Assembly (NCBI RefSeq): GCF_030684185.1
Contig: NZ_JAUXOY010000014.1
Coordinates: forward strand, 32,001-96,000
From: Methylotenera sp.
Lineage (GTDB): Bacteria > Pseudomonadota > Gammaproteobacteria > Burkholderiales > Methylophilaceae
Reading direction: 5' to 3'
Length of the DNA stretch: 64,000 bases
Shown: one piece after another, positions 1 to 64,000 of the stretch
How positions within the stretch are numbered: the stretch's first letter is position 1
How the letters are laid out: every line of letters starts with the position of its first letter
The notes under the pieces: model-generated
Told to the model about the DNA's origin: nothing
What the model saw: the letters and a program-made list of their open reading frames with translations, nothing else
Database searches by the model: none
Program-made: the position numbers and the translations under genes

Positions 1-1384
1 TGCAGCCGCGGTCGTAAATCACTTCTGGAATTACTTTATATTGTAGCGGCGAGGGAAAAAGGTGAATTTTTATGCCGCTTAATACAGGCAGCATGGAGCC
101 AGTGAAACCAAAGGCATGAAAAATTGGCAACACCATCATGAATTTATCGGTAGGGTTGAAATCCAGCACGGCCATGATTTGTGAAATATTGGACAAAATA
201 CTTTTATGTGAATGCACTACGCCTTTGGGTTTGCCTTCTGAGCCAGATGTAAATAACACCACCGCAGGTTCATCGGGCTTGTTTACCTCCATAGCGGCAC
301 GCGGGTAATGCAGTGCGTAACCAATCAACCATGCACGGTCAACCACACCAAAATTTGCGCGTAAGTCTTCTAAATAAAGGATATTGAGGTCTTTTAAACC
401 CTCAACCACGCTTTCTAATTTGGCTGTTTCAATAAATTTATGCGAGGTAATCACCGTTTTTACATTGGCTGCGATACAGGCATTTTGCATGCCTGCGGTG
501 CCTGAGGTGTAATTAATCATGGCAGGAATGCGGTTAAAGGCGCTCATGCCCAAAATAAGTGCAACGGTATTGGTGATGTTAGGCATCATGACGCCAACTG
601 TTTCGTTGGCACTGCTCACTTTAGTGACGATTCGACCAAGCGCGAGACTTTTTTTCAATAAATCCTGGTAAGTTTCTTCGGTCTCATTCATGTCTTCAAT
701 GAGTTTGTAATTACCGCCAAACTTATCCATTGCATCTAAAAATGATTCAAATAAGGTGCGGCTTTTTTGCGCCTGGAATAACATTTTCTGCATCACGCTA
801 CGCATACCTTCACCTGCAATACGGCGGCGTTGCTTGCCTGTGGGAAAGCCATGGTGCGTGGCTTTAGGCATGGCAATGCTGGTAGTAGGCATGATGGTGA
901 GTATGACTTTTGGCAACAATCTTCTTGGATGGTGGCTTGATAAACGCCCAAAATAAGATTCCGCCGCGCCATCGATACGCACAGGTAGAATGGTTGCACT
1001 TGTTTTTGCCGCCACAAAACCAGGGCCGTCATATACCTTCATCAGGTTGCCGGTTAAGGTGATGCGCCCTTCTGGAAAAATCACTACGTTTTGCCCGGAT
1101 TCAAGTAATTTAATGACTTTTTTCATCGCCAATGGGCTAGAAGGGTCTACGGCTAAATGCGGCGTTAAGCGCAAGGCTTGTCTGAATGCCCATTTTTTAA
1201 GCACTGAGGTATGCACGACAAATGTAGCTTTTTTTGGTAAAAACAGGCCAAGTAATAAGCCATCTAAAAAAGATTCGTGATTGGCGACTATCAGCAGTCT
1301 ATTTTCTTCGGGAACATTTTCTAACCCGCGTACTTGAATGCGAAACAGAATTTTGCAAATAAATCGTAATAATTGCGCCAGCAT
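1..1384 (-). CDS. aas: Bifunctional acyltransferase / acyl-ACP synthetase (partial, C-terminus off window)
   Basis: Reading the minus strand from an ATG at 1384, the frame stays open to the window edge (461 codons), so the gene is cut by the window. The N-terminal part is a PlsC-type acyltransferase: NHESFLDG at residues 35-42 supplies the NHx4D catalytic pair and FPEGR at 103-107 is the glycerophosphate-binding motif. A second domain is an AMP-forming synthetase with the P-loop TSGSEGKPKG near residue 378. This two-domain order matches Aas, which activates fatty acids onto ACP and re-acylates lysophospholipids at the inner membrane. A GGGGGA ribosome site precedes the ATG. It lies 23 bases after the ArsR-type gene, so the two are probably one transcript. 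A substrate other than lysophosphatidylethanolamine is possible. Confidence 0.88.
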   Translation of the reverse strand, partial: MLAQLLRFICKILFRIQVRGLENVPEENRLLIVANHESFLDGLLLGLFLPKKATFVVHTSVLKKWAFRQALRLTPHLAVDPSSPLAMKKVIKLLESGQNVVIFPEGRITLTGNLMKVYDGPGFVAAKTSATILPVRIDGAAESYFGRLSSHHPRRLLPKVILTIMPTTSIAMPKATHHGFPTGKQRRRIAGEGMRSVMQKMLFQAQKSRTLFESFLDAMDKFGGNYKLIEDMNETEETYQDLLKKSLALGRIVTKVSSANETVGVMMPNITNTVALILGMSAFNRIPAMINYTSGTAGMQNACIAANVKTVITSHKFIETAKLESVVEGLKDLNILYLEDLRANFGVVDRAWLIGYALHYPRAAMEVNKPDEPAVVLFTSGSEGKPKGVVHSHKSILSNISQIMAVLDFNPTDKFMMVLPIFHAFGFTGSMLPVLSGIKIHLFPSPLQYKVIPEVIYDRGC

Positions 1385-1407
1385 TTATATTCCCCCAACT
1401 TTATTTT

Positions 1408-1713
1408 TTAAATTTCAGTTTCAATGTAATGCAATACATCATTTATTGCGCTAGTAATCAAGCTTTTATTCACCCAGAAATACACCTCTTTACCAATCTT
1501 TTCACTTTGCAAGGCACCACTTTGATGGAGTATTTTTAAATGATGCGTCACCGCTGTTCGGCTTAAGGTGGAGGCTGTTGCAATTTGCAGGATGCTCATG
1601 CGCTCACCTTTTTCAAACGATAATAGAATGCGTTGCCTGTGTGCGTCGCCTAGCGCAATAAACAAGTGAGCAACATTTTGCCATTCATTTGGAATCGTTT
1701 GAATTATTTTCAT
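1408..1713 (-). CDS. ArsR-family winged-helix transcriptional regulator
   Basis: A 101-residue protein, the usual ArsR size. The recognition helix region reads SRTAVTHHLKILHQSGAL, typical of ArsR, followed by the beta-hairpin wing (GKEVYFWVN). There are no cysteines, so the metal site of ArsR/SmtB sensors is absent; the effector is unknown and may not be a metal. A 20-base inverted repeat begins inside its start codon and extends upstream, which suggests autoregulation. The gene is immediately upstream of aas on the same strand, so I infer that it controls the phospholipid-repair acyltransferase. Family assignment is firm; target and signal are inference. Confidence 0.85.
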   Translation of the reverse strand: MKIIQTIPNEWQNVAHLFIALGDAHRQRILLSFEKGERMSILQIATASTLSRTAVTHHLKILHQSGALQSEKIGKEVYFWVNKSLITSAINDVLHYIETEI

Positions 1714-1731
1714 AACTATATAATTAGTTAT
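1712..1731 (-). promoter_or_regulatory. Inverted-repeat operator candidate for the ArsR-type regulator
   Basis: ATAACTA (1712-1718) and TAGTTAT (1725-1731) are perfect inverted arms around a TATAAT centre. The site overlaps the start codon and upstream region of the regulator gene. AT-rich imperfect palindromes at this position are typical ArsR-family operators. That the protein binds here is inference. Confidence 0.5.
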
Positions 1732-1784
1732 TTAGTTTTATGTGTCAAGTGATTTATAAAATTATTTAGATAAGGTTATAAATA

Positions 1785-1810
1785 AAAACGGGCACCTAGG
1801 TGCCCGTTTT
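1785..1810 (-). terminator. Rho-independent terminator after amtB (possibly bidirectional)
   Basis: A perfect 26-base palindrome with a GC-rich core (ACGGGCACC / GGTGCCCGT) flanked by A and T runs. On the minus strand it follows the amtB stop codon by about 35 bases and is followed by TTTT and more T-rich sequence. On the plus strand it also ends in TTTT, but no plus-strand gene reads into it. Confidence 0.85.
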
Positions 1811-1844
1811 AAAGTTTTGTAAATTAACTTAAGTGATTGGCCAA

Positions 1845-3266
1845 TTATAAATTGTAAGCACGCTCACCGTGTGAGGTCGTATCTAAACCTTCACGCTCTG
1901 CTTCTTCTGTTACACGCAGACCCACAATCATATCTGCTATTTTATAAGCGATGAATGCTGCAATACCAGACCAAAAGATAGTGATTAATACACCTTCACC
2001 TTGAATCATTACTTGAGTAGCGATTGAAAAGTCGTCTTTACCAGTACCACCCAAACTAGGTGCTGTGAACACACCAGTTAACAAAGCACCAGCAATACCG
2101 CCGATACCATGCACACCAAATACATCAAGTGAGTCATCAGCACCAAGCATTTTCTTCAATCCTGTTACACCCCACAAGCATAAGAAACCGCCTGCAAAGC
2201 CAACGGCAATTGCGCCCATTGGGCCAACCGAACCACAAGCGGGGGTAATTGCAACCAAACCTGCTACAGCACCAGAGGCAGCACCAAGCATGGATGCTTT
2301 ACCTTTAGTAAACGCTTCACCTAGTGACCATGCCAATACCGCAGCAGCTGTTGCAAACAATGTGTTCACTAATGCTAAACCAGCGCCACCTGTTGCTTCT
2401 AGGTTTGAACCTGCGTTAAAGCCGAACCAACCCACCCACAATAGTGCAGCACCAAGCATTGTCAATGTTAAGTTGTGTGGGGTTAAGGCCTCTTTGCCGT
2501 AACCAATACGTTTACCAACCATGTAAGCACCCACTAAACCTGCCACTGCGGCGTTGATATGAACAACAGTACCACCAGCAAAGTCTAATGCACCTTGGCC
2601 TAATAAATATCCACCAGCACCCCAAACCATATGAGCGATAGGGATATAGCTTATTGTGAACCATATTGCCGAGAATATTAATACTGCACTAAACTTCATA
2701 CGTTCAGCAAAAGAACCCACAATCAAAGCAGCAGTAAGCCCAGCAAATGTACATTGGAAGGCAATAAAAATCATCTCAGGAATCTTGACGTTTGCAGTGA
2801 AAGTATCTGCAAGTGAATCCGGTGTTACACCTTTTAGAAAGAGTTTACCGAGGTCGCCAATGATTGGGCCTGAACCACTGCCAAAAGCCAGGCTATAGCC
2901 GTAAATAGCCCACAATACTGAAATAAGTGAAAACACGACAAATACCTGCATCAACACAGACAGCATATTTTTGCTACGCACTAAACCGCCGTAGAACAAT
3001 GCCAAGCCAGGTATCATCAAAACAACTAAAATGGTTGAAATCATCATCCAGGTTGTATCGCCTTTGTCTACGGTTGGAGCAACCTCAGCTACAGCTGCTG
3101 CAATTTCTGCAGGTACCGCTTCAACAGCCGCTGGAGCTGCTTCAGGCATTTCTGCCACAGGCGCTGCATCAACTGACGGTACTGCATCTTCTGCAAATGT
3201 GTTCGCAGTAAAACCAAGCCCTAGCGCGGTGACTAGAGCGAACATCGAGAGTATTTTTTTCATCAT
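1845..3266 (-). CDS. amtB: Ammonium transporter AmtB
   Basis: Amt/Mep/Rh-family inner-membrane channel for ammonium, 473 residues with eleven core membrane segments. The pore twin histidines are in GTVVHINAAVAG and VFGVHGIGG; the two gate phenylalanines lie in FQCTFAGL and GWFGFNAG. The N-terminus carries a signal peptide (to about AEDA) followed by an Ala/Pro/Glu-rich periplasmic stretch of roughly 45 residues before the first core helix, longer than in E. coli AmtB. Two consecutive ATG codons (3266 and 3263) follow an AAGGGG ribosome site; the second has slightly better spacing. It is 7 bases downstream of glnK and ends at a strong terminator. GlnK is expected to plug this channel when nitrogen is plentiful. 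Confidence 0.96.
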   Translation of the reverse strand: MMKKILSMFALVTALGLGFTANTFAEDAVPSVDAAPVAEMPEAAPAAVEAVPAEIAAAVAEVAPTVDKGDTTWMMISTILVVLMIPGLALFYGGLVRSKNMLSVLMQVFVVFSLISVLWAIYGYSLAFGSGSGPIIGDLGKLFLKGVTPDSLADTFTANVKIPEMIFIAFQCTFAGLTAALIVGSFAERMKFSAVLIFSAIWFTISYIPIAHMVWGAGGYLLGQGALDFAGGTVVHINAAVAGLVGAYMVGKRIGYGKEALTPHNLTLTMLGAALLWVGWFGFNAGSNLEATGGAGLALVNTLFATAAAVLAWSLGEAFTKGKASMLGAASGAVAGLVAITPACGSVGPMGAIAVGFAGGFLCLWGVTGLKKMLGADDSLDVFGVHGIGGIAGALLTGVFTAPSLGGTGKDDFSIATQVMIQGEGVLITIFWSGIAAFIAYKIADMIVGLRVTEEAEREGLDTTSHGERAYNL

Positions 3267-3273
3267 GATCCCC

Positions 3274-3621
<348 letters not shown>

Positions 3622-3655
3622 CTAGTTATGCAGGAATTAACCTGCCAAAATTGAA

Positions 3656-4435
3656 TTAAAAAGTTTTTTGTACAAAAACAGTAAATGCACTGTCGCCAAT
3701 ATTTTTGTTAAGAATTGTGTAAGCTGAATCTTTAGTAGTGGTGTCAGTGTAGTAAGCACCTACATTTACGCCATTGCTCCATGATTTAGTCGCGCCAATT
3801 TTCCAGTCAGTGTAATCAAGGTCACTGGTGCCTTGCCCCTTAAATTCTTGACGACCTAGATGCAGATTAGCAGTAATTCCAGTTTCGAGAATTGGAAAAT
3901 TCCCATTAAGTTCAGCATACCAGCTACCATCAGCATTTTTTAAACCAAAGGCGCCGTCAGAGGCTATAACTGAGAGTTTAGCGGCAAGCCACTTATAACT
4001 TAGGCTGCCATAAAATTCTGTCGTTTCAGCCTTCTTTTGGCCAGCTACTTCATCACCTGGGTAAATGTATTGCAGAAGGCCAACGTTATAACCAACACCC
4101 GTTTCACCAATGGTATTTGCGTAACCACCATAAAGATCTAACTCTAAACTTGAGCTGTCGTAAGCACCAACATCCTTAAGCCAGCTAATATTAGAAGCCC
4201 AGGCGCCCGCATAAAAACCGCTGGAATGTGTGTAATCCACACCACCCTGAATGGCTGGGTCTTCATTGGTTTGTGTTAAACCACGAAAAATGTATTGGCT
4301 ATATAAGCCAATATTGTATGCAAATGTATGTGGTGATGTTGGTTCGGCCGTTGCAGGGGCTGCATCTTCAGCAAAAGATAACGTTGGAACTGATAATGCA
4401 CTTAAAACTGCCAGCGATAATAATGATTTACGCAT
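3656..4435 (-). CDS. TorF-family putative outer-membrane porin
   Basis: A 259-residue protein with a signal peptide (MRKSLLSLAVLSALSVPTLSFA) and a C-terminal phenylalanine (FVQKTF), the mark of an outer-membrane beta-barrel substrate of BamA. The body has alternating amphipathic strands such as YNIGLYSQYIFRGLTQ, characteristic of the TIGR02001/TorF family. This family is repeatedly found directly upstream of glnK-amtB in beta- and gammaproteobacteria, which suggests a role in nitrogen-compound passage across the outer membrane; the substrate is unknown. It is the first gene of the operon, with an AGGAGA ribosome site and a sigma-54 promoter about 55 bases upstream. Confidence 0.88.
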   Translation of the reverse strand: MRKSLLSLAVLSALSVPTLSFAEDAAPATAEPTSPHTFAYNIGLYSQYIFRGLTQTNEDPAIQGGVDYTHSSGFYAGAWASNISWLKDVGAYDSSSLELDLYGGYANTIGETGVGYNVGLLQYIYPGDEVAGQKKAETTEFYGSLSYKWLAAKLSVIASDGAFGLKNADGSWYAELNGNFPILETGITANLHLGRQEFKGQGTSDLDYTDWKIGATKSWSNGVNVGAYYTDTTTKDSAYTILNKNIGDSAFTVFVQKTF

Positions 4436-4490
4436 ATTGCTTTCTCCTGATAAATGTAAAGAATAAATAAATACGATACAAAGTTACATA

Positions 4491-4507
4491 AGCAAAGCGC
4501 GTGCCAA
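4491..4507 (-). promoter_or_regulatory. Sigma-54 (RpoN) promoter of torF-glnK-amtB
   Basis: On the minus strand the sequence reads TTGGCACGCGCTTTGCT, an essentially perfect -24/-12 consensus (TGGCAC-N5-TTGC). The GG and GC dinucleotides have the required spacing. A transcript would start near 4480, giving a leader of about 45 bases to the torF ATG. No convincing NtrC palindrome was found in the 110 bases upstream, before ubiK. Confidence 0.88.
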
Positions 4508-4616
4508 CAAATATTATGTTTATAATCAGCATGATAGGTATATTTTAATTGATGTCTAGTTTTGTCTTTATGACCTAAAACCTGATAAACTAACCATTAA
4601 AAACTAAGGAACCAAT

Positions 4617-4859
4617 ATGTTGAGTGCGGAAAAATTAAATGAAATATCTAATAAAATCAAAGAGGTAGTTAATAACTCGCCCTTAGGTGATGCTGAAAAG
4701 AACCTGCATGCACTATTAAAGAGCGCGTTCACCAAAATGGAGCTGGTGACTCGGGAAGAATTTGATGTTCAAGCAGAGGTGCTTCGAAATACCAGAGAAA
4801 AGCTTAGCCAATTGGAGGCAAAGTTAGCTGAGTTAGAGTCACTGCAAAAGCATCAATAA
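4617..4859 (+). CDS. ubiK: Ubiquinone biosynthesis accessory factor UbiK
   Basis: An 80-residue protein of the BMFP/UbiK (YqiC) family. It has an amphipathic N-terminal half (LNEISNKIKEVVNNSP) and a C-terminal coiled coil of Leu/Glu heptads (LRNTREKLSQLEAKLAELESL). UbiK helps the Ubi enzyme complex work with the lipid factor UbiJ in aerobic ubiquinone synthesis. The start is set by an AAGGA ribosome site 8 bases upstream. The gene is divergent from torF and shares one base of its TAA stop with the ATG of comM (TAATG), so the two are translationally coupled. Confidence 0.85.
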   Translation: MLSAEKLNEISNKIKEVVNNSPLGDAEKNLHALLKSAFTKMELVTREEFDVQAEVLRNTREKLSQLEAKLAELESLQKHQ

Positions 4860-6382
4860 TGAGCTTAGCTGTTTTATATAGCCGTGCCTTAAATGGCATG
4901 GAGGCCCCAGAAGTGGTGGTAGAGGTGCATCTGGCAAACGGATTACCTAGCTTCACTATTGTGGGTTTGCCTGAGGCCGAGGTAAAAGAGAGTAAAGACC
5001 GAGTGCGCGCGGCTTTGCAAACAGCACAATTTGAATTTCCGGCGCGGCGTATCACGGTTAACCTCGCTCCTGCAGATTTACCAAAAGAAAGCGGACGCTA
5101 TGATTTACCGATAGCGTTAGGTATTTTAGCTGCGTCTGGGCAGATTCCAACAGCGCCATTATCCCGCTATGAATTCGCAGGCGAGTTGGCGCTTACTGGT
5201 GAACTGCGGCCGATTCGCGGCGCGCTTGCCATGACTTCCAGCATGGTGCGCGATGCATGCAATAGTCAGAATAATAAAATGCAACAAAAGCGTGCATTCA
5301 TATTGCCTCAAAATAGTGCAGCGGAGGCGGCGCTTGTGCGAGAAGCCATTATCTACCCGGCAAATTCTTTACTTGAAGTGTGCGCGCATTTAAGTGGCCA
5401 TACCGAATTAACGCAATTAGCACCAGTCGATTTTGTAAATGAAGTCACTTACCCGGATTTTAGCGATGTAAAAGCCCAAAGTATGCCTAAGCGTGCTCTG
5501 GAAATTGCAGCAGCTGGAGGCCATAGTGTCATTATGAGTGGCCCTCCAGGCACAGGTAAAAGCATGCTGGCATCACGATTTGTAGGCATTTTGCCGGAGA
5601 TGACAGAGTCTGAAGCGTTAGATTCTGCTGCTATTCAATCGCTCAATGGTAATTACAAACTAGAAAATTGGAAACGCAGGCCTTACAGAGCGCCGCACCA
5701 TACTGCCTCCGCAGTAGCATTGGTGGGTGGCGGTGGTATCCCGCGCCCAGGTGAAATTAGCTTGTCGCATCATGGTGTATTATTTTTGGATGAGCTACCA
5801 GAATTTGATAGAAAAGTTTTAGAAGTGTTACGTGAACCCTTAGAAAGCGGTCGTATTACTATTTCTCGTGCAGCCAGGCAGGCTGATTTTCCCGCGAATT
5901 TCCAGTTGATTGCCGCTATGAATCCGTGCCCGTGCGGATATTTAGGGCATCACAATAATAAATGTAGATGTACGCCAGATCAGGTGTCGCGCTACAAAGC
6001 TAAAATTTCAGGGCCGCTGTTAGATCGTATCGATTTACACATTGAAGTGCCTGCACTTAAAGAAGATGAACTAACCAAGGCAAGTGTTAGTGAGCACTCG
6101 CAGGCTATAAGAGCTAGAGTAGAAAAGGCTAGAGCAAAACAATTGAGTCGACAAGGCAAGCCTAATCATCTGCTAGGCACTAAAGAAATCGAGACTTATT
6201 GCGAGACAACAGATGCGGGTTTAACGCTTTTAAAAACCGCAATTTCACGCCTTAATTTATCAGCAAGAGCGTATCACCGTATATTAAAGGTAGCACGTAC
6301 CATTTGCGATTTGAGTGATGAGGTTAACATTCAGCCAGCGCATATTGCAGAAGCGATTCAATATCGAAAAAATGATATTTAA
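4859..6382 (+). CDS. comM: YifB/ComM-family Mg-chelatase-like AAA+ ATPase
   Basis: A 507-residue protein, the family length. The N-terminal domain (to about residue 180) is the ChlI/Lon-like fold beginning SLAVLYSRALNGMEAPEV. The AAA+ core has Walker A GPPGTGKS at 228-235 and Walker B LFLDELPEF. A CPCGYLGHHNNKCRC segment forms the family zinc-like cysteine cluster, and the Mg_chelatase C-terminal domain follows. ComM is a hexameric branch-migration helicase that promotes integration of incoming DNA in natural transformation. Type IV pilus minor pilins at 19-26 kb make competence plausible, but no com uptake gene is in the window. It is coupled to ubiK by a TAATG overlap. Confidence 0.93.
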   Translation: MSLAVLYSRALNGMEAPEVVVEVHLANGLPSFTIVGLPEAEVKESKDRVRAALQTAQFEFPARRITVNLAPADLPKESGRYDLPIALGILAASGQIPTAPLSRYEFAGELALTGELRPIRGALAMTSSMVRDACNSQNNKMQQKRAFILPQNSAAEAALVREAIIYPANSLLEVCAHLSGHTELTQLAPVDFVNEVTYPDFSDVKAQSMPKRALEIAAAGGHSVIMSGPPGTGKSMLASRFVGILPEMTESEALDSAAIQSLNGNYKLENWKRRPYRAPHHTASAVALVGGGGIPRPGEISLSHHGVLFLDELPEFDRKVLEVLREPLESGRITISRAARQADFPANFQLIAAMNPCPCGYLGHHNNKCRCTPDQVSRYKAKISGPLLDRIDLHIEVPALKEDELTKASVSEHSQAIRARVEKARAKQLSRQGKPNHLLGTKEIETYCETTDAGLTLLKTAISRLNLSARAYHRILKVARTICDLSDEVNIQPAHIAEAIQYRKNDI

Positions 6383-6490
6383 GCGTGAAATACAGCGCCA
6401 CGTCGTATGGCAGAAGGTAGGTATAGAAGGCAAGACCTGTGAGCCAATGCTATAATTAGCTATCTGAATTCACACTGCCCTAACTTGCTT

Positions 6491-9400
6491 ATGCACCAAG
6501 AAAAATCTTCTGCCACTGAAAAAATCCTGCGCGATTTACTCATTAAACGTATCTTAATTTTAGATGGCGCGATGGGTACCATGATTCAGCAATATAAGCT
6601 GACTGAGGCGGATTATCGAGGCGCTACGCCAACCGGTGAAAAAAGCCGCTTTGCTGATTTCAAAGCCCCTGCAGGTGAGCGTGAACTGTTTGTAAAGGGC
6701 AATAATGAGCTGTTAAGCCTTACTCAGCCACAAGTTATTCAGGAAATCCACGAACAATACCTGGCTGCAGGCGCCGATATTATCGAAACGAATACTTTCG
6801 GCGCAACCAGTGTGGCGCAAGATGATTATCACATGGCACATTTAGTATATGAAATGAATGTGCAATCTGCCAAACTTGCACGCGCCGCTTGCGATAAATA
6901 CAGTACGCCAGATAAGCCGCGCTTTGTAGCGGGTGCGCTGGGGCCTACACCAAAAACCGCCAGTATTTCACCTGACGTAAACGACCCTGCAGCGCGTAAT
7001 GTGAGTTTTGATCAGTTGGTAAATGCTTACTTGGAACAGGCGCGAGCATTGGTAGTGGGTGGTGCAGATATTTTAATGGTCGAAACTATCTTTGATACGC
7101 TCAATTGTAAAGCTGCGTTGTTCGCCATTGATACGTTTTTTGAAGAAGTAGGCTACACCATGCCGCTGATGATTTCAGGCACGGTAACCGATGCTTCTGG
7201 ACGTATTCTTTCTGGACAGACTGTTACGGCATTTTGGCATTCTGTGCGTCATGCAAAACCGCTCACCATTGGCTTGAACTGCGCATTAGGCGCCACGCTG
7301 ATGCGTCCGTATGCAGAAGAACTATCAAAAATCGCTGATACGTTCGTTTGTATTTACCCCAATGCAGGCTTGCCCAACCCGATGAGTGATACGGGCTTTG
7401 ATGAAACGCCTGACGTGACATCCAGCCTTGTAAAAGAATTCGCCATTAGTGGTTTTGTGAATATTGCGGGTGGCTGTTGCGGTACAACGCCACCGCACAT
7501 TAATGCGATTTACCAGGCGATTAAAGACTTGCCGCCGCGCCTTGTGCCTATTCAGGCGCCTGTGACCAAACTCTCTGGCTTAGAGCCATTTATTATTGAT
7601 GAATCATCTTTGTTTGTTAACGTAGGCGAGCGTACTAACGTAACTGGCAGTAAAGCCTTTGCGCGCATGATTATCAATGGTCAGTTTGAAGAAGCCTTGA
7701 GCGTAGCGCGGCAACAAGTAGAGAACGGCGCGCAGGTCATCGATATTAATATGGATGAAGGCATGCTCGATGCAGTACAAGCTATGACGCATTTTTTAAA
7801 TCTAATTGCCAGCGAGCCTGATATTGCCCGCGTGCCGATTATGATCGACTCCAGCAAGTGGAGCGTCATTGAGGCCGGACTAAAATGCGTACAAGGCAAG
7901 TCAATTGTTAATTCCATCTCAATGAAAGAAGGCGAGGCGGAGTTTTTACGCCAAGCCAAACTCTGTCATCGTTATGGCGCAGCGGTCATCGTAATGGCGT
8001 TTGACGAAAAAGGCCAAGCCGACACTTATGCGCGTAAAACTGAAATCTGCAAACGCGCTTATGATTTGCTTGTTGGCATTAATTTTCCGCCAGAAGATAT
8101 TATTTTTGACCCTAACATTTTCGCTATTGCTACCGGGATTGAAGAGCACAACAATTACGCGGTGGATTTTATTGAAGCCACACGCTGGATCAAGCAAAAC
8201 TTACCGCATGCCAAAATATCCGGCGGTGTATCTAATGTAAGTTTCAGTTTTAGAGGCAACGACCCCGCGCGCGAGGCGATTCACACCGTGTTCCTCTATC
8301 ATGCGATTAAAGCTGGCATGACCATGGGTATTGTCAATGCAGGCATGATGGGCGTGTACGATGACCTCGCACCTGAATTGCGTGAACGTGTGGAAGACGT
8401 CGTGCTGAACCGCATCATTGACCCAAATAACCCACTCGCCCCAACGGAGCGCATGATTGAAATTGCCAGCACCTTGGTGGCGGGCGGTAAAAAAGAAGCA
8501 GCTACGTTAGAGTGGCGCGGCACATCAGACGCACCAACACCAGTAGCAAAACGTCTTAGTCATGCCATGGTGCATGGCATCACCGAGTTTATTGTAGAAG
8601 ATACCGAAGAAGCGCGCGCAGCGGCTGAAGCAAGTGGAGGCCGCCCCATTCATGTGATTGAAGGCCCGCTCATGGATGGTATGAATGTGGTCGGTGATTT
8701 GTTCGGTCAAGGCAAAATGTTTTTACCGCAAGTGGTGAAATCTGCCCGCGTGATGAAAACCGCAGTGGCGCATTTAATTCCGTTTATCGAGGCCGAAAAA
8801 GCCGCAGAAGAAGCGCGTACAGGCGTGGTTGCTAAGCCTAAAGGAAAAATGGTCATTGCCACCGTAAAAGGTGATGTGCACGATATTGGCAAAAATATCG
8901 TTAGCGTGGTGTTGCAATGCAATAACTTTGAAGTGGTCAACATGGGCGTGATGGTGCCAGCAGCCGAGATTTTAGCCATGGCCAAAGCCGAAAATGCCGA
9001 CATTATCGGCCTAAGCGGCTTAATCACACCAAGCTTAGAAGAAATGACCTACATTGCCAAAGAAATGCAACGCGACCCGTACTTTGTGAACGCACAAACG
9101 CCGCTGCTGATTGGCGGCGCAACCTGCTCGCGTGCGCACACCGCCGTTAAAATTGCCCCGCATTACGAAGGCCCAATTGTGTACGTGCCAGATGCTTCAA
9201 GAAGCGTCACCGTCATGCAAAACTTGCTTACGGCGGAAACACGCGGCGCATATTTGGCAGAAATTCAAGCCGATTATCAAAAAGCACGCGACCAACACGC
9301 CAACAAAAAAGGCACACCACTGCACACCGTTGCAGAAGCACGGGCAAATAAAGCCAAACTATCTTTTGAAGGTGAATTTGCACCCGTTAAGCCAAAATTT

Positions 9401-10303
9401 ATCGGCCGTCGAGTGTTTAAGAACATTGATTTGAACTTAATTGCTAAATATATTGATTGGAGCCCTTTCTTCCAAACTTGGGATTTAGCCGGTAGCTACC
9501 CTGCGATTTTGACTGATGAAGTAGTGGGCGATGCGGCAAGCAGAGTGTTTGCAGAAGCGCAAGCCATGCTGAAAAAAATCATCGATGGCAGATGGCTTAC
9601 CGCTAATGGCGTGATTGCGCTCATGCCTGCCAACACGGTAAATGACGATGATATTGAAATTTATACAGACGAAAGCCGCCAGCAAGTCGCCTTCACCTAT
9701 TACGGCATGCGTCAGCAAAGCGTAAAGCCTGTGATTGATGGTGTTGCTAGGCCAAACCAATGCCTAAGTGATTTTATTGCACCCAAAGGTTTGGCCGCGG
9801 ATTACATCGGCCTGTTTGCCGTAACCGCAGGTTTAGGGTTAGAAAAAATCGAAAAGCGTTTCATTGATGCGCATGATGATTACAGCGGAATTATGTTCAA
9901 AAGCCTTGCTGACCGTCTAGCTGAAGCCTTTGCGGAATACATGCATGAACGCATTCGTACGGATTTGTGGGGGTACGCAGCAGATGAAAAACTAGAAGTT
10001 GGCGCTTTAATTAAAGAGCAATATCAAGGCATTCGCCCTGCTCCTGGCTACCCAGCCTGCCCGGACCACACGGTTAAGACCGATATGTTTGCACTATTGC
10101 AATGCGATGAAATCGGCATGACGCTAACAGAGTCATTTGCAATGCAACCAGCCGCTGCGGTTTCAGGTTTCTATTTTGCACACAAAGAAAGTAAGTATTT
10201 CAGCGTGGATAAAATCGGCGAAGACCAATTGGTTGATATGACTAAACGCAGAGGGCTGACAAAGCAATATTTAGAACGTTGGCTTGCACCAAACCTATCT
10301 TAA
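6491..10303 (+). CDS. metH: Cobalamin-dependent methionine synthase
   Basis: About 1270 residues, full length for MetH. Domain order: homocysteine-binding barrel with zinc cysteines (GLNCALG, GGCCGT), pterin/methyl-THF-binding barrel from about residue 370, B12 cap and cobalamin domain with the lower-ligand motif GDVHDIG (His near 797), and the C-terminal AdoMet activation domain ending about 1270. It transfers the methyl of 5-methyl-THF to homocysteine, closing the methionine cycle. I prefer the ATG at 6491; a TTG two codons earlier is also in frame. There is no strong ribosome site. The 108-base gap upstream holds a TATAAT near 6450 but is too short for a cobalamin riboswitch. Confidence 0.97.
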
Positions 10304-10322
10304 AACAACTAGAATTAATAAT

Positions 10323-11813
10323 ATGCACATTCACATTTTAGGTATCTGCGGTACATTCATGGGCGGCATTGCCGTATTGGCAAAAGCGGCAGGGCATCGA
10401 GTTACAGGCTGTGATGCCAATGTTTACCCGCCGATGAGTACACAATTAGAATCTCAGGGCATTGAGCTTATTGAAGGATTCGACCCTGCTCAAATTAAAC
10501 TTAATCCTGACATCTACGTGATTGGTAATGTCGTATCGCGCGGTAATCCGTTGATGGAGGAGATACTCAACCGTGGTTTACCCTATATTTCTGGTCCGCA
10601 ATGGCTGGCAGAGAACGTGCTACAAGGTAAGTGGGTACTAGCCGTTGCGGGTACGCATGGTAAAACAACGACTTCATCCATGCTGGCATGGATACTGGAA
10701 TATGCAGGTTTAGCACCTGGTTTTTTAATCGGTGGAGTGCCTGAAAATTTTTCAGTTTCTGCTCGGCTGTCGCTAGTGCCGCCGCTTATGGTTCGACAAA
10801 CTCACCACGAACGGAATAAAGAAGGTGTCGTTCGCCCTGAGCTTGTCGCTCGCCCTGAGCTAGTCGAAGGGTCACCGTTCTTTGTGATTGAGGCAGATGA
10901 ATACGATACAGCATTTTTTGATAAGCGCTCAAAATTCGTGCATTACCGCCCACGCACAGCGGTATTAAATAATCTGGAATTCGATCACGCTGATATTTTT
11001 GAAGATTTAGGCGCGATTGAAAAACAGTTTCATCATTTGGTGCGTACCGTTCCGCAGCAAGGCCTGGTGGTAATGAATGGCAAAGAGACTAGCCTGCAAC
11101 GAGTCATTGATAAAGGCTGTTGGACGCCAGTCGAGAAATTTGGCACGGAAACAGACTGGCAGTCTGCCAATGCCCAAGGTGATGGAAGTTTTGATGTGTA
11201 CTATAGAAATGAAAATGAAAGTTCTGGGAAATTACAAGGCCATGTTGCGTGGAGTTTACTAGGGGAACACAACCGCATGAATGCATTGGCGAGCATTGCC
11301 GCCGCGCGTCATGCTGGTGTTGCGGTTGAAGTGAGTATTGCTGCATTAACAGAATTTAAAAATGTAAAACGCCGCATGGAAATCCGAGGCGTAGTGAACG
11401 GCATCACGGTATATGATGACTTTGCGCATCACCCCACAGCCATTACTACTACAGTGGCTGGCTTGCGAAGCAAAGTGGGGGCTTTTAAAATAACAGGCGC
11501 GCGCATATTGGCTGTGTTAGAGCCGCGCTCTAATACCATGAAGCTGGGTGTAATGAAGAGCGCTTTACCCGCCAGTTTGCAAGAGGCAGATTTGGTTTTT
11601 TGCTATGGTGCGAATTTAGGCTGGGATGCAGTTGAGGCGCTTTCGGCAATTAAAGACAAAGCTACGGTATATGAAGATTTAAATATCATGGTTGCAGCGA
11701 TTACAGAAGTAGCACAAGCTGGTGATTATGTGCTGGTGATGAGCAATGGCGGTTTTGGTGGTGTGCATCAAAAAATATTAGATGCGTTACGAGTTAAATT
11801 TCAAGTAGAGTGA
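10323..11813 (+). CDS. mpl: UDP-N-acetylmuramate:L-Ala-gamma-D-Glu-meso-DAP ligase, with an in-frame repeat insertion
   Basis: Mpl re-attaches recycled murein tripeptide to UDP-MurNAc in the cytoplasm. The Mur-ligase N-terminal domain (HIHILGICGTFMGG), ATP loop GTHGKTTT near residue 110, and central motifs FVIEADEYD and NNLEFDHADIF are intact. The ATG at 10323 is chosen because it directly starts the conserved domain; an upstream TTG inside metH is less likely. Oddly, residues about 150-183 (34 residues, including VRPELVARPELVEG) are encoded by REP-like repeat DNA and interrupt a normally short loop between SARL and SPFFVIEADEYD. The insert is a multiple of three and keeps the frame. AmpG at 47.9 kb and DacA serve the same peptidoglycan recycling/remodelling theme. 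Confidence 0.94.
   Translation: MHIHILGICGTFMGGIAVLAKAAGHRVTGCDANVYPPMSTQLESQGIELIEGFDPAQIKLNPDIYVIGNVVSRGNPLMEEILNRGLPYISGPQWLAENVLQGKWVLAVAGTHGKTTTSSMLAWILEYAGLAPGFLIGGVPENFSVSARLSLVPPLMVRQTHHERNKEGVVRPELVARPELVEGSPFFVIEADEYDTAFFDKRSKFVHYRPRTAVLNNLEFDHADIFEDLGAIEKQFHHLVRTVPQQGLVVMNGKETSLQRVIDKGCWTPVEKFGTETDWQSANAQGDGSFDVYYRNENESSGKLQGHVAWSLLGEHNRMNALASIAAARHAGVAVEVSIAALTEFKNVKRRMEIRGVVNGITVYDDFAHHPTAITTTVAGLRSKVGAFKITGARILAVLEPRSNTMKLGVMKSALPASLQEADLVFCYGANLGWDAVEALSAIKDKATVYEDLNIMVAAITEVAQAGDYVLVMSNGGFGGVHQKILDALRVKFQVE
10770..10871 (+). repeat. REP-like element inserted in frame within mpl
   Basis: About 102 bases carrying several copies of the window's REP-like core: GTTCGACAAACTCACC near 10791, then GCCCTGAGCTTGTCG and GCCCTGAGCTAGTCGAAGGG. 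Translation gives the peptide tell-tale RPELVEG. Boundaries are estimated from where the mpl protein leaves and regains family consensus. Confidence 0.8.
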
Positions 11814-11816
11814 AGC

Positions 11817-12815
11817 TTGGCTAATAAACTTAAAGAGATGGAAGCTAAAGCGTTGGCCTCGCTTATTGTTAAGTTAAAAACAATGGGCGTGATGACTATT
11901 GCAATTTGGCTATCACTATGGGCGCATGCGGCAATCTTGACAATTCACTTTGAACCAGAACTGAAAAAGTTTAGAGATGACTTACCAACTTTAGAAGTGA
12001 TGCTGGTTAATTCCAAAACTTTGACTGCGCCAGATAAGGCCGATGTGCTGGCGCAGGCCAATTTGGATCGTGGTGGCAATACGGATCAAAATCGCAAAAT
12101 GAAAACTGCTTTACCCGCTGTTAAGCAGCAAAAGGCAGAGTTTTCAGTTAAGCCCATGGCCGAAGTAAAGGCTGGGAAGAAAGCAGCCAAACTAACGGCA
12201 GAAGAAACTAAAGAACAAAAGCATGTAGCTGAGCTTGAAAAACAAGCCCAAGAATTAATGACGCAACTTAATTCTTCAAACAAAGTAGAGTCTCAGCCAG
12301 TACAAAAAGCGGCCGCCAAAGAAGCCGAGATGGGTAGCCAGGAGTCGCCGAGTAAAGTGCTTAATATGCGTGATTTAACAACTATGGCGCTAGAAATGGA
12401 TAGGCTGGAAGCGATTATTGCAAAACAGCAAGACGAGTATCAAAAGCGCCCTAAAAAACGATTTTTGGGCGCACGTGCTAAAGAGGCGAGTGATGCAATG
12501 TACCTTGATGCATGGCGACAAAAAGTGGAGCGTATTGGTAATATGAATTACCCGGAGGCTGCAAAAGCGCAGAAAATATATGGCCAATTGCGCATGACGG
12601 TATCAATTAAGTCCGATGGTAGTATTGATAGCATTGTGATTGATAAAAGCTCTGGCTCGAAAATATTGGATAAAGCGGCTAGAGATATCGTTAATATGGC
12701 GGCACCCTATTCAGCATTTTCGCCAGAAATGAAAAAAACCACCGATATTTTGGGCATCACGCGTACTTGGACATTTACACAAGAAGATATGCTTGCGACT
12801 AAAGGCGCGGATTGA
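11817..12815 (+). CDS. TonB-family energy transducer protein
   Basis: A 332-residue protein with one N-terminal membrane segment (about residues 22-45) containing the TonB S-x3-H motif (SLWAH). A long Lys/Ala/Glu-rich periplasmic region follows, then a C-terminal TonB-like domain (YGQLRMTVSIKSDGSI, with terminal RTWTFTQ). TonB proteins carry proton-motive energy from ExbB/ExbD to outer-membrane transporters; no exbBD or TonB-dependent receptor is in the window. The start is TTG at 11817, 3 bases after the mpl stop; ATG at 11838 is an alternative with the same frame. It probably forms an operon with mpl and the downstream ferredoxin. Confidence 0.8.
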   Translation: MANKLKEMEAKALASLIVKLKTMGVMTIAIWLSLWAHAAILTIHFEPELKKFRDDLPTLEVMLVNSKTLTAPDKADVLAQANLDRGGNTDQNRKMKTALPAVKQQKAEFSVKPMAEVKAGKKAAKLTAEETKEQKHVAELEKQAQELMTQLNSSNKVESQPVQKAAAKEAEMGSQESPSKVLNMRDLTTMALEMDRLEAIIAKQQDEYQKRPKKRFLGARAKEASDAMYLDAWRQKVERIGNMNYPEAAKAQKIYGQLRMTVSIKSDGSIDSIVIDKSSGSKILDKAARDIVNMAAPYSAFSPEMKKTTDILGITRTWTFTQEDMLATKGAD

Positions 12816-12817
12816 AT

Positions 12818-13129
12818 ATGACCCACTACTTTCAATACCACGTATTCTTCTGCCTTAACCAACGCGAAGACGGGTCAGCGTGCTGCATGGATAAAGGCGC
12901 GGAAGCCGCATTTGACCACATGAAAGCCAGCGTCAAAAAATTGGGTTTAAATGGTAAAGATAAAGTGCGCATTAACCGAGCAGGCTGTTTTGACCGCTGT
13001 GGCGAAGGGCCGCTTTTGGTGGTTTATCCGCAAGCGGTTTGGTACACATTTGTTGATGTTGATGACATCGATGAAATTATTGAAAGTCATTTAGTCAATG
13101 GCAAAGTAGTAGAGCGGCTCGTTGTGTAG
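12818..13129 (+). CDS. Thioredoxin-like [2Fe-2S] ferredoxin
   Basis: About 103 residues with the cysteine pattern of thioredoxin-fold 2Fe-2S proteins: one Cys in VFFCLNQR, a pair in GSACCMD, and CFDRC near residue 58. C-terminal VVYPQAVWYTFVDVDD matches the family of small Shethna-like ferredoxins found widely in Proteobacteria. Its electron partner is unknown. The reading frame opens at a TTG overlapping the tonB-like stop; I prefer the ATG at 12818. It is the last gene of the mpl-tonB-ferredoxin run and is followed by a strong hairpin terminator. Confidence 0.85.
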   Translation: MTHYFQYHVFFCLNQREDGSACCMDKGAEAAFDHMKASVKKLGLNGKDKVRINRAGCFDRCGEGPLLVVYPQAVWYTFVDVDDIDEIIESHLVNGKVVERLVV

Positions 13130-13143
13130 TGCTGTTTTATTGT

Positions 13144-13587
13144 TTAGCTTGCGGATGTACTCAAGGCGCATTGAATATGCGCCTTAATTTTTTCCGCAAG
13201 TAATGTTATGGTGAGTTCGTTAAGTGGGGTAGCGGCGCTCTCACGCATTACCTCACCCCAATGGGAATTGGGAAAATGCTTGTCGTTATCAAAACGTGGA
13301 ATCACATGCCAATGCACATGTGGCGTTTTATTGCCTAGGCTGGCGAGATTGATTTTATCTGGATTCACAAGTTCTCGCAGCGCAGTTTCTACTGCAAATA
13401 CTACCTTCATCATGCGCGCTCGGTTAAGTGGCGTTAAATCCGTCATTTCTTTTACATGCTCGAGCAGTTCAACGCGGCAATAGGCGGGATAGTCAGTATC
13501 GCCAAGTAACACCACGCGACAAAAATCATCCCGCCATAATATTTTGTGAGTGGATGGGATACATAGTACGCAGGATTCTTTATTCAT
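13144..13587 (-). CDS. HIT-family nucleotide-binding protein
   Basis: A 147-residue histidine-triad protein with the catalytic HxHxH segment in HVHWHVIPRF. HIT proteins hydrolyse nucleotide phosphoramidates or dinucleoside polyphosphates. The N-terminus CVLCIPSTHKILW resembles proteobacterial HIT proteins with a short CxxC-like start. Its last codons double as the terminator of the opposing operon. It lies about 170 bases downstream of nadA, with two REP-like copies between. Substrate not predictable. Confidence 0.88.
   Translation of the reverse strand: MNKESCVLCIPSTHKILWRDDFCRVVLLGDTDYPAYCRVELLEHVKEMTDLTPLNRARMMKVVFAVETALRELVNPDKINLASLGNKTPHVHWHVIPRFDNDKHFPNSHWGEVMRESAATPLNELTITLLAEKIKAHIQCALSTSAS
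13163..13193 (+). terminator. Rho-independent terminator of the mpl-ferredoxin run, inside the HIT gene
   Basis: AAGGCGCAT (13163-13171), loop TGAAT, ATGCGCCTT (13177-13185), then AATTTTTT: a 9-bp perfect stem and a T tract on the plus strand. It lies within the last codons of the convergent HIT gene. Confidence 0.85.
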
Positions 13588-13614
13588 ATAATAGGCTTTA
13601 ATTTAACGCTGCAT

Positions 13615-13753
13615 CCCTTCGACAAGCTTCTCGCATGAATAATGAGCTTTAGCTCATATATTCTGCGGTGATGCCAAGCACTGGTACAGGGAACGAAGTT
13701 TCTATAAATATTTACATGTCGCCAAAATCTGCTCCCTGAGCTTGTCGAAGGGA
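13615..13753. repeat. REP-like repeat pair between nadA and the HIT gene
   Basis: CCCTTCGACAAGCTTCTCGC at 13615 and TCCCTGAGCTTGTCGAAGGG at 13733-13752 are inverted copies of the same element. Between them is a smaller perfect palindrome, ATGAGCT-TT-AGCTCAT (13642-13657). Confidence 0.8.
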
Positions 13754-13756
13754 GAT

Positions 13757-14884
13757 CTAAGAAGCAGCCAACATGCGATCTAAGGTCAGCTTGGCAAGCT
13801 TGGCATCATGTGCAGGCACTTTGATTTGATTGACTACATTGCCTTCTACCAAGTTTTCTAGTACCCATGCCAAATGTTGCGGGTCAATACGCGCCATAGT
13901 TGAACATTCGCAGACCACATGGCTCATAAATTGCACCAACTTACCTTGCGGTTTCATTTGCTCAGCTAAACGATTCACTAAGTTAAGCTCGGTGCCTACC
14001 AGCCATTTGGTGTTGGGTGGGGCATCTGTAACCGTTTTAAGAATATACTCAGTTGAACCAACATAATCGGAATTCAAACACACTTCAAACGGCGCTTCAG
14101 GGTGAGAAATCACAAAGCCATCAGGATGATCTTCACGGAATTTAGTGATATTTTGCAAACGAAACATTTGATGCACCGCGCAGTGGCCTTTCCACAGCAA
14201 GATTTTTGCATTTTTAATTTGTTCTTCGGTTAAGCCACCCATCGGTTGATCAGGATCCCAAATCGGCATCTGCTCAAGTGGAATACCCATTTTATGGCCA
14301 GACCATCTGCCCAGGTTTTGATCAGGGAAAAACAACACTTTTTCACGTTGTTTAAAACTCCATTCAAGGATTTTTGGTGCATTGGTGCTGGTGCACACAA
14401 TGCCGCCATGCTCGCCGCAGAATGCTTTAAGGTCTGCTGCTGAGTTAATGTAAGTGACAGGCGTGATGGTGTCGTCAAAATTAAGGACTTTGCTTAACTC
14501 GCGGTAGCTACGTTCAACTTTGGCAAGATTAGCCATGTCCGCCATGGAGCAGCCCGCAGCAAGGTCAGGTAATATCGCAATTTGATCCGGGCGGCTTAAA
14601 ATATCAGCCACCTCAGCCATAAAGTGCACGCCTAAAAACACGATATACTCAGCGTCTAAATCTTCACAATAGCGTGATAATTTAAGTGAGTCGCCTGTAT
14701 AGTCAGCATGGCGGTATACGCTCTCATTTTGGTAATGATGGCCTAAAATTACTAAGCGTTTGCCAAGCTTTTCTTTTGCGGCAATGATGCGACGTTGGCA
14801 GTCAGCATCTTCACTCGCCTGAAAACGTTCAAATTTAATAGGAATACTTTTTGCAGTGTTGGTATTGATGGTTTCTGTTTGCAT
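13757..14884 (-). CDS. nadA: Quinolinate synthase NadA
   Basis: 375 residues. NadA condenses iminoaspartate with dihydroxyacetone phosphate to quinolinate in NAD synthesis, using an oxygen-sensitive [4Fe-4S] cluster. Cysteines for the cluster lie in GCSMADM, GHCAVHQMF and VVCECSTMARI; substrate motifs LGHHYQNE and NSDYVGSTEYI are present. No nadB or nadC is in the window. The stop is immediately beyond a REP-like copy, so the repeat may cap the transcript end. Confidence 0.96.
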   Translation of the reverse strand: MQTETINTNTAKSIPIKFERFQASEDADCQRRIIAAKEKLGKRLVILGHHYQNESVYRHADYTGDSLKLSRYCEDLDAEYIVFLGVHFMAEVADILSRPDQIAILPDLAAGCSMADMANLAKVERSYRELSKVLNFDDTITPVTYINSAADLKAFCGEHGGIVCTSTNAPKILEWSFKQREKVLFFPDQNLGRWSGHKMGIPLEQMPIWDPDQPMGGLTEEQIKNAKILLWKGHCAVHQMFRLQNITKFREDHPDGFVISHPEAPFEVCLNSDYVGSTEYILKTVTDAPPNTKWLVGTELNLVNRLAEQMKPQGKLVQFMSHVVCECSTMARIDPQHLAWVLENLVEGNVVNQIKVPAHDAKLAKLTLDRMLAAS

Positions 14885-14923
14885 GGTTTTTACTTGATGA
14901 GCATTTCACTTCAAAGCAATAGT

Positions 14924-15376
14924 TTACAACTTTAAGCCGCGTCGTTCACCTAATTTACTCAGAGCATCTACATTTGTCCATGAAAAAACACGCTTAGCAG
15001 CCTCACGCCAATCTACCCATTCGTACCTTACATGTTCATCCGGTGCTAGTTTGATGGCTAATTCAGAAGGTAGTTCTAAGCCAAACAAATGTTCAGTGTT
15101 TTCAACAACGCCCGGTGCATAGCGATGACGCCAGTGCGGGTAAATTTCATAGACGTTTGAAACCTGCCAATCCTGCAAATTATAAGCAAGTGCATCTAAA
15201 CCGGTTTCTTCCAACACCTCGCGAATGGCGGCTTGTAAAGGCGTTTCATCGCCTTCTATACTGCCTGTGACTGATTGCCAAAAGCCTGCTTTATCAGCGC
15301 GCTCCATAATCAGTACCTGCAAATCAGAGGTATGAATAAGCACTAAGGCTGAGATTGGCGTTTTATAGGTTGTCAT
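14924..15376 (-). CDS. nudB: Dihydroneopterin triphosphate diphosphatase (Nudix)
   Basis: 150 residues from the ATG at 15376, the same length as E. coli NudB; the frame opens 22 codons earlier, but that extension is encoded by repeat DNA. The Nudix box GSIEGDETPLQAAIREVLEE matches Gx5Ex7REUxEExGU up to its final positions. NudB removes pyrophosphate from dihydroneopterin triphosphate in folate synthesis, fitting a folate-dependent C1 lifestyle. It follows ispH on the same strand, with a REP-like hairpin in the gap. Confidence 0.85.
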   Translation of the reverse strand: MTTYKTPISALVLIHTSDLQVLIMERADKAGFWQSVTGSIEGDETPLQAAIREVLEETGLDALAYNLQDWQVSNVYEIYPHWRHRYAPGVVENTEHLFGLELPSELAIKLAPDEHVRYEWVDWREAAKRVFSWTNVDALSKLGERRGLKL

Positions 15377-15404
15377 GAGATTAGTACAAAATACATCCGG
15401 TTTT

Positions 15405-15475
15405 TGTAGGAGCGAATTTATTCGCGATTCATGGTGAAACAAAGCAATATAATCGCGGATAAATCCGCTCCTACA
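15405..15475. repeat. Second REP family: inverted TGTAGGAGCG element between ispH and nudB
   Basis: Arms 15405-15429 (TGTAGGAGCGAATTTATTCG...) and 15451-15475 (...CGGATAAATCCGCTCCTACA) are inverted copies with few mismatches, separated by 21 bases. Each arm is itself a small palindrome (CGAATTTATTCG). The right arm supplies the TAG stop of ispH. The sequence is unrelated to the CCCTTCGACAAGCTCAGGG family. Confidence 0.82.
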
Positions 15476-16457
15476 TATTATTTTTTGCTTGCGTTAGGTT
15501 TTTAGGTAATTGAAATACGACACTTTCAATCACACCTTGTAATTCTTGTACATGGCCGGCACCAAGTTGCTGTAATTTAACAATCACTTCATTCACCAGT
15601 ATTTCTGGGGCTGATGCCCCCGCTGAAACGCCTATTTTTTTCTTGCCGACAAGCCATTCTGCTTTTAAATAACTGGCGTTATCAACCATATAGGCTTCAA
15701 TGCCTTGATTTGCAGCCACCTCTCGCAGGCGGTTTGAGTTAGAGCTATTCGGTGAGCCAACGATAATGACTAAGTCGCAATCCTTCGCCATAATTTTTAC
15801 CGCATCTTGGCGGTTTTGCGTGGCGTAACAAATGTCATCACTTTTTGGCGCATTAATTTCTGGAAACTTAGTCTTTAGTGCATTGATTACCTGCGCTGCA
15901 TCATCCATAGAAAGCGTGGTTTGCGTAACAAAAGCAAGCTTTAGTGGGTTCTTAACAGTTAATTTAGTCACATCTTCAGGCGTTTCTACTAAATATATGC
16001 CTGCATTCGCTGGGTCACCCTCAATCTGTCCCATAGTCCCTTCAACCTCGGGGTGCCCTTTATGACCTATCATGATGATTTCCATGCGGGCAGCACGCAT
16101 TTTAGCCACTTCGATATGCACTTTGGTCACGAGCGGGCAAGTGGCATCAAAGGCAGTTAAGCCCCTAGACTCCGCCTCTGCGCGCACTGCTTTAGAAACG
16201 CCATGCGCACTAAAAATTACAGTGCTGCCCGTAGGGATTTCATCTAGCTCTTCGACGAATACAGCTCCTTTGGCACGTAATTCATCTACAACAAATTTGT
16301 TATGTACAACTTCATGGCGTACATAAATCGGCGCACCAAACTTTTCTAACGCTTGCTCAACTATAATAATAGCGCGGTCTACACCCGCGCAAAAACCGCG
16401 CGGGTTGGCTAATAAAATATCGGCTGAAGTTTTTTCTGTTGAATTGTTATCTACCAT
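15471..16457 (-). CDS. ispH: 4-hydroxy-3-methylbut-2-enyl diphosphate reductase
   Basis: About 328 residues. IspH performs the last step of the MEP isoprenoid pathway with a [4Fe-4S] cluster. The three cluster cysteines lie in [23 protein letters not shown] and [11 protein letters not shown], and the E-containing SAGASAPE and STxxD-type substrate motifs are present. I use the ATG at 16457; a GTG two codons earlier also fits. The stop codon lies in a REP-like repeat, so the last codon or two may be repeat-derived. A promoter probably lies in the 90-base divergent gap to purU. Confidence 0.96.
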
Positions 16458-16546
16458 ACACACTTTTTATTCATTAAATTCACTTAAGGTATAATGCACA
16501 TATTAACCTAAATTAGGGTGCGCTTTAAATTCACGCGTGCTGAAAC

Positions 16547-17431
16547 ATGAACAATATTAACGCAAAAAAAACTGCCGCTAAAAATACGGCAACACTATTA
16601 ATCACTTGTCCTGATAGCAAAGGCATTGTTGCCGCGATTGCTGATTTTTTGTATCAGCACAATGCCAACATTTTGCATGCAGATCAGCACCAAGATGCCG
16701 AAAACAACCTGTTTTTAATGCGTGTTGAGTGGGATTTAGCGGGCTTTACACTTTTGCCAGTTGATTTTCAGCAGCAGTTTTCGGCAATTGCCATTCGCTT
16801 TAATATGGAATGGCAGCTAAAGCTCTCACAAAAACCAGTGCGCGTCGCGATTATGGTTTCGCAATATGACCATTGTTTGGCCGATTTGTTGCATAGGCAT
16901 AAAAATGGTGAACTGGTCTGCGACATTCCGTTAATTATTAGTAACCATCGTGATACTGAGGCGCTGGCCAAGTTTTATAACGTAGATTTTCATTATATTC
17001 AGGTAAATAAAGACAATAAAGCTGCAGCAGAGGCCGAGCAGTTCGCTTTATTCGCGCAATATGAAATTGATTTAATCGTGCTGGCACGTTATATGCAAAT
17101 ATTATCGCCTGATTTTGTCGCGCGTTATCCTAAGCAGATTATCAATATTCATCACTCGTTTCTACCCGCGTTTATCGGTGCGCGGCCTTACCATCGCGCC
17201 TTTGAGCGTGGCGTGAAGCTAATTGGTGCAACAGCGCATTATGTGACAGAAGTGTTAGACGAAGGCCCGATTATTGAGCAGGATATAGACCGCATATCAC
17301 ATCGCGATCAGGTGGAAGATTTAATCCAAAAAGGACGTGATTTAGAGCGGATTGTACTTTCAAAAGCAGTAAGCTGGCATATTGAGAATCGTATTTTGCT
17401 TTATGCCAATAAAACAGTGATTTTTGACTAG
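16547..17431 (+). CDS. purU: Formyltetrahydrofolate deformylase
   Basis: 294 residues. An N-terminal ACT domain (LLITCPDSKGIVAAIADFL) precedes a formyltransferase fold with the catalytic Asn-His-Asp set in INIHHSFLPAFIGARPY and a C-terminal GATAHYVTEVLDEGPII. PurU hydrolyses 10-formyl-THF to formate and THF, balancing folate pools; in methylotrophs it can release formate from the folate C1 route. It has an extra Lys/Ala-rich N-terminal dozen residues. It is convergent with lysA, with REP-like sequence between. Confidence 0.95.
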   Translation: MNNINAKKTAAKNTATLLITCPDSKGIVAAIADFLYQHNANILHADQHQDAENNLFLMRVEWDLAGFTLLPVDFQQQFSAIAIRFNMEWQLKLSQKPVRVAIMVSQYDHCLADLLHRHKNGELVCDIPLIISNHRDTEALAKFYNVDFHYIQVNKDNKAAAEAEQFALFAQYEIDLIVLARYMQILSPDFVARYPKQIINIHHSFLPAFIGARPYHRAFERGVKLIGATAHYVTEVLDEGPIIEQDIDRISHRDQVEDLIQKGRDLERIVLSKAVSWHIENRILLYANKTVIFD

Positions 17432-17439
17432 ATTTATGC

Positions 17440-17519
17440 TCCCTGTGGTTCGACAAGCTCACCAACCAAGCCTGTCGAAGGACTCACCAACCGTGCAGTG
17501 CAACGAAATCGAAGGGTGG
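17440..17519. repeat. Degenerate REP-like cluster between purU and lysA
   Basis: Contains GGTTCGACAAGCTCACCAACC, CCTGTCGAAGGACTCACCAACC and AATCGAAGGGTGG, diverged copies of the same core. It lies exactly between two convergent stop codons, the usual REP location, and no other terminator is visible there. Confidence 0.7.
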
Positions 17520-17523
17520 CTAC

Positions 17524-18777
17524 TTAGGTTTCTGGCAGTATGTTTTCTAAAGCAAATAAATTAGCAATTTCTTCGCGTTTTCTAATTAAATGGCATGTAT
17601 CGCCATCCACCATCACCTCAGCCGCACGTGGACGCGTGTTGTAGTTGCTCGCCATGCTCATGCCGTAAGCACCGGCAGACATAATCGCCAGCAAATCGCC
17701 CTCCACTAAGGATAAATCTCTGTCGTGGCCTAAAAAATCACCGCTTTCACATACGGGCCCCACGATTTCATAGGTAAGTGCATTCGCGTCATTGCGCGGC
17801 TGAACTGCTTTAATATCATGGTAAGCGTCGTATAGCGCAGGGCGCATCAAGTCATTCATTGCCGCATCTACAATCGCAAAGTTTTTACTTTCAGTATGTT
17901 TTAAATACTCTACTTTTGTCAGTAAAACGCCCGCGTTGCCCACTAATGCCCGCCCCGGCTCAAATACCAGCTTGGTATTGCGGTTTCCCAGTTTTGCGCG
18001 CATGGCTGCAGCGTAATCTGTAAATTCAGGTGGCGTTTCATCGCTATAGCAAATGCCTATACCGCCGCCTGCATCAATGTGTTGAATAGAAATTCCATGT
18101 TGTTCAAGTGCATCAACCAGTAGCAACACTTTATCAAAAGCGTCTAAAAATGGTGACAGTTCGGTAATTTGCGAGCCTATATGGCAGTCAACGCCATGTA
18201 TCGAGATGCCAGGCATAGCCGCTGCCTGCAGGTAGATATTAAGCGCATCCTCATAGGCCACACCGAATTTATTGTTTTTCAAGCCTGTTGAAATATAAGG
18301 GTGCGTTTTTGCATCTACGTTCGGGTTAACACGAAGCGAAACAGGCGCTACCTTACCCATGTCGCTCGCTACTTTGTTAAGGCGTATTAGCTCGCTAGCT
18401 GATTCCACATTAAAGCAAAAAATGCCAGCATTGAGTGCAGCCTGCATTTCAGCTTCAGTTTTTCCTACGCCAGAAAAAACAATTTTCTTTGGGTCACCAC
18501 CTGCGGCTAAAACGCGCGCCAACTCACCGCCAGAAACAATATCAAACCCCGCACCAAGCTTAGCAAACAAGTTCAGAATAGCGAGGCTAGGATTAGCTTT
18601 AACTGCAAAACACACCAGGTGATTACTGCCCTTGAAACCCGCGCTGAAACTTTCAAAGGCATGAACAAGTGCAGATTTGGAATACACATAACATGGCGTG
18701 CCAAATGTGTCCGCAATAGTGTTAAGGGCCACGTTTTCAGCGTGTAAAGAATCATTTTTGAATATAAAAGAGTTCAC
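17524..18777 (-). CDS. lysA: Diaminopimelate decarboxylase
   Basis: 417 residues. A PLP-dependent fold-III decarboxylase making L-lysine from meso-diaminopimelate. The PLP lysine is in CFAVKANPSLAIL, the phosphate-binding glycines in HIDAGGGIG, and the active-site cysteine in GPVCESGDFLG. The start codon is GTG at 18777 with no strong ribosome site, 54 bases after lptM, a pairing (lptM-lysA) common in Proteobacteria. Confidence 0.96.
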   Translation of the reverse strand: MNSFIFKNDSLHAENVALNTIADTFGTPCYVYSKSALVHAFESFSAGFKGSNHLVCFAVKANPSLAILNLFAKLGAGFDIVSGGELARVLAAGGDPKKIVFSGVGKTEAEMQAALNAGIFCFNVESASELIRLNKVASDMGKVAPVSLRVNPNVDAKTHPYISTGLKNNKFGVAYEDALNIYLQAAAMPGISIHGVDCHIGSQITELSPFLDAFDKVLLLVDALEQHGISIQHIDAGGGIGICYSDETPPEFTDYAAAMRAKLGNRNTKLVFEPGRALVGNAGVLLTKVEYLKHTESKNFAIVDAAMNDLMRPALYDAYHDIKAVQPRNDANALTYEIVGPVCESGDFLGHDRDLSLVEGDLLAIMSAGAYGMSMASNYNTRPRAAEVMVDGDTCHLIRKREEIANLFALENILPET

Positions 18778-18831
18778 AGAAGTGGCTTATAAAGTTGAGT
18801 GGTATTTATGGAAAGTAAAATTAGCGATTTG

Positions 18832-18960
18832 CTAGTTATTAGCACGCGTATCTTGCGGGTATTGCTGTTCAGGAATATACAAAGGGCCTTTAGTGCCGCA
18901 GCTATTTAAAACAAAACATATAGATAAAAACAACAAAATGCGAACAGTATTTTTTTGCAT
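18832..18960 (-). CDS. lptM: Small LPS-assembly lipoprotein LptM (YifL family)
   Basis: A 42-residue gene found by translating the minus strand from the ATG at 18960. It has a lipoprotein signal peptide (ILLFLSICFVLNSC) with the lipid-anchored Cys at 21, followed at once by the LptM signature CGTKGPLYIP. LptM assists oxidative maturation of the outer-membrane LPS translocon LptD-LptE. The sequence match and its position directly ahead of lysA, as in E. coli yifL, make the call firm despite its size. Ribosome site is weak. Confidence 0.88.
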   Translation of the reverse strand: MQKNTVRILLFLSICFVLNSCGTKGPLYIPEQQYPQDTRANN

Positions 18961-19224
18961 ATATTTATAGTCTCAAAAGGATTGCGTCAAAGGTAAGTTT
19001 AAAGCGTAATGTTTATTACTTAATATTTATAACGTGGTAAATTTTAACATAAAGCTTTGCTTTGCTTTGCTTGGTTTGATTTGAGCTTAATTTTTTGGCT
19101 AATTTGACGATGCGGAATAACAAGAACATGCCGTTTATCCGTCAAGTTTCACCGACTATCAGCTGTCGCTAGACATTGACAAACAGCCTGTGCATGATGC
19201 ATGTAAGTAAAAAGGGGAAATAAA

Positions 19225-19692
19225 ATGTATTACAAAGCAAAAATTCAACTCAAAAGGCAGGCGGCTATTTTTCAGCGGGGCTTCACGTTAATTGAGGTAA
19301 TGATAGTGGTCGCCATAATAGGTATTTTGGCATCAATTGCTATGCCAAGTTATACAGATTACGTAATAAGAGCTAGCTTACCTGATGCAACAAGCACCCT
19401 CTCTGCAACCCGGGCGAGGCTAGAGCAGCATTTTCAAGATAACCGTGACTATCGAACCGTAGGCGCTTTTACATCTCCATGTGCCGCTATTGCAAATGCG
19501 GGTAAGTTCAGTTTTGCATGCTCTAACTTAACAGCGACTACTTATACCATTACTGCCACGGGTAGTGGACTTGTGGCTGATTTTACATACACAATTGATC
19601 AAGCCAATACCCAAAGTACTACAGGAGTAAAAACTGGTTGGGGTACCACCCCTGTAGCGTGTTGGCTAACAAAAAAAGGTGCAACTTGCTAA
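19225..19692 (+). CDS. pilE: Type IV pilin, PilE-like
   Basis: 155 residues with a class III prepilin leader cut at RG19/F20 and Glu5 of the mature protein ([24 protein letters not shown]). Two C-terminal cysteines, in [11 protein letters not shown], could form the D-loop disulfide. AGGGGA precedes the ATG. Unusually it opens the minor pilin cluster; in many Betaproteobacteria pilE closes it, after pilY1. It may be a minor pilin rather than the major subunit; no pilus motor or secretin genes are in the window. Confidence 0.9.
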
Positions 19693-19705
19693 TGTGTAGA
19701 AGAAT

Positions 19706-20248
19706 ATGAAGAAAATAAGTAAAAATTTAGGCTTTTCATTGATAGAACTGATGGTTGCAGTTTCAGTGTTAGGTATCACTTTGGCATATGCAATGCCAAG
19801 TTTTTCTACCTGGATTCAAGACTCTAAAACCAGAACGATCGCTGAATCCTTACAAAATGGTATCCGGATAGCTCAGGTGGAGGCAGTTAATAAAGGGCGT
19901 CAGGTTGCTTTTTTTGTGACTACAGCCCAGCCCTCATCTAGCGCAGCAGCTTCAACTACGGGTAGTAACTGGGGTGTTAGAGTGGTTGTTCCAACGCAGG
20001 CGGATGCTGATGGCTACATACAAGGTGCAGTGTTGAATGGTGAGGGTGGCAGTGTTGTTGTGACTGCTTCGGCTGCAGAAATTAGATTTAACTCTATTGG
20101 CAGGCTGACAAACAGCACTAGTTTAGTGACTTACGATATTGCTAATCCAAAAGGAGAAAGGTCCTTAAGAGTGGTGGTTTCTAGTTCAGGTAGCGTCAGA
20201 ATGTGTGACCCAAGTAAAAGTATAGCTACTGCGCCGGATGGGTGTTGA
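19706..20248 (+). CDS. fimT: FimT/GspH-family minor pseudopilin
   Basis: 180 residues with prepilin cleavage at G9/F10 and Glu5 (FSLIELMVAV). Central GspH/FimT-type body with IRFNSIGRLT near residue 130 and a terminal Cys pair (MCDPS...DGC). Minor pilins of this type prime pilus assembly, and FimT proteins in some species bind DNA for competence. It starts 13 bases after pilE and overlaps the next gene's possible start, so the cluster is one operon. Confidence 0.9.
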   Translation: MKKISKNLGFSLIELMVAVSVLGITLAYAMPSFSTWIQDSKTRTIAESLQNGIRIAQVEAVNKGRQVAFFVTTAQPSSSAAASTTGSNWGVRVVVPTQADADGYIQGAVLNGEGGSVVVTASAAEIRFNSIGRLTNSTSLVTYDIANPKGERSLRVVVSSSGSVRMCDPSKSIATAPDGC

Positions 20249-20249
20249 T

Positions 20250-20657
20250 ATGAATAATAAATATAGTCATTTAAGAAAAAATAATTCAGGTGCTGTGTTG
20301 TTAGAGGTGTTGATTTCTATCCTACTCTTTGCTTTTGGTGTATTGGGTTTGGTGGGCATGCAAACAGTTGCAACTCAGAACTCGGTTAACTCGCAAGATA
20401 GAGCCGTAGCATCGATTTTAGCCAATGACATGGTGTCGCAAATGTGGGCTAAAAAAACTAGCACAATTGCCTCTGCCGCAATATCAGGAGATATAACAGC
20501 TTGGAAGTTAAAAGTGCAAAACTCCATATTGTCTAACGCCACAGGCGATGTAACTGAGGTTGCTGGCCTTGCAACGGTGGTTGTGACATGGAAAGCACCT
20601 ACTAAGCTCAGCACGGATAACGTAAACAAATATGAGACTAGCGTATTTGTTCAATAA
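20250..20657 (+). CDS. pilV: Type IV pilus modification/minor pilin PilV
   Basis: About 135 residues. Prepilin motif SG14/AVLLEVLI has Glu5 and the PilV-typical FGVLGLVGMQ helix continuation. The frame opens at an ATG (20238) inside fimT; the ATG at 20250, just after the fimT stop, gives the conventional leader. PilV is a minor subunit of the pilus-tip priming complex with PilW, PilX and FimU/FimT. Confidence 0.88.
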   Translation: MNNKYSHLRKNNSGAVLLEVLISILLFAFGVLGLVGMQTVATQNSVNSQDRAVASILANDMVSQMWAKKTSTIASAAISGDITAWKLKVQNSILSNATGDVTEVAGLATVVVTWKAPTKLSTDNVNKYETSVFVQ

Positions 20658-20757
20658 CGCAGAATCAAACAGTAAACGATAAAGATTCAGCAATAAAAGC
20701 TAGACAAGAGTCATATTAAGAAGCATAGATGAGAGATAGTTTAGGAATAAAATTTTA

Positions 20758-21939
20758 ATGAAAACCCTCGACAACAGACAATTATTTAAGCAGCCACCAG
20801 CAAAGCAAATGGGCTTTTCACTCATTGAGCTTATGGTGGGTTTGGTCATTGGCTTACTTATGTCGTTAGTAGTTTATAACGTATTGAACGTTAATGAAGG
20901 TAGAAAAAGAACCACCACTTCATTAAACGACATCAATCAAGCTGGCAGTTATGCAATATATCAATTAGATAAGCTTGTACGAAGTGCAGGTAGTGGCTTT
21001 ACCAGTGGTGGCGATAAGGTCGGAGCTGATTACGCTTTTGGATGCAGGCTAGATATGGCTTTAAGTGGTACGCAGCTTACTCCGGCAATTACAGCTTTCC
21101 CTGCACCTTTTAACACAGTAAGCACCACTATCAGAGTAGCGCCAGTGCTTATATATGATGGTGCTGCAGGGGCAGGTGGCGATGTGATTGTTACCATGTC
21201 AGGGAATGCGGGTTTGGGTGAATCACCCACTAGTTTTTCAAATACGCCCACTACAGCTTTGCTTAAATTAGTCAATCATGCTGGCGTTCGCGCCAATGAC
21301 GTTGTATTGCTGGCAGATATATCTGCCACAAACGTTTTGCCGTGTTTGATGCAGCAAGTCGCATCAGCTTTTATTCCAACTGCTGGTGGCAGCAATGTTG
21401 CTTTAGCGGGAAATTACTACACCGCTACCATTAACTCGCGGTCTGTTGCAGACTTTACTGCAACTTCTCAGGTCGTTAATTTGGGGCAGGCGCCTAATCT
21501 TAATATGTTTGCAGTGGGTGCAAACAATACGTTGATGAAATACGACCTAATGCAGAGCAGACAAATCAGTGCAACTGCCGCAGACCCAAACCCCAGTGTT
21601 TATGTAGATGGAGTTTATCAAATGCACGCACTTTATGGGGTTGATACCAGCCCTGCAACCTCATCATTAACGTGGGTTGCCCCAACGGGCGTGTTTTCAT
21701 CTGCTAATTTGCTTGCAGGCACATTAACCGCGGCTACAAATTTAAAAAGAATTAAAGCCATTAAGATTGGTGTAGTGATGCGTACATCCTTGCTAGAAAA
21801 TCAAACTGTTAATGCTGCAACATTGCAGTTATTTGAGGATACAACAATACCTGTAACTGTAAATTTAAACCCTGTTACTTTCCGCTATCGTAGTTTTGAA
21901 GCGGTGATTCCGTTACGCAATACACTGATGTTGAAATAG
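20758..21939 (+). CDS. pilW: Minor pilin PilW
   Basis: 393 residues, large as usual for PilW. The leader is cut at MG19/F20, with Glu5 in FSLIELMVGLVIGLLMS. The long globular body is rich in Ala, Thr and Asn. PilW links PilX-PilY1 to the rest of the tip complex. A 100-base gap separates it from pilV; I see no hairpin or firm promoter there. Confidence 0.9.
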   Translation: MKTLDNRQLFKQPPAKQMGFSLIELMVGLVIGLLMSLVVYNVLNVNEGRKRTTTSLNDINQAGSYAIYQLDKLVRSAGSGFTSGGDKVGADYAFGCRLDMALSGTQLTPAITAFPAPFNTVSTTIRVAPVLIYDGAAGAGGDVIVTMSGNAGLGESPTSFSNTPTTALLKLVNHAGVRANDVVLLADISATNVLPCLMQQVASAFIPTAGGSNVALAGNYYTATINSRSVADFTATSQVVNLGQAPNLNMFAVGANNTLMKYDLMQSRQISATAADPNPSVYVDGVYQMHALYGVDTSPATSSLTWVAPTGVFSSANLLAGTLTAATNLKRIKAIKIGVVMRTSLLENQTVNAATLQLFEDTTIPVTVNLNPVTFRYRSFEAVIPLRNTLMLK

Positions 21940-22008
21940 GCTGTATCTATATAAAATTAATTGGGCCATGCACTTATTACTTAAATTCAAGTTTTAAAAA
22001 TACTAACT

Positions 22009-22617
22009 ATGACTAATCTACAAAAATTTAATTTACCAAGCGCCGCTAAGCAGTCAGGGGTGGTGCTATTTATCACACTGGTCGCATTAGTGATTATGCT
22101 GATTGCCAGTGTTGCTTTAATTCGGTCTACAGATACCAATCTTTTAATTTCAGGAAGTTTGGCTTTTAAAAGAGATATTGTAAACCAGGCTGAAAGAAGC
22201 ATGCCAAGCATTAGAACCAAGTTCACATCAGGGGTCTTAGCAACCAGTGCTTCAAAACAAGTGAATAGCGTAGTGAATGACAATTACTACGCCACAATTC
22301 AACCTAGTAGCGCATTGGGTATTCCGAATATATTGCTCAATACAACCACCTTTGATGCGGCTATGCCTAATAACAACATTACTTATGCAGGTGGAGGCAT
22401 TACCATTCGCTATGTGATAGACCGCATGTGTTTAGCAACGGGTGAAATTTCACCAAGTAATTGTACGATTAGCAAGGCTGGAACTGACTTAGGTGGTGGT
22501 AAAAAGCAAATTTTAGGTAAGCTTTCTGGTGAAGACGGTGTGGTGTACAGAATCAGTTTACGAGCTACCGGCCCTAAAAATACAGAAGCATTTATGCAGT
22601 CTACTTTTACAATTTAA
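22009..22617 (+). CDS. pilX: Minor pilin PilX
   Basis: 202 residues. Class III leader ends QSG17/VVLFITLVALVIML. Mature position 5 is Ile, not Glu, as in PilX/GspK-type tip subunits, which lack Glu5 because they enter the pilus first. This supports a position at the tip next to PilY1. It begins 69 bases after pilW and ends 21 bases before pilY1. Confidence 0.88.
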   Translation: MTNLQKFNLPSAAKQSGVVLFITLVALVIMLIASVALIRSTDTNLLISGSLAFKRDIVNQAERSMPSIRTKFTSGVLATSASKQVNSVVNDNYYATIQPSSALGIPNILLNTTTFDAAMPNNNITYAGGGITIRYVIDRMCLATGEISPSNCTISKAGTDLGGGKKQILGKLSGEDGVVYRISLRATGPKNTEAFMQSTFTI

Positions 22618-22638
22618 TTAGTTTATATCGAGAATATT

Positions 22639-25600
22639 ATGTTTAAATTTATAAAACAATTAACGTTATCAGCCATTTTGGTTTTTCCGTTGACCTCAAC
22701 AGGGGCGACAGACTTAGCAGATAAACCGATATTAACGGGCAATTCAGTACAAGGGAATGTGACGCTTGCTTTGTCGGTAGAGTTTCCTACGGCGCTGGGG
22801 TCTTCTTATACCGGTGCTTACAATAACGCGATTGATTACATAGGATATTTTGATAATAAAAAATGTTATGACTATAAAGGTGATACAAATGTAGAGCTAC
22901 GGTACTTTGTGCCTAGAGCTGCTGCAGCAGTTAATCATCAGTGTCCGGTAGCATCAGCATGGAGCGGTAATTTTCTTAACTACGCGCTAACACAGACCAT
23001 AGACCCGTTAAGAAAAGCCTTAACAGGCGGTCATAGAAGCGTAGACACCGCAAGTTTAACGGTGCTTGAAAAGGCGTTTGCATCTGGGCAAGGTGGCACA
23101 GTGAACACGCCATCAATTGCCGCAAATGCTAATTTGTATACACCTTTTACATGGACGACTGTGAATTTAAGAATCGCTGGCCTTGGTAAAAAGTTCCGCA
23201 TTACCAATACTGGCACTCTTGCTAATGCAGGCACTGAAATAGGCACTACCGCTGTTGCCACCATTCCAGTTGCCCCGCCTAATGCCAATATATATGAGTT
23301 TTATGCGCGGGCTAACGTGTGCGTGGCAGGCATGCTGGAAGACAATTGCACCCAGTATGGCGCAAATTATAAACCAACAGGACTGATTCAGAAAAACTCA
23401 AAAAAATTGAATTTTGCAGCATTTGGTTATCTCAATGATCCGGGTAGAGCGCCTGTAACAGTAGATGACAACAGGAATAGGCGAATAGACGGTGGTGTAC
23501 TTAGAGCGAAAATGGCACCGTTAGGTCCATTGGTAGCAAACCCTGGTTCTGCTGATACTCTAAACCCTAATCCAGAATGGGATGCCAATACCGGTGTTTT
23601 CATCACCAACCCAGACACGGCTGCGGCTACCGCTTCTGGTGTTCCAAATAGCGGTGTCATTAATTACTTGAATAAATTTGGGTTGACGTCAGGTAGCTAT
23701 AAGAAGTATGACCCAGTTAGTGAGCTTTATTACACAGCGATCCGCTATTTAAAGAACCAAGGAAATGTGCCAGCGTATTCAAGTATGGCTGAATATACCG
23801 CCGCTGAAAGATTAACATTAATTGACGGTTTTCCAGTCATTAACACTTGGAATGACCCTATCTCGTATTCATGTCAAGCCAACTTTATTATTGGGGTTGG
23901 AGATACCAATACCCACGTGGATGGTAATTTGCCTGGCAGTACTACGCCTGGGGTACCCTCAGCAGCAATGCCAGCAATAGTTGCAGGTGATACCACAGTG
24001 AATGCCAGAACAGCAACAAATAGAGTTGGCGCATTACAAGGTATAGGTGCTATTGGCGGATATTGGAGTGGAACCAATAATACCAGGCTAATGGCAGGGC
24101 TGGCGTTTGACTCGCATACCGTTGATATGCGACCAGACCTTGCAGGTAAACAGACTGTGACCACCTATTGGCTGGACGTGCTCGAAAGCGGGTTTGTGGC
24201 TAACAGCCAGTATTTTCTAGCGACTAAATTCGGCGGTTTTGATGTACCAACAGGGTTTGATCCATATTTAGGACCAACCGTGGCTTTGCCTGTAGCAACA
24301 TGGGATAAAAATGGTGATGGAGACCCTGATACTTACTATAGAGCCAACAATCCTGCGGCCATGATAACTGGCCTGGATAAAGCTTTTGCGGATATTTTAA
24401 GCAAGTTGTCAGGCTCATCTAACACCTTTGCCGTGGCTAGCCCAAGCGTTATAACAGGCTCTATGAGTTTTGCTACAAGCTACAAGGCGGACACCTGGAC
24501 AGGCAATGTAGTGGGTAATACCGTTACTTTTGCCGGGGATATACCAGTAGAAACAGTGGCATGGAACGCATCGGCAAAATTAGATGCACAAGCTGCAGGT
24601 ACTGGCTGGAATACTGCCAGAAAAATTGCCACATCAAATTGTGTGCCAGGCGCTGATGGAACTCAAATCTGTCCATCACCAGCAGGAATTCCATTTAGAT
24701 CGGCTGATCTGACGACAGCAGCGCTCTTGTCAAACTTTTCTGCGATTCCTGCGGATCAGGCAAATGCAGTGAATTTTTTGCGTGGGGATGCAAGTAATAC
24801 GGGTTCGTCAGGTACTGCAAGCTTTAGAACACGTACTAGTGTGCTGGGTGATATTGTGAACTCTAAAGTTGTGGCAGTTGGTCCGCCACGGTCACCTTAT
24901 ACTGATGAGTTTAATCCTGGTTATCAACAATTTAAAATCGATAATGCAGGTCGTTCAACAGTGGCTTATGTGGGAGCTAATGATGGTATGTTACATGCAT
25001 TTAACGGTGTGCCTACTGGAGGTAACGAGTTGTTTGCTTATGTGCCTAATGCTGTCATTAAAGGCCCAACCAATACACCTTATGATAATGGCATAGGGGC
25101 ACTTGCAAAACCTTCATATGACCATAAATATTATGTAGATGCTACACCTGCGATTGAAGACGTAAAATTTTCCGATAATACCTGGCATTCACTTTTAATC
25201 GGCGGTTTAGGTAAAGGCGGCAAGGCTTACTATGCCTTAGATGTGACTAACCCTGCAGGCATTACCAGCGAAGCCAGTTTGAGCAGTAAAGTGTTGTGGG
25301 AGTTTACCCATAAGGATATGGGCTATACATACGATACGCCGTTAGTGGTTAAAACAAAAAAATATGGCTGGACAGTGATTCTTACTTCCGGCTATAACAA
25401 CGTTGATGGTAAAGGATACTTTTTCTTAGTAAACCCTGAGACAGGTGCTTTACTGGAAACCATTTCAACTGGCGAAGGATCCACCACCAACGATGCAGGT
25501 TTGGCACATGTGAATGCATTTGTTGCTGATGCCAGAGACTCATTAGCAGATGCAGCCTATGCTGGTGATGCGTTGGGCAATGTGTGGCGTTTAGATCTTT

Positions 25601-26307
25601 CAGATGCCAGTACTATACCAGCACCTATCAAAATAGCGGCTTTTGGCTCAAATCAACCAATTACGGTGTCACCTTTAATTGAAATAGATAAGAGCACCTT
25701 GAAACGTTATGTTTTTGTTGGCACAGGACGTATATTGGCGGATAGTGATGTGAGTAATACTCAGGCACAAACTTTTTATGCGATTTTAGACGGCACCCAA
25801 AGTCAGCCATTTACTGCCGGCACATTGCCAACAGGCGGTTCATATCCTGTAACGCGAAGCCAGATGGTTGATAACACCAGCACGGTAGCTACAACTGGCG
25901 TAATTGCAGATAGTTCAAAACCAATGGGTTACTATATAGATTTAGGCTCTAATGGAGCTTCGCCTTACCGGGTCAATGTGGAAATGATTAGCTCTGCCGG
26001 CGTGGTTGCCTTTGCGGCCAATTCGTTAGGCGGCGATGCGTGCAATCCTTCTGGCAGCAACAAGCTCTATGCGCTGGCTTATGGTAGCGGTAAGTCTGCG
26101 ATTTTAGACAGCGGTGGAAATGTTATTGCTTCATATCCTGGTACTGGGCTAGCAACAAATGTATCGTTTTTCAGGAAGGATGGTACTTCAACCAGCAGAA
26201 TTAGCATAAGTAATGATGCTGGGAATAGTGATAACATTCAGGTTAATCCAGCAAGTGCTACAGGGTTTACACCATTAAATTGGCGCGAGCTTCCGACATC
26301 TGATTAG
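22639..26307 (+). CDS. pilY1: PilY1/PilC-family pilus-tip protein
   Basis: 1222 residues with a signal peptide (to about GATDLADK). The C-terminal third is the PilC seven-bladed beta-propeller, beginning near TSVLGDIVNSKVVAVG and containing YVGANDGMLHAFNG. A calcium-loop motif, DKNGDGDPD at residues 556-564, matches the DxDxDGxxD-type site that controls PilT-driven retraction in Pseudomonas PilY1. A second DNRNRRIDGG loop lies near residue 276. I see no clear von Willebrand A (MIDAS) motif in the N-terminal half. PilY1 is a tip adhesin and mechanosensor and promotes pilus extension; adhesion target unknown. Confidence 0.94.
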   Translation: MFKFIKQLTLSAILVFPLTSTGATDLADKPILTGNSVQGNVTLALSVEFPTALGSSYTGAYNNAIDYIGYFDNKKCYDYKGDTNVELRYFVPRAAAAVNHQCPVASAWSGNFLNYALTQTIDPLRKALTGGHRSVDTASLTVLEKAFASGQGGTVNTPSIAANANLYTPFTWTTVNLRIAGLGKKFRITNTGTLANAGTEIGTTAVATIPVAPPNANIYEFYARANVCVAGMLEDNCTQYGANYKPTGLIQKNSKKLNFAAFGYLNDPGRAPVTVDDNRNRRIDGGVLRAKMAPLGPLVANPGSADTLNPNPEWDANTGVFITNPDTAAATASGVPNSGVINYLNKFGLTSGSYKKYDPVSELYYTAIRYLKNQGNVPAYSSMAEYTAAERLTLIDGFPVINTWNDPISYSCQANFIIGVGDTNTHVDGNLPGSTTPGVPSAAMPAIVAGDTTVNARTATNRVGALQGIGAIGGYWSGTNNTRLMAGLAFDSHTVDMRPDLAGKQTVTTYWLDVLESGFVANSQYFLATKFGGFDVPTGFDPYLGPTVALPVATWDKNGDGDPDTYYRANNPAAMITGLDKAFADILSKLSGSSNTFAVASPSVITGSMSFATSYKADTWTGNVVGNTVTFAGDIPVETVAWNASAKLDAQAAGTGWNTARKIATSNCVPGADGTQICPSPAGIPFRSADLTTAALLSNFSAIPADQANAVNFLRGDASNTGSSGTASFRTRTSVLGDIVNSKVVAVGPPRSPYTDEFNPGYQQFKIDNAGRSTVAYVGANDGMLHAFNGVPTGGNELFAYVPNAVIKGPTNTPYDNGIGALAKPSYDHKYYVDATPAIEDVKFSDNTWHSLLIGGLGKGGKAYYALDVTNPAGITSEASLSSKVLWEFTHKDMGYTYDTPLVVKTKKYGWTVILTSGYNNVDGKGYFFLVNPETGALLETISTGEGSTTNDAGLAHVNAFVADARDSLADAAYAGDALGNVWRLDLSDASTIPAPIKIAAFGSNQPITVSPLIEIDKSTLKRYVFVGTGRILADSDVSNTQAQTFYAILDGTQSQPFTAGTLPTGGSYPVTRSQMVDNTSTVATTGVIADSSKPMGYYIDLGSNGASPYRVNVEMISSAGVVAFAANSLGGDACNPSGSNKLYALAYGSGKSAILDSGGNVIASYPGTGLATNVSFFRKDGTSTSRISISNDAGNSDNIQVNPASATGFTPLNWRELPTSD

Positions 26308-26321
26308 TTAATTTGATAGAG

Positions 26322-26984
26322 ATGCGTTGCAAGCTACCAATTGCTGTACTTGTGTCTGTGTTGGTGCATATATTTTTGATAGCTAATTTGACATTACCTA
26401 TCAATACGAATCTTAATAAGCAGTATATTGACACCGAGTTAGCAAAACCCAACTTGAGCGCTAACGTGTTTCAGGTTGGGTTTTTAATTTTGAGCCAGCC
26501 AAAATTGTTGCGGTTAGAAAGAGAGTTAGCAATAACGGAGTATGCTAAACCTTTAGAGAATTCTAATAAAAGTGACGACATCAATCTGTTGGCAAAAAAT
26601 AGGCATGACATTCAAATAGAGCCAATGAAAAAAGAATTGGGATTACCATTAATAACATTGACTAAAAATACGCTAAGCTCTGGCAATGAAGACCTATTGA
26701 GTCGATATTTAAAACCTAGCGATGTAGATATAACGGCAATACCACTACATGGTATAGAGCCGCCAATGCCAACAAGTATCAATAAGTTGCTGGTAGTTTA
26801 TCAGTTAAGAATTTTTATCAACAAAAATGGTAACGTAGATCAGGTTGTTAACCTGGATAGAGGCAATACAGAACCACTTTTTTATGCGGAAATTGAAGCG
26901 CAAGTAAAAAAACTGGAGTTTATACCAGCACGGAAAAAAGGAGTTGAGGTAGACAGTTATATTGAAATTGCTTTGGAAATTTAG
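26322..26984 (+). CDS. TonB-like periplasmic protein closing the pilin cluster
   Basis: About 220 residues. A single N-terminal membrane segment (LPIAVLVSVLVHIFLIANL) carries an S-x3-H motif (SVLVH) like TonB. The C-terminal 80 residues (LLVVYQLRIFINKNGNVDQV, then EAQVKKLEFIPARKKGVEVDSYIEI) match a TonB C-terminal fold. The frame opens at TTG 26313, 5 bases after pilY1; ATG 26322 is the likelier start. Same strand and tight spacing suggest co-transcription with the pilins. A link between a TonB-type protein and pilus biogenesis is not one I recognise; it may be a passenger. Confidence 0.7.
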   Translation: MRCKLPIAVLVSVLVHIFLIANLTLPINTNLNKQYIDTELAKPNLSANVFQVGFLILSQPKLLRLERELAITEYAKPLENSNKSDDINLLAKNRHDIQIEPMKKELGLPLITLTKNTLSSGNEDLLSRYLKPSDVDITAIPLHGIEPPMPTSINKLLVVYQLRIFINKNGNVDQVVNLDRGNTEPLFYAEIEAQVKKLEFIPARKKGVEVDSYIEIALEI

Positions 26985-26998
26985 TCCAGTTGTAGACT

Positions 26999-27502
26999 TT
27001 ATTTTTTTAACAGCTTATTAGTAACAATGCCGTTTATTAAACCAAAAAATAAAGCTGCAACAGCAAACATCGGTATTAAATAACTTACCCCTGCATGCGG
27101 GATTAGCCATAGGCGCACAATAATCAACTGCCCGGCAATGTGTGCAAAAGCAGCCAAAATACTCAATGAAATTGGGCTAAACCATTTTTTGGGTAAGCGC
27201 ATGCCCATCCAAAGCACCGCTAAACTCAAAACAGCGCCACTTAAACTTAATAAAAATGTAGGTGACAAAAACTGCCCCAGTAATAAGCTGCTGGCAAATA
27301 CGCGCAATATGCTTACCCAGGCAGCTGTTTTAAAACCATATTGGTATAACACATATAAGGTGACGATGTTGGCTATGCCAGGTTTCACGCCAGGCAAAGG
27401 TGAAGGTATAACGGCTTCTACCATGTGTAAAGCAATGGCGAAAGCCGCGAGCTTGGCTATGCGGTGGTCGTCGGCTGTGGTTTGAATCTGGGTGGGTTTC
27501 AA
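26999..27502 (-). CDS. Gx transporter-family membrane protein (Hpre_diP_synt_I fold)
   Basis: 167 residues, five or six hydrophobic helices, with the family start HMVEAVIPSPLPGVKPGIANIVTLY. The family was once called heptaprenyl diphosphate synthase component I but looks like an ECF-type substrate-binding membrane protein. It recurs beside ApbE and NusG_II proteins, as here, suggesting a role in flavin or cofactor supply to a membrane flavoprotein. The start is TTG at 27502, overlapping the GIY-YIG stop, with AAGGA about 9 bases upstream. Function is inference. Confidence 0.8.
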   Translation of the reverse strand: MKPTQIQTTADDHRIAKLAAFAIALHMVEAVIPSPLPGVKPGIANIVTLYVLYQYGFKTAAWVSILRVFASSLLLGQFLSPTFLLSLSGAVLSLAVLWMGMRLPKKWFSPISLSILAAFAHIAGQLIIVRLWLIPHAGVSYLIPMFAVAALFFGLINGIVTNKLLKK

Positions 27503-27975
27503 TGTACTTGGTCCTTGGCTTCGACCACTTCGACAAGCTCAGTGACCGAAACAAGCTCAGAGCAGGCAGGTTTAGATATCCCTTCGACAGGCTCAGGGAA
27601 CGTGGTGTTGGCTGTGGTTCGACAAAGCTCACTATCCAAGCCTGTCGCGGTGGCTGAGCCTGTCGCGGTGGCTGAGCCTGTCGAAGCCAAAACCTTAGCA
27701 GAAGAATTTAAAGCTAAAGCAGGTAAATCTTCATATCGTCGAGCTATCAATGCTATTTTTTTTGCACGGCTCCAGCCTTGTACTTGTTTTTCTCTGTAAA
27801 ACGCCTCGTCAATCTGTGCAAACTCTTCACAAAAAACTAACTCTACTGGCAATCTACTTTTTGTATGGTTAGCACCTAAGTCATTATTATGTTCCCATAT
27901 TCGTTTTTCTAAATTGACGGTGCTGCCAGTATAAAAGCTACCATCAGCGCATTTCAGAATATACATATATGGCAT
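27499..27975 (-). CDS. GIY-YIG family small nuclease with repeat-encoded C-terminal tail
   Basis: 158 residues. Residues 1-90 are a complete stand-alone GIY-YIG domain: MYILKC and FYTGSTVNLEKRIWEHN give the two motif strands, Arg/Glu follow in EKRIWEH, and FCEEF plus YREKQVQGWSRAKKIALI complete it. Typical homologues end near residue 95. Here about 65 more residues (including STGSATATGSATATG and TELVEVVE) are read from REP-like DNA. The gene sits between nusG_II and the Gx transporter, interrupting an otherwise typical trio, and lies within 39-bp direct repeats. It has its own TATAAT (27988-27993) and AAGG ribosome site. Its target is unknown; the tail may be a harmless read-through. Confidence 0.88.
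   Translation of the reverse strand: MPYMYILKCADGSFYTGSTVNLEKRIWEHNNDLGANHTKSRLPVELVFCEEFAQIDEAFYREKQVQGWSRAKKIALIARRYEDLPALALNSSAKVLASTGSATATGSATATGLDSELCRTTANTTFPEPVEGISKPACSELVSVTELVEVVEAKDQVH
27519..27690. repeat. REP-like array inside the 3' end of the GIY-YIG gene
   Basis: Several copies of the REP core in both orientations (CTTCGACAAGCTCAGTGACC, CCCTTCGACAGGCTCAGGGAA, GGTTCGACAAAGCTCAC, CTGAGCCTGTCGAAG). It includes an exact 18-base tandem duplication, CCTGTCGCGGTGGCTGAG, at 27641-27658 and 27659-27676. Bases 27519-27557 are a 39-base perfect direct repeat of 28019-28057. Confidence 0.88.
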
Positions 27976-27987
27976 TGTAGACCTTAA

Positions 27988-27993
27988 ATTATA
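27988..27993 (-). promoter_or_regulatory. -10 box for the GIY-YIG gene
   Basis: TATAAT on the minus strand, 12 bases before the ATG at 27975, with AAGG between as ribosome site. No clear -35 is seen at 16-18 bases. Confidence 0.4.
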
Positions 27994-28011
27994 GTATGAG
28001 GTGTTATGGTT

Positions 28012-28101
28012 TTGACCACTTCGACCACTTCGACAAGCTCAGTGACCGAAACAAGCTTAGTGAGCAAGGTTGTTGAAGCTCGGTAGCTGAGCCTGTCGAA
28101 G
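28012..28101. repeat. REP-like array between nusG_II and the GIY-YIG gene
   Basis: Contains the right-hand copy of the 39-base direct repeat (28019-28057) and further core copies ending CTGAGCCTGTCGAAG at 28100. The TAG stop of the NusG_II gene begins one base beyond it. Confidence 0.88.
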
Positions 28102-28518
28102 CTAATAGTTAAGCGAATCATAAGGCTTCGTCTCGCCAAGTAATTCCAGGCTGATTTGATTGGGTAAACAAATGGCGGCTTGCCCAGCCCGCGTTAGCCA
28201 GCCTTGATGCACACAATATTGATTATGACATGGCGATTTTGAAAACCGTACTTTACCCTGTGAGATGCTGATGGTGGCGCTGCCGATTGGGCCGTGCACA
28301 TGTACATCGCGTTGTTGGTTTAGGCTGTAGGTGGCGTAGATTTTATCGCCTAACCTGATTTGTACTTTAGCTGCATGTTCATTAGACCATAGCGTTTTGA
28401 ATAACAAGAGTATAAATAACACGCTTGCTAGAACAACCAGCCAGTCACCAAGTAGCAATTCTTTTGTGAGTCGCTCAGGCTGAGCGAGAAGCTTACGGAA
28501 TCGTTGTGAATTTAACAT
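28102..28518 (-). CDS. NusG domain II-containing membrane-anchored protein
   Basis: 138 residues. One N-terminal membrane segment (LLLGDWLVVLASVLFILLLF) is followed by a beta-rich extracytoplasmic domain with the NusG_II cysteine set SPCHNQYC...AICLPN and HQGWLTRAGQ. The family is linked to ApbE and Gx transporter proteins across bacteria; its biochemical role is not established. Its 5' end overlaps apbE by 26 bases. Residues about 11-16 are encoded by a perfect 7+1+7 palindrome (28472-28486) resembling repeat DNA. Confidence 0.82.
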   Translation of the reverse strand: MLNSQRFRKLLAQPERLTKELLLGDWLVVLASVLFILLLFKTLWSNEHAAKVQIRLGDKIYATYSLNQQRDVHVHGPIGSATISISQGKVRFSKSPCHNQYCVHQGWLTRAGQAAICLPNQISLELLGETKPYDSLNY

Positions 28519-29572
28519 TTGGGGTTAGCCAGTTAAGTTTTTTAGCCATTTCTTTTGAAACAAAAATATTGGCTTTCTCATCAATTACCATAAAGTTATC
28601 AATGCCAAAAACTTGAGCTGCTTTGCGTTTATTTACTGCGCTTTCAATAAAAATTGGTTTTGATGCAACATCTGATAATACGCCAGCTTGTGTTTGCTTA
28701 GGTAGTTGCGGCGGTACCAGCACCGTTACGGCTTGTGTGTGCTGCACAGGGTAGCCAGTGCGTGGGTCTATAATGTGACAGTAACGTTTTCCATCCAGCA
28801 TAAAGTAGCGTTGGTAATCACCAGATGTACCAACGGCCCAGCCATCTGGTAAATCTAAAGTTGCAATTGCTGTGGGCGCGCGTGGGTGCTGTATGCCTAC
28901 ACGCCAAGCTTTGTCGCCATGCTGGCCGATGGCAATAATGTTGCCGCCTATGTTGATAAGTGCATTTTTGACATGTTCTTTGCGCAAATAGTTAGCAGCA
29001 ATATCCAGTGCATAGCCTTTAGCATAGCCGCCTAAATCAAGCTTCACAGCTGGATTTTTGCTATAAGCGGTATTGTTTTCAAGCACAATGTCGGCCATAC
29101 TGGGGTTGGTTTTTACTAGAGTTTTTATTTTTTCATCGTCAATATTAACTGCGCTAAATTCATCACGATGAAAGCCCCAGGCGCCAATTAAATGGCCAAT
29201 AGCAGGGTTAAATAAACCATTTGATTTGACGGAAAGCGCAGTTGCATCAGCCAGCATTGCCGTTAAATCTGGGCTGATGCTAACGGGCTTACTGCCTTGC
29301 TCAAAAGCTATGTTAAGTTGACCCAATTCACTAGGTTTTCCTTCAGATATTGGCTTCCAGGCATGCAACCTATTATGCAGGTTTTGAAAATCCTGCAAGA
29401 CTTGATTGGAAAGTAGTCGTGCGCGTTCATCACTTTCACCATAAATACTGATGTCTACCAAAGTGCCAAAAACGTAACTCTGACTATGGTAAAGCGGTTC
29501 TTTAGAATTTAGTTGATAGGCGCCGAATAATATAAGGGCGAGTAGTGCAAAGAATATGAGCGTTTTAGGCAT
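28493..29572 (-). CDS. apbE: FAD:protein FMN transferase (ApbE)
   Basis: 359 residues with an N-terminal membrane anchor or signal segment (TLIFFALLALILFGAYQL). ApbE motifs are present: DLGGYAKGYALD, INIGGNIIAIG and HIIDPRTGYPV. ApbE attaches FMN to Thr/Ser of proteins such as NqrB/C and RnfG in the periplasm, using FAD and Mg2+. It starts directly after the gshB stop (TAAATG) and overlaps nusG_II. No nqr or rnf genes are in the window, so its target is elsewhere. Confidence 0.93.
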   Translation of the reverse strand: MPKTLIFFALLALILFGAYQLNSKEPLYHSQSYVFGTLVDISIYGESDERARLLSNQVLQDFQNLHNRLHAWKPISEGKPSELGQLNIAFEQGSKPVSISPDLTAMLADATALSVKSNGLFNPAIGHLIGAWGFHRDEFSAVNIDDEKIKTLVKTNPSMADIVLENNTAYSKNPAVKLDLGGYAKGYALDIAANYLRKEHVKNALINIGGNIIAIGQHGDKAWRVGIQHPRAPTAIATLDLPDGWAVGTSGDYQRYFMLDGKRYCHIIDPRTGYPVQHTQAVTVLVPPQLPKQTQAGVLSDVASKPIFIESAVNKRKAAQVFGIDNFMVIDEKANIFVSKEMAKKLNWLTPNVKFTTIP

Positions 29573-30523
29573 TTAAAGTACGGCATGCCGTTCCATAGCA
29601 TCCATCATCACACTTGCCGGGTTACAAGGTTGGGTCAAATGTTGTGTTTGTTTGGCAATTTCTACCATGCCAGTCGGGCTGGTAACATTGATTTCAGTTA
29701 AATAATCGCCGATGACATCTAAACCTACTAAAAACAAACCAGCTTGCTTAAGCACTTTGCCCACGGTGGTAGCAATTTCTAAATCTCGTTCACTTAATAA
29801 TTGTGCCACACCAGTGCCGCCAGCAGCCAGGTTGCCACGTGTTTCACCTGCCATGGGGATTCGTGCGAGTGAATAGGGTAATGGAGTTCCATCAATCACG
29901 ATAATGCGTTTATCACCCTGTAAAATAGCTGGCAGATAGCGCTGTGCCATAATCGTGCGGGTGCCGAAATTGGTGATAGTTTCTAATATCACGCTGATAT
30001 TCGGGTCTTTTAAACCTAAACGAAAAATGCTGCTGCCACCCATGCCATCAAGCGGTTTAACGACGATATCTTGGTGTTGTTTTAAGAATTCACGAATTAA
30101 ATCATTGTTAGCCGTGACTAAGAATTCAGGTGTAAATTGTGGAAAACGCGTGACAGATAGTTTTTCATTCCAGCCACGGATTGCGCTTGGATTGTTGTAA
30201 ACCTTTGCGCCTTGGTTGGCGGCAATTTCAAGCAAATAAGTGCTGTAAAGATATTCGTTATCAAAAGGCGGATCTTTACGCATGATGACTGCATTAAAAT
30301 CTGCAGGCACATATTCAATCGCTCCTTCAGTTGAAAATAGCTGCTCTGTAAAAGTGAATTTTTTAGCATTGATTTTTGCAATATCGCCACGTAAAAACAG
30401 GTCATGTTGCTGACTCACGAATAACTCATGACCGCGATTGGCCGCTTCTCGCATAATGGCGAGGCTAGTGTCTTTATAGGCTTTAAGGCTTTCAAGTGGG
30501 TCTAAAATGAATAGTAGCTTCAC
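29573..30523 (-). CDS. gshB: Glutathione synthase
   Basis: 316 residues, ATP-grasp family, start GTG at 30523. Conserved KPLDGMGGSSIFRL and INVTSPTGMVEI mark the ATP/substrate sites; the N-terminal MKLLFILDPLESLKAYKDTS is typical of proteobacterial GshB. It joins glycine to gamma-glutamylcysteine. It is paired with gshA upstream; a REP doublet lies in the 142-base gap. Glutathione also serves formaldehyde detoxification in many methylotrophs, though no such enzymes are here. Confidence 0.96.
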   Translation of the reverse strand: MKLLFILDPLESLKAYKDTSLAIMREAANRGHELFVSQQHDLFLRGDIAKINAKKFTFTEQLFSTEGAIEYVPADFNAVIMRKDPPFDNEYLYSTYLLEIAANQGAKVYNNPSAIRGWNEKLSVTRFPQFTPEFLVTANNDLIREFLKQHQDIVVKPLDGMGGSSIFRLGLKDPNISVILETITNFGTRTIMAQRYLPAILQGDKRIIVIDGTPLPYSLARIPMAGETRGNLAAGGTGVAQLLSERDLEIATTVGKVLKQAGLFLVGLDVIGDYLTEINVTSPTGMVEIAKQTQHLTQPCNPASVMMDAMERHAVL

Positions 30524-30564
30524 ATGAGTTTCATCAAAAAATTAATTTATCCGTTATTGCCTTT

Positions 30565-30625
30565 GTTCCCTGAGCTTGTCGAAGGGCGATGCTAAGCTAG
30601 TCACCCTTCGACAAGCTCAGGGAAC
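30565..30625. repeat. REP doublet with perfect 22-base arms between gshA and gshB
   Basis: Bases 30565-30586 (GTTCCCTGAGCTTGTCGAAG..) and 30604-30625 are exact reverse complements, 22 bases each, around a 17-base loop. This is the cleanest copy in the window and defines the core. On RNA it would form a very stable hairpin within the gshA-gshB transcript. Confidence 0.92.
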
Positions 30626-30665
30626 AGAGGGTTGGGTATGTTTTAAAAGTATTTCTACAACACTT

Positions 30666-31961
30666 TTATTGGTTAAGTGGATCATGTTCTTGCAACTCAA
30701 TGGCCGCCGCCAGCAGAGCTAGCCTCGCCACCACGCCATAGGCATAAAACCTGTTAGGTGCAGAGTCAGGGGCGCCTGCGCAATCCGGCATGGTACAAGG
30801 CTTTTCAAAAGCTAACGGCACAAAATGTGAGCCAGGTGCGTTTAAGTTTTCATCTATGCCTCGTCCAGTATGTACACGGTAAAATCCGCCTATGACAAAG
30901 TGATCCATCATATATACAACGGGCTCTGCAACAGCGTCATTGATGCTTTCAAAGGTATAAACGCCTTCCTGAATAATCACGTCAGAGACTTGCAATCCCT
31001 CTTTTACAACGGACATTTTATTACGCGCTTTACGGTTTAAGTCACGGACATCATCTGGCGATTTTACTGTCATGATGCCCATGCCATAGGTCCCAGCATC
31101 TGCTTTTACAATGACAAAGGGCTCTTGTGTAACACCGTATTGCGCGTATTTAAGCTTAATATTATTTAATAGCTGCTCTACTTTGAGCGCTAGACATTCT
31201 TCACCTGTACGCGCATGAAAATCTATTTCACCACAAGTTTCAAAATATGGGTTCAACAGCCATTCATCAATGCCGACTAGTTCAGCAAACTCTTTGGCTA
31301 CTCGATTGTAAGCACTAAAATGCTGTGATTTTCTTCGTGTACTCCAGCCCGCATGTAATGGAGGTATTAAATCCTGTTCTAGGTTTTTAAGAATTTCTGG
31401 AATACCTGCCGATAAGTCATTATTAAGCAAAATTGCGCAGCTATCAAAGTCTCCCAACTCCTTATTGAGTAACTTTATGCGGTTGCCCACACGAACCACG
31501 GGCTCCAACAATAAAGAATGACCATCTGCTGTTTCCAGTGTGGTGGGTTCTGTAATTTCTGGCGAAATTGAACCGATGCGAACGTCCATCCCTGCTTGCT
31601 TCATGATGTTAGCAAGCTCAACCACATTGCGCAGGTAGTAGGTGTTGCGCGTATGGTTTTCAGGAATAATCAGTAAACGATGCGCTTCCGGACAGATTTT
31701 TTCAACGGCTACCATTGCCGCCTGCACGCTTAAAGGCAGAAACTCCGGGTTGAGATTGTTAAAACCGCCAGGGAATAAATTAGTATCTACAGGGGCTAAT
31801 TTGAAACCAGAATTGCGTAAATCAACACTGGCGTAAAATGGCGAGGAATATTCTAACCACTGCGTGCGAAACCAATGCTCGATTTTCGGCATGGCATCTA
31901 ACATGTTTTTTTCTAGACTAAGTAACGGGCCATTCAGTGCTGTCGTTAAGTGTGGAACCAT
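30666..31961 (-). CDS. gshA: Glutamate--cysteine ligase, Acidithiobacillus ferrooxidans type
   Basis: 431 residues. It does not resemble E. coli GshA; the pattern (PHLTTALNGPLLSLEKNMLD, RLLIIPENHTRNTYYLRNV, FVIVKADAGTYGMGIMTV, HTGRGIDENLNAPG) is the TIGR02049 ferrooxidans-type family found in many Beta- and Gammaproteobacteria. It makes gamma-glutamylcysteine, the first step of glutathione synthesis, and precedes gshB. The C-terminal half contains ATP-grasp-like features. Confidence 0.92.
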   Translation of the reverse strand: MVPHLTTALNGPLLSLEKNMLDAMPKIEHWFRTQWLEYSSPFYASVDLRNSGFKLAPVDTNLFPGGFNNLNPEFLPLSVQAAMVAVEKICPEAHRLLIIPENHTRNTYYLRNVVELANIMKQAGMDVRIGSISPEITEPTTLETADGHSLLLEPVVRVGNRIKLLNKELGDFDSCAILLNNDLSAGIPEILKNLEQDLIPPLHAGWSTRRKSQHFSAYNRVAKEFAELVGIDEWLLNPYFETCGEIDFHARTGEECLALKVEQLLNNIKLKYAQYGVTQEPFVIVKADAGTYGMGIMTVKSPDDVRDLNRKARNKMSVVKEGLQVSDVIIQEGVYTFESINDAVAEPVVYMMDHFVIGGFYRVHTGRGIDENLNAPGSHFVPLAFEKPCTMPDCAGAPDSAPNRFYAYGVVARLALLAAAIELQEHDPLNQ

Positions 31962-32063
31962 AGATTCTCTTTTTCGTATGTTGTTTATGCGCTTATCAAT
32001 ATTTAGCTACACGTGTCCAACTTAAATTATTGCGTGCGCTTGCGCGACTATTTTACACGCGAC

Positions 32064-33056
32064 CTAAATATATTGTTGCGCCTGCGTATCAGCGTGATAG
32101 CTACTTCTTACCATGGGGCCACTGGCGGTATTATTAAAGCCCATTTCTTCAGCTTTTAGCTTTAAATCATCAAAAATAGCTGGCTCCACATAGCGCATCA
32201 CAGGTAAATGATGCACACTGGGTTGTAGATATTGGCCTAGCGTAAGCATGCTGACATTATGCGCACGTAAATCTTGCATGACCGCTAAGATTTCATCGTC
32301 GGTTTCGCCTAAGCCCAACATCAAGCCAGACTTTGTAGGAATGTTTGGATACATTTCGCCAAATTTTTTCAATAAAGTGAGTGAGTTTTGATAATCCGAG
32401 CCTGGTCTTGCCTGTTTGTATAGGCGGGGAATCGTTTCAAGATTATGGTTCATCACGTCTGGCGGGGCGTTACTTAAAATTTGCATTGCAACGTCTAGGC
32501 GACCACGAAAATCAGGTACGAGAATTTCTATTTTAATGTTGGGAGATTGCTTGCGGACTGCATGTATGCAATCTACAAAATGTTGCGCACCGCCATCACG
32601 TAAATCGTCACGGTCTACACTGGTAATTACTACATAGTTGAGCTTCATTTGTGCGATGGTACGGGCTAAGTTTTCAGGTTCATTCACATCTGGTGGCAGT
32701 GGTTTACCATGCGCCACATCACAAAAAGGGCAGCGACGCGTACAAATGTCACCTAAAATCATAAAGGTTGCGGTGCCACCACTAAAACATTCACCTATGT
32801 TGGGGCAACTAGCCTCTTCACACACAGTATGGAGTTTGTTATCCCGTAGTATTTTTTTAATTTCCTGATAGCGGGCTGAATCTGGTGCTTTCATGCGTAT
32901 CCATTCAGGCTTACGCTGCATCGGTTGCGGAATAATCTTGATGGGTATGCGTGACGTTTTTGCGGCATCTGTTTCTTTGACGCCGGCTATTTTAGCGCGT
33001 GAAATTTTACTTTCAGTGATTTTTGGAGGTGTTATATCAGTCATGTCTATGTTCAT
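32064..33056 (-). CDS. lipA: Lipoyl synthase
   Basis: 330 residues, radical-SAM enzyme that inserts two sulfurs into octanoyl groups. Auxiliary cluster cysteines in [12 protein letters not shown] and the radical-SAM CTRRCPFC motif are intact; the C-terminal RSSYHAD supplies the Ser ligand. It overlaps the 3' end of lipB by 20 bases, so the two are coupled. Two ATGs (33056, 33044) fit; the first lies within lipB. Confidence 0.97.
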
Positions 33057-33684
33057 CTGCTAAATTTTTGGAGAGCTTTTCGAGCAATAACTCTGCAATA
33101 GTTTGTAGGTTGGCAGCAATGCCTAAATCTTTAGTTTGCGTCACTTTTAGGCCTGCATAACCGCATGGGTCTATGGCTTCAAATGGCTTTAAGTCCATGT
33201 TTACGTTTAAGCTTAAGCCATGATAGCAGCAATTATTTTTTATACGTAAACCAAGCGAGGCTATTTTAGCATTTTGTACATAAACGCCTGGCGCATCTGT
33301 TTTGGCTACTGCTAATTGACCATAATCAGCTAGCAATTCTATCACTGCATTTTCCAGTAAACTCACCAGCTTGCGTATGCTTAGATTGTGCCGCTTTAGG
33401 TCTAGCAATACATAAATGATAAGCTGACCTGGGCCATGGTAGGTGATTTTTCCGCCGCGATCTGTATGTACTAAGGCAATATCATTGCGTATTGGCAAGC
33501 GTATGTTTTTACGATTCAAACCTAAGGTGTAAACGGGCGGGTGTTCTGTAACCCATAGTTCATCTGTAGTGTCTATGGTCCGCTCTGCAGTAAATCGCTG
33601 CATTGCGTGCCAAGTCATTTCAAAATCAGTAAGCCCAAGGTGCTTTACAAATAGAGGGTTTGGTGCGGTTGTAGATTGCTGCAT
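33037..33684 (-). CDS. lipB: Octanoyl-ACP:protein octanoyltransferase
   Basis: 215 residues. LipB moves octanoate from ACP to lipoyl domains. The [16 protein letters not shown] motif, the catalytic Lys in [10 protein letters not shown] and the catalytic Cys in IDPCGYAG are all present. It is followed by lipA with overlap and preceded by the DUF493 gene, as in E. coli (ybeD-lipB-lipA). Confidence 0.96.
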
Positions 33685-33726
33685 GTAAAAATTACTATGA
33701 AGTTAACAGCGCTGCTACAGAAAGGT

Positions 33727-34020
33727 TTAAAGTGAAAACTTAACTAGCGGATGTGCGCTAAGTAAGCGGTAAATGTCATCTAGTTGATCTTGCGACTGCA
33801 CGTACACAGTACAGGTGAGGCTGGTATATTTGCCTGATGAACTCACTCTTGTTTCAATTTTTGTCGCATTGAATGCAGGCAATATTGTATTAATTAGTCG
33901 AATGATAGTTTCGGGAAATATACTTTGTGTTTCTCCCATGACCTTAATAGGAAAGTCACAAGGGAAGTCGATTAAAGGCGGTGCCTCGTTTGGATTCAAG
34001 AGTGGTTCTATGTCAGCCAT
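33727..34020 (-). CDS. DUF493 (YbeD-like) protein
   Basis: 97 residues, ferredoxin-like alpha/beta fold resembling ACT domains, with IDFPCDFPIKVMG and SLTCTVYVQSQDQLDDIYRLLSAHPLVK-type signatures. Always found near lipB and dacA in Proteobacteria; biochemical role not established. It sits 42 bases ahead of lipB and 31 bases after dacA on the same strand. Confidence 0.9.
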   Translation of the reverse strand: MADIEPLLNPNEAPPLIDFPCDFPIKVMGETQSIFPETIIRLINTILPAFNATKIETRVSSSGKYTSLTCTVYVQSQDQLDDIYRLLSAHPLVKFSL

Positions 34021-34051
34021 AATATTTTACCGCTAATGTAATGACAGTCTA

Positions 34052-35239
34052 CTATTGCATTAATAACTTAATCGAATCCCAGGCACGGCCTAAAATGCCT
34101 GCGCCATCAATCGTTTTTGCTGCAACCAAAGCGCGCTCGTCTATTGCTTTGCCATTGAGTGTGAATTTTACGCTGCCAATCACTTGTCCTTTTTTAATCG
34201 GCGCAATTAACGGTTGGACGCTAGACATTACTGCTTTCACATTAGCATATTCACCCTTTGGTAAGGTAACAAATAAATCCTCTGTTACCGTTGAAGCGAC
34301 TTGGTTTTCATTACCTTTCCATACCTTAAGCTGATTGATACTCTGCCCTTTTTTATAGACTAATTTTGTATCAAAGTATTGATAACCATAATTAAGCAAT
34401 TTTTGGCTTTCTGTTGCACGAGCTGCATCCGTTGGCGCACCAAGCACTACAGAAATGCGGCGCACCCCATCACGATTAGCAGTTGCGATTAAACAATAGC
34501 CAGCACTTTTGGTGTGCCCAGTTTTCATGCCATCTACATTAGGGTCTAACCATAGCAGGCGATTTCGGTTGGGTTGAGTAATCTTGTTATAGGTATATTC
34601 TTTAATTGAATATAAGCGTTGATACTGCTCTGGAAAGTCATGTATCAAGGCTGTTGCAAGTATCGCCAGGTCGTCTGCCGTGGTGTAATGCTGTGCATCG
34701 GGCAAGCCAGTCGCATTCATATAGCGGGTATTTTTCATACCTAAACGTTGAGCCTCTTTATTCATCATGTCGGCAAACTGCACTTCAGTGCCGGCAATAC
34801 CTTCAGCCAGGGAAATGGAGGCATCATTACCTGATGGAATAATCATACCGTGTAAAAGTTCATCTACGGTGACGGGTTTATTCGGCTCAATAAACATTTT
34901 TGAGCCTTCCACTTTCCACGCAATTTCACTGACTGGCAGTGTTTGTGTCAGGGATAGATGTCCATTTTTAAGTGCTTTAAAGCTTAGGTAAGCAGTCATT
35001 ATTTTGGTGAGCGATGCTGGCTCAATACGCATGCTGCTGTTTTGTGAAGCAATTACATGGGTGCTGCTAAAATCTTTAAGTATGTAAGCTTTAACAGCTA
35101 AATTTGGCGGCGGTGCCACTTGCGCATTTTCAGCCTGCGCTATTGGAGCAAAGCCAAATATTGTAAAGCTTAATGTAGTAAGGCTGGCAATAAGTGCTGA
35201 TTTAGCGAATTTTAGACGTGATAGAGTATTTGTTTGCAT
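34052..35239 (-). CDS. dacA: D-alanyl-D-alanine carboxypeptidase (PBP5/6 type)
   Basis: 395 residues with a signal peptide ending about AQA36. Active-site motifs: SLTK with Ser76 and Lys79, SGN in IPSGNDASISLAEG, and KTG in MKTGHTKSAGYC. A C-terminal beta-domain ends in an amphipathic helix (LGRAWDSIKLLMQ) that anchors it to the periplasmic face of the inner membrane. It trims the terminal D-Ala of peptidoglycan pentapeptides. It lies in the rodA-rlpA-dacA order. Confidence 0.95.
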   Translation of the reverse strand: MQTNTLSRLKFAKSALIASLTTLSFTIFGFAPIAQAENAQVAPPPNLAVKAYILKDFSSTHVIASQNSSMRIEPASLTKIMTAYLSFKALKNGHLSLTQTLPVSEIAWKVEGSKMFIEPNKPVTVDELLHGMIIPSGNDASISLAEGIAGTEVQFADMMNKEAQRLGMKNTRYMNATGLPDAQHYTTADDLAILATALIHDFPEQYQRLYSIKEYTYNKITQPNRNRLLWLDPNVDGMKTGHTKSAGYCLIATANRDGVRRISVVLGAPTDAARATESQKLLNYGYQYFDTKLVYKKGQSINQLKVWKGNENQVASTVTEDLFVTLPKGEYANVKAVMSSVQPLIAPIKKGQVIGSVKFTLNGKAIDERALVAAKTIDGAGILGRAWDSIKLLMQ

Positions 35240-35252
35240 GAGATTATGTTTA

Positions 35253-36269
35253 TTAGTTAGTGACGTGTGCAGATGTGTTTAATTGTTTACGGATATTAGC
35301 AGCAGAAATATCCGCCTCATTTTTGCTTGCATATGGCCCGAGCTTTACCCGATACAGGCCATCATTATACACGTTAGCAACGCCTACATTTTCGGCCATA
35401 TCCAGTCCTTGAATCTTTTTTTGTAAAAGAGTGCCATTCACCTCGTTTTTAAATGCTCCAGCTTGCACATAATACTGTGTACTTTGAATATTGTTAAATG
35501 AGGTATTTGTTGCAACTGATACAGTTGCGGGAGCAGATGGTACAAGCGTCACGACTGTTTCATTGTTTGGTGATAGGCTTTCAGTTGGTGAGACTGTCGA
35601 GAGCGAATTGTTACTCGACATCTTTCGCATGCCTTCTGCGCTGGTGTCTATTGTTTCCACTTCAACCAAGCCACTGCCTTGCTTTATCAGGCGTAATTGA
35701 TAGGCTGCCGCATAAGACAAATCAATGAGCCGGCTATGTTTAAACGGACCTCTGTCATTGATGCGAACAATCACCGAGCGGCCATTGGCTGGATTGGTGA
35801 CTTTGGCATAGCTAGGAATAGGCAATACAGTGTGTGCAGCAGTCATTGCATACATGTCATAGATTTCGCCAGTTGAAGTTTTTTTGCCGTGAAAGCGCTT
35901 GCCATACCATGAAGCAACGCCTTGTTTTTTATAGGGCACATAAGTGGTCATGGGGGTATATTTTTGCCCTAATGCCGAGTAGGGTTTATTTGCCCGCAAG
36001 TTAATTTGTTCTGTTTTTAGTATTGCACCAGGAATGCCGTCAAGATTGGCTGGTGCATTTTCACCTGGGCCATCATCTAAGTAGTAACCCCCGCCACCAG
36101 CTTTTGAGTCTGGTTTTGAAGAGGTGTCTGTTTTTGGCAAGCTAGTACTTTCAGCAGACGTTTGTTTGGGTGCTGATTTTAATGTGGGGGTTTGACTACA
36201 AGCAGTTAATAAGGCCATCGTTAACAATACGAGATGATTGCGTAAGTTTATTGTTTTAAGAGTTAACAT
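35253..36269 (-). CDS. rlpA: Septal-ring lytic transglycosylase RlpA, lipoprotein
   Basis: 338 residues. A lipoprotein signal (LLTMALLTAC) gives a lipidated Cys. The double-psi beta-barrel has GVASWYGKRFHGKKTSTGE and VRINDRGPF with the catalytic Asp/His set; a Ser/Thr-rich linker leads to a C-terminal SPOR domain (YYVQAGAFKNEVNGTLL). RlpA cleaves denuded glycan strands, and SPOR targets it to the septum. Between rodA and dacA as in most Proteobacteria. Confidence 0.95.
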   Translation of the reverse strand: MLTLKTINLRNHLVLLTMALLTACSQTPTLKSAPKQTSAESTSLPKTDTSSKPDSKAGGGGYYLDDGPGENAPANLDGIPGAILKTEQINLRANKPYSALGQKYTPMTTYVPYKKQGVASWYGKRFHGKKTSTGEIYDMYAMTAAHTVLPIPSYAKVTNPANGRSVIVRINDRGPFKHSRLIDLSYAAAYQLRLIKQGSGLVEVETIDTSAEGMRKMSSNNSLSTVSPTESLSPNNETVVTLVPSAPATVSVATNTSFNNIQSTQYYVQAGAFKNEVNGTLLQKKIQGLDMAENVGVANVYNDGLYRVKLGPYASKNEADISAANIRKQLNTSAHVTN

Positions 36270-36282
36270 TTGAGCGCCTATT

Positions 36283-37377
36283 TTAAGTTGCCACCAGTTT
36301 TTTATGGGTTTGGATGCTCATTAAGATACCAAAGCTTAAGCATATTGTCACCATTGAAGTTCCGCCGTAGCTGATTAAGGGTAAGGGAACACCCACCACG
36401 GGCAAAATACCACTGACCATACCCATGTTTACAAATGCGTAAGTGAAAAAAGTCAGCGTGATGCTGCCAGCCAATAGTCGGGAAAAAGTGCTTTGTGCCT
36501 GCGATGCAATAACCAAGCCACGCATAATAATCAGGCTAAAAAGCGTAAGCAGTAATAAGTTTCCTAAAAATCCGAATTCTTCGCTAAATACTGCAAAAAT
36601 AAAGTCTGTCGTGCGCTCAGGTAAAAAATCTAATTGCGTCTGCGTGCCGTTCAACCAACCCTTACCTGCCGAACCGCCAGAGCCAATGGCAATCATAGAT
36701 TGAATAGTGTGGTAGCCTGAACCAAGCGGATCTTGTGTCGGGTCAAATAAAATTTCGATGCGGCGTCTTTGATAGCTATGCAGCATAGACCAAAAAACGG
36801 GTGTTAATGCGGTAAATAAGACCGTGCCGCCAAGTAGAAACTTCCAATTCAAGCCTGCTAAAAATAGGATATAAAACCCTGATGCAGCCACTAATAGTGA
36901 TGTGCCTAAGTCAGGCTGTTTCATAATTAAGGCAACGGGTACGGCTAGCAATAACGCGCCGGTAGCAAAATCAACCATCCTAGGTTTGCCTTCTTGCTTA
37001 GAAAAATACCAGGCAAGCATCATCGGCACGGCAATACGCATGATTTCAGAAGGTTGAATATGCATTGGGCCTATGTCAAGCCAGCGCTGTGCGCCATGGC
37101 TAATGTGTCCGAACAATGCAACGCCAATGAGAAGTACAACACCAAGCAAATAAAGCGGCAAAGCCATACGCTCAAGCTGGTTTGGGGCGATATTCGCCGC
37201 TACCCACATAAAGCAGAACGCTACAATAATATTGATGCCTTGAGCATAAACCCGTGAAAAATTTTGCCCTGATGCACTATAAAGCATAAATAAACCAACC
37301 ATTAGGGTGGAAAATAAACACACCATTAAAAATGAGTCAATGTGTTTAAAAAACTGCTGAAATAGTTTGCTAATCAT
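36283..37377 (-). CDS. rodA: Rod-shape peptidoglycan glycosyltransferase RodA
   Basis: 364 residues, SEDS family with about ten membrane helices. Motifs KQPDLGTSLLVAASG (catalytic Asp), RTTDFIFAVFSEEFG and GVPLPLISYGGTSM are present. RodA polymerises glycan in the elongasome together with PBP2. It overlaps the mrdA stop by 8 bases, indicating translational coupling with its partner. Confidence 0.96.
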   Translation of the reverse strand: MISKLFQQFFKHIDSFLMVCLFSTLMVGLFMLYSASGQNFSRVYAQGINIIVAFCFMWVAANIAPNQLERMALPLYLLGVVLLIGVALFGHISHGAQRWLDIGPMHIQPSEIMRIAVPMMLAWYFSKQEGKPRMVDFATGALLLAVPVALIMKQPDLGTSLLVAASGFYILFLAGLNWKFLLGGTVLFTALTPVFWSMLHSYQRRRIEILFDPTQDPLGSGYHTIQSMIAIGSGGSAGKGWLNGTQTQLDFLPERTTDFIFAVFSEEFGFLGNLLLLTLFSLIIMRGLVIASQAQSTFSRLLAGSITLTFFTYAFVNMGMVSGILPVVGVPLPLISYGGTSMVTICLSFGILMSIQTHKKLVAT

Positions 37378-39316
37378 GCAATTCTTCTTCAGGCGTAGTT
37401 TGAGGTGTCACGATGCTTACTCCAGAATCCCTCGGCTTTTTATTATCAGTTTTTGTAGATTCTGGTATTGGTAGCTTACCCAGCAAATAATAGTCCATTA
37501 CTTTTCTGGCGATGGGCCCAGCCGCCGAGCCGCCATGGCCACCATTTTCTACAATAACGGCTAATGCAATGGTGGGGTCATCAGCGGGTGCGTAAGCCAC
37601 GAATAGCGCATGGTCACGGTGTCGCTCATCAATCGCACTAGCATTATATTTAGCGTTTTGTTTGATACCTATCACTTGGGCGGTGCCGGTTTTAGCGGCA
37701 ATGCTGTACCCAGCATTTGCCCCCACGCTAGCCGCCGTACCACCTGGTAATGTTACATCAACCATGCCACGCTTTATGATGTCTATATTTTCCGGTTTGA
37801 TTGAAACTCTATCTTGCACTACAAAAGGAACCGCAAGGTTTTCATTGGTAATGGCTTTCTGAATTTGTGTTACTAAATGGGGCTTCATTGCGATGCCATT
37901 ATTAGCGAGCGTAGCAGTGGCGTAGGCCAATTGCATTGGTGTGGTTAAAGTGTAACCTTGGCCAATGCCGACGATTACAGTTTCACCCTGATACCAAGGT
38001 TGTTTAAATCGGCGCATTTTCCACTCTGGCGTTGGTAGCAGCCCGCCATTTTCACCTTGGATATCAATGCCAGTTTTACCGCCAAAGCCAAAATGACGCA
38101 CAAATCCAGTTAATCTATCAATGCCTAACTCTAATGCCAAACCATAAAAAAAGGTATCGCAAGAAATAGTAATGGCCTTTTGCATATCTACAATACCATG
38201 CCCACTTGGTTTCCAGTCGCGGTAACGATGTGTGCTGTTAGGTAAGCTAAAATAACCTGCATCATTAATCGCGTAGGGCGGTGCGCGTTTTCCGTATTCT
38301 AAACCAGCTAGCGCGACAAAAGGTTTAAAGGTGGAACCAGGGGGATATACGCCGCGAATCGGACGGTTAATAAGTGGCTTGTCTAATGATTCATTCAGTA
38401 ATTTCCAGTTATCAACATCAATACCATCTACAAACAAATTGGGGTCGAATGAAGGCTGACTGACATAGCTTAATACTTCGCCTGTTTTAGGATTGATAGC
38501 GACTAGCGCCCCTCGGCGTTCACCGAAAGCGGTTTCAGCGATTTCTTGCAGCTTGCTATCAATTGATAAAACGAGGTTGCTGCCTGGTACGGGTGCCGTA
38601 CTTGATAATACACGGACTGCACGACCATCGGCATCAATTTCTACCTGTTGAAAACCTGTGGTGCCATGTAATTGAGTTTCATAAAACTGCTCTATGCCGC
38701 TTTTACCTACATGGTCAGAGCCTTTATAGTTGGAAAGAACGCCATCTTTTTCAAGGTTGATTAAATCCTTGTCATTGATTCGCCCAATATAACCCACAAT
38801 GTGTGCGCCAAGTTTACCTAATGGGTAGTGTCGATACAATCGAGACTTGATTTCCACCCCTGGAAAACGGTAATGATTGACAGCAAAGCTAGCCGCTTCT
38901 ACTTCGTTCAGGTGGGTGCGGATTGGCACGCTTTCAAAATTTCGACTTTCATCGCGAAGTTTGTTAAAGCGCTTGCGGTCAAGCGAGCTCACCTCAACAA
39001 GTTTACTGACTTCGGCAATTGTTGCTTCAAGATTTTCTATTTTTGAGGGTGTTATTTCCAGGGTGTATACGAAAAAATTGTGGGCGAGTACCACGCCATT
39101 TTTGTCCAGAATCAAACCGCGATTTGGTACGATAGGAACCAGTGAGATACGGTTTTTTTCGGCCAGTGTTTGGTAGTGGTTATATTGTTTGACTTGCAGG
39201 TAAAAAAAACGAGTAGCAAGTAAGCCAAATAAGCATAGTACAACTAATGCTGTAAAGCCTAATCTCAGCCTGAAGTAGTATTGCTCATGCTGGAAATTTT
39301 TAAGTTCAGCACGCAT
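37370..39316 (-). CDS. mrdA: Penicillin-binding protein 2
   Basis: 648 residues. One N-terminal membrane helix (LGFTALVVLCLFGLLATRFFYL), a dimerisation/pedestal region, then a transpeptidase with SxxK at Ser328-Lys331 (PGSTFKPFV), SCD in ITISCDTFF and KTGTAQV. It crosslinks side-wall peptidoglycan in the elongasome. It is followed by rodA with overlap and lies 24 bases after mreD. A charged tail (TTPEEELHD) ends it. Confidence 0.96.
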   Translation of the reverse strand: MRAELKNFQHEQYYFRLRLGFTALVVLCLFGLLATRFFYLQVKQYNHYQTLAEKNRISLVPIVPNRGLILDKNGVVLAHNFFVYTLEITPSKIENLEATIAEVSKLVEVSSLDRKRFNKLRDESRNFESVPIRTHLNEVEAASFAVNHYRFPGVEIKSRLYRHYPLGKLGAHIVGYIGRINDKDLINLEKDGVLSNYKGSDHVGKSGIEQFYETQLHGTTGFQQVEIDADGRAVRVLSSTAPVPGSNLVLSIDSKLQEIAETAFGERRGALVAINPKTGEVLSYVSQPSFDPNLFVDGIDVDNWKLLNESLDKPLINRPIRGVYPPGSTFKPFVALAGLEYGKRAPPYAINDAGYFSLPNSTHRYRDWKPSGHGIVDMQKAITISCDTFFYGLALELGIDRLTGFVRHFGFGGKTGIDIQGENGGLLPTPEWKMRRFKQPWYQGETVIVGIGQGYTLTTPMQLAYATATLANNGIAMKPHLVTQIQKAITNENLAVPFVVQDRVSIKPENIDIIKRGMVDVTLPGGTAASVGANAGYSIAAKTGTAQVIGIKQNAKYNASAIDERHRDHALFVAYAPADDPTIALAVIVENGGHGGSAAGPIARKVMDYYLLGKLPIPESTKTDNKKPRDSGVSIVTPQTTPEEELHD

Positions 39317-39340
39317 AGTTAAATGTCATATTTCGAGTTA

Positions 39341-39820
39341 TCAAGCTCCACGAGAGCGACCACCTGTATTCAGGCCAAGAAATACCGCAATTTTCCACAA
39401 TAAAATGCCAGTGATGCTAGGTAAAAAGTAACCCCAACCTATCAATTCTGCTCCAGCAAAAGTTTTAAGTATTAATAGAACAATTTGGGAAATGATCAGC
39501 AACAGGAACACATAGAAAAGTTGTTGTGTATTGTTAAACAGCACTAAGCGGCGCTGATAAGTGACTGCAAAAAACGCAGTAATAGTGTAGGCCAGTGCAT
39601 ATTGACCAAATATTCCGCCCGTTGCCAAATCTACAAACAGACCTACAAACCAAGCTGTACCAACATTGCATAAATTCGGAGCGCGTATTATCCAGAATAT
39701 GATGACGAGCAATAAGAAATCCGGCCGAATTTTTAACCAGACTCCTGACCATGGTAAGAGGAGGAAAATTAACGCTACGATAAGCGAAAAGTAAACGGAT
39801 TTGAGCTTACTCGGCGGCAT
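39341..39820 (-). CDS. mreD: Rod-shape determining protein MreD
   Basis: 159 residues and about five membrane helices, with the family motif GLFVDLATGGIFGQYAL. MreD is an inner-membrane elongasome component working with MreC. Its ATG is 14 bases inside mreC, so it is coupled to it. Confidence 0.93.
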   Translation of the reverse strand: MPPSKLKSVYFSLIVALIFLLLPWSGVWLKIRPDFLLLVIIFWIIRAPNLCNVGTAWFVGLFVDLATGGIFGQYALAYTITAFFAVTYQRRLVLFNNTQQLFYVFLLLIISQIVLLILKTFAGAELIGWGYFLPSITGILLWKIAVFLGLNTGGRSRGA

Positions 39821-40838
39821 GAGGTTTGCTCGTATTGTTAGATTGCGGTTTTGCAGGTGGTTTTGTATTGGCAGGTTTCATATTGACTGGTTTTGCCGCA
39901 GATTGCTTACCATCTTTAGGTTTGGCTTGTGCGTCAGGCTTTGCCGCAGCGTTAATCTCGTTTGATGGCAGTACTTCAACACGAGGAATGCTGACCAATA
40001 GTACTTGCCGGTGATTTTCTACCCCGCCGGTTGGAACGCATATTATTCGGGCAAAGGGTGAATCTGGGGTAATTTCAATTTGTGATACGGTTGCAACAGC
40101 CAAACCAGCAGGGTAGACGCCGTCAATGCCAGAAGTGACTAATTTATCGCCGCGTTGTATATCTACATTGGTCGGTAAGTAAGGTAAATCTAAGGTATTA
40201 TCGCGCCCGTGCCCAAAAGCAATGGCGCGTAAGCCGTTACGTTCTACCTGAATTGGAATGGCGAGCGATTTATCGGTAATCAGCGTCACCTCGCTACTTA
40301 ACGGATAGACACGAGTTACCTGACCAATTACGCCCGTGGCATCAACTACTGCTTCGCCCGCTTCTATACTGTGTCTTTCTCCGCGATTCACGACAATTTT
40401 TTTTGTGAACAGGTCGCGACCTACGTGCATAATTTCTCCCACGACGGTGCTTTCAACAACAGATTTGTTTGTTTGCAGTAATTGGCGAAGGTGCTCATTC
40501 TCAAGTGCCAATGTGTCGAGTTTTTGCAGTGCAATGTCTTGCTTAAGCTCATGTTGCCTTAATTGTCGATTTTCATTTAACAGCCGGTCGTGTGTAGTAA
40601 AGTACTCGTCAACATTACGATAAATCTGAGATGGCGTGTTAGCCAGCAGTTGTAAGGGATGCAGTAAAACTTGTAAGCTCTGGCGAAGGCTGATTAGATA
40701 ATGTAAGCGTGAATCGGTAGCCATTAATGCTATTGACAAGAGTGAAAAAAAGGCTAGGCGCGCAAACGCACTTGGACCGCGCACAAAGAATGCAGGAACT
40801 GGTTGGTGCTCAAGTTTGTGATTGATACGGCGCGACAT
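39807..40838 (-). CDS. mreC: Rod-shape determining protein MreC
   Basis: 343 residues. One membrane helix (AFARLAFFSLLSIALMATD), a coiled coil (residues about 70-115, LLNENRQLRQHELKQDIALQ) and the two-barrel MreC domain (GRDLFTKKIVVNRGERHSIEAGEAV). The C-terminus is an unusual Lys/Pro/Ala-rich tail of about 45 residues (KPVNMKPANTKPPAKPQ). MreC activates PBP2-RodA from the periplasmic side. It lies 200 bases downstream of mreB. Confidence 0.95.
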   Translation of the reverse strand: MSRRINHKLEHQPVPAFFVRGPSAFARLAFFSLLSIALMATDSRLHYLISLRQSLQVLLHPLQLLANTPSQIYRNVDEYFTTHDRLLNENRQLRQHELKQDIALQKLDTLALENEHLRQLLQTNKSVVESTVVGEIMHVGRDLFTKKIVVNRGERHSIEAGEAVVDATGVIGQVTRVYPLSSEVTLITDKSLAIPIQVERNGLRAIAFGHGRDNTLDLPYLPTNVDIQRGDKLVTSGIDGVYPAGLAVATVSQIEITPDSPFARIICVPTGGVENHRQVLLVSIPRVEVLPSNEINAAAKPDAQAKPKDGKQSAAKPVNMKPANTKPPAKPQSNNTSKPHAAE

Positions 40839-40963
40839 TCGTTAAGCTGTATTTAATATCTCAATTAACAGAGGTTTACTTTTTGCAGAATTTGTTTTGT
40901 TTAAATTGCAGGGACGCTAAAAACACCGTCCATTAAAGAGGCTAATTTAAGTATTTTATGTAA

Positions 40964-40988
40964 TTTAGGCCGCATAATACGGCCTAAA
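40964..40988 (-). terminator. Hairpin in the mreB-mreC gap (partial terminator or processing site)
   Basis: TTTAGGCCG (40964-40972), 7-base loop, CGGCCTAAA (40980-40988): a perfect 9-bp stem. On the minus strand it is about 55 bases after the mreB stop and 125 before mreC, and the following sequence is AT-rich (TTACATAAAAT) without a full T tract. Confidence 0.45.
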
Positions 40989-41040
40989 CTTTTACTTTAA
41001 TTACATGTTTTATTTTTTAGTGCATTTCTATCAATTAGAC

Positions 41041-42135
<1,095 letters not shown>

Positions 42136-42149
42136 TTAAACATGTGCAA

Positions 42150-42178
42150 TTAAGACGTCAATAAAATGCAGGTATAAT
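42150..42178 (+). promoter_or_regulatory. Sigma-70 promoter candidate for gatCAB
   Basis: TTAAGA (42150-42155), 17-base spacer, perfect TATAAT (42173-42178) on the plus strand, about 118 bases before the gatC ATG. On the minus strand, TTGACG (complement of 42156-42161) overlaps it and is a candidate -35 for mreB, though its -10 is poor. Confidence 0.5.
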
Positions 42179-42295
42179 ACCGCATATTGGGTTGAAAATT
42201 AAGATGTGATTGCAACTTAATTGTAACTAGGGGTTATAACAAGTGGCTAATTTTGAACATTAAAATGTAATAACTAAATTTCGGATTAATGAAAC

Positions 42296-42610
42296 ATGGC
42301 ATTAAGTATTGAAGACATTAAAAAAGTTGCACATTTGGCGCGTATCGAAGTGAGTGATAGTGATGCTGCAGCTACACTCACTAAGCTGACAGGTATTTTA
42401 GGCTTAATCGAGCAAATGCAGGCGGTGGATACTACGGGCATAGAACCTATGTCACATTCGCAAGACTTAAGTCAGCGCTTGCGTGAGGATGTAGTGACTA
42501 AAACTAATCTTCGGGATGAATTTCAGAAAAACGCGCCCGTGCTGGGTAATGGTTCAACAGAGCCAGCGGTAGCGGGTGGTTTGTATCTTGTACCTAAAGT
42601 AATTGAGTAA
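42296..42610 (+). CDS. gatC: Asp-tRNA(Asn)/Glu-tRNA(Gln) amidotransferase subunit C
   Basis: 104 residues with the GatC start [19 protein letters not shown] and middle [22 protein letters not shown]. GatC wraps around GatA and stabilises the GatCAB complex, which amidates mischarged Glu-tRNA(Gln) and/or Asp-tRNA(Asn). First gene of the gatC-gatA-gatB operon; 8 bases before gatA. Confidence 0.96.
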
Positions 42611-42618
42611 GAATTAAT

Positions 42619-44133
42619 ATGATTAACAGTAGCCTAAAACAACTTGGAGATTTACTCCAGGCTAAGAAAATTTCCAGTGTTGAATTAACGCAGACGTTTT
42701 TAACCCGCATCAGTCAATACAATCCGAGCATCAATGCTTATATTGCTTTGGATGAAGCTAAAACGCTAAATCAAGCCAAAGCAGCAGATGCGCGCATCGC
42801 TTCAGGCAATGCTGCCGCTTTGACGGGCATTCCGATTGCTCAAAAAGATATTTTTTGCGCAAAAGGCTGGCAAACTACTTGTGGCTCAAAAATGCTGGCT
42901 AACTTTATAGCACCTTATGATGCGCATGTGATTACCCAGTTTGATGCTGCGGGTGCGGTGAATTTGGGTAAAACCAATATGGATGAGTTCGCGATGGGCT
43001 CATCTAATGAAACTAGTTATTTTGGTGGCGTTAAAAATCCATGGAGCTTTGACCGCGTACCAGGCGGCAGCAGTGGCGGCAGTGCGGCGGCGGTGGCGGC
43101 GCGGCTTTGCGCGGCAGCAACCGGTACAGATACTGGCGGTTCCATTCGTCAGCCAGCGTCATTATGTGGATTTACCGGCTTAAAACCGACTTATGGTGTA
43201 GTGTCACGCTACGGCATGATTGCCTTTGCTTCTTCACTTGATCAGGCTGGGCCTATGGCGAAGAGTGCAGAAGACTGTGCATTGATGATGAATGTAATGG
43301 CCGGTTTTGATGAGCGCGATTCCACTAGTTTGAATCGTGAAAAAGAAGATTACACGCGCGATTTAAATAAGCCAAACTTAGATTTACCCCTTAAGGGCTT
43401 AAAAGTTGGCTTGCCGAAAGAGTTCTTTGCCGATGGTTTAGATGTGAGTGTCGGCAAAGTTATAGATAGCGCAATTGCAGAATACAAAAAATTAGGCGCG
43501 GAGATTGTTGAAATTTCACTGCCAAACACTGGTTTATCGATTCCTGTTTATTATGTATTGGCGCCTGCTGAAGCTTCAAGTAACTTGTCGCGCTACGATG
43601 GTGTACGTTATGGGCATCGTGCCGCTGAATATACTGACTTGATGGATATGTATAACAAGAGCCGTGCTGAAGGCTTTGGTGCCGAAGTCAAACGACGTAT
43701 CTTGATTGGGACTTATGTATTGAGTGCGGGTTATTACGATGCCTATTATCTTAAAGCGCAGCAAATTCGTCGCTTAATCGCACAAGATTTTGTAGATGCT
43801 TTTAAGCAATGTGATGTGATTATGGGGCCTGCTGCACCTTCTACTGCCTTTAAAGCAGGTGAAAAAGTGGATGACCCTGTCGCCATGTATCTGCAAGATA
43901 TTTATACCATCTCGACCAATTTGGCTGGTTTGCCTGGCATGAGTGTACCAGCAGGTTTTGCACAAAGTGATGATGGAAAACAATTGCCAGTTGGTTTGCA
44001 GATTATCGGTAATTATTTTGATGAAGCGCGTATGTTAAATGTAGCGCATCAGTATCAACAAGTGACAGATTGGCATAACCGCATGCCAGATTTGGACAAG
44101 CCAAACTTGGTCATGCCAGAAGGAAAAGTATAA
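42619..44133 (+). CDS. gatA: Amidotransferase subunit A
   Basis: 504 residues, amidase-signature family. The Ser-cisSer-Lys triad is seen as Lys in [10 protein letters not shown] and the two serines in [15 protein letters not shown] and [13 protein letters not shown]. GatA hydrolyses glutamine to supply ammonia to GatB. It shares its last base region with the gatB ATG (TAATGG), so translation is coupled. Confidence 0.97.
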
Positions 44134-45596
44134 TGGAATGGGAAGTCGTTATTGGGTTAGAAACACACACTCAATTAAAAACAAACACTAAGATTTTTTC
44201 AGGTGCATCCATTAAATATGGCGCAGAGCCAAATACGCAAGCTTGTGAGGTGAGCCTTGCTTTGCCTGGTGTACTGCCGGTGCTTAACAAAGAAGCGGTG
44301 CAATGTGCCATTAAATTTGGCTTGGCTATTAATGCGCATATTGCTCCTCGCTCTGTGTTCGCACGTAAAAATTACTTTTATCCTGACTTACCTAAAGGCT
44401 ACCAAATTAGCCAGTTTGAGTTACCTGTCGTTGGTAAAGGCGCTGTGACGATACAAGTGCCAGCAGTAGGTAAAAATGCAGCTTATGAAAAAGTCGTCAA
44501 CATCACCCGCGCTCATTTAGAAGAAGATGCGGGTAAATCAGTGCATGATTTAAAAAACAATGGTGCTGTTGAGGGCATGAGTGGCATAGATCTCAACCGC
44601 GCTGGTACGCCATTATTGGAAATCGTGACAGAGCCGGATATGCGTTCAGCCGCTGAGGCCGTAGCCTATGCAAAAAAATTACATGAGTTAGTGCAATGGA
44701 TCGGCATTTGTGACGGTAATATGCAGGAAGGCAGCTTCCGTTGTGATGTCAATGTATCAGTGCGTCCAAAAGGTACGGAAAAGCTTGGTACACGGCGTGA
44801 GATTAAAAATCTGAACTCTTTCAAGTTCATGCAGCAAGCCATTGAGTATGAAACCCGTTGGCAAATTGAAACGTTAGAAGACGGTGGATCAATTCAACAG
44901 TCAACGGTGTTATTTAACCCTGACACCGGCGAAACGCGCGCTATGCGCAGCAAAGAAGAAGCGAATGATTACCGCTACTTCCCAGACCCGGATTTGTTAC
45001 CTTTGGTGATTACTGAGGCAGATAAAGCGCGTGTGCAGGCAGATATGCCAGAACTGCCAGAGGCCATGAAAGCACGCTTTGAGGCGCAGTATGCGCTATC
45101 AAGCTATGATGCGAACGCAATAACCACTTCACGTGATTTGGCAAATTATTTTGTAGCTGTGGTAGATGCCGGCGCTGATGCAAAACAAGCCGCCAACTGG
45201 GTAATGGGATCTTTGGCTGCCAAACTTAATGCTGCAGATATGAGCATCAATGATTCACCTATTAACGCTCAACAGTTTGCACAATTACTAAAGCGAGTTG
45301 GTGATAACACTATTTCAAACAACGCTGCAAAACAAGTGTTTGAGGCAATGTGGAATGCTGAAGGCGAGGTTGACGGTATTATCGAAGCTAAGGGTCTGAA
45401 ACAAGAGTCTGATACTGGTGCAATTGAAGCGATTGTTGATGAGGTGTTAGCTGCAAATCCTGCCATGGTCGAAGAATTTAAAGCGGGTAAAGAAAAAGCC
45501 TTTAATGCGCTAGTCGGTCAGGCGATGAAAGCCTCGAAAGGTAAAGCTAATCCTGCGCAGGTGAATGAAATTCTAAAGATAAAACTAAGCACCTAA
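44133..45596 (+). CDS. gatB: Amidotransferase subunit B
   Basis: 487 residues. The cradle domain begins [13 protein letters not shown] and contains the signature [11 protein letters not shown] and the [10 protein letters not shown] motif; the C-terminal YqeY-like tail domain (about residues 330-487) binds tRNA. GatB activates the tRNA-bound acid with ATP and transfers ammonia from GatA. Last gene of its operon; a small hairpin follows at 45639-45657. Confidence 0.97.
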
Positions 45597-45638
45597 AAAC
45601 TTAAATACCATTAAAGAGTGCCCATAAAACTTAAGGTT

Positions 45639-45657
45639 GAGCAGCCCGCTGCTGCTC
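45639..45657. terminator. Small hairpin between gatB and the DUF4124 gene
   Basis: GAGCAGC, CCGCT loop, GCTGCTC: a perfect 7-bp GC-rich stem between convergent stop codons. Neither side has a clean T tract (minus strand reads AACCTTAAGTTTT), so termination strength is uncertain. Confidence 0.45.
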
Positions 45658-45673
45658 AGGTAAAGCAGTCATG

Positions 45674-46321
45674 TCATTCGTTATGTTTTTTGAGCGTAAT
45701 GAAGCGAGCTTTGTCATCATCAAAACGTTGGCGAGTGCTCTCCATTGCGGCTCTGCGTTGTTCGATTTGCTGTTCCTGCTTTGCAAGCAGCGCTTGATTG
45801 CTTTTAATCTCAGCACTTAAGTCGGCGGGTATAGGCTTGTTGTTTTCGGTGAAGTTTTTTGCGTAACTTTGACTGACCGCTAATCTGTTTAAAGTATTCT
45901 TTTTTTGTAATTGCAAGCCTTCGATGGCGACCAAATCAAGTTGCAAATTGCGGTCACGCGCTAAATCTATTTCATTTGCATTGGTAAAAGCATTGGTAAG
46001 CGCTTTGTCTTTTTTGACTTGTTCCAGCTTGGCCGTATCTAACGCCTGGGCTTGTACATCAATTGGTGCATTACGCTTAATGGTAATACCTTGTTTACTG
46101 ATTTCTGAACTTTCACGACCCGAATATTGTGCCGGTACGCTATCACCATAGTGTGTTACGCCTTTGTCGTCCTTCCATTTCACAATTTTGCCGGTGCTTT
46201 GAGCGTGCTGCGAAAAAGTGCCAAGTAAAAGTATCGTAGCAAACATGCATAACACTAAGGCTAAACTAGGTTGAGTCTTAGTCTTATCAATATCAATGTG
46301 AGTTTGCTGAAAATACTTCAT
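45674..46321 (-). CDS. DUF4124 domain-containing periplasmic protein
   Basis: 215 residues. A long charged N-terminus precedes a hydrophobic signal or anchor (LALVLCMFATILLLGTFS). The DUF4124 motif IVKWKDDKGVTHYGDSVPAQ follows, then a coiled-coil region rich in Gln/Lys/Ala (residues about 100-205, SNQALLAKQEQQIEQRRAAM). DUF4124 proteins are common in Betaproteobacteria and have no assigned role. A start at the internal Met 26 would give a more usual signal peptide. It lies 26 bases downstream of pyrE on the same strand. Confidence 0.82.
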   Translation of the reverse strand: MKYFQQTHIDIDKTKTQPSLALVLCMFATILLLGTFSQHAQSTGKIVKWKDDKGVTHYGDSVPAQYSGRESSEISKQGITIKRNAPIDVQAQALDTAKLEQVKKDKALTNAFTNANEIDLARDRNLQLDLVAIEGLQLQKKNTLNRLAVSQSYAKNFTENNKPIPADLSAEIKSNQALLAKQEQQIEQRRAAMESTRQRFDDDKARFITLKKHNE

Positions 46322-46347
46322 TGTCCTGAATATAGTCCTTTTGGCGA

Positions 46348-47016
46348 TTAATTAACGCCATATTGTTGCCGATAGGATTTAACAGCAAGCAAGTTTTGCG
46401 CCATGTCTTGATTTTTTTGTAAATAACTCAATAAGTCACTTAAGTTGGCAATCGCACAAACGGGTATTCCATTCGTTTTAATGACTTCTTGCACGGCAGA
46501 AAGCTCGCCTATGCCACGCTCTTGCCGGTCGATAGCAATGGCCACACCACAAGCATTGGCACCGTTAGCAGCGATAAGCTCTACCGATTCTCGTACTGAT
46601 GTACCCGCCGATATTACATCATCAATAATAAGTACCCGGCCTTTTAACGGACTGCCAACGATTAGTCCACCCTCGCCATGGCCTTTGGCTTCTTTGCGGT
46701 TGTAGGCATAGGGCACATTGTGACCATTTTTGGCAAAGGCGATGGCAATACTTGCCACTAATGTAATGCCTTTGTAAGCTGGTCCAAATAGCATGTCAAA
46801 CTCAATACCCGAGTTTTTAATGGCTTCAGCATAAAATTCGCCAAGCTTCATTAAGCTCATTCCATCATTAAACAGGCCTGCGTTAAAAAAGTAGGGACTC
46901 AAACGGCCTGCTTTGGTTTTAAACTCACCAAAACGTAATACCTCTTTTTTAATGGCAAATGCGATAAACTCTTGCCTGAATTGGTCTGATTGTAGATTCG
47001 TGTTAGTTGTCGTCAT
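46348..47016 (-). CDS. pyrE: Orotate phosphoribosyltransferase
   Basis: 222 residues, type I PRTase. The PRPP motif is VLIIDDVISAGTSVRES, with the family start FIAFAIKKEVLRFGEFKTKAGRLSPYFFNAG. It makes OMP from orotate in pyrimidine synthesis. Divergent from xth with a 29-base gap, a pairing common in this group, so their promoters must overlap. Confidence 0.96.
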   Translation of the reverse strand: MTTTNTNLQSDQFRQEFIAFAIKKEVLRFGEFKTKAGRLSPYFFNAGLFNDGMSLMKLGEFYAEAIKNSGIEFDMLFGPAYKGITLVASIAIAFAKNGHNVPYAYNRKEAKGHGEGGLIVGSPLKGRVLIIDDVISAGTSVRESVELIAANGANACGVAIAIDRQERGIGELSAVQEVIKTNGIPVCAIANLSDLLSYLQKNQDMAQNLLAVKSYRQQYGVN

Positions 47017-47045
47017 AATTGTTAAATAAATTAAGGAATTAAGTT

Positions 47046-47849
47046 TTGAAGATTATATCGCTAAACCTAAATGGTATACGCTCAGCCACAAATAAAGGTG
47101 TGCAAGCATGGTTGCAAAAACAAAATGCAGATATCGTCTGTATGCAAGAAATTAAGGCACAGCAAGCAGATATGACACCGGAGATGTTGGGCCCGCCAGG
47201 GTATTACGGTTATTTTCATTATGCTGAAAACAAAGGTTACAGCGGCGTTGGTATTTATTCCAAAACTAAGCCTGATGCGGTGATTGAAGGTTTAGGCGGA
47301 TCAAATAAAGATGTGCTTGATATTGATAGCGAAGGCCGATATCTAGAATGCCAATTTAACAACACGAGTGTCGGAAACCTAAGCGTTATTTCACTGTATT
47401 TGCCATCAGGCTCCAGCGGCGAGGAGCGTCAGGCATTCAAGTTTAGCGTAATGACCCGATTTATGCTGCATTTACAAGCGCTGATAGCGAGCGGCCGCGA
47501 AGTGGTTATTTGCGGGGACTGGAATATCGCGCATAAAGAAGTTGATTTGAAAAACTGGAAAGGCAATAAGAAGAATTCCGGATTTTTACCGGAGGAGCGT
47601 GCATGGCTTACAACGCTGTTTGACCAGGTGGGCTGGGTAGATGTTTACCGAAAATTATATCCAAATACCACCGATGAATGTTACACGTGGTGGAGTAACC
47701 GTGGACAAGCTTGGGCTAAGAACGTGGGTTGGCGGATTGATTACCAAATTGCAACACCGAAATTAGCCAGTAAAGCTGTTTCTACCCAGGTTTATAAAGA
47801 AGAGCGTTTTAGCGATCATGCGCCATTGATAGTGGATTATGGACTGTAA
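47046..47849 (+). CDS. xth: Exodeoxyribonuclease III
   Basis: 267 residues, start TTG at 47046 supported by AAGGA 8 bases upstream and the conserved KIISLNLNGIRSA start. Catalytic residues fall in CMQEIKAQ (metal Glu), YLPSG, CGDWNIAH (Asp/Asn) and FSDHAPLIVDY (Asp-His). It is an AP endonuclease and 3'-exonuclease for base-excision repair. The NRGQAWAKNVGWRIDY segment is typical of the proteobacterial XthA branch. Confidence 0.95.
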   Translation: MKIISLNLNGIRSATNKGVQAWLQKQNADIVCMQEIKAQQADMTPEMLGPPGYYGYFHYAENKGYSGVGIYSKTKPDAVIEGLGGSNKDVLDIDSEGRYLECQFNNTSVGNLSVISLYLPSGSSGEERQAFKFSVMTRFMLHLQALIASGREVVICGDWNIAHKEVDLKNWKGNKKNSGFLPEERAWLTTLFDQVGWVDVYRKLYPNTTDECYTWWSNRGQAWAKNVGWRIDYQIATPKLASKAVSTQVYKEERFSDHAPLIVDYGL

Positions 47850-47934
47850 TATTTAAAATTAAAAACTTGTCTGGTTAGCGACGCTACTTTAGTTAGAATA
47901 TAACTTTGACCAAAAAATTAAAATAACACACCAC

Positions 47935-49449
47935 ATGTTTAAACAAATCCAGCGCCTGCAACGGCTTACCGCAATACTTTTTTTAGGATTTGCATCAGGC
48001 TTGCCATTGGCTCTTACTGGGCAGGCAATGCAGGCTTGGCTTACCACCGATGGCGTCGCGATTGCGACGATTGGTTTTTTAGCGCTGGTGGGAATGCCTT
48101 ATACATTTAAGTTTTTGTGGGCACCGCTGATGGATCGTTTTGAACCGTCATGGCTTGGACGGCGGCGTGGTTGGCTAGTACTCACTCAACTATTTTTGGC
48201 CGTGAGTATTTATTATCTTTCTACAATATCTTATACAACAAGCCCGGCTACATTCGCAGTCATTGCGTTACTAGTGACATTCTTATCGGCCTCGCAGGAT
48301 ATTGTGATTGATGCTTACCGCACCGATGTGCTAGAGGCTGATGAGCGCGGCATAGGCGCATCTATGTCGGTATTAGGTTATAGGATGGGTATGATTTTGT
48401 CTGGCGGTATTGCACTTATTTGGGCAGACCAATGGCAAAGCTGGAGCCGCGTTTACCAGATGATGTCAGGAGTGATGCTGTTTTCCGCAATATTTTCTTT
48501 AGTATTTTTGCCTACGGTTAAAAGTGAAATTAAGCCGTTAAATTCAGACCCGAAAAAAGAATTATTAGGCTTTTTAGCATTGCTGCTAGGTGTACTGGCA
48601 GGGGTATATGTGACGCGCTTTGCTTTTATGGCAGCAGGAATTGATTTTGCAGAAGCAAGTAAATGGGTGCAGTTGGCATATGTGCTGGTAAGCCTAAGTG
48701 TAGCGCTACCTATGGGTGTAAAAGCGGCGCAATATGTTGGCTTTGCTACCCTAACGCAATCATTATCTAGCTACTTTAACCAAAAAAGCGCATGGGCTTT
48801 TTTGATTTTAATTATTCTCTACAAATTGGGTGACGCTTTTGCAGGTAGTTTATTTACCCCATTTTTGCTGAAAGGCATGCTGTTCACCCAAATTGAAGTG
48901 GGTATAGTGAATAAAATCATTGGTATCTGGCTCACCATTATTGGTGCGTTTTTAGCGGGGTTACTCATGATGCGTTTTACTTTGTTTCAAGCACTCATGA
49001 GCTTTGGTGTTTTGCAACTACTTTCAAATTTTGGCTTTTACGCGTTGGCTATATTAGGCAAAGGCGCATGGGGCAGCTTTACTTTAATGCCGTTTGATTT
49101 AGGTTTCGTGGCAGTTACTGTTCCCACGCAAATTGATAGTTTATTGATGAGTGCGATTGCATTAGAAAATATTACCAGTGGTATGGGTACGGCGGCATTT
49201 GTTGCGTTGCTGATGAGTTTGTGCAGCAATCAATTTAGCGCAACACATTATGCACTGCTTTCAGCCCTGGCAGCGGTGGGGCGCATTTATGTCAGCCCAG
49301 TTGCGGGAGTGTTATCGGAAAGCCTCGGATGGCCGAATTTCTTTCTGTTTTCGGTCGTCACGGCTGTTCCAGGAGTTGTAATGCTTTGGTGGATGCGGGA
49401 ATCTGTGTATCGAATTAGCCAAAAACATATTGAGCAGAAATCAAGCTAG
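47935..49449 (+). CDS. ampG: AmpG-family muropeptide permease
   Basis: 504 residues, major-facilitator fold with twelve or more helices. AmpG motifs: LGFASGLPLALTGQAMQAWL, PYTFKFLWAPLMDRF and SASQDIVIDAYRTDVL. It imports GlcNAc-anhydroMurNAc peptides for peptidoglycan recycling, feeding Mpl. It starts 85 bases after xth and ends 8 bases before the convergent metW stop. Confidence 0.93.
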   Translation: MFKQIQRLQRLTAILFLGFASGLPLALTGQAMQAWLTTDGVAIATIGFLALVGMPYTFKFLWAPLMDRFEPSWLGRRRGWLVLTQLFLAVSIYYLSTISYTTSPATFAVIALLVTFLSASQDIVIDAYRTDVLEADERGIGASMSVLGYRMGMILSGGIALIWADQWQSWSRVYQMMSGVMLFSAIFSLVFLPTVKSEIKPLNSDPKKELLGFLALLLGVLAGVYVTRFAFMAAGIDFAEASKWVQLAYVLVSLSVALPMGVKAAQYVGFATLTQSLSSYFNQKSAWAFLILIILYKLGDAFAGSLFTPFLLKGMLFTQIEVGIVNKIIGIWLTIIGAFLAGLLMMRFTLFQALMSFGVLQLLSNFGFYALAILGKGAWGSFTLMPFDLGFVAVTVPTQIDSLLMSAIALENITSGMGTAAFVALLMSLCSNQFSATHYALLSALAAVGRIYVSPVAGVLSESLGWPNFFLFSVVTAVPGVVMLWWMRESVYRISQKHIEQKSS

Positions 49450-49457
49450 AGGTAACT

Positions 49458-50075
49458 CTAACTGGTTTTTAAGCGATACATCGCCAAATTACCAAATAAA
49501 TTGGGCATAAAACCCACCTCGCTACCATCGGTAATGACTTTTCGCTCTAAAATAGTGATTTTGTGATTTTTACAAAATTGATCGAAGTCGTTAATCGTGC
49601 AAAGATGTACATTGGGTGTGTCGTACCACTGGTAAGGTAAGGTTTTAGAAACAGGCATGCGCCCGCCCGTAATTTGAATGCGATTACGCCAATAACCAAA
49701 ATTGGGGAAGGTGACAATGATTTCACGTCCAACCCGCAACATTTCCTGGACGATTTCTTCGGTATTGTGCATGGCTTGTAGGGTTTGTGAGAGTATGACC
49801 GTATCGAACGATTGGTCTTCAAAGCCCGACAAGCCGTCCTCCAGGTCCATTTGAATGACATTGCTGCCATTTTTCATGCATGCTAACCAATTGGCATCGT
49901 CTTTTTCTACGCCATAGCCTTTTACCTCTAAGCTTTTACGCAAAAATTGTAATAATTCTCCATCGCCACAACCTAAATCCAGTACTTTAGAGCCAAATTT
50001 CACCCAATTTGCAATAATTGCAAAGTCTTGTCTAAATTCACCGACAATATTTGTAATTTTTACATTATTTTGCAT
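49458..50075 (-). CDS. metW: Methionine biosynthesis protein MetW
   Basis: 205 residues from the ATG at 50075, which overlaps the metX stop (ATGCAAAATAA); an upstream start six codons earlier is unlikely. It is a class I methyltransferase-like protein with the SAM loop [12 protein letters not shown] and [11 protein letters not shown]. MetW is needed with MetX for homoserine acylation in several Proteobacteria, perhaps by activating it. The metXW pair is standard. Confidence 0.94.
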
Positions 50076-51207
50076 TGTCGCTACCAATCTCAATATTACT
50101 TAAATAGGCGCGCAAAATATTGTGATAGTGCGCATCCGGCATTAAAAATGCGTCATGACCATGGGCTGCAGTGACCTCAGCGTAACTCACAGTGCATTCA
50201 TTATCGAGCAGTGCCTTTACGATTTCGCGTGAGCGCGCAGGTGAAAACCGCCAGTCACTTGTGAAAGAAACCACTAAAAATTGCGCTTTTACATTGCTTA
50301 ATGCCATAGTTAAATCGTTATTAAATGGTAACGCCGGATCGTAATAGTCTAAAGCGCGTGTCATGCGTAAATAGGTATTCGCATCAAACTCGCCGGCAAA
50401 TTTATCACCTTGGTAACGCAGGTAAGACTCCATCTCAAACTCAGCATCAAAGCTATATTTAACGCCATCTTTGAGCTTGCGACCAAATTTTGCACCCATC
50501 GCATCATCACTTAAATAGGTAATATGACCCAGCATACGGGCAATGCGCAGGCCTCGGCGCGGCACAACACCGTGTGCGTAATAGTCACCGCCATGAAACT
50601 CAGGGTCTGTAATAATCGCTTGGCGCGCTACTTCGTTAAACGCCATATTTTGTGCGGTGAGATTGGGGGCTGAAGCAATCACCAATGCATGGCGCACGCG
50701 GTCAGGGTAAGCAATCGTCCATTGCAAGGCTTGCATGCCGCCTAGACTTCCGCCCACCACCGCGGCTAATTGTTGTATGCCTAAATAGTCTGCCAATAAT
50801 GTTTGTGAAGCTACCCAGTCTTCAACCGTAAGTACCGGGAATTGTGAACCCCAAGGTTTATTCGTGGCTGGGTTGATGCTGGTCGCACCAGTGCTGCCGT
50901 GACAGCCACCTAAGTTATTGACACCAATCACAAAGAACTTGTTGGTATCTAATGGTTTATTCGGGCCAACTAAATTGTCCCACCAACCAGGATATTTATC
51001 ATTCTCGTTATATTTACCTGCAACGTGATGCGTGCCGGATAGCGCATGGCAGATTAAAACCGCATTCGATTTATCGGCATTTAACGCCCCGTAAGTTTCA
51101 TAAACGAGATCGAACTGCGGCAATACAACACCGCTTTTCAGCGTGAGCGGCTTATTAAAGTGCGCAGTTTGTGGGGCAACGATGCCGACGGAGTTATTTT
51201 CTTGCAT
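50065..51207 (-). CDS. metX: Homoserine O-acyltransferase MetX
   Basis: 380 residues, alpha/beta-hydrolase fold. Nucleophile Ser154 in [10 protein letters not shown], with Asp in FTSDWRFSP and His in AHGHDAFLM. It acylates homoserine (acetyl or succinyl; the residues I can see do not decide which) for methionine synthesis, upstream of MetH. There is no ribosome site before the ATG, and a TATAAT lies only 6 bases upstream, which suggests a leaderless transcript. Confidence 0.95.
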
Positions 51208-51213
51208 GGTGTG

Positions 51214-51219
51214 ATTATA
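51214..51219 (-). promoter_or_regulatory. -10 box abutting the metX start codon
   Basis: TATAAT on the minus strand with only CACACC between it and the metX ATG. A start site at the usual distance would fall at the A of the ATG. The -35 region is weak (TTAGTA-like). Confidence 0.45.
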
Positions 51220-51240
51220 CTATGGCTATATTAAATACTA

Positions 51241-51270
51241 AGGGTTGTTAAATTTAGGGTTGTTAAATTT
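51241..51270. repeat. Perfect 15-base tandem direct repeat upstream of metX
   Basis: AGGGTTGTTAAATTT occurs at 51241-51255 and again at 51256-51270 without a mismatch, between divergent metX and the gamma carbonic anhydrase gene. It lies just upstream of the metX -10 and could be a duplicated operator half or a slippage product. Confidence 0.85.
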
Positions 51271-51341
51271 TTTGCTTTGAGAAATTTTAGCCTAAACATT
51301 CAGCTAAACTTACTCAAAGGTAATCAAACTAGCGAGATTTT

Positions 51342-51884
51342 ATGATGCATTCAAAAAATATCCAAAACTTTCAAAATAAAACACCGCAATTAGCGGCTGG
51401 TGTTTATGTGCATGAAGCCGCAACCATCATTGGTGAAGTGAGTCTTGGTGAAAATAGCTCGGTATGGCCTGGCGCAGTCATTCGTGGGGATATTAACTTT
51501 ATCCGTATTGGTAAAAATTCCAATATCCAGGATTTAAGTATGTTGCATGTCAATCATAAGTCCAGCGCTGACCCTGAAGGCTCGCCAATTTTGATAGGAG
51601 ACAACGTAACCATTGGGCATACGGTGATTTTGCATGGCTGCACCATCGAGGATGAATGCCTTATTGGGATGGGTAGCATTGTGATGGATAAAGTGCTGGT
51701 TCAGAAACATGTGTTACTGGCGGCAGGTAGTTTAGTGCCGGAAGGCAGAATATTAGACAGCGGCTGCTTGTACGTAGGTCGCCCAGCTAAAAAAATACGT
51801 GCTTTAACACCAGAAGAAATCGCACACTTTATGTATTCGGCAGATAACTATGTACAGTTAAAGAATGCGTATCTGTCTAAATGA
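51342..51884 (+). CDS. Gamma-class carbonic anhydrase family protein
   Basis: 180 residues, left-handed beta-helix of hexapeptide repeats (VSLGENSSVWPGAVIRGD, IGDNVTIGHTVILHGC). Metal-binding histidines appear in MLHVNH and GHTVILHG. The family includes Cam-type carbonic anhydrases and the YrdA/PaaY group; activity is not certain for this branch. The C-terminal alpha helix (PEEIAHFMYSADNYVQLKNAY) is typical. Its TGA overlaps the next gene's ATG by 4 bases. Confidence 0.9.
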   Translation: MMHSKNIQNFQNKTPQLAAGVYVHEAATIIGEVSLGENSSVWPGAVIRGDINFIRIGKNSNIQDLSMLHVNHKSSADPEGSPILIGDNVTIGHTVILHGCTIEDECLIGMGSIVMDKVLVQKHVLLAAGSLVPEGRILDSGCLYVGRPAKKIRALTPEEIAHFMYSADNYVQLKNAYLSK

Positions 51885-52648
51885 AAACTCAGCCCCTAAA
51901 TGAAACCCAGTCCCTAAGCGAACCCAAGCCCTTAGTAACGCTAATACTTTTACCTGGTATGGATGGCACAGGTGAGTTGTTCGAGAGTTTCATCGCAGCA
52001 CTTAATCCAGAAATTACAACGGTTGTGATCAGCTACCCTAAAACAGGCCGTTTAAGTTACGAGGCTTTGACCGTACTAGCCAACGCTCAGATTCAAAGTG
52101 CTCAACTCCCGAAAGATGCGCCTTACATCATACTAGGGGAATCATTTTCGGGCCCCATTGCGATTGCGTTAGCAGCCTGTGCCAGAGACCAGCTAAAAGG
52201 CCTAATCCTCTCTTGCACATTTGCAAGCAACCCTAGGCCGATGCTCTCAAAATTCAGTTTTTTGCTGCCAGCAATACCAATCAGCAAATTTTGGTTAAAT
52301 ATCACTAGTCAGTTTCTAATGAACGGTTTTAGCAGTGAAAAGGCTTATCAGATGCTTCAGAATACCTTGCCTACGGTTTCAGCAATTACCATGCGCTCTA
52401 GATTGGAGGCGGTCATTAATGTTGATTATTCAGCAAAACTTGCAAATATCAAGACGCCGATTCTCTATCTGCGGGGGCGGCATGATTACTTAGTGCCAGC
52501 ATCAGCTTCAGAGCTCATATTCAAACTGGCGAGGAATGTAACACTCGTAGAGTTAGATTCACCGCACCTACTGTTGCAAGTAACGCCGAAAGAAGCCGCT
52601 GCCAGCGTGCAGGCTTTTATAGAAAAAGTAGTTAAACACCAGGCCTAA
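51881..52648 (+). CDS. Alpha/beta hydrolase
   Basis: 255 residues. LILLPGMDGTGELFESF gives the oxyanion loop, the nucleophile elbow is GESFSGPIA, Asp lies in RGRHDYLVP and His in DSPHLLLQ. No closer substrate class is apparent; similar proteins are annotated as lysophospholipase-like or thioesterase-like. It is coupled to the carbonic anhydrase by an ATGA overlap. Its TAA overlaps the TAG of convergent prmC, leaving no intergenic DNA. Confidence 0.85.
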   Translation: MKTQPLNETQSLSEPKPLVTLILLPGMDGTGELFESFIAALNPEITTVVISYPKTGRLSYEALTVLANAQIQSAQLPKDAPYIILGESFSGPIAIALAACARDQLKGLILSCTFASNPRPMLSKFSFLLPAIPISKFWLNITSQFLMNGFSSEKAYQMLQNTLPTVSAITMRSRLEAVINVDYSAKLANIKTPILYLRGRHDYLVPASASELIFKLARNVTLVELDSPHLLLQVTPKEAAASVQAFIEKVVKHQA

Positions 52649-53517
52649 TCCCAATGGGAGTTGATAATTAAAGGGTTTTTGCCTATCGTTACGCGGTCGT
52701 TGCCGCCTAAATCTCGAATCGTTTCAATGTTCGTTAAACCGGTGTCAGCCATTAAATTTGCAACTTGCTCAGCTTGGTTGTAGCCGTGCTCCAACATTAA
52801 CCAGCCTTGGGGTTTAAGGTAGATTAAACAATGATTGATAATGTGGCGAATATCATCCAAGCCATCTATGCCTGAAGCCAGTGCAGATAGCGGTTCAAAA
52901 CGTAAGTCGCCTTGCGTCAAATGCGCGTCATTTTGCTCAATGTAAGGTGGGTTACTGACAATCACATCAAATTTATCATTGGTGATGTTATTAAACCAGT
53001 TGCTCAAAACAAACAGCACGTCAGTCATCTTTAAATGATGAGCGTTTTTTTTTGCAACTTCCAAGGCGGTAGATGAAGCATCAACGGCAGTAACGCTGGC
53101 TTGTGGGCGATGTTTAGCAATCGCAAGCGCTATTGCACCAGTGCCAGTGCCAAGGTCTAAGACATTTGAATGATCACTTCGTGGAATCTTAGCCAAAGCC
53201 GCATCCACCAATGTTTCCGTATCAGGGCGAGGAATCAAAGTGTCAGGCGTCACCATCAACTCCAATCCATAAAACTCACGGCACCCCAAAATATAAGCCA
53301 TAGGCTCACCACTCAAGCGGCAACCTAGTAATGCTTCAAACACCGCGTGGTTATTAGGTTGTAGGACATCGTTCTCATGCGCTATTAACCAAGCTCGATT
53401 AACCTTAAGTACATGTTGTAATAGCAGCTGCGCTTCAAGTTTGGCTTCGTGCCTGCTTGTCTCAAGCATTTGAGAGAGCAAGGTTTGAGCATCATGCAAA
53501 CATGCATGAATATTCAT
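52645..53517 (-). CDS. prmC: Release factor glutamine methyltransferase
   Basis: 290 residues. PrmC methylates the GGQ glutamine of release factors. The N-terminal helical domain ends near residue 80; the SAM domain has VLDLGTGTGAIALAIA and the catalytic NPPY in VSNPPYIEQND. It starts directly after the prfA stop, its substrate's gene. Confidence 0.95.
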   Translation of the reverse strand: MNIHACLHDAQTLLSQMLETSRHEAKLEAQLLLQHVLKVNRAWLIAHENDVLQPNNHAVFEALLGCRLSGEPMAYILGCREFYGLELMVTPDTLIPRPDTETLVDAALAKIPRSDHSNVLDLGTGTGAIALAIAKHRPQASVTAVDASSTALEVAKKNAHHLKMTDVLFVLSNWFNNITNDKFDVIVSNPPYIEQNDAHLTQGDLRFEPLSALASGIDGLDDIRHIINHCLIYLKPQGWLMLEHGYNQAEQVANLMADTGLTNIETIRDLGGNDRVTIGKNPLIINSHWD

Positions 53518-53519
53518 TA

Positions 53520-54602
53520 TTAATTATCTTCACCCAAACTTGCCAGTAAATCAGCTTGATGTTCTGCCGATAGCGCACCAATCAACTCATCCATATCACC
53601 TTCGGTAATCGCATCAATCTTATAAAGCGTGAGGTTGATGCGGTGGTCGGTGATGCGGCCTTGTGGGTAATTGTAGGTGCGGATGCGCTCACTTCTATCG
53701 CCGCTGCCAATCAAACTTTTACGTTCGCTGGCAATCTTGCTTTGTTGCTCATCCACTTGCTTGGCTTTAATACGTGCGGCTAGCACTTGCATAGCCTGTG
53801 CCTTGTTGGCATGCTGGCTACGACCTTCTTGGCATTCGACTACAATACCTGTAGGCGCGTGGGTAATGCGAACAGCAGAGTCGGTTTTGTTAATATGCTG
53901 ACCACCAGCACCACTGGCGCGGTAGGTGTCAATGCGAATATCCGCAGGGTTAATCACCACATCGTTAATTTCATCTGCCTCCGGCAACACGGCCACAGTG
54001 CAGGCGCTGGTGTGAATACGCCCCTGGGTTTCAGTATCGGGCACACGCTGTACGCGATGGCCGCCAGATTCGAATTTTAGTTTTGAGTAAGCGCCGTAAC
54101 CTTCAATTTTGGCGATAATCTCTTTGTAACCGCCCATTTCACCTTCATTAGCGGACATGATTTCGACTTTCCATTTTTGGCGTTCTGCATAGCGGCTGTA
54201 CATCCGGAATAAATCCCCTGCAAATAAGCCAGACTCATCACCGCCTGTACCTGCACGAATTTCCAAAAACAGATTTTTATCGTCATTGGGGTCTTTTGGC
54301 AGCAACAGTTTTTGCAACATTAGCTCTACCTGTTCTAGTTTGGCTTTACTCGATTCTATTTCTTCTTGAGCAAATTCTTTCATGTCAGGATCAGATAGCA
54401 TTTTTTGCGCTTCAGCCATGTCGGCCTCCGCTTGCTCAAATACATGATATTGCTCAACAATAGGTGTAATTTCCGCATGCTCCTGCGTTAACTTACGGTA
54501 GGCATCCATGTTGTTGGTCACACCTTCACTACTCATCAGGCGGTTAATTTCTTCTAAGCGCTCGCTCAAGGTGGCGAGCTTTCTAATCATGCTGGGTTTC
54601 AT
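53520..54602 (-). CDS. prfA: Peptide chain release factor 1
   Basis: 360 residues, exact family length. The catalytic GGQ is in [17 protein letters not shown], and domain 2 carries the stop-codon-reading region. It releases peptides at UAA and UAG. Second gene of the hemA-prfA-prmC operon, 28 bases after hemA. Confidence 0.97.
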
Positions 54603-54630
54603 TCTAGGTAGGCTCTTTTAGAGATTTTAT

Positions 54631-55890
54631 TTAGTTTTTAATTTGGTAAAGCTGCTTGATGATGTCTTCAAGCTTGGCGTGTTCTTCGCCGTGCGCTTGA
54701 TTCAGAGCATGGCTGGGAGCGTGTAAAAATTTGTTGGTCAGTGCGTTACTTAGCGCCTCTAACACGCGCTCCGGACTTTCACCTTTTTGAATCAGCTTAA
54801 GCGCTTTTTCAAGCTCGGCTTGACGCATGACTTCTGCCTGGTCGCGCAGCGCCTTAATAGTGGGCACTGTATTGCGTTTTTTCACCCATTGCATAAAGTG
54901 CTCAACGCGCGTAGCTACAATCAATTCAGCATCTACGGCTGCTTCCTGACGGTTAACGATGCCATCCGCCACTACTTGCGCAAGGTCGTCTACGGTGTAT
55001 AAAAACACATCGTCCAACTCTGCCACTTCAGCCTCAATGTCGCGCGGAACAGCTAAATCCACCATAAAAATCGGTCGGTGGCGACGCGCTTTAATCGCGC
55101 TTTCAACCATGCCCAGTCCTACAATCGGCAATTGGCTGGCGGTACTGGTAATGACAATGTCGAACTCGGCAAAACGTTCGGGTAAGTCGTTAAGCAGAAT
55201 GGCATGTGCGTTAATCCCATGCGAACTCATTTTTTCCGCCAAGAGCGAGCCGCGCTCTAGCGTACGATTTGCCACCACCATGCTTTTTGGTTTTTGTGCG
55301 GAAAAATGGTCGGCGCACAGTTCTATCATTTCACCTGCGCCAATAAATAATACTTTTTGTTCGCTGATGTCACCAAAAATACGTTGCGCAAGTTTCACCG
55401 CTGCTGCAGCCATTGATATTGAGTTTGCGCCAATGTCAGTGTTGGTGCGTACTTCTTTGGCAACTTCAAATGTACGTTGAAATAGCTTATGTAATAAAGT
55501 GCCTAGCGTGCCGGCATCCTGGGCGATTTTGACGGATTGTTTAAATTGCCCCAAAATCTGTGCTTCGCCAAGCACCATGCTATCTAGGCCGGAGGCCACC
55601 CTGAAAGCATGTTTTACTGCTTCATCATTGGGTAGGGTATAAATGTAAGGTTGAATACTGCTAGCTTCTAACTTATGATAATGCGTTAACCAGTGAAGCG
55701 GCTTTTCAGGGTTTTCTGCGCTGCAGTAAAGTTCGGTACGATTGCATGTAGATAAAATCGCCGCCTCTGTAGCGTCGTGTGAGGTCAGCTCGCGCAAGGC
55801 GCTACCTAATTGTTCGCTATTAAAAGCAACATTTTCTCGAATCTGAATGGGTGCGGTCGTGTGGTTAACGCCGATAACATATAACTGCAT
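54631..55890 (-). CDS. hemA: Glutamyl-tRNA reductase
   Basis: 419 residues from the ATG at 55890, where the conserved [15 protein letters not shown] begins; the frame opens 12 codons earlier. The catalytic Cys is in [12 protein letters not shown], the NADPH site in [14 protein letters not shown], and a C-terminal dimerisation helix ends it. It makes glutamate-1-semialdehyde for the C5 heme pathway; HemB of the same pathway is at 62 kb. Divergent from rpe. Confidence 0.96.
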
Positions 55891-55986
55891 AGGCGTAATT
55901 TTGATGTATTGGCTTATGTTAAGCAAGAAATAGCGTTAAAATAACAAATTAGTATTTTTAAACCATTTAAATAACGGACTTTCGCC

Positions 55987-56697
55987 ATGGATAAAACTTT
56001 TAGAATTGCCCCTAGTATTCTTTCAGCAAACTTTGCCAAACTTGGCCAAGAAATTGACGATGTCATTACATCCGGTACAGATTTAGTGCACTTTGATGTC
56101 ATGGATAATCATTACGTGCCTAACCTCACAATCGGGCCTTTAGTGTGTGAAGCTATCCGTGAAACCGCTAAACGTGTAGGCGGCATTATCGATGTGCATT
56201 TAATGGTAAAGCCTGTTGACCGTATTATTCCTGACTTTGCCAAAGCTGGCGCGAACATCATTACTTTTCACCCGGAAGCATCTGAGCATATTGACCGTAG
56301 TCTGGCGATGGTGCGTGATTTGGGCTGTAAGTCCGGTTTGGTATTCAACCCCGCGACATCATTAAGTTATTTAGATCATGTGATGGATAAAGTGGATATG
56401 ATTTTGTTAATGTCAGTGAATCCTGGCTTTGGCGGACAAAAATTCATCCCGGAAACCCTGGAAAAATTGAAACTAGCCCGTGCAAGAATTGATGCATATT
56501 ATGAAAAAACTGGCCGCCAAATTTGGCTTGAGGTAGATGGCGGCGTGAACGCACAAAACATTGCTGAAATTGCACGTGCTGGCGCTGACACGTTTGTGGC
56601 AGGTAGTGCAATCTTTACTCAAGGCAAAGACACTGATAAAAACCGTTACAACACGATTGTAGGCGAAATGCGTGCTTCATTGGCAACGGTGAAATAA
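55987..56697 (+). CDS. rpe: Ribulose-phosphate 3-epimerase
   Basis: 236 residues, TIM barrel. Family motifs [33 protein letters not shown] and [12 protein letters not shown] hold the metal ligands and catalytic aspartates. It interconverts ribulose-5-P and xylulose-5-P; in ribulose-monophosphate methylotrophs this also regenerates the formaldehyde acceptor. First of the rpe-gph-trp run. Confidence 0.96.
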
Positions 56698-56710
56698 ACG
56701 GCAACTTAAA

Positions 56711-57394
56711 TTGCGCAGCACTGAAAATAAAAAATTCAAGGTTAAAGCCATCATGATTGATCTTGATGGTACCTTGATGCATACCGCACCGGAAATCGCG
56801 CGCGCGTCGAATAAAATGTTGACTGCACTTGGCAAACCTACTTTAGATGAATGGCAGATAGAGTCTTACATCGGTGAAGGTGCGCATGTGCTGATTAAAC
56901 GTTGTTTAACGGGTCAAGTTGCTGCTGAGCCTGATGCTGCAGAGTATGCGGAAGCGCAAAAATTATTTTTTGAGTTTTATGCGAACAATGCAGCCGAAAG
57001 TAAGCCTTATCCAAATGTAGTAGAAGGTTTAGAGGCCTTTAAAAAAGCGGGATACCCATTGGCTTGTGTAACAAATAAGCCAGCAAGTTTCACTTTGCCT
57101 TTATTGGCAGCCAATGACTTCATGCAGTTTTTTGAGTTGGTAGTGTCTGGCGATACTTTGTCAAAAAAGAAGCCCGATCCAGATCAACTTATTTATATTT
57201 GTGAAAAGCTTGGGGTTTCAGTGGCTGATGCTCTGTTAATCGGCGACTCTAAAACCGATATTACTGCAGCACGAAGCGCAGGTTGCAGTGTGTTTGCTGT
57301 GCCTTATGGCTATAATCAAGGCCAGCGTGTAGATGCAAATGCAGTCGATGCGTTAATTGATAACATCGGTGATGCGCTGGATTTGTTGCATTAA
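56711..57394 (+). CDS. gph: Phosphoglycolate phosphatase
   Basis: 227 residues, HAD family. Motif I IDLDGTLMHT, motif II CVTNKPASFT, and motif III/IV KKPDPDQL...LIGDSKTDI are complete. Start TTG at 56711, 13 bases after rpe; no upstream ATG fits. It removes phosphate from 2-phosphoglycolate formed in DNA repair. The rpe-gph-trpE order is common in Proteobacteria. Confidence 0.92.
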   Translation: MRSTENKKFKVKAIMIDLDGTLMHTAPEIARASNKMLTALGKPTLDEWQIESYIGEGAHVLIKRCLTGQVAAEPDAAEYAEAQKLFFEFYANNAAESKPYPNVVEGLEAFKKAGYPLACVTNKPASFTLPLLAANDFMQFFELVVSGDTLSKKKPDPDQLIYICEKLGVSVADALLIGDSKTDITAARSAGCSVFAVPYGYNQGQRVDANAVDALIDNIGDALDLLH

Positions 57395-57429
57395 CTATTT
57401 TAACTAGAAACTAAATTTAAGTACTTAAC

Positions 57430-57480
57430 ATGAATATAGGTGGCATCAAAACACATAGTTGGCGATGGTGGCGGGCTTAA
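57430..57480 (+). CDS. trpL: trp leader peptide (TrpL)
   Basis: A 16-codon frame, MNIGGIKTHSWRWWRA, with three tryptophans in four residues (W11, W13, W14), in the gph-trpE gap and ending 82 bases before trpE. GGCTT-A-AAGCC (57474-57484) is a small palindrome overlapping its stop. A Trp-codon run in a short frame ahead of trpE is the hallmark of ribosome-mediated attenuation. The ribosome site is poor, and I could not draw a convincing terminator with a T tract. Confidence 0.72.
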   Translation: MNIGGIKTHSWRWWRA

Positions 57481-57561
57481 AGCCTACAGGGAGTGCTATG
57501 CGTAACTTTACGTTTGCAACCCAAGTAACACCATTTAACCAATTTATATGTGAGAAAAATT

Positions 57562-59070
57562 ATGTTTAGTACGATTAGTTTAACCGAGTTCAACACCCTT
57601 GCTGAGCAAGGCTATAATCGCATCCCGCTGGTGCTGGAAACTTTTGCGGATTTAGATACACCATTGTCACTGTATCTAAAATTAGCCAATCAGCCTTTTT
57701 CATATTTGCTGGAGTCTGTGCAGGGCGGTGAACGCTTTGGCCGTTACTCGATTGTTGGCCTGCCAGCAAAAACCCGTATCGTGGCGCATGATAATCATGT
57801 GCAAGTACTTGATGGTAATAAGGTCGTCGAGTCAGTCGAAAATACCAACCCATTAGACTTCGTTAAAAGTTATCAGGCGCGTTTCAAAACGCCTCCTTAT
57901 GAAGGTTTGCCACGTTTTACCGGCGGATTAGCGGGCTATTTTGGCTATGAAACGGTACGGTATATTGAAAAACGTTTAGCTGGCGTTAATAAGCCTGATG
58001 CAATCAACGTGCCCGACGTGTTGTTTATGGTGTCTGAAGAAATTGCTGTGGTGGACAACTTAAGCGGCAAACTATATTTCATTGTTTATGCAAATCCAAC
58101 TGAAGCTAATGCTTACGAGAATGCATATGCACGCTTGGGTGAGCTTCTGAAATTGTTAAGAAAAACTGTGGCGATTCCAGAAGCGGTTTCTTCAGAAAGC
58201 TCAGTCGCCAGCTCAGAGTTTGGTGAAGACAACTTTAAAGCTGCCGTAAAACGAGCACAACAGTATATTTTAGATGGCGATATCATGCAGGTGGTGTTGT
58301 CGCAACGTATGTCGCAGAAATTCACTGCGCCTCCATTAAGTTTATACCGTGCCTTGCGCAGTTTGAATCCATCACCGTATATGTTCTACTACGACATGGG
58401 CGATCATCATGTGGTGGGTGCGTCGCCTGAGATTTTAGTGCGGCTTGAGAACGGCACTGTCACAGCTCGTCCAATTGCTGGTACAAGGCCGCGCGGAAAA
58501 ACACGTGAGCAAGACATGGCACTGGCAGTGGAATTGTTAGCCGACCCCAAAGAGCGTGCGGAACACGTACAGCTTATGGATTTAGGTCGCAATGATGTAG
58601 GTCGGGTGGCACAGACAGGTACCGTAAAGGTCACAGATAATATGATGATTGAGCGTTACTCCCACGTGATGCATATTGTGAGCAATGTTGAAGGTAAGCT
58701 CAAAGCAGGCATGGATGCGATTGATGTGATTAAAGCTACCTTTCCTGCTGGTACGGTAAGTGGTGCGCCTAAAGTACGTGCAATGGAAATCATCGATGAG
58801 CTGGAACCGAGCAAACGTGGTATTTATGCGGGTGCGGTGGGTTATTTGGGCTTTAATGGCGATATGGACGTGGCGATTGCGATTAGAACAGGCGTGATTA
58901 AAAATAACATGCTTTACGTACAGGCTGGTGCCGGCATCGTGGCGGATTCAGTTCCGCAAAGTGAATGGGACGAAACCCAGAATAAAGCTAAAGCTGTACT
59001 GCGTGCTGCCGAACTGGTGCAGGCAGGTTTGGACTTGAGTATAGAAGTAGCTACGAAAGCAGGGGTTTAA
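57562..59070 (+). CDS. trpE: Anthranilate synthase component I
   Basis: 502 residues from the ATG at 57562 (GAGAAA ribosome site); GTG at 57550 is an alternative. The tryptophan feedback motif LLES lies in [17 protein letters not shown], and the chorismate-binding core has [22 protein letters not shown] and [13 protein letters not shown]. It converts chorismate to anthranilate with TrpG. It starts behind the leader peptide and ends 1 base before trpG. Confidence 0.97.
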
Positions 59071-59071
59071 C

Positions 59072-59638
59072 ATGTTGCTCATGATAGATAATTATGATTC
59101 TTTTACCTACAACCTGGTGCAGTATTTAGGCGAGCTGGGGCAAGAAGTCCTTGTATATCGTAACGATGAAATCGACTTGGCTAAAGTGGCATCACTAAAC
59201 CCCACTCATATTGTAATTTCACCTGGCCCATGCACGCCAAATGAGGCGGGTATTAGCGTGCCGCTGATTAAAGAATTTGCAGGAAAAATTCCCTTATTAG
59301 GTGTGTGTTTGGGACATCAGAGTATAGGTCAGGCATTTGGCGGGAATATTGTGCATGCCAAGCAGCTCATGCACGGCAAAACCTCATTGATTTACCATCA
59401 TAATATTGGTGTGTTTAGAGGCTTGCCTAACCCTTACACCGCAACGCGTTACCACTCTTTGGTGATAGAAAAAGAAACCCTGCCGGATTGTTTGGAAATT
59501 ACCGCATGGACTGAGGATGGCGAGATTATGGGTGTGCGACATAAGACGTTGCGTGTTGAAGGCGTGCAGTTTCATCCAGAATCCATCCTGACGGAATACG
59601 GCCATGAACTGCTGGATAACTTCCTGAAGGAAAAATAA
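59072..59638 (+). CDS. trpG: Anthranilate synthase glutamine amidotransferase (TrpG/PabA)
   Basis: 188 residues, class I amidotransferase. Nucleophile Cys in [10 protein letters not shown], catalytic His-Glu in VQFHPESIL, and the oxyanion motif [11 protein letters not shown]. It may also serve p-aminobenzoate synthase, as no other pabA is in the window. Directly between trpE and trpD. Confidence 0.96.
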
Positions 59639-59658
59639 TGCCAGAAGGACAAATAATG
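59623..59658 (+). repeat. Tandem duplication of the trpD ribosome site and start codon
   Basis: CCTGAAGGAAAAATAATG (59623-59640) and CCAGAAGGACAAATAATG (59641-59658) are 18-base tandem units, 16 of 18 identical. Each contains a GAAGGA ribosome site and an in-frame ATG. Confidence 0.85.
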
Positions 59659-60684
59659 GAGCTGACTTTCAAAGAAGCTTTGCAGCAACTGCTGAACCGT
59701 GATGATTTCACGCATACGCAAATGCTTGAAATTATGCGCATGATGATGTCAGGCGAACTGACTGCGGTGCAAATTTCCAGCCTGTTGATGGGTTTGCGGA
59801 TGAAAGGTGAAACCGTCGATGAAATCGCAGCCGCGGCTAAAGTTATGCGAGATCTTTCGACTAAAGTCACCATTAACGACACCAGTCATCTGATTGATAC
59901 TTGCGGTACGGGCGGCGACGGCATTCAGACTTTTAACATATCTACCGTTTGCGCCTTTGTTGCAGCAGCAGCAGGTGCAAAAGTTGCCAAGCATGGCGGC
60001 CGCTCCGTGTCATCCACCTGCGGCAGTGCGGACGTATTGGAGGCTTTAGGCGTAAACGTTAATTTACCAGCTGAACTAGTCGCGAAATGTGTCGATAGCA
60101 TCGGTATTGGTTTCATGTTTGCGCCTAACCACCATAGCGCAATGAAGCATGCTGCGCCTGTTCGCCGAGAAATGGGCATACGCACCCTATTCAACCTGCT
60201 TGGCCCGATGACCAACCCTGCGGGCGCCAAACGGCAAGTGATGGGCGTATTCCATCAAGATTTAACGATTCTACTGGCGCAAGTCCTGCAGCGTTTGGGT
60301 AGCGAACATGTCATGGTCGTACATGGCGCTGACGGCATGGATGAGATTTCATTTACAGGTGATACTTTTGTTGCCGAGGTAAAAGATGGCGCAATCAATC
60401 AATACACCATACATCCTAGCCAGTTTGGCATGCAGCTGCACGACTTAAGCACCATACAAGTGCAAAATGCAGAAGAATCGAAAGCCATGATTTTAGACGT
60501 GCTTAACGGCAAACTTGATAATCCTAACCAGCGCGCAGCTAGAGATATTGTGCTGCTAAACGCTGGAGCAGCTATTTATGTAGCAGGTATTGTCGATAAC
60601 TTGCAGGCTGGTATTAACAAGGCGGCAGAAGTGATTGATAACGGCTTGGCTTTGGCTAAGTTAGAGGCTTTAAAAGCAGCATAG
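59656..60684 (+). CDS. trpD: Anthranilate phosphoribosyltransferase
   Basis: 342 residues from the ATG at 59656, or 348 from the equally well-formed ATG at 59638, which overlaps the trpG stop. Motifs: DTCGTGGDGIQTFNIST (PRPP loop), KHGGRSVSSTCGSADVLEALG and NLLGPMTNPA. It transfers phosphoribosyl to anthranilate. The two starts come from an 18-base tandem duplication, so two isoforms differing by six N-terminal residues could be made. Confidence 0.95.
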   Translation: MELTFKEALQQLLNRDDFTHTQMLEIMRMMMSGELTAVQISSLLMGLRMKGETVDEIAAAAKVMRDLSTKVTINDTSHLIDTCGTGGDGIQTFNISTVCAFVAAAAGAKVAKHGGRSVSSTCGSADVLEALGVNVNLPAELVAKCVDSIGIGFMFAPNHHSAMKHAAPVRREMGIRTLFNLLGPMTNPAGAKRQVMGVFHQDLTILLAQVLQRLGSEHVMVVHGADGMDEISFTGDTFVAEVKDGAINQYTIHPSQFGMQLHDLSTIQVQNAEESKAMILDVLNGKLDNPNQRAARDIVLLNAGAAIYVAGIVDNLQAGINKAAEVIDNGLALAKLEALKAA

Positions 60685-60690
60685 AAATTC

Positions 60691-61164
60691 ATGAAAAAAC
60701 ATATTTTTTTATTGATTATTTTAAGTCTGTTATTTGCCTGCAAGCAAAATACTGCTGGCATTGAGGGTGTTAATAACTCGCCGAAGCTAGTGCAACCACA
60801 AGCTGGCCTTCAAAATACCACGCCAGCGCAAAGCGACAACGTCGCGATTATTCAGGCATTTCAAAGTAAAAAGAGTGACATTTTTGTTGAAGGCGCGGGC
60901 ATCGTAAAAAAAATATTGCCTGATGACAATAAAGGCTCACGACATCAGAAATTCTTAGTCACTATTTCAGCAGAGCAAACATTGCTGTTTGCGCATAATA
61001 TTGACCTGGCACCTGTTGTACCGCTTGCAGTGGGTGATACTGTTCAGTTTAGAGGTGAATATGTCTATAACCCAAAGGGCGGCGTGATGCATTGGACGCA
61101 TCGTGACCCAAAACAGACAATCGAGGGCGGTTGGATTAAACACAACGGCCAAACTTACAATTAA
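60691..61164 (+). CDS. DUF3465 lipoprotein within the trp operon
   Basis: 157 residues. A lipoprotein signal (IFLLIILSLLFAC) gives Cys17 as lipid anchor; residues 18-50 are a low-complexity linker. The DUF3465 domain follows (GAGIVKKILPDDNKGSRHQKF, FAHNIDLAPVVPLAVGDTV, GGVMHWTHRDP, GGWIKHNGQ), an OB-like fold of unknown role. It starts 6 bases after trpD, and trpC follows 95 bases later, so it is expressed with tryptophan genes; no link to tryptophan metabolism is evident. Confidence 0.85.
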   Translation: MKKHIFLLIILSLLFACKQNTAGIEGVNNSPKLVQPQAGLQNTTPAQSDNVAIIQAFQSKKSDIFVEGAGIVKKILPDDNKGSRHQKFLVTISAEQTLLFAHNIDLAPVVPLAVGDTVQFRGEYVYNPKGGVMHWTHRDPKQTIEGGWIKHNGQTYN

Positions 61165-61224
61165 ACCAAGCTTAACAAATAAACAAGGCGCTGCATTTAA
61201 ACAAGCCTTATCAATCATCTAAAA

Positions 61225-61256
61225 ACTATAAATTGAAAAAACTATAAATTGAAAAA
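61225..61256 (+). repeat. Perfect 16-base tandem direct repeat at the trpC start
   Basis: ACTATAAATTGAAAAA at 61225-61240 and 61241-61256, then a partial third copy ACTAT running into the trpC ATG at 61260. It places three ACTAT elements at 16-base steps ahead of trpC and leaves no clear ribosome site. Confidence 0.85.
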
Positions 61257-61259
61257 ACT

Positions 61260-62051
61260 ATGTCAGATATCTTAAATAAAATTTTAGCCACCAAGCAAAT
61301 AGAAGTTGCTGCCAGCAAGGCTGCTGTTAGTTTGGAGCAGCTGCAAAAGCAAGCTGAAGCACAAGGCGAGCCGCGTGATTTTGTTGGCAGTATTCACAAA
61401 AAAATTATGGCTAATAAGCCAGCTGTGATTGCTGAAATTAAAAAAGCCAGCCCATCCAAAGGTGTAATTCGCGAAGATTTTAACCCTGCTGAAATTGCGA
61501 AAAGCTATGAAAAAGCAGGCGCAGCGTGTTTGTCAGTGCTTACTGACGCTGAATATTTTCAAGGGTCAGCCGAATACTTAAAGCAGGCCCGCAAGGCCTG
61601 CAAACTGCCTGTGTTGCGCAAAGATTTCATCATAGATGAATATCAGGTATTTGAAGCGCGCGCCATGGGGGCTGATTGCATTTTACTTATTGTTGCCGCC
61701 CTTGAGCTTGGCCAAATGCAAAAGTTAGAGGCAATAGCGCACGAACTAGGCATGGCAGTTTTGGTAGAAGTGCATGATGCAGATGAGCTGGAATTGGCGC
61801 TGCAGCTTGATACACCGTTAATCGGCATCAATAATCGTAATCTACGTACATTTGAAGTGACGCTGCAAACTACGCTTGATTTATTAAAAGTGCTGCCAGA
61901 TGACCGCTTTGTTGTTACAGAATCAGGTATATTTACACCAGAAGACGTGAAGCTGATGACAGATAACGATGTGCACGGATTCTTAGTGGGCGAGGCATTT
62001 ATGCGCCAGCCAGACCCTGGTGCAGAGTTGGCAAGAGTCTTTAGCATTTAA
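61260..62051 (+). CDS. trpC: Indole-3-glycerol phosphate synthase
   Basis: 263 residues, TIM barrel. Catalytic Lys in [16 protein letters not shown], with [21 protein letters not shown] and [12 protein letters not shown]. It makes indole-3-glycerol phosphate in tryptophan synthesis. It is separate from TrpF, which is not in the window. Last trp gene here; hemB follows after 42 bases. Confidence 0.96.
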
Positions 62052-62087
62052 CTTTTCGTTAATTGGTTGTTTTCTGAATCGAGGTAA

Positions 62088-63086
<999 letters not shown>

Positions 63087-63118
63087 CATATTCACGGCAA
63101 GGGTAGTGGCTGCAAGGC

Positions 63119-63742
63119 TTATTGGTTCAGTAAAAACTTAACACTTTGTATGTCCGCTCGCACTGCATTACTCCCATCTGCAGCCCGTTTTGTAGGAGTT
63201 CTTATTTCATCGACTTCAAATACACTTAATTTAATGATGCCAGTCGACATTTCAAGTGAGAAAACTGGAACTTTTTTGCGGTTGTCGCCTTTTTTATCAC
63301 GTTTTCCGTCATTCATCACACGATATGATTTTTCATTGGTTTGGAATGGAATATCTTGATTGAGCAAGAACATTTCTACGTCTTTTAGGCTGTCAGCAAA
63401 CAAGTGAATATGCGTTTCTGCACCTAATCCAGCCGTGCCGTCCAGCACAGCGCCAGTTAAATACGGGTTAAATCTTTCAAGTAATTGCATGGTGAAGAGC
63501 GCGTTTTTACGGAGCATACGCAGGTTTTCTGGCTGTTCATCACTTAAAAAAAGTGCATTATATAGTTTGAGTTCTTCCTCAATTTCAGCATTCGAAGGTA
63601 ATACGTCGTTATCAACCGCGCCAACTTGCCGCCCAGCCTTTTTCTTGGCATAGGAATAATCAGAGATGCCATCTTCTGCCATCATTCGAGCCGCTTGCTG
63701 GGCAATCAATTGTCGTAATTGCTGTAAATTTTCTTTTGCCAT
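63119..63742 (-). CDS. Conserved hypothetical protein, possibly nucleotidyltransferase-like
   Basis: 207 residues, soluble, no signal peptide. N-terminal helical region (RQLIAQQAARMMAEDGISDYSYAKKKAG) is followed by LERFNPYLTGAVLDGTAGLGAETHIHLFADSLKDVEMF-type sequence, which resembles a conserved betaproteobacterial hypothetical family with a nucleotidyltransferase-like core (LTGSVLDGTAG pattern). The active-site Asp pair is not clear, and I do not assign a function. It is convergent with hemB, 32 bases apart. Confidence 0.7.
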   Translation of the reverse strand: MAKENLQQLRQLIAQQAARMMAEDGISDYSYAKKKAGRQVGAVDNDVLPSNAEIEEELKLYNALFLSDEQPENLRMLRKNALFTMQLLERFNPYLTGAVLDGTAGLGAETHIHLFADSLKDVEMFLLNQDIPFQTNEKSYRVMNDGKRDKKGDNRKKVPVFSLEMSTGIIKLSVFEVDEIRTPTKRAADGSNAVRADIQSVKFLLNQ

Positions 63743-63761
63743 GGCAACTAAATTAAGTTGT

Positions 63762-64000
63762 TCAGTTTGAATTTAATAGTTTTGTTGCATGGCCTTGTGC
63801 ATCAGTATGATCAGTATTTGGGGGCTGATTCGGTACGGTTTGTGAGTGTTTGCCAGGGGGGCTCGATGGCAATATAATTTCTGGTTGCAATAGTCGTTGT
63901 GGCTGACTCGGTGCGGCTGGATTGAAGCCAGACTCATCACCATCTTCTAATAGCGGGGGCAATGCAGACTCGACTAAAGGTGGTGGATTTTCATGATAAA
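63762..64000 (-). CDS. Proline-rich C-terminal fragment of an unidentified protein (partial)
   Basis: The minus-strand frame is open from the window edge to a TAA at 63762, giving at least 78 C-terminal residues. They are Pro/Gln/Ser-rich and acidic (PPPLVESALPPLLEDGDESG, then QPPNTDHTDAQGHATKLLNSN), with no recognisable domain. The start lies outside the window. A TTG inside it is not a credible start. It is just upstream of the hypothetical gene on the same strand, so they may be co-transcribed. Confidence 0.5.
   Translation of the reverse strand, partial: YHENPPPLVESALPPLLEDGDESGFNPAAPSQPQRLLQPEIILPSSPPGKHSQTVPNQPPNTDHTDAQGHATKLLNSN

Follow-up and report, generated by a model that had tools for sequence, protein, structure and literature searches.

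A GIY-YIG nuclease gene among dispersed stem-loop repeats in Methylotenera, and the match between repeat type and enzyme tail in its relatives

Ssn is a family of site-specific single-stranded nucleases of the GIY-YIG type from N. meningitidis, said to have been described together with a repeat, NTS, by Chenal et al. in Nat Commun in 2025. The enzyme reportedly cuts single-stranded DNA at this repeat, of which there are hundreds of copies, and modulates transformation. Many homologues are said to exist, each with its own sequence. A second point of reference is the CGTC-tagged REPs, which were described in 2013 as apparently lacking a dedicated transposase and which include dRS3 of Neisseria as the CGTC-1 repeat, according to Di Nocera et al. 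(PMC3733652). Our literature search found no paper on the association analysed below, and the RepRanger paper (PMC12306157) contains none of the five terms looked for.

Here we analyse a window of 64,000 nucleotides from Methylotenera sp. (NCBI RefSeq assembly GCF_030684185.1, here G000; contig NZ_JAUXOY010000014.1, positions 32,001 to 96,000), in which a small GIY-YIG nuclease gene lies within a block of short repeats. Its features are collected in Table 1.

Table 1. Features of the nuclease locus and its repeats (positions in the window)
Feature	Position	Strand	Remark
Hpre_diP_synt_I (Gx transporter) gene	26999..27502	-	downstream neighbour of the nuclease
GIY-YIG nuclease ORF	27499..27975	-	158 aa; domain residues 2-73
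Left direct-repeat copy	27519..27560	+	core 27529-27542; within the nuclease ORF
Inverted core pair in the tail of the nuclease ORF	27582..27686		cores 27583-27596 (+) and 27672-27685 (-)
Inward-facing cores bracketing the nuclease domain	27672..28042		- at 27672, + at 28029
Codons of residues 74-96, after WSRAKK	27688..27756	-	site of the module that, in relatives, tracks repeat type
Right direct-repeat copy	28019..28060	+	core 28029-28042; upstream of the nuclease gene
Inverted core pair between the nuclease gene and the NusG_II stop	28019..28101		cores 28029-28042 (+) and 28087-28100 (-)
NusG domain II gene	28102..28518	-	upstream neighbour; stop abuts the repeat block
apbE gene	28493..29572	-	
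Dispersed inverted core pair without nuclease	30560..30630		30-nt arms, 11-nt gap

The nuclease locus and its empty sites

The original prediction of 39-base direct repeats lying 500 bp apart in the same orientation is borne out: 27519-27557 and 28019-28057 agree at 39/39 bases on one strand, start-to-start 500, and at 41/42 when extended to 42 bases. The two are copies of one version of a dispersed repeat family. Its core, TTCGACNNGCTCAG, is found in 73 exact copies across 2.72 Mb of genome (reversed control, 1). Of these, 31 are forward and 42 reverse, the strand of each contig being arbitrary, and they reduce to 36 places when copies within 1 kb are merged. The window holds 10 cores at no more than one mismatch (9 exact), against 0.22 expected and a maximum of 2 in 100 shuffles, and five of the nine exact cores surround the nuclease gene. 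Core pairs at ≤100 bp in the genome face inward in 17 cases and outward in 6 (p 0.035). An inward pair is present in 15/20 examined core regions, where it makes an almost perfect inverted repeat with the pattern CGTTCCCTGAGCYTGTCGAAGGG-loop-CCCTTCGACARGCTCAGGGAACG; in the direct copies beside the nuclease the neighbours of the core differ (CACTTCGACAAGCTCAGTGACC). The exact 500-bp spacing was dropped as a meaningful feature, the nearest repeats around related nucleases lying at variable distances. Two further loci, L259 (G000 C1 78773-78894) and L276 (G000 C14 8758-8879), have five cores each in 27-bp steps; both are at contig ends and are perhaps one array split by assembly.

A GIY-YIG gene with a complete domain had been placed inside the repeats. 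This holds for the domain (PF01541, 60.3 bits, cut-off 22.6), which lies between the two direct copies, and fails for the ORF, which continues through the left copy and consists of repeat-block sequence from about residue 97. At 27499-27502 (TTGA) the stop of the ORF shares bases with the TTG start codon of the Gx gene, even though this tail is repeat-block coded. Residues Y5, Y15, G17, R25, H29 and E62, which we take to be catalytic, are invariant in 28 sequences, as befits a member of the GIY-YIG superfamily. The closest homologue among the matches listed, L064 from a Betaproteobacteria MAG, ends at residue 98 with its stop inside a repeat, so the tail is not common to this homologue. Over 84 codons, the comparison with L064 gives dN 0.11 and dS 1.01 (LWL85), and the nuclease domain is thus under purifying selection; by NG86, dN is 0.13 and dS undefined. 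An AlphaFold2 model built on 28 sequences has pLDDT >90 to about residue 90 and block means of 48-61 beyond.

The nearest solved structures by sequence are the UPF0213 proteins 1zg2 (7e-23) and 1ywl (1.1e-17). A fold search also ranked these first, followed by Slx1 (E 0.007), with low TM-scores for a model that includes the tail. The match to the group I intron endonuclease model TIGR01453 (19.4 bits) falls below its cut-off of 56.05, and PADLOC and PHROGs gave no match at E 0.1. Two further GIY-YIG matches exist in the genome, one in an 85-aa frame, presumably YhbQ-like, and one in a 608-aa frame, which we take for UvrC.

Both the TATAAT box (27988-27993, minus strand) and the ribosome site (AAGG, 27982-27985) assigned to the gene exist as sequences. 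By the usual -10 spacing, a start site fired from the hexamer would fall at or past AAGG, so that with only 12 nt between hexamer and ATG the two can hardly work together as drawn. A promoter scan called no site at 27988-27993, and the pair, as drawn, found no support as a functional promoter with its ribosome site.

The unit does interrupt the apbE-NusG_II-Gx trio, as had been proposed. A NusG_II protein search of 61 genomes (its own and 60 relatives) matched 34, of which 30 became loci, one being that of the window; two of the 29 loci of relatives, L042 and L044, had no measurable NusG_II-Gx gap. In all 27 measurable relatives, NusG_II and Gx are 9-149 bp apart with no nuclease between them. 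The comparison that the original prediction called for has therefore yielded empty sites, and not the picture of relatives that all carry a repeat-free nuclease at the locus. The nearest homologue detected within the genus, that of G032, sits between lysA and purU. A purU search matched 43/61 genomes and gave 30 loci; 28 of the 29 besides G032 were measurable, and the nuclease gene is at the lysA-purU site in none of these. Because the gene is absent at both sites in the measurable relatives, it is best read, from these comparisons, as an insertion at both.

The lysA-purU gap of the window's own genome (L325) and of L298 and L299 contains, by eye, degenerate repeat sequence like T1 (defined below), with the gene missing. 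At the NusG_II-Gx site, L036 (G001) and L061 (G017) have other inverted-repeat-like sequence, also by eye (CGTCATTGCGAGC... and GATTGCCACGC..., respectively), and this site may therefore take up palindromic repeats repeatedly.

Loss of the cassette by one recombination between the 39-bp direct repeats had also been suggested. Such a loss is possible and found no support. Such an event should leave one copy behind as a scar, and since the exact core is present at none of the 29 NusG_II loci of relatives, excision was rejected as the cause of the empty sites. The usual geometry around related genes is, moreover, inverted.

Repeat variants and the module behind the catalytic domain

Scanning genome contigs for relatives of the nuclease gave 572 confirmed stretches, of which the best 80 were taken; they come from Bacteroidota, Cyanobacteriota, Chloroflexota, Actinomycetota, Pseudomonadota and other phyla. 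In these best 80 of 572, cores TTCGACNNGCTCAG with at most one mismatch occur at 1.66/kb beside the nuclease and at 0.037/kb more than 600 bp off, a 45-fold difference; they are found on either side in 26/80 loci and on both sides in 17. A search for enriched words beside the nucleases retrieved two further variants, T2 (TTCGACTNCGCTCAG) and T3 (TTCGAGAGCCTCAG), the first being T1 (TTCGACARGCTCAG). After addition of five loci of G000 and relatives (85 loci), T1, T2 or T3 is beside 76/85 nucleases, with T1 the most frequent type in 25, T2 in 34, T3 in 17 and none in 9. Farther off (2.4 kb), the same 85 loci contain T1 in 5, T2 in 6 and T3 in 1. The original prediction had asked whether the repeat is equally common beside unrelated genes, and the answer has two sides: most of the 73 cores in the genome are situated away from the nuclease, and concentration near its relatives is strong.

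Fifty loci have repeats of the same type on both sides, and in 41 of them the nearest two stand in inverted orientation around the gene (p 6e-6 for an expectation of one half, the loci not being independent): 31 pairs face inward, 10 outward and 9 are in the same orientation. The inward-facing bracket seen in the window is thus of the commonest geometry among relatives. Eight YhbQ-type rows have no 11-mer common to both flanks; shared 11-mers were themselves discarded as a sign of repeats, being too loose (present in 69/580 random flank pairs).

The kind of repeat follows the residues behind the catalytic domain. After the conserved W[SN]R.KK, T2 is accompanied by C.N.[STNV], T3 by A[YFH][RK]D and T1 by neither. 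This rule fits 64/65 loci with both label and motif in the set that suggested it (best 80 of 572 plus five), from whose 85 loci 10 without W[SN]R.KK, 7 more without a repeat and 3 ties were left out. It was fixed before new loci were gathered. The first held-out set, with 24 of 30 loci evaluated, contained 8 T1, 1 T2 and 15 with none of T1-T3, and tests little because every protein in it was predicted T1. In the second, 27 loci were evaluated, of which 12 were labelled, one was a tie and 14 had none; the rule was right for 11 of the 12, a result equalled by 7 of 20,000 label shuffles.

In the first held-out set, T1-T3 are missing from L154, L156, L162 and L166-L177 (15 loci), 13 of which have other repeats of at least 15 nt common to both flanks, for example of the CCTCATCCTGAGG type. 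The tail of L226, the one miss in the second set, looks frame-shifted by eye.

Among 39 disjoint pairs of loci with similar domains and different repeats, mostly from the rule-suggesting set, the modules differ as predicted in 35, show no difference in one and behave otherwise in three. A tree with few supported branches provides two independent pairs for T2 and one for T3; two independent pairs are on well-supported branches, and both largely follow the rule, a number too small for formal testing. On a quick tree the repeat label needs 17 changes over 76 labelled rows, so switches between repeat types seem frequent, the tree being weak. Since the repeat kind beside the gene goes with the enzyme tail in several phyla, these comparisons suggest that enzyme and repeat belong together.

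Of the proteins without T1-T3 in the rule-suggesting and second held-out sets, 16/23 have the tail KK[IKV][FW]. A fourth variant, T4 (TTCGATAC...CTACTCAG), was recognised post hoc beside 7/16 of these loci plus L073. It is beside 0/88 loci labelled T1-T3 and occurs farther off in 3/112. The T4 loci are L065, L068, L073, L083, L217, L219, L222 and L230, seven of them with the tail KK[IKV][FW]. The link between T4 and this tail is a lead only.

Repeat counts over whole genomes agree with nuclease type for T1 and T2 (Fisher p 0.006). T1 outnumbers T2 in 6 of the 9 genomes with a T1 nuclease locus (reverse in 2, one tie), and T2 outnumbers T1 in 13 of the 16 with a T2 locus (reverse in 2, one tie). 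For this test G455, which has both types, was set aside, and G473, whose locus L125 is a T1/T2 tie, was placed with T2 by its module; p is 0.008 without G473. By the same T1/T2 counts, 10 T3 genomes split 6, 3 and one tie, and three unlabelled genomes 0, 2 and one tie. Within the genus, we looked for a correlation between T1 copy number and nuclease presence and found none: the core TTCGACNNGCTCAG has 55 copies in G008 (a genome only 82% complete), 40 in G029, 22 in G023, 21 in G020 and 20 in G015, where no nuclease of the clade was found, and 9 in G032, 8 in G001, 4 in G025 and 1 in G017, which have one.

The repeat unit as a stem-loop and possible roles of the nuclease

In T1, T2 and T3 alike, the flanking bases of the core pair with one another and covary. 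Positions x2:y1 of T2 pair in 54/57 units (G-C 25, C-G 22, A-T 5, T-A 2), against 21.6 in shuffles. With one unit per locus (19 T1, 31 T2, 14 T3), the paired fraction over four positions is 0.76, 0.80 and 0.84, respectively, and in a control with redealt halves 0.41, 0.41 and 0.52 (largest 0.55, 0.58 and 0.66). Shifting the register forward by 1 or 2 gives at most 0.37, backward shifts being an unfair control that drops positions. In the window's own genome, the first two stem positions pair in 60 and 59 of 72 units, against 53.3 and 52.7, with 0/2,000 shuffles as high; the next three positions show no excess pairing over shuffles. The units consequently behave as stem-loops with a fixed loop, the fixed loop following from how units were searched for. 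Such covariation fits recognition of the unit in a folded, single-stranded form.

DNA folding gives a weak hairpin for a single unit (about -1 kcal/mol, no better than shuffles). Inverted pairs fold strongly: z is -4.2 for the plus strand of the pair at 27582..27686, and -6.2 (plus) and -5.0 (minus) for 28014-28101. At 27519-27600 the fold does not surpass that of shuffles.

We consider it probable that the locus encodes a site-specific nuclease of the Ssn type, probably specific for single strands, together with its cognate repeats. In this reading the repeat unit is a short stem-loop, with a variable complementary stem closed by C-T/A-G and the fixed loop TCGACARGCTC. As units often stand in inverted pairs, either strand can fold when single. 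The nuclease would read the loop through the short module behind its catalytic domain and nick it when the DNA is single-stranded, as in incoming transforming DNA or on the lagging strand. Nicking may then influence DNA uptake and recombination wherever the repeats stand, at dozens of places in the chromosome, and recombination between repeats could carry repeat-flanked DNA, the nuclease gene included, into new places. The original prediction that the nuclease spreads with or acts on REP DNA stands for the association, in view of the empty sites, the several phyla, the module match and the stems; binding, nicking, the single-strand requirement, cleavage and mobility or spread by recombination are what we infer from it.

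An autonomous mobile element, with the repeat-bracketed nuclease as parent and the dispersed inverted pairs as MITE-like offspring that it moves, would explain why inward repeats bracket the gene in 31/50 loci of the set above, why neighbouring cores share this geometry (17 inward, 6 outward, p 0.035), and why there are empty sites at two loci and relatives in distant phyla. We hold it to be unlikely, since no target-site duplication or precise boundary is defined, T1 copy number does not track the nuclease within the genus and GIY-YIG enzymes are not known to be transposases.

The gene could also be a passive passenger, brought in by recombination between repeats that spread otherwise (by transformation, RAYT or replication slippage), with the enzyme unrelated to them. 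Repeats do occur without the nuclease, and 39-bp direct repeats could recombine. This account is improbable given that the type of repeat varies with a module within the protein and that YhbQ-type genes of the same genomes are without such repeats (the eight rows without a shared 11-mer; CGTC REPs at 0/17 loci). Nor is there an exact core around the PF01797 matches of G000 (none at 4/4 matches, in regions of 1.8-3.1 kb), one core pair lying 2.7 kb from one of them. Repeats that act as RNA hairpins in mRNA stability or termination, and that the GIY-YIG protein processes or is regulated through, would suit a stem covariation that fits RNA as well as single-stranded DNA and repeats placed just upstream of and inside the ORF, but are very improbable in view of cores in both orientations (31 forward, 42 reverse), a fold search that after UPF0213 leads to the DNA nuclease Slx1, and the absence of any Rfam match at gathering threshold in 26900-28700.

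Comparison with known repeat systems

A second GIY-YIG clade (VYILASK...), in relatives of the same genus or order, tends to have CGTC REPs beside it. With these defined as a CGTC tag, a stem of 8-9 bp that starts with AT, and a short loop, they were found within 300 bp of the gene in 16/23 loci, 12 of which have them on both sides; beyond 600 bp the same loci (about 3 kb) have none. They are beside 0/17 YhbQ-like loci and 0/8 loci scored as the clade of the window, the sorting being by best tblastn score, which put the loosely related L011, L016 and L021 in the window-clade bin and L010 and L012 in the YhbQ bin. VYILASK-clade loci flanked by CGTC REPs are L013, L014, L018, L020, L022, L024, L033, L327, L328 and L330, and further L332, L333, L336, L338, L339 and L342. 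Small GIY-YIG nucleases of two clades thus each tend toward their own class of hairpin repeat.

More tentatively, and with more doubt than confidence, Ssn-type nucleases may be the dedicated enzymes of large, transposase-less classes of hairpin repeats in bacteria (the TTCGA...CTCAG variants T1-T4 and the CGTC REPs), with a loop-reading module that has switched often and with nuclease-bracketing pairs that are parent to the dispersed ones. The window and its relatives point to a family of enzymes that serves repeats of this sort, and to a specificity code open to testing, in the residues that read the loops. If this is true, reading a short module could lead to single-strand cutters of chosen specificity, and there would be a mechanism to test for why a widespread kind of bacterial repeat persists.

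Set beside the described systems, the unit resembles REP/RAYT systems and REPINs in combining palindromic repeat pairs with one kind of gene among them. In those systems, GTAG REPs go with an HUH tyrosine transposase, whereas the enzyme of the window is a GIY-YIG protein. UPF0213/YhbQ proteins (1zg2, 1ywl) are its closest solved structures; the YhbQ-type genes of relatives, unlike the window nuclease, are without such repeats. The CGTC REPs (PMC3733652) are like the repeats of the window: short stem-loops, often in inverted pairs, in many copies and with no known dedicated transposase. They differ in being absent from the window (none with CGTCAT, at most one stem mismatch and a loop of 4-6), yet flank the VYILASK clade of its relatives.

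Ssn reportedly shares with the window protein a small single-domain GIY-YIG architecture and a gene beside a short repeat of high copy number. The window gene likewise lies beside a repeat that is abundant in its genome (five exact cores around the gene, 73 genome-wide). Its surroundings differ from those of Ssn, in that the protein is outside the VYILASK clade of the CGTC repeats, to which dRS3 belongs as CGTC-1, and that the core of its repeat is different. By analogy with this description, the window would contain an Ssn relative with a distinct repeat.
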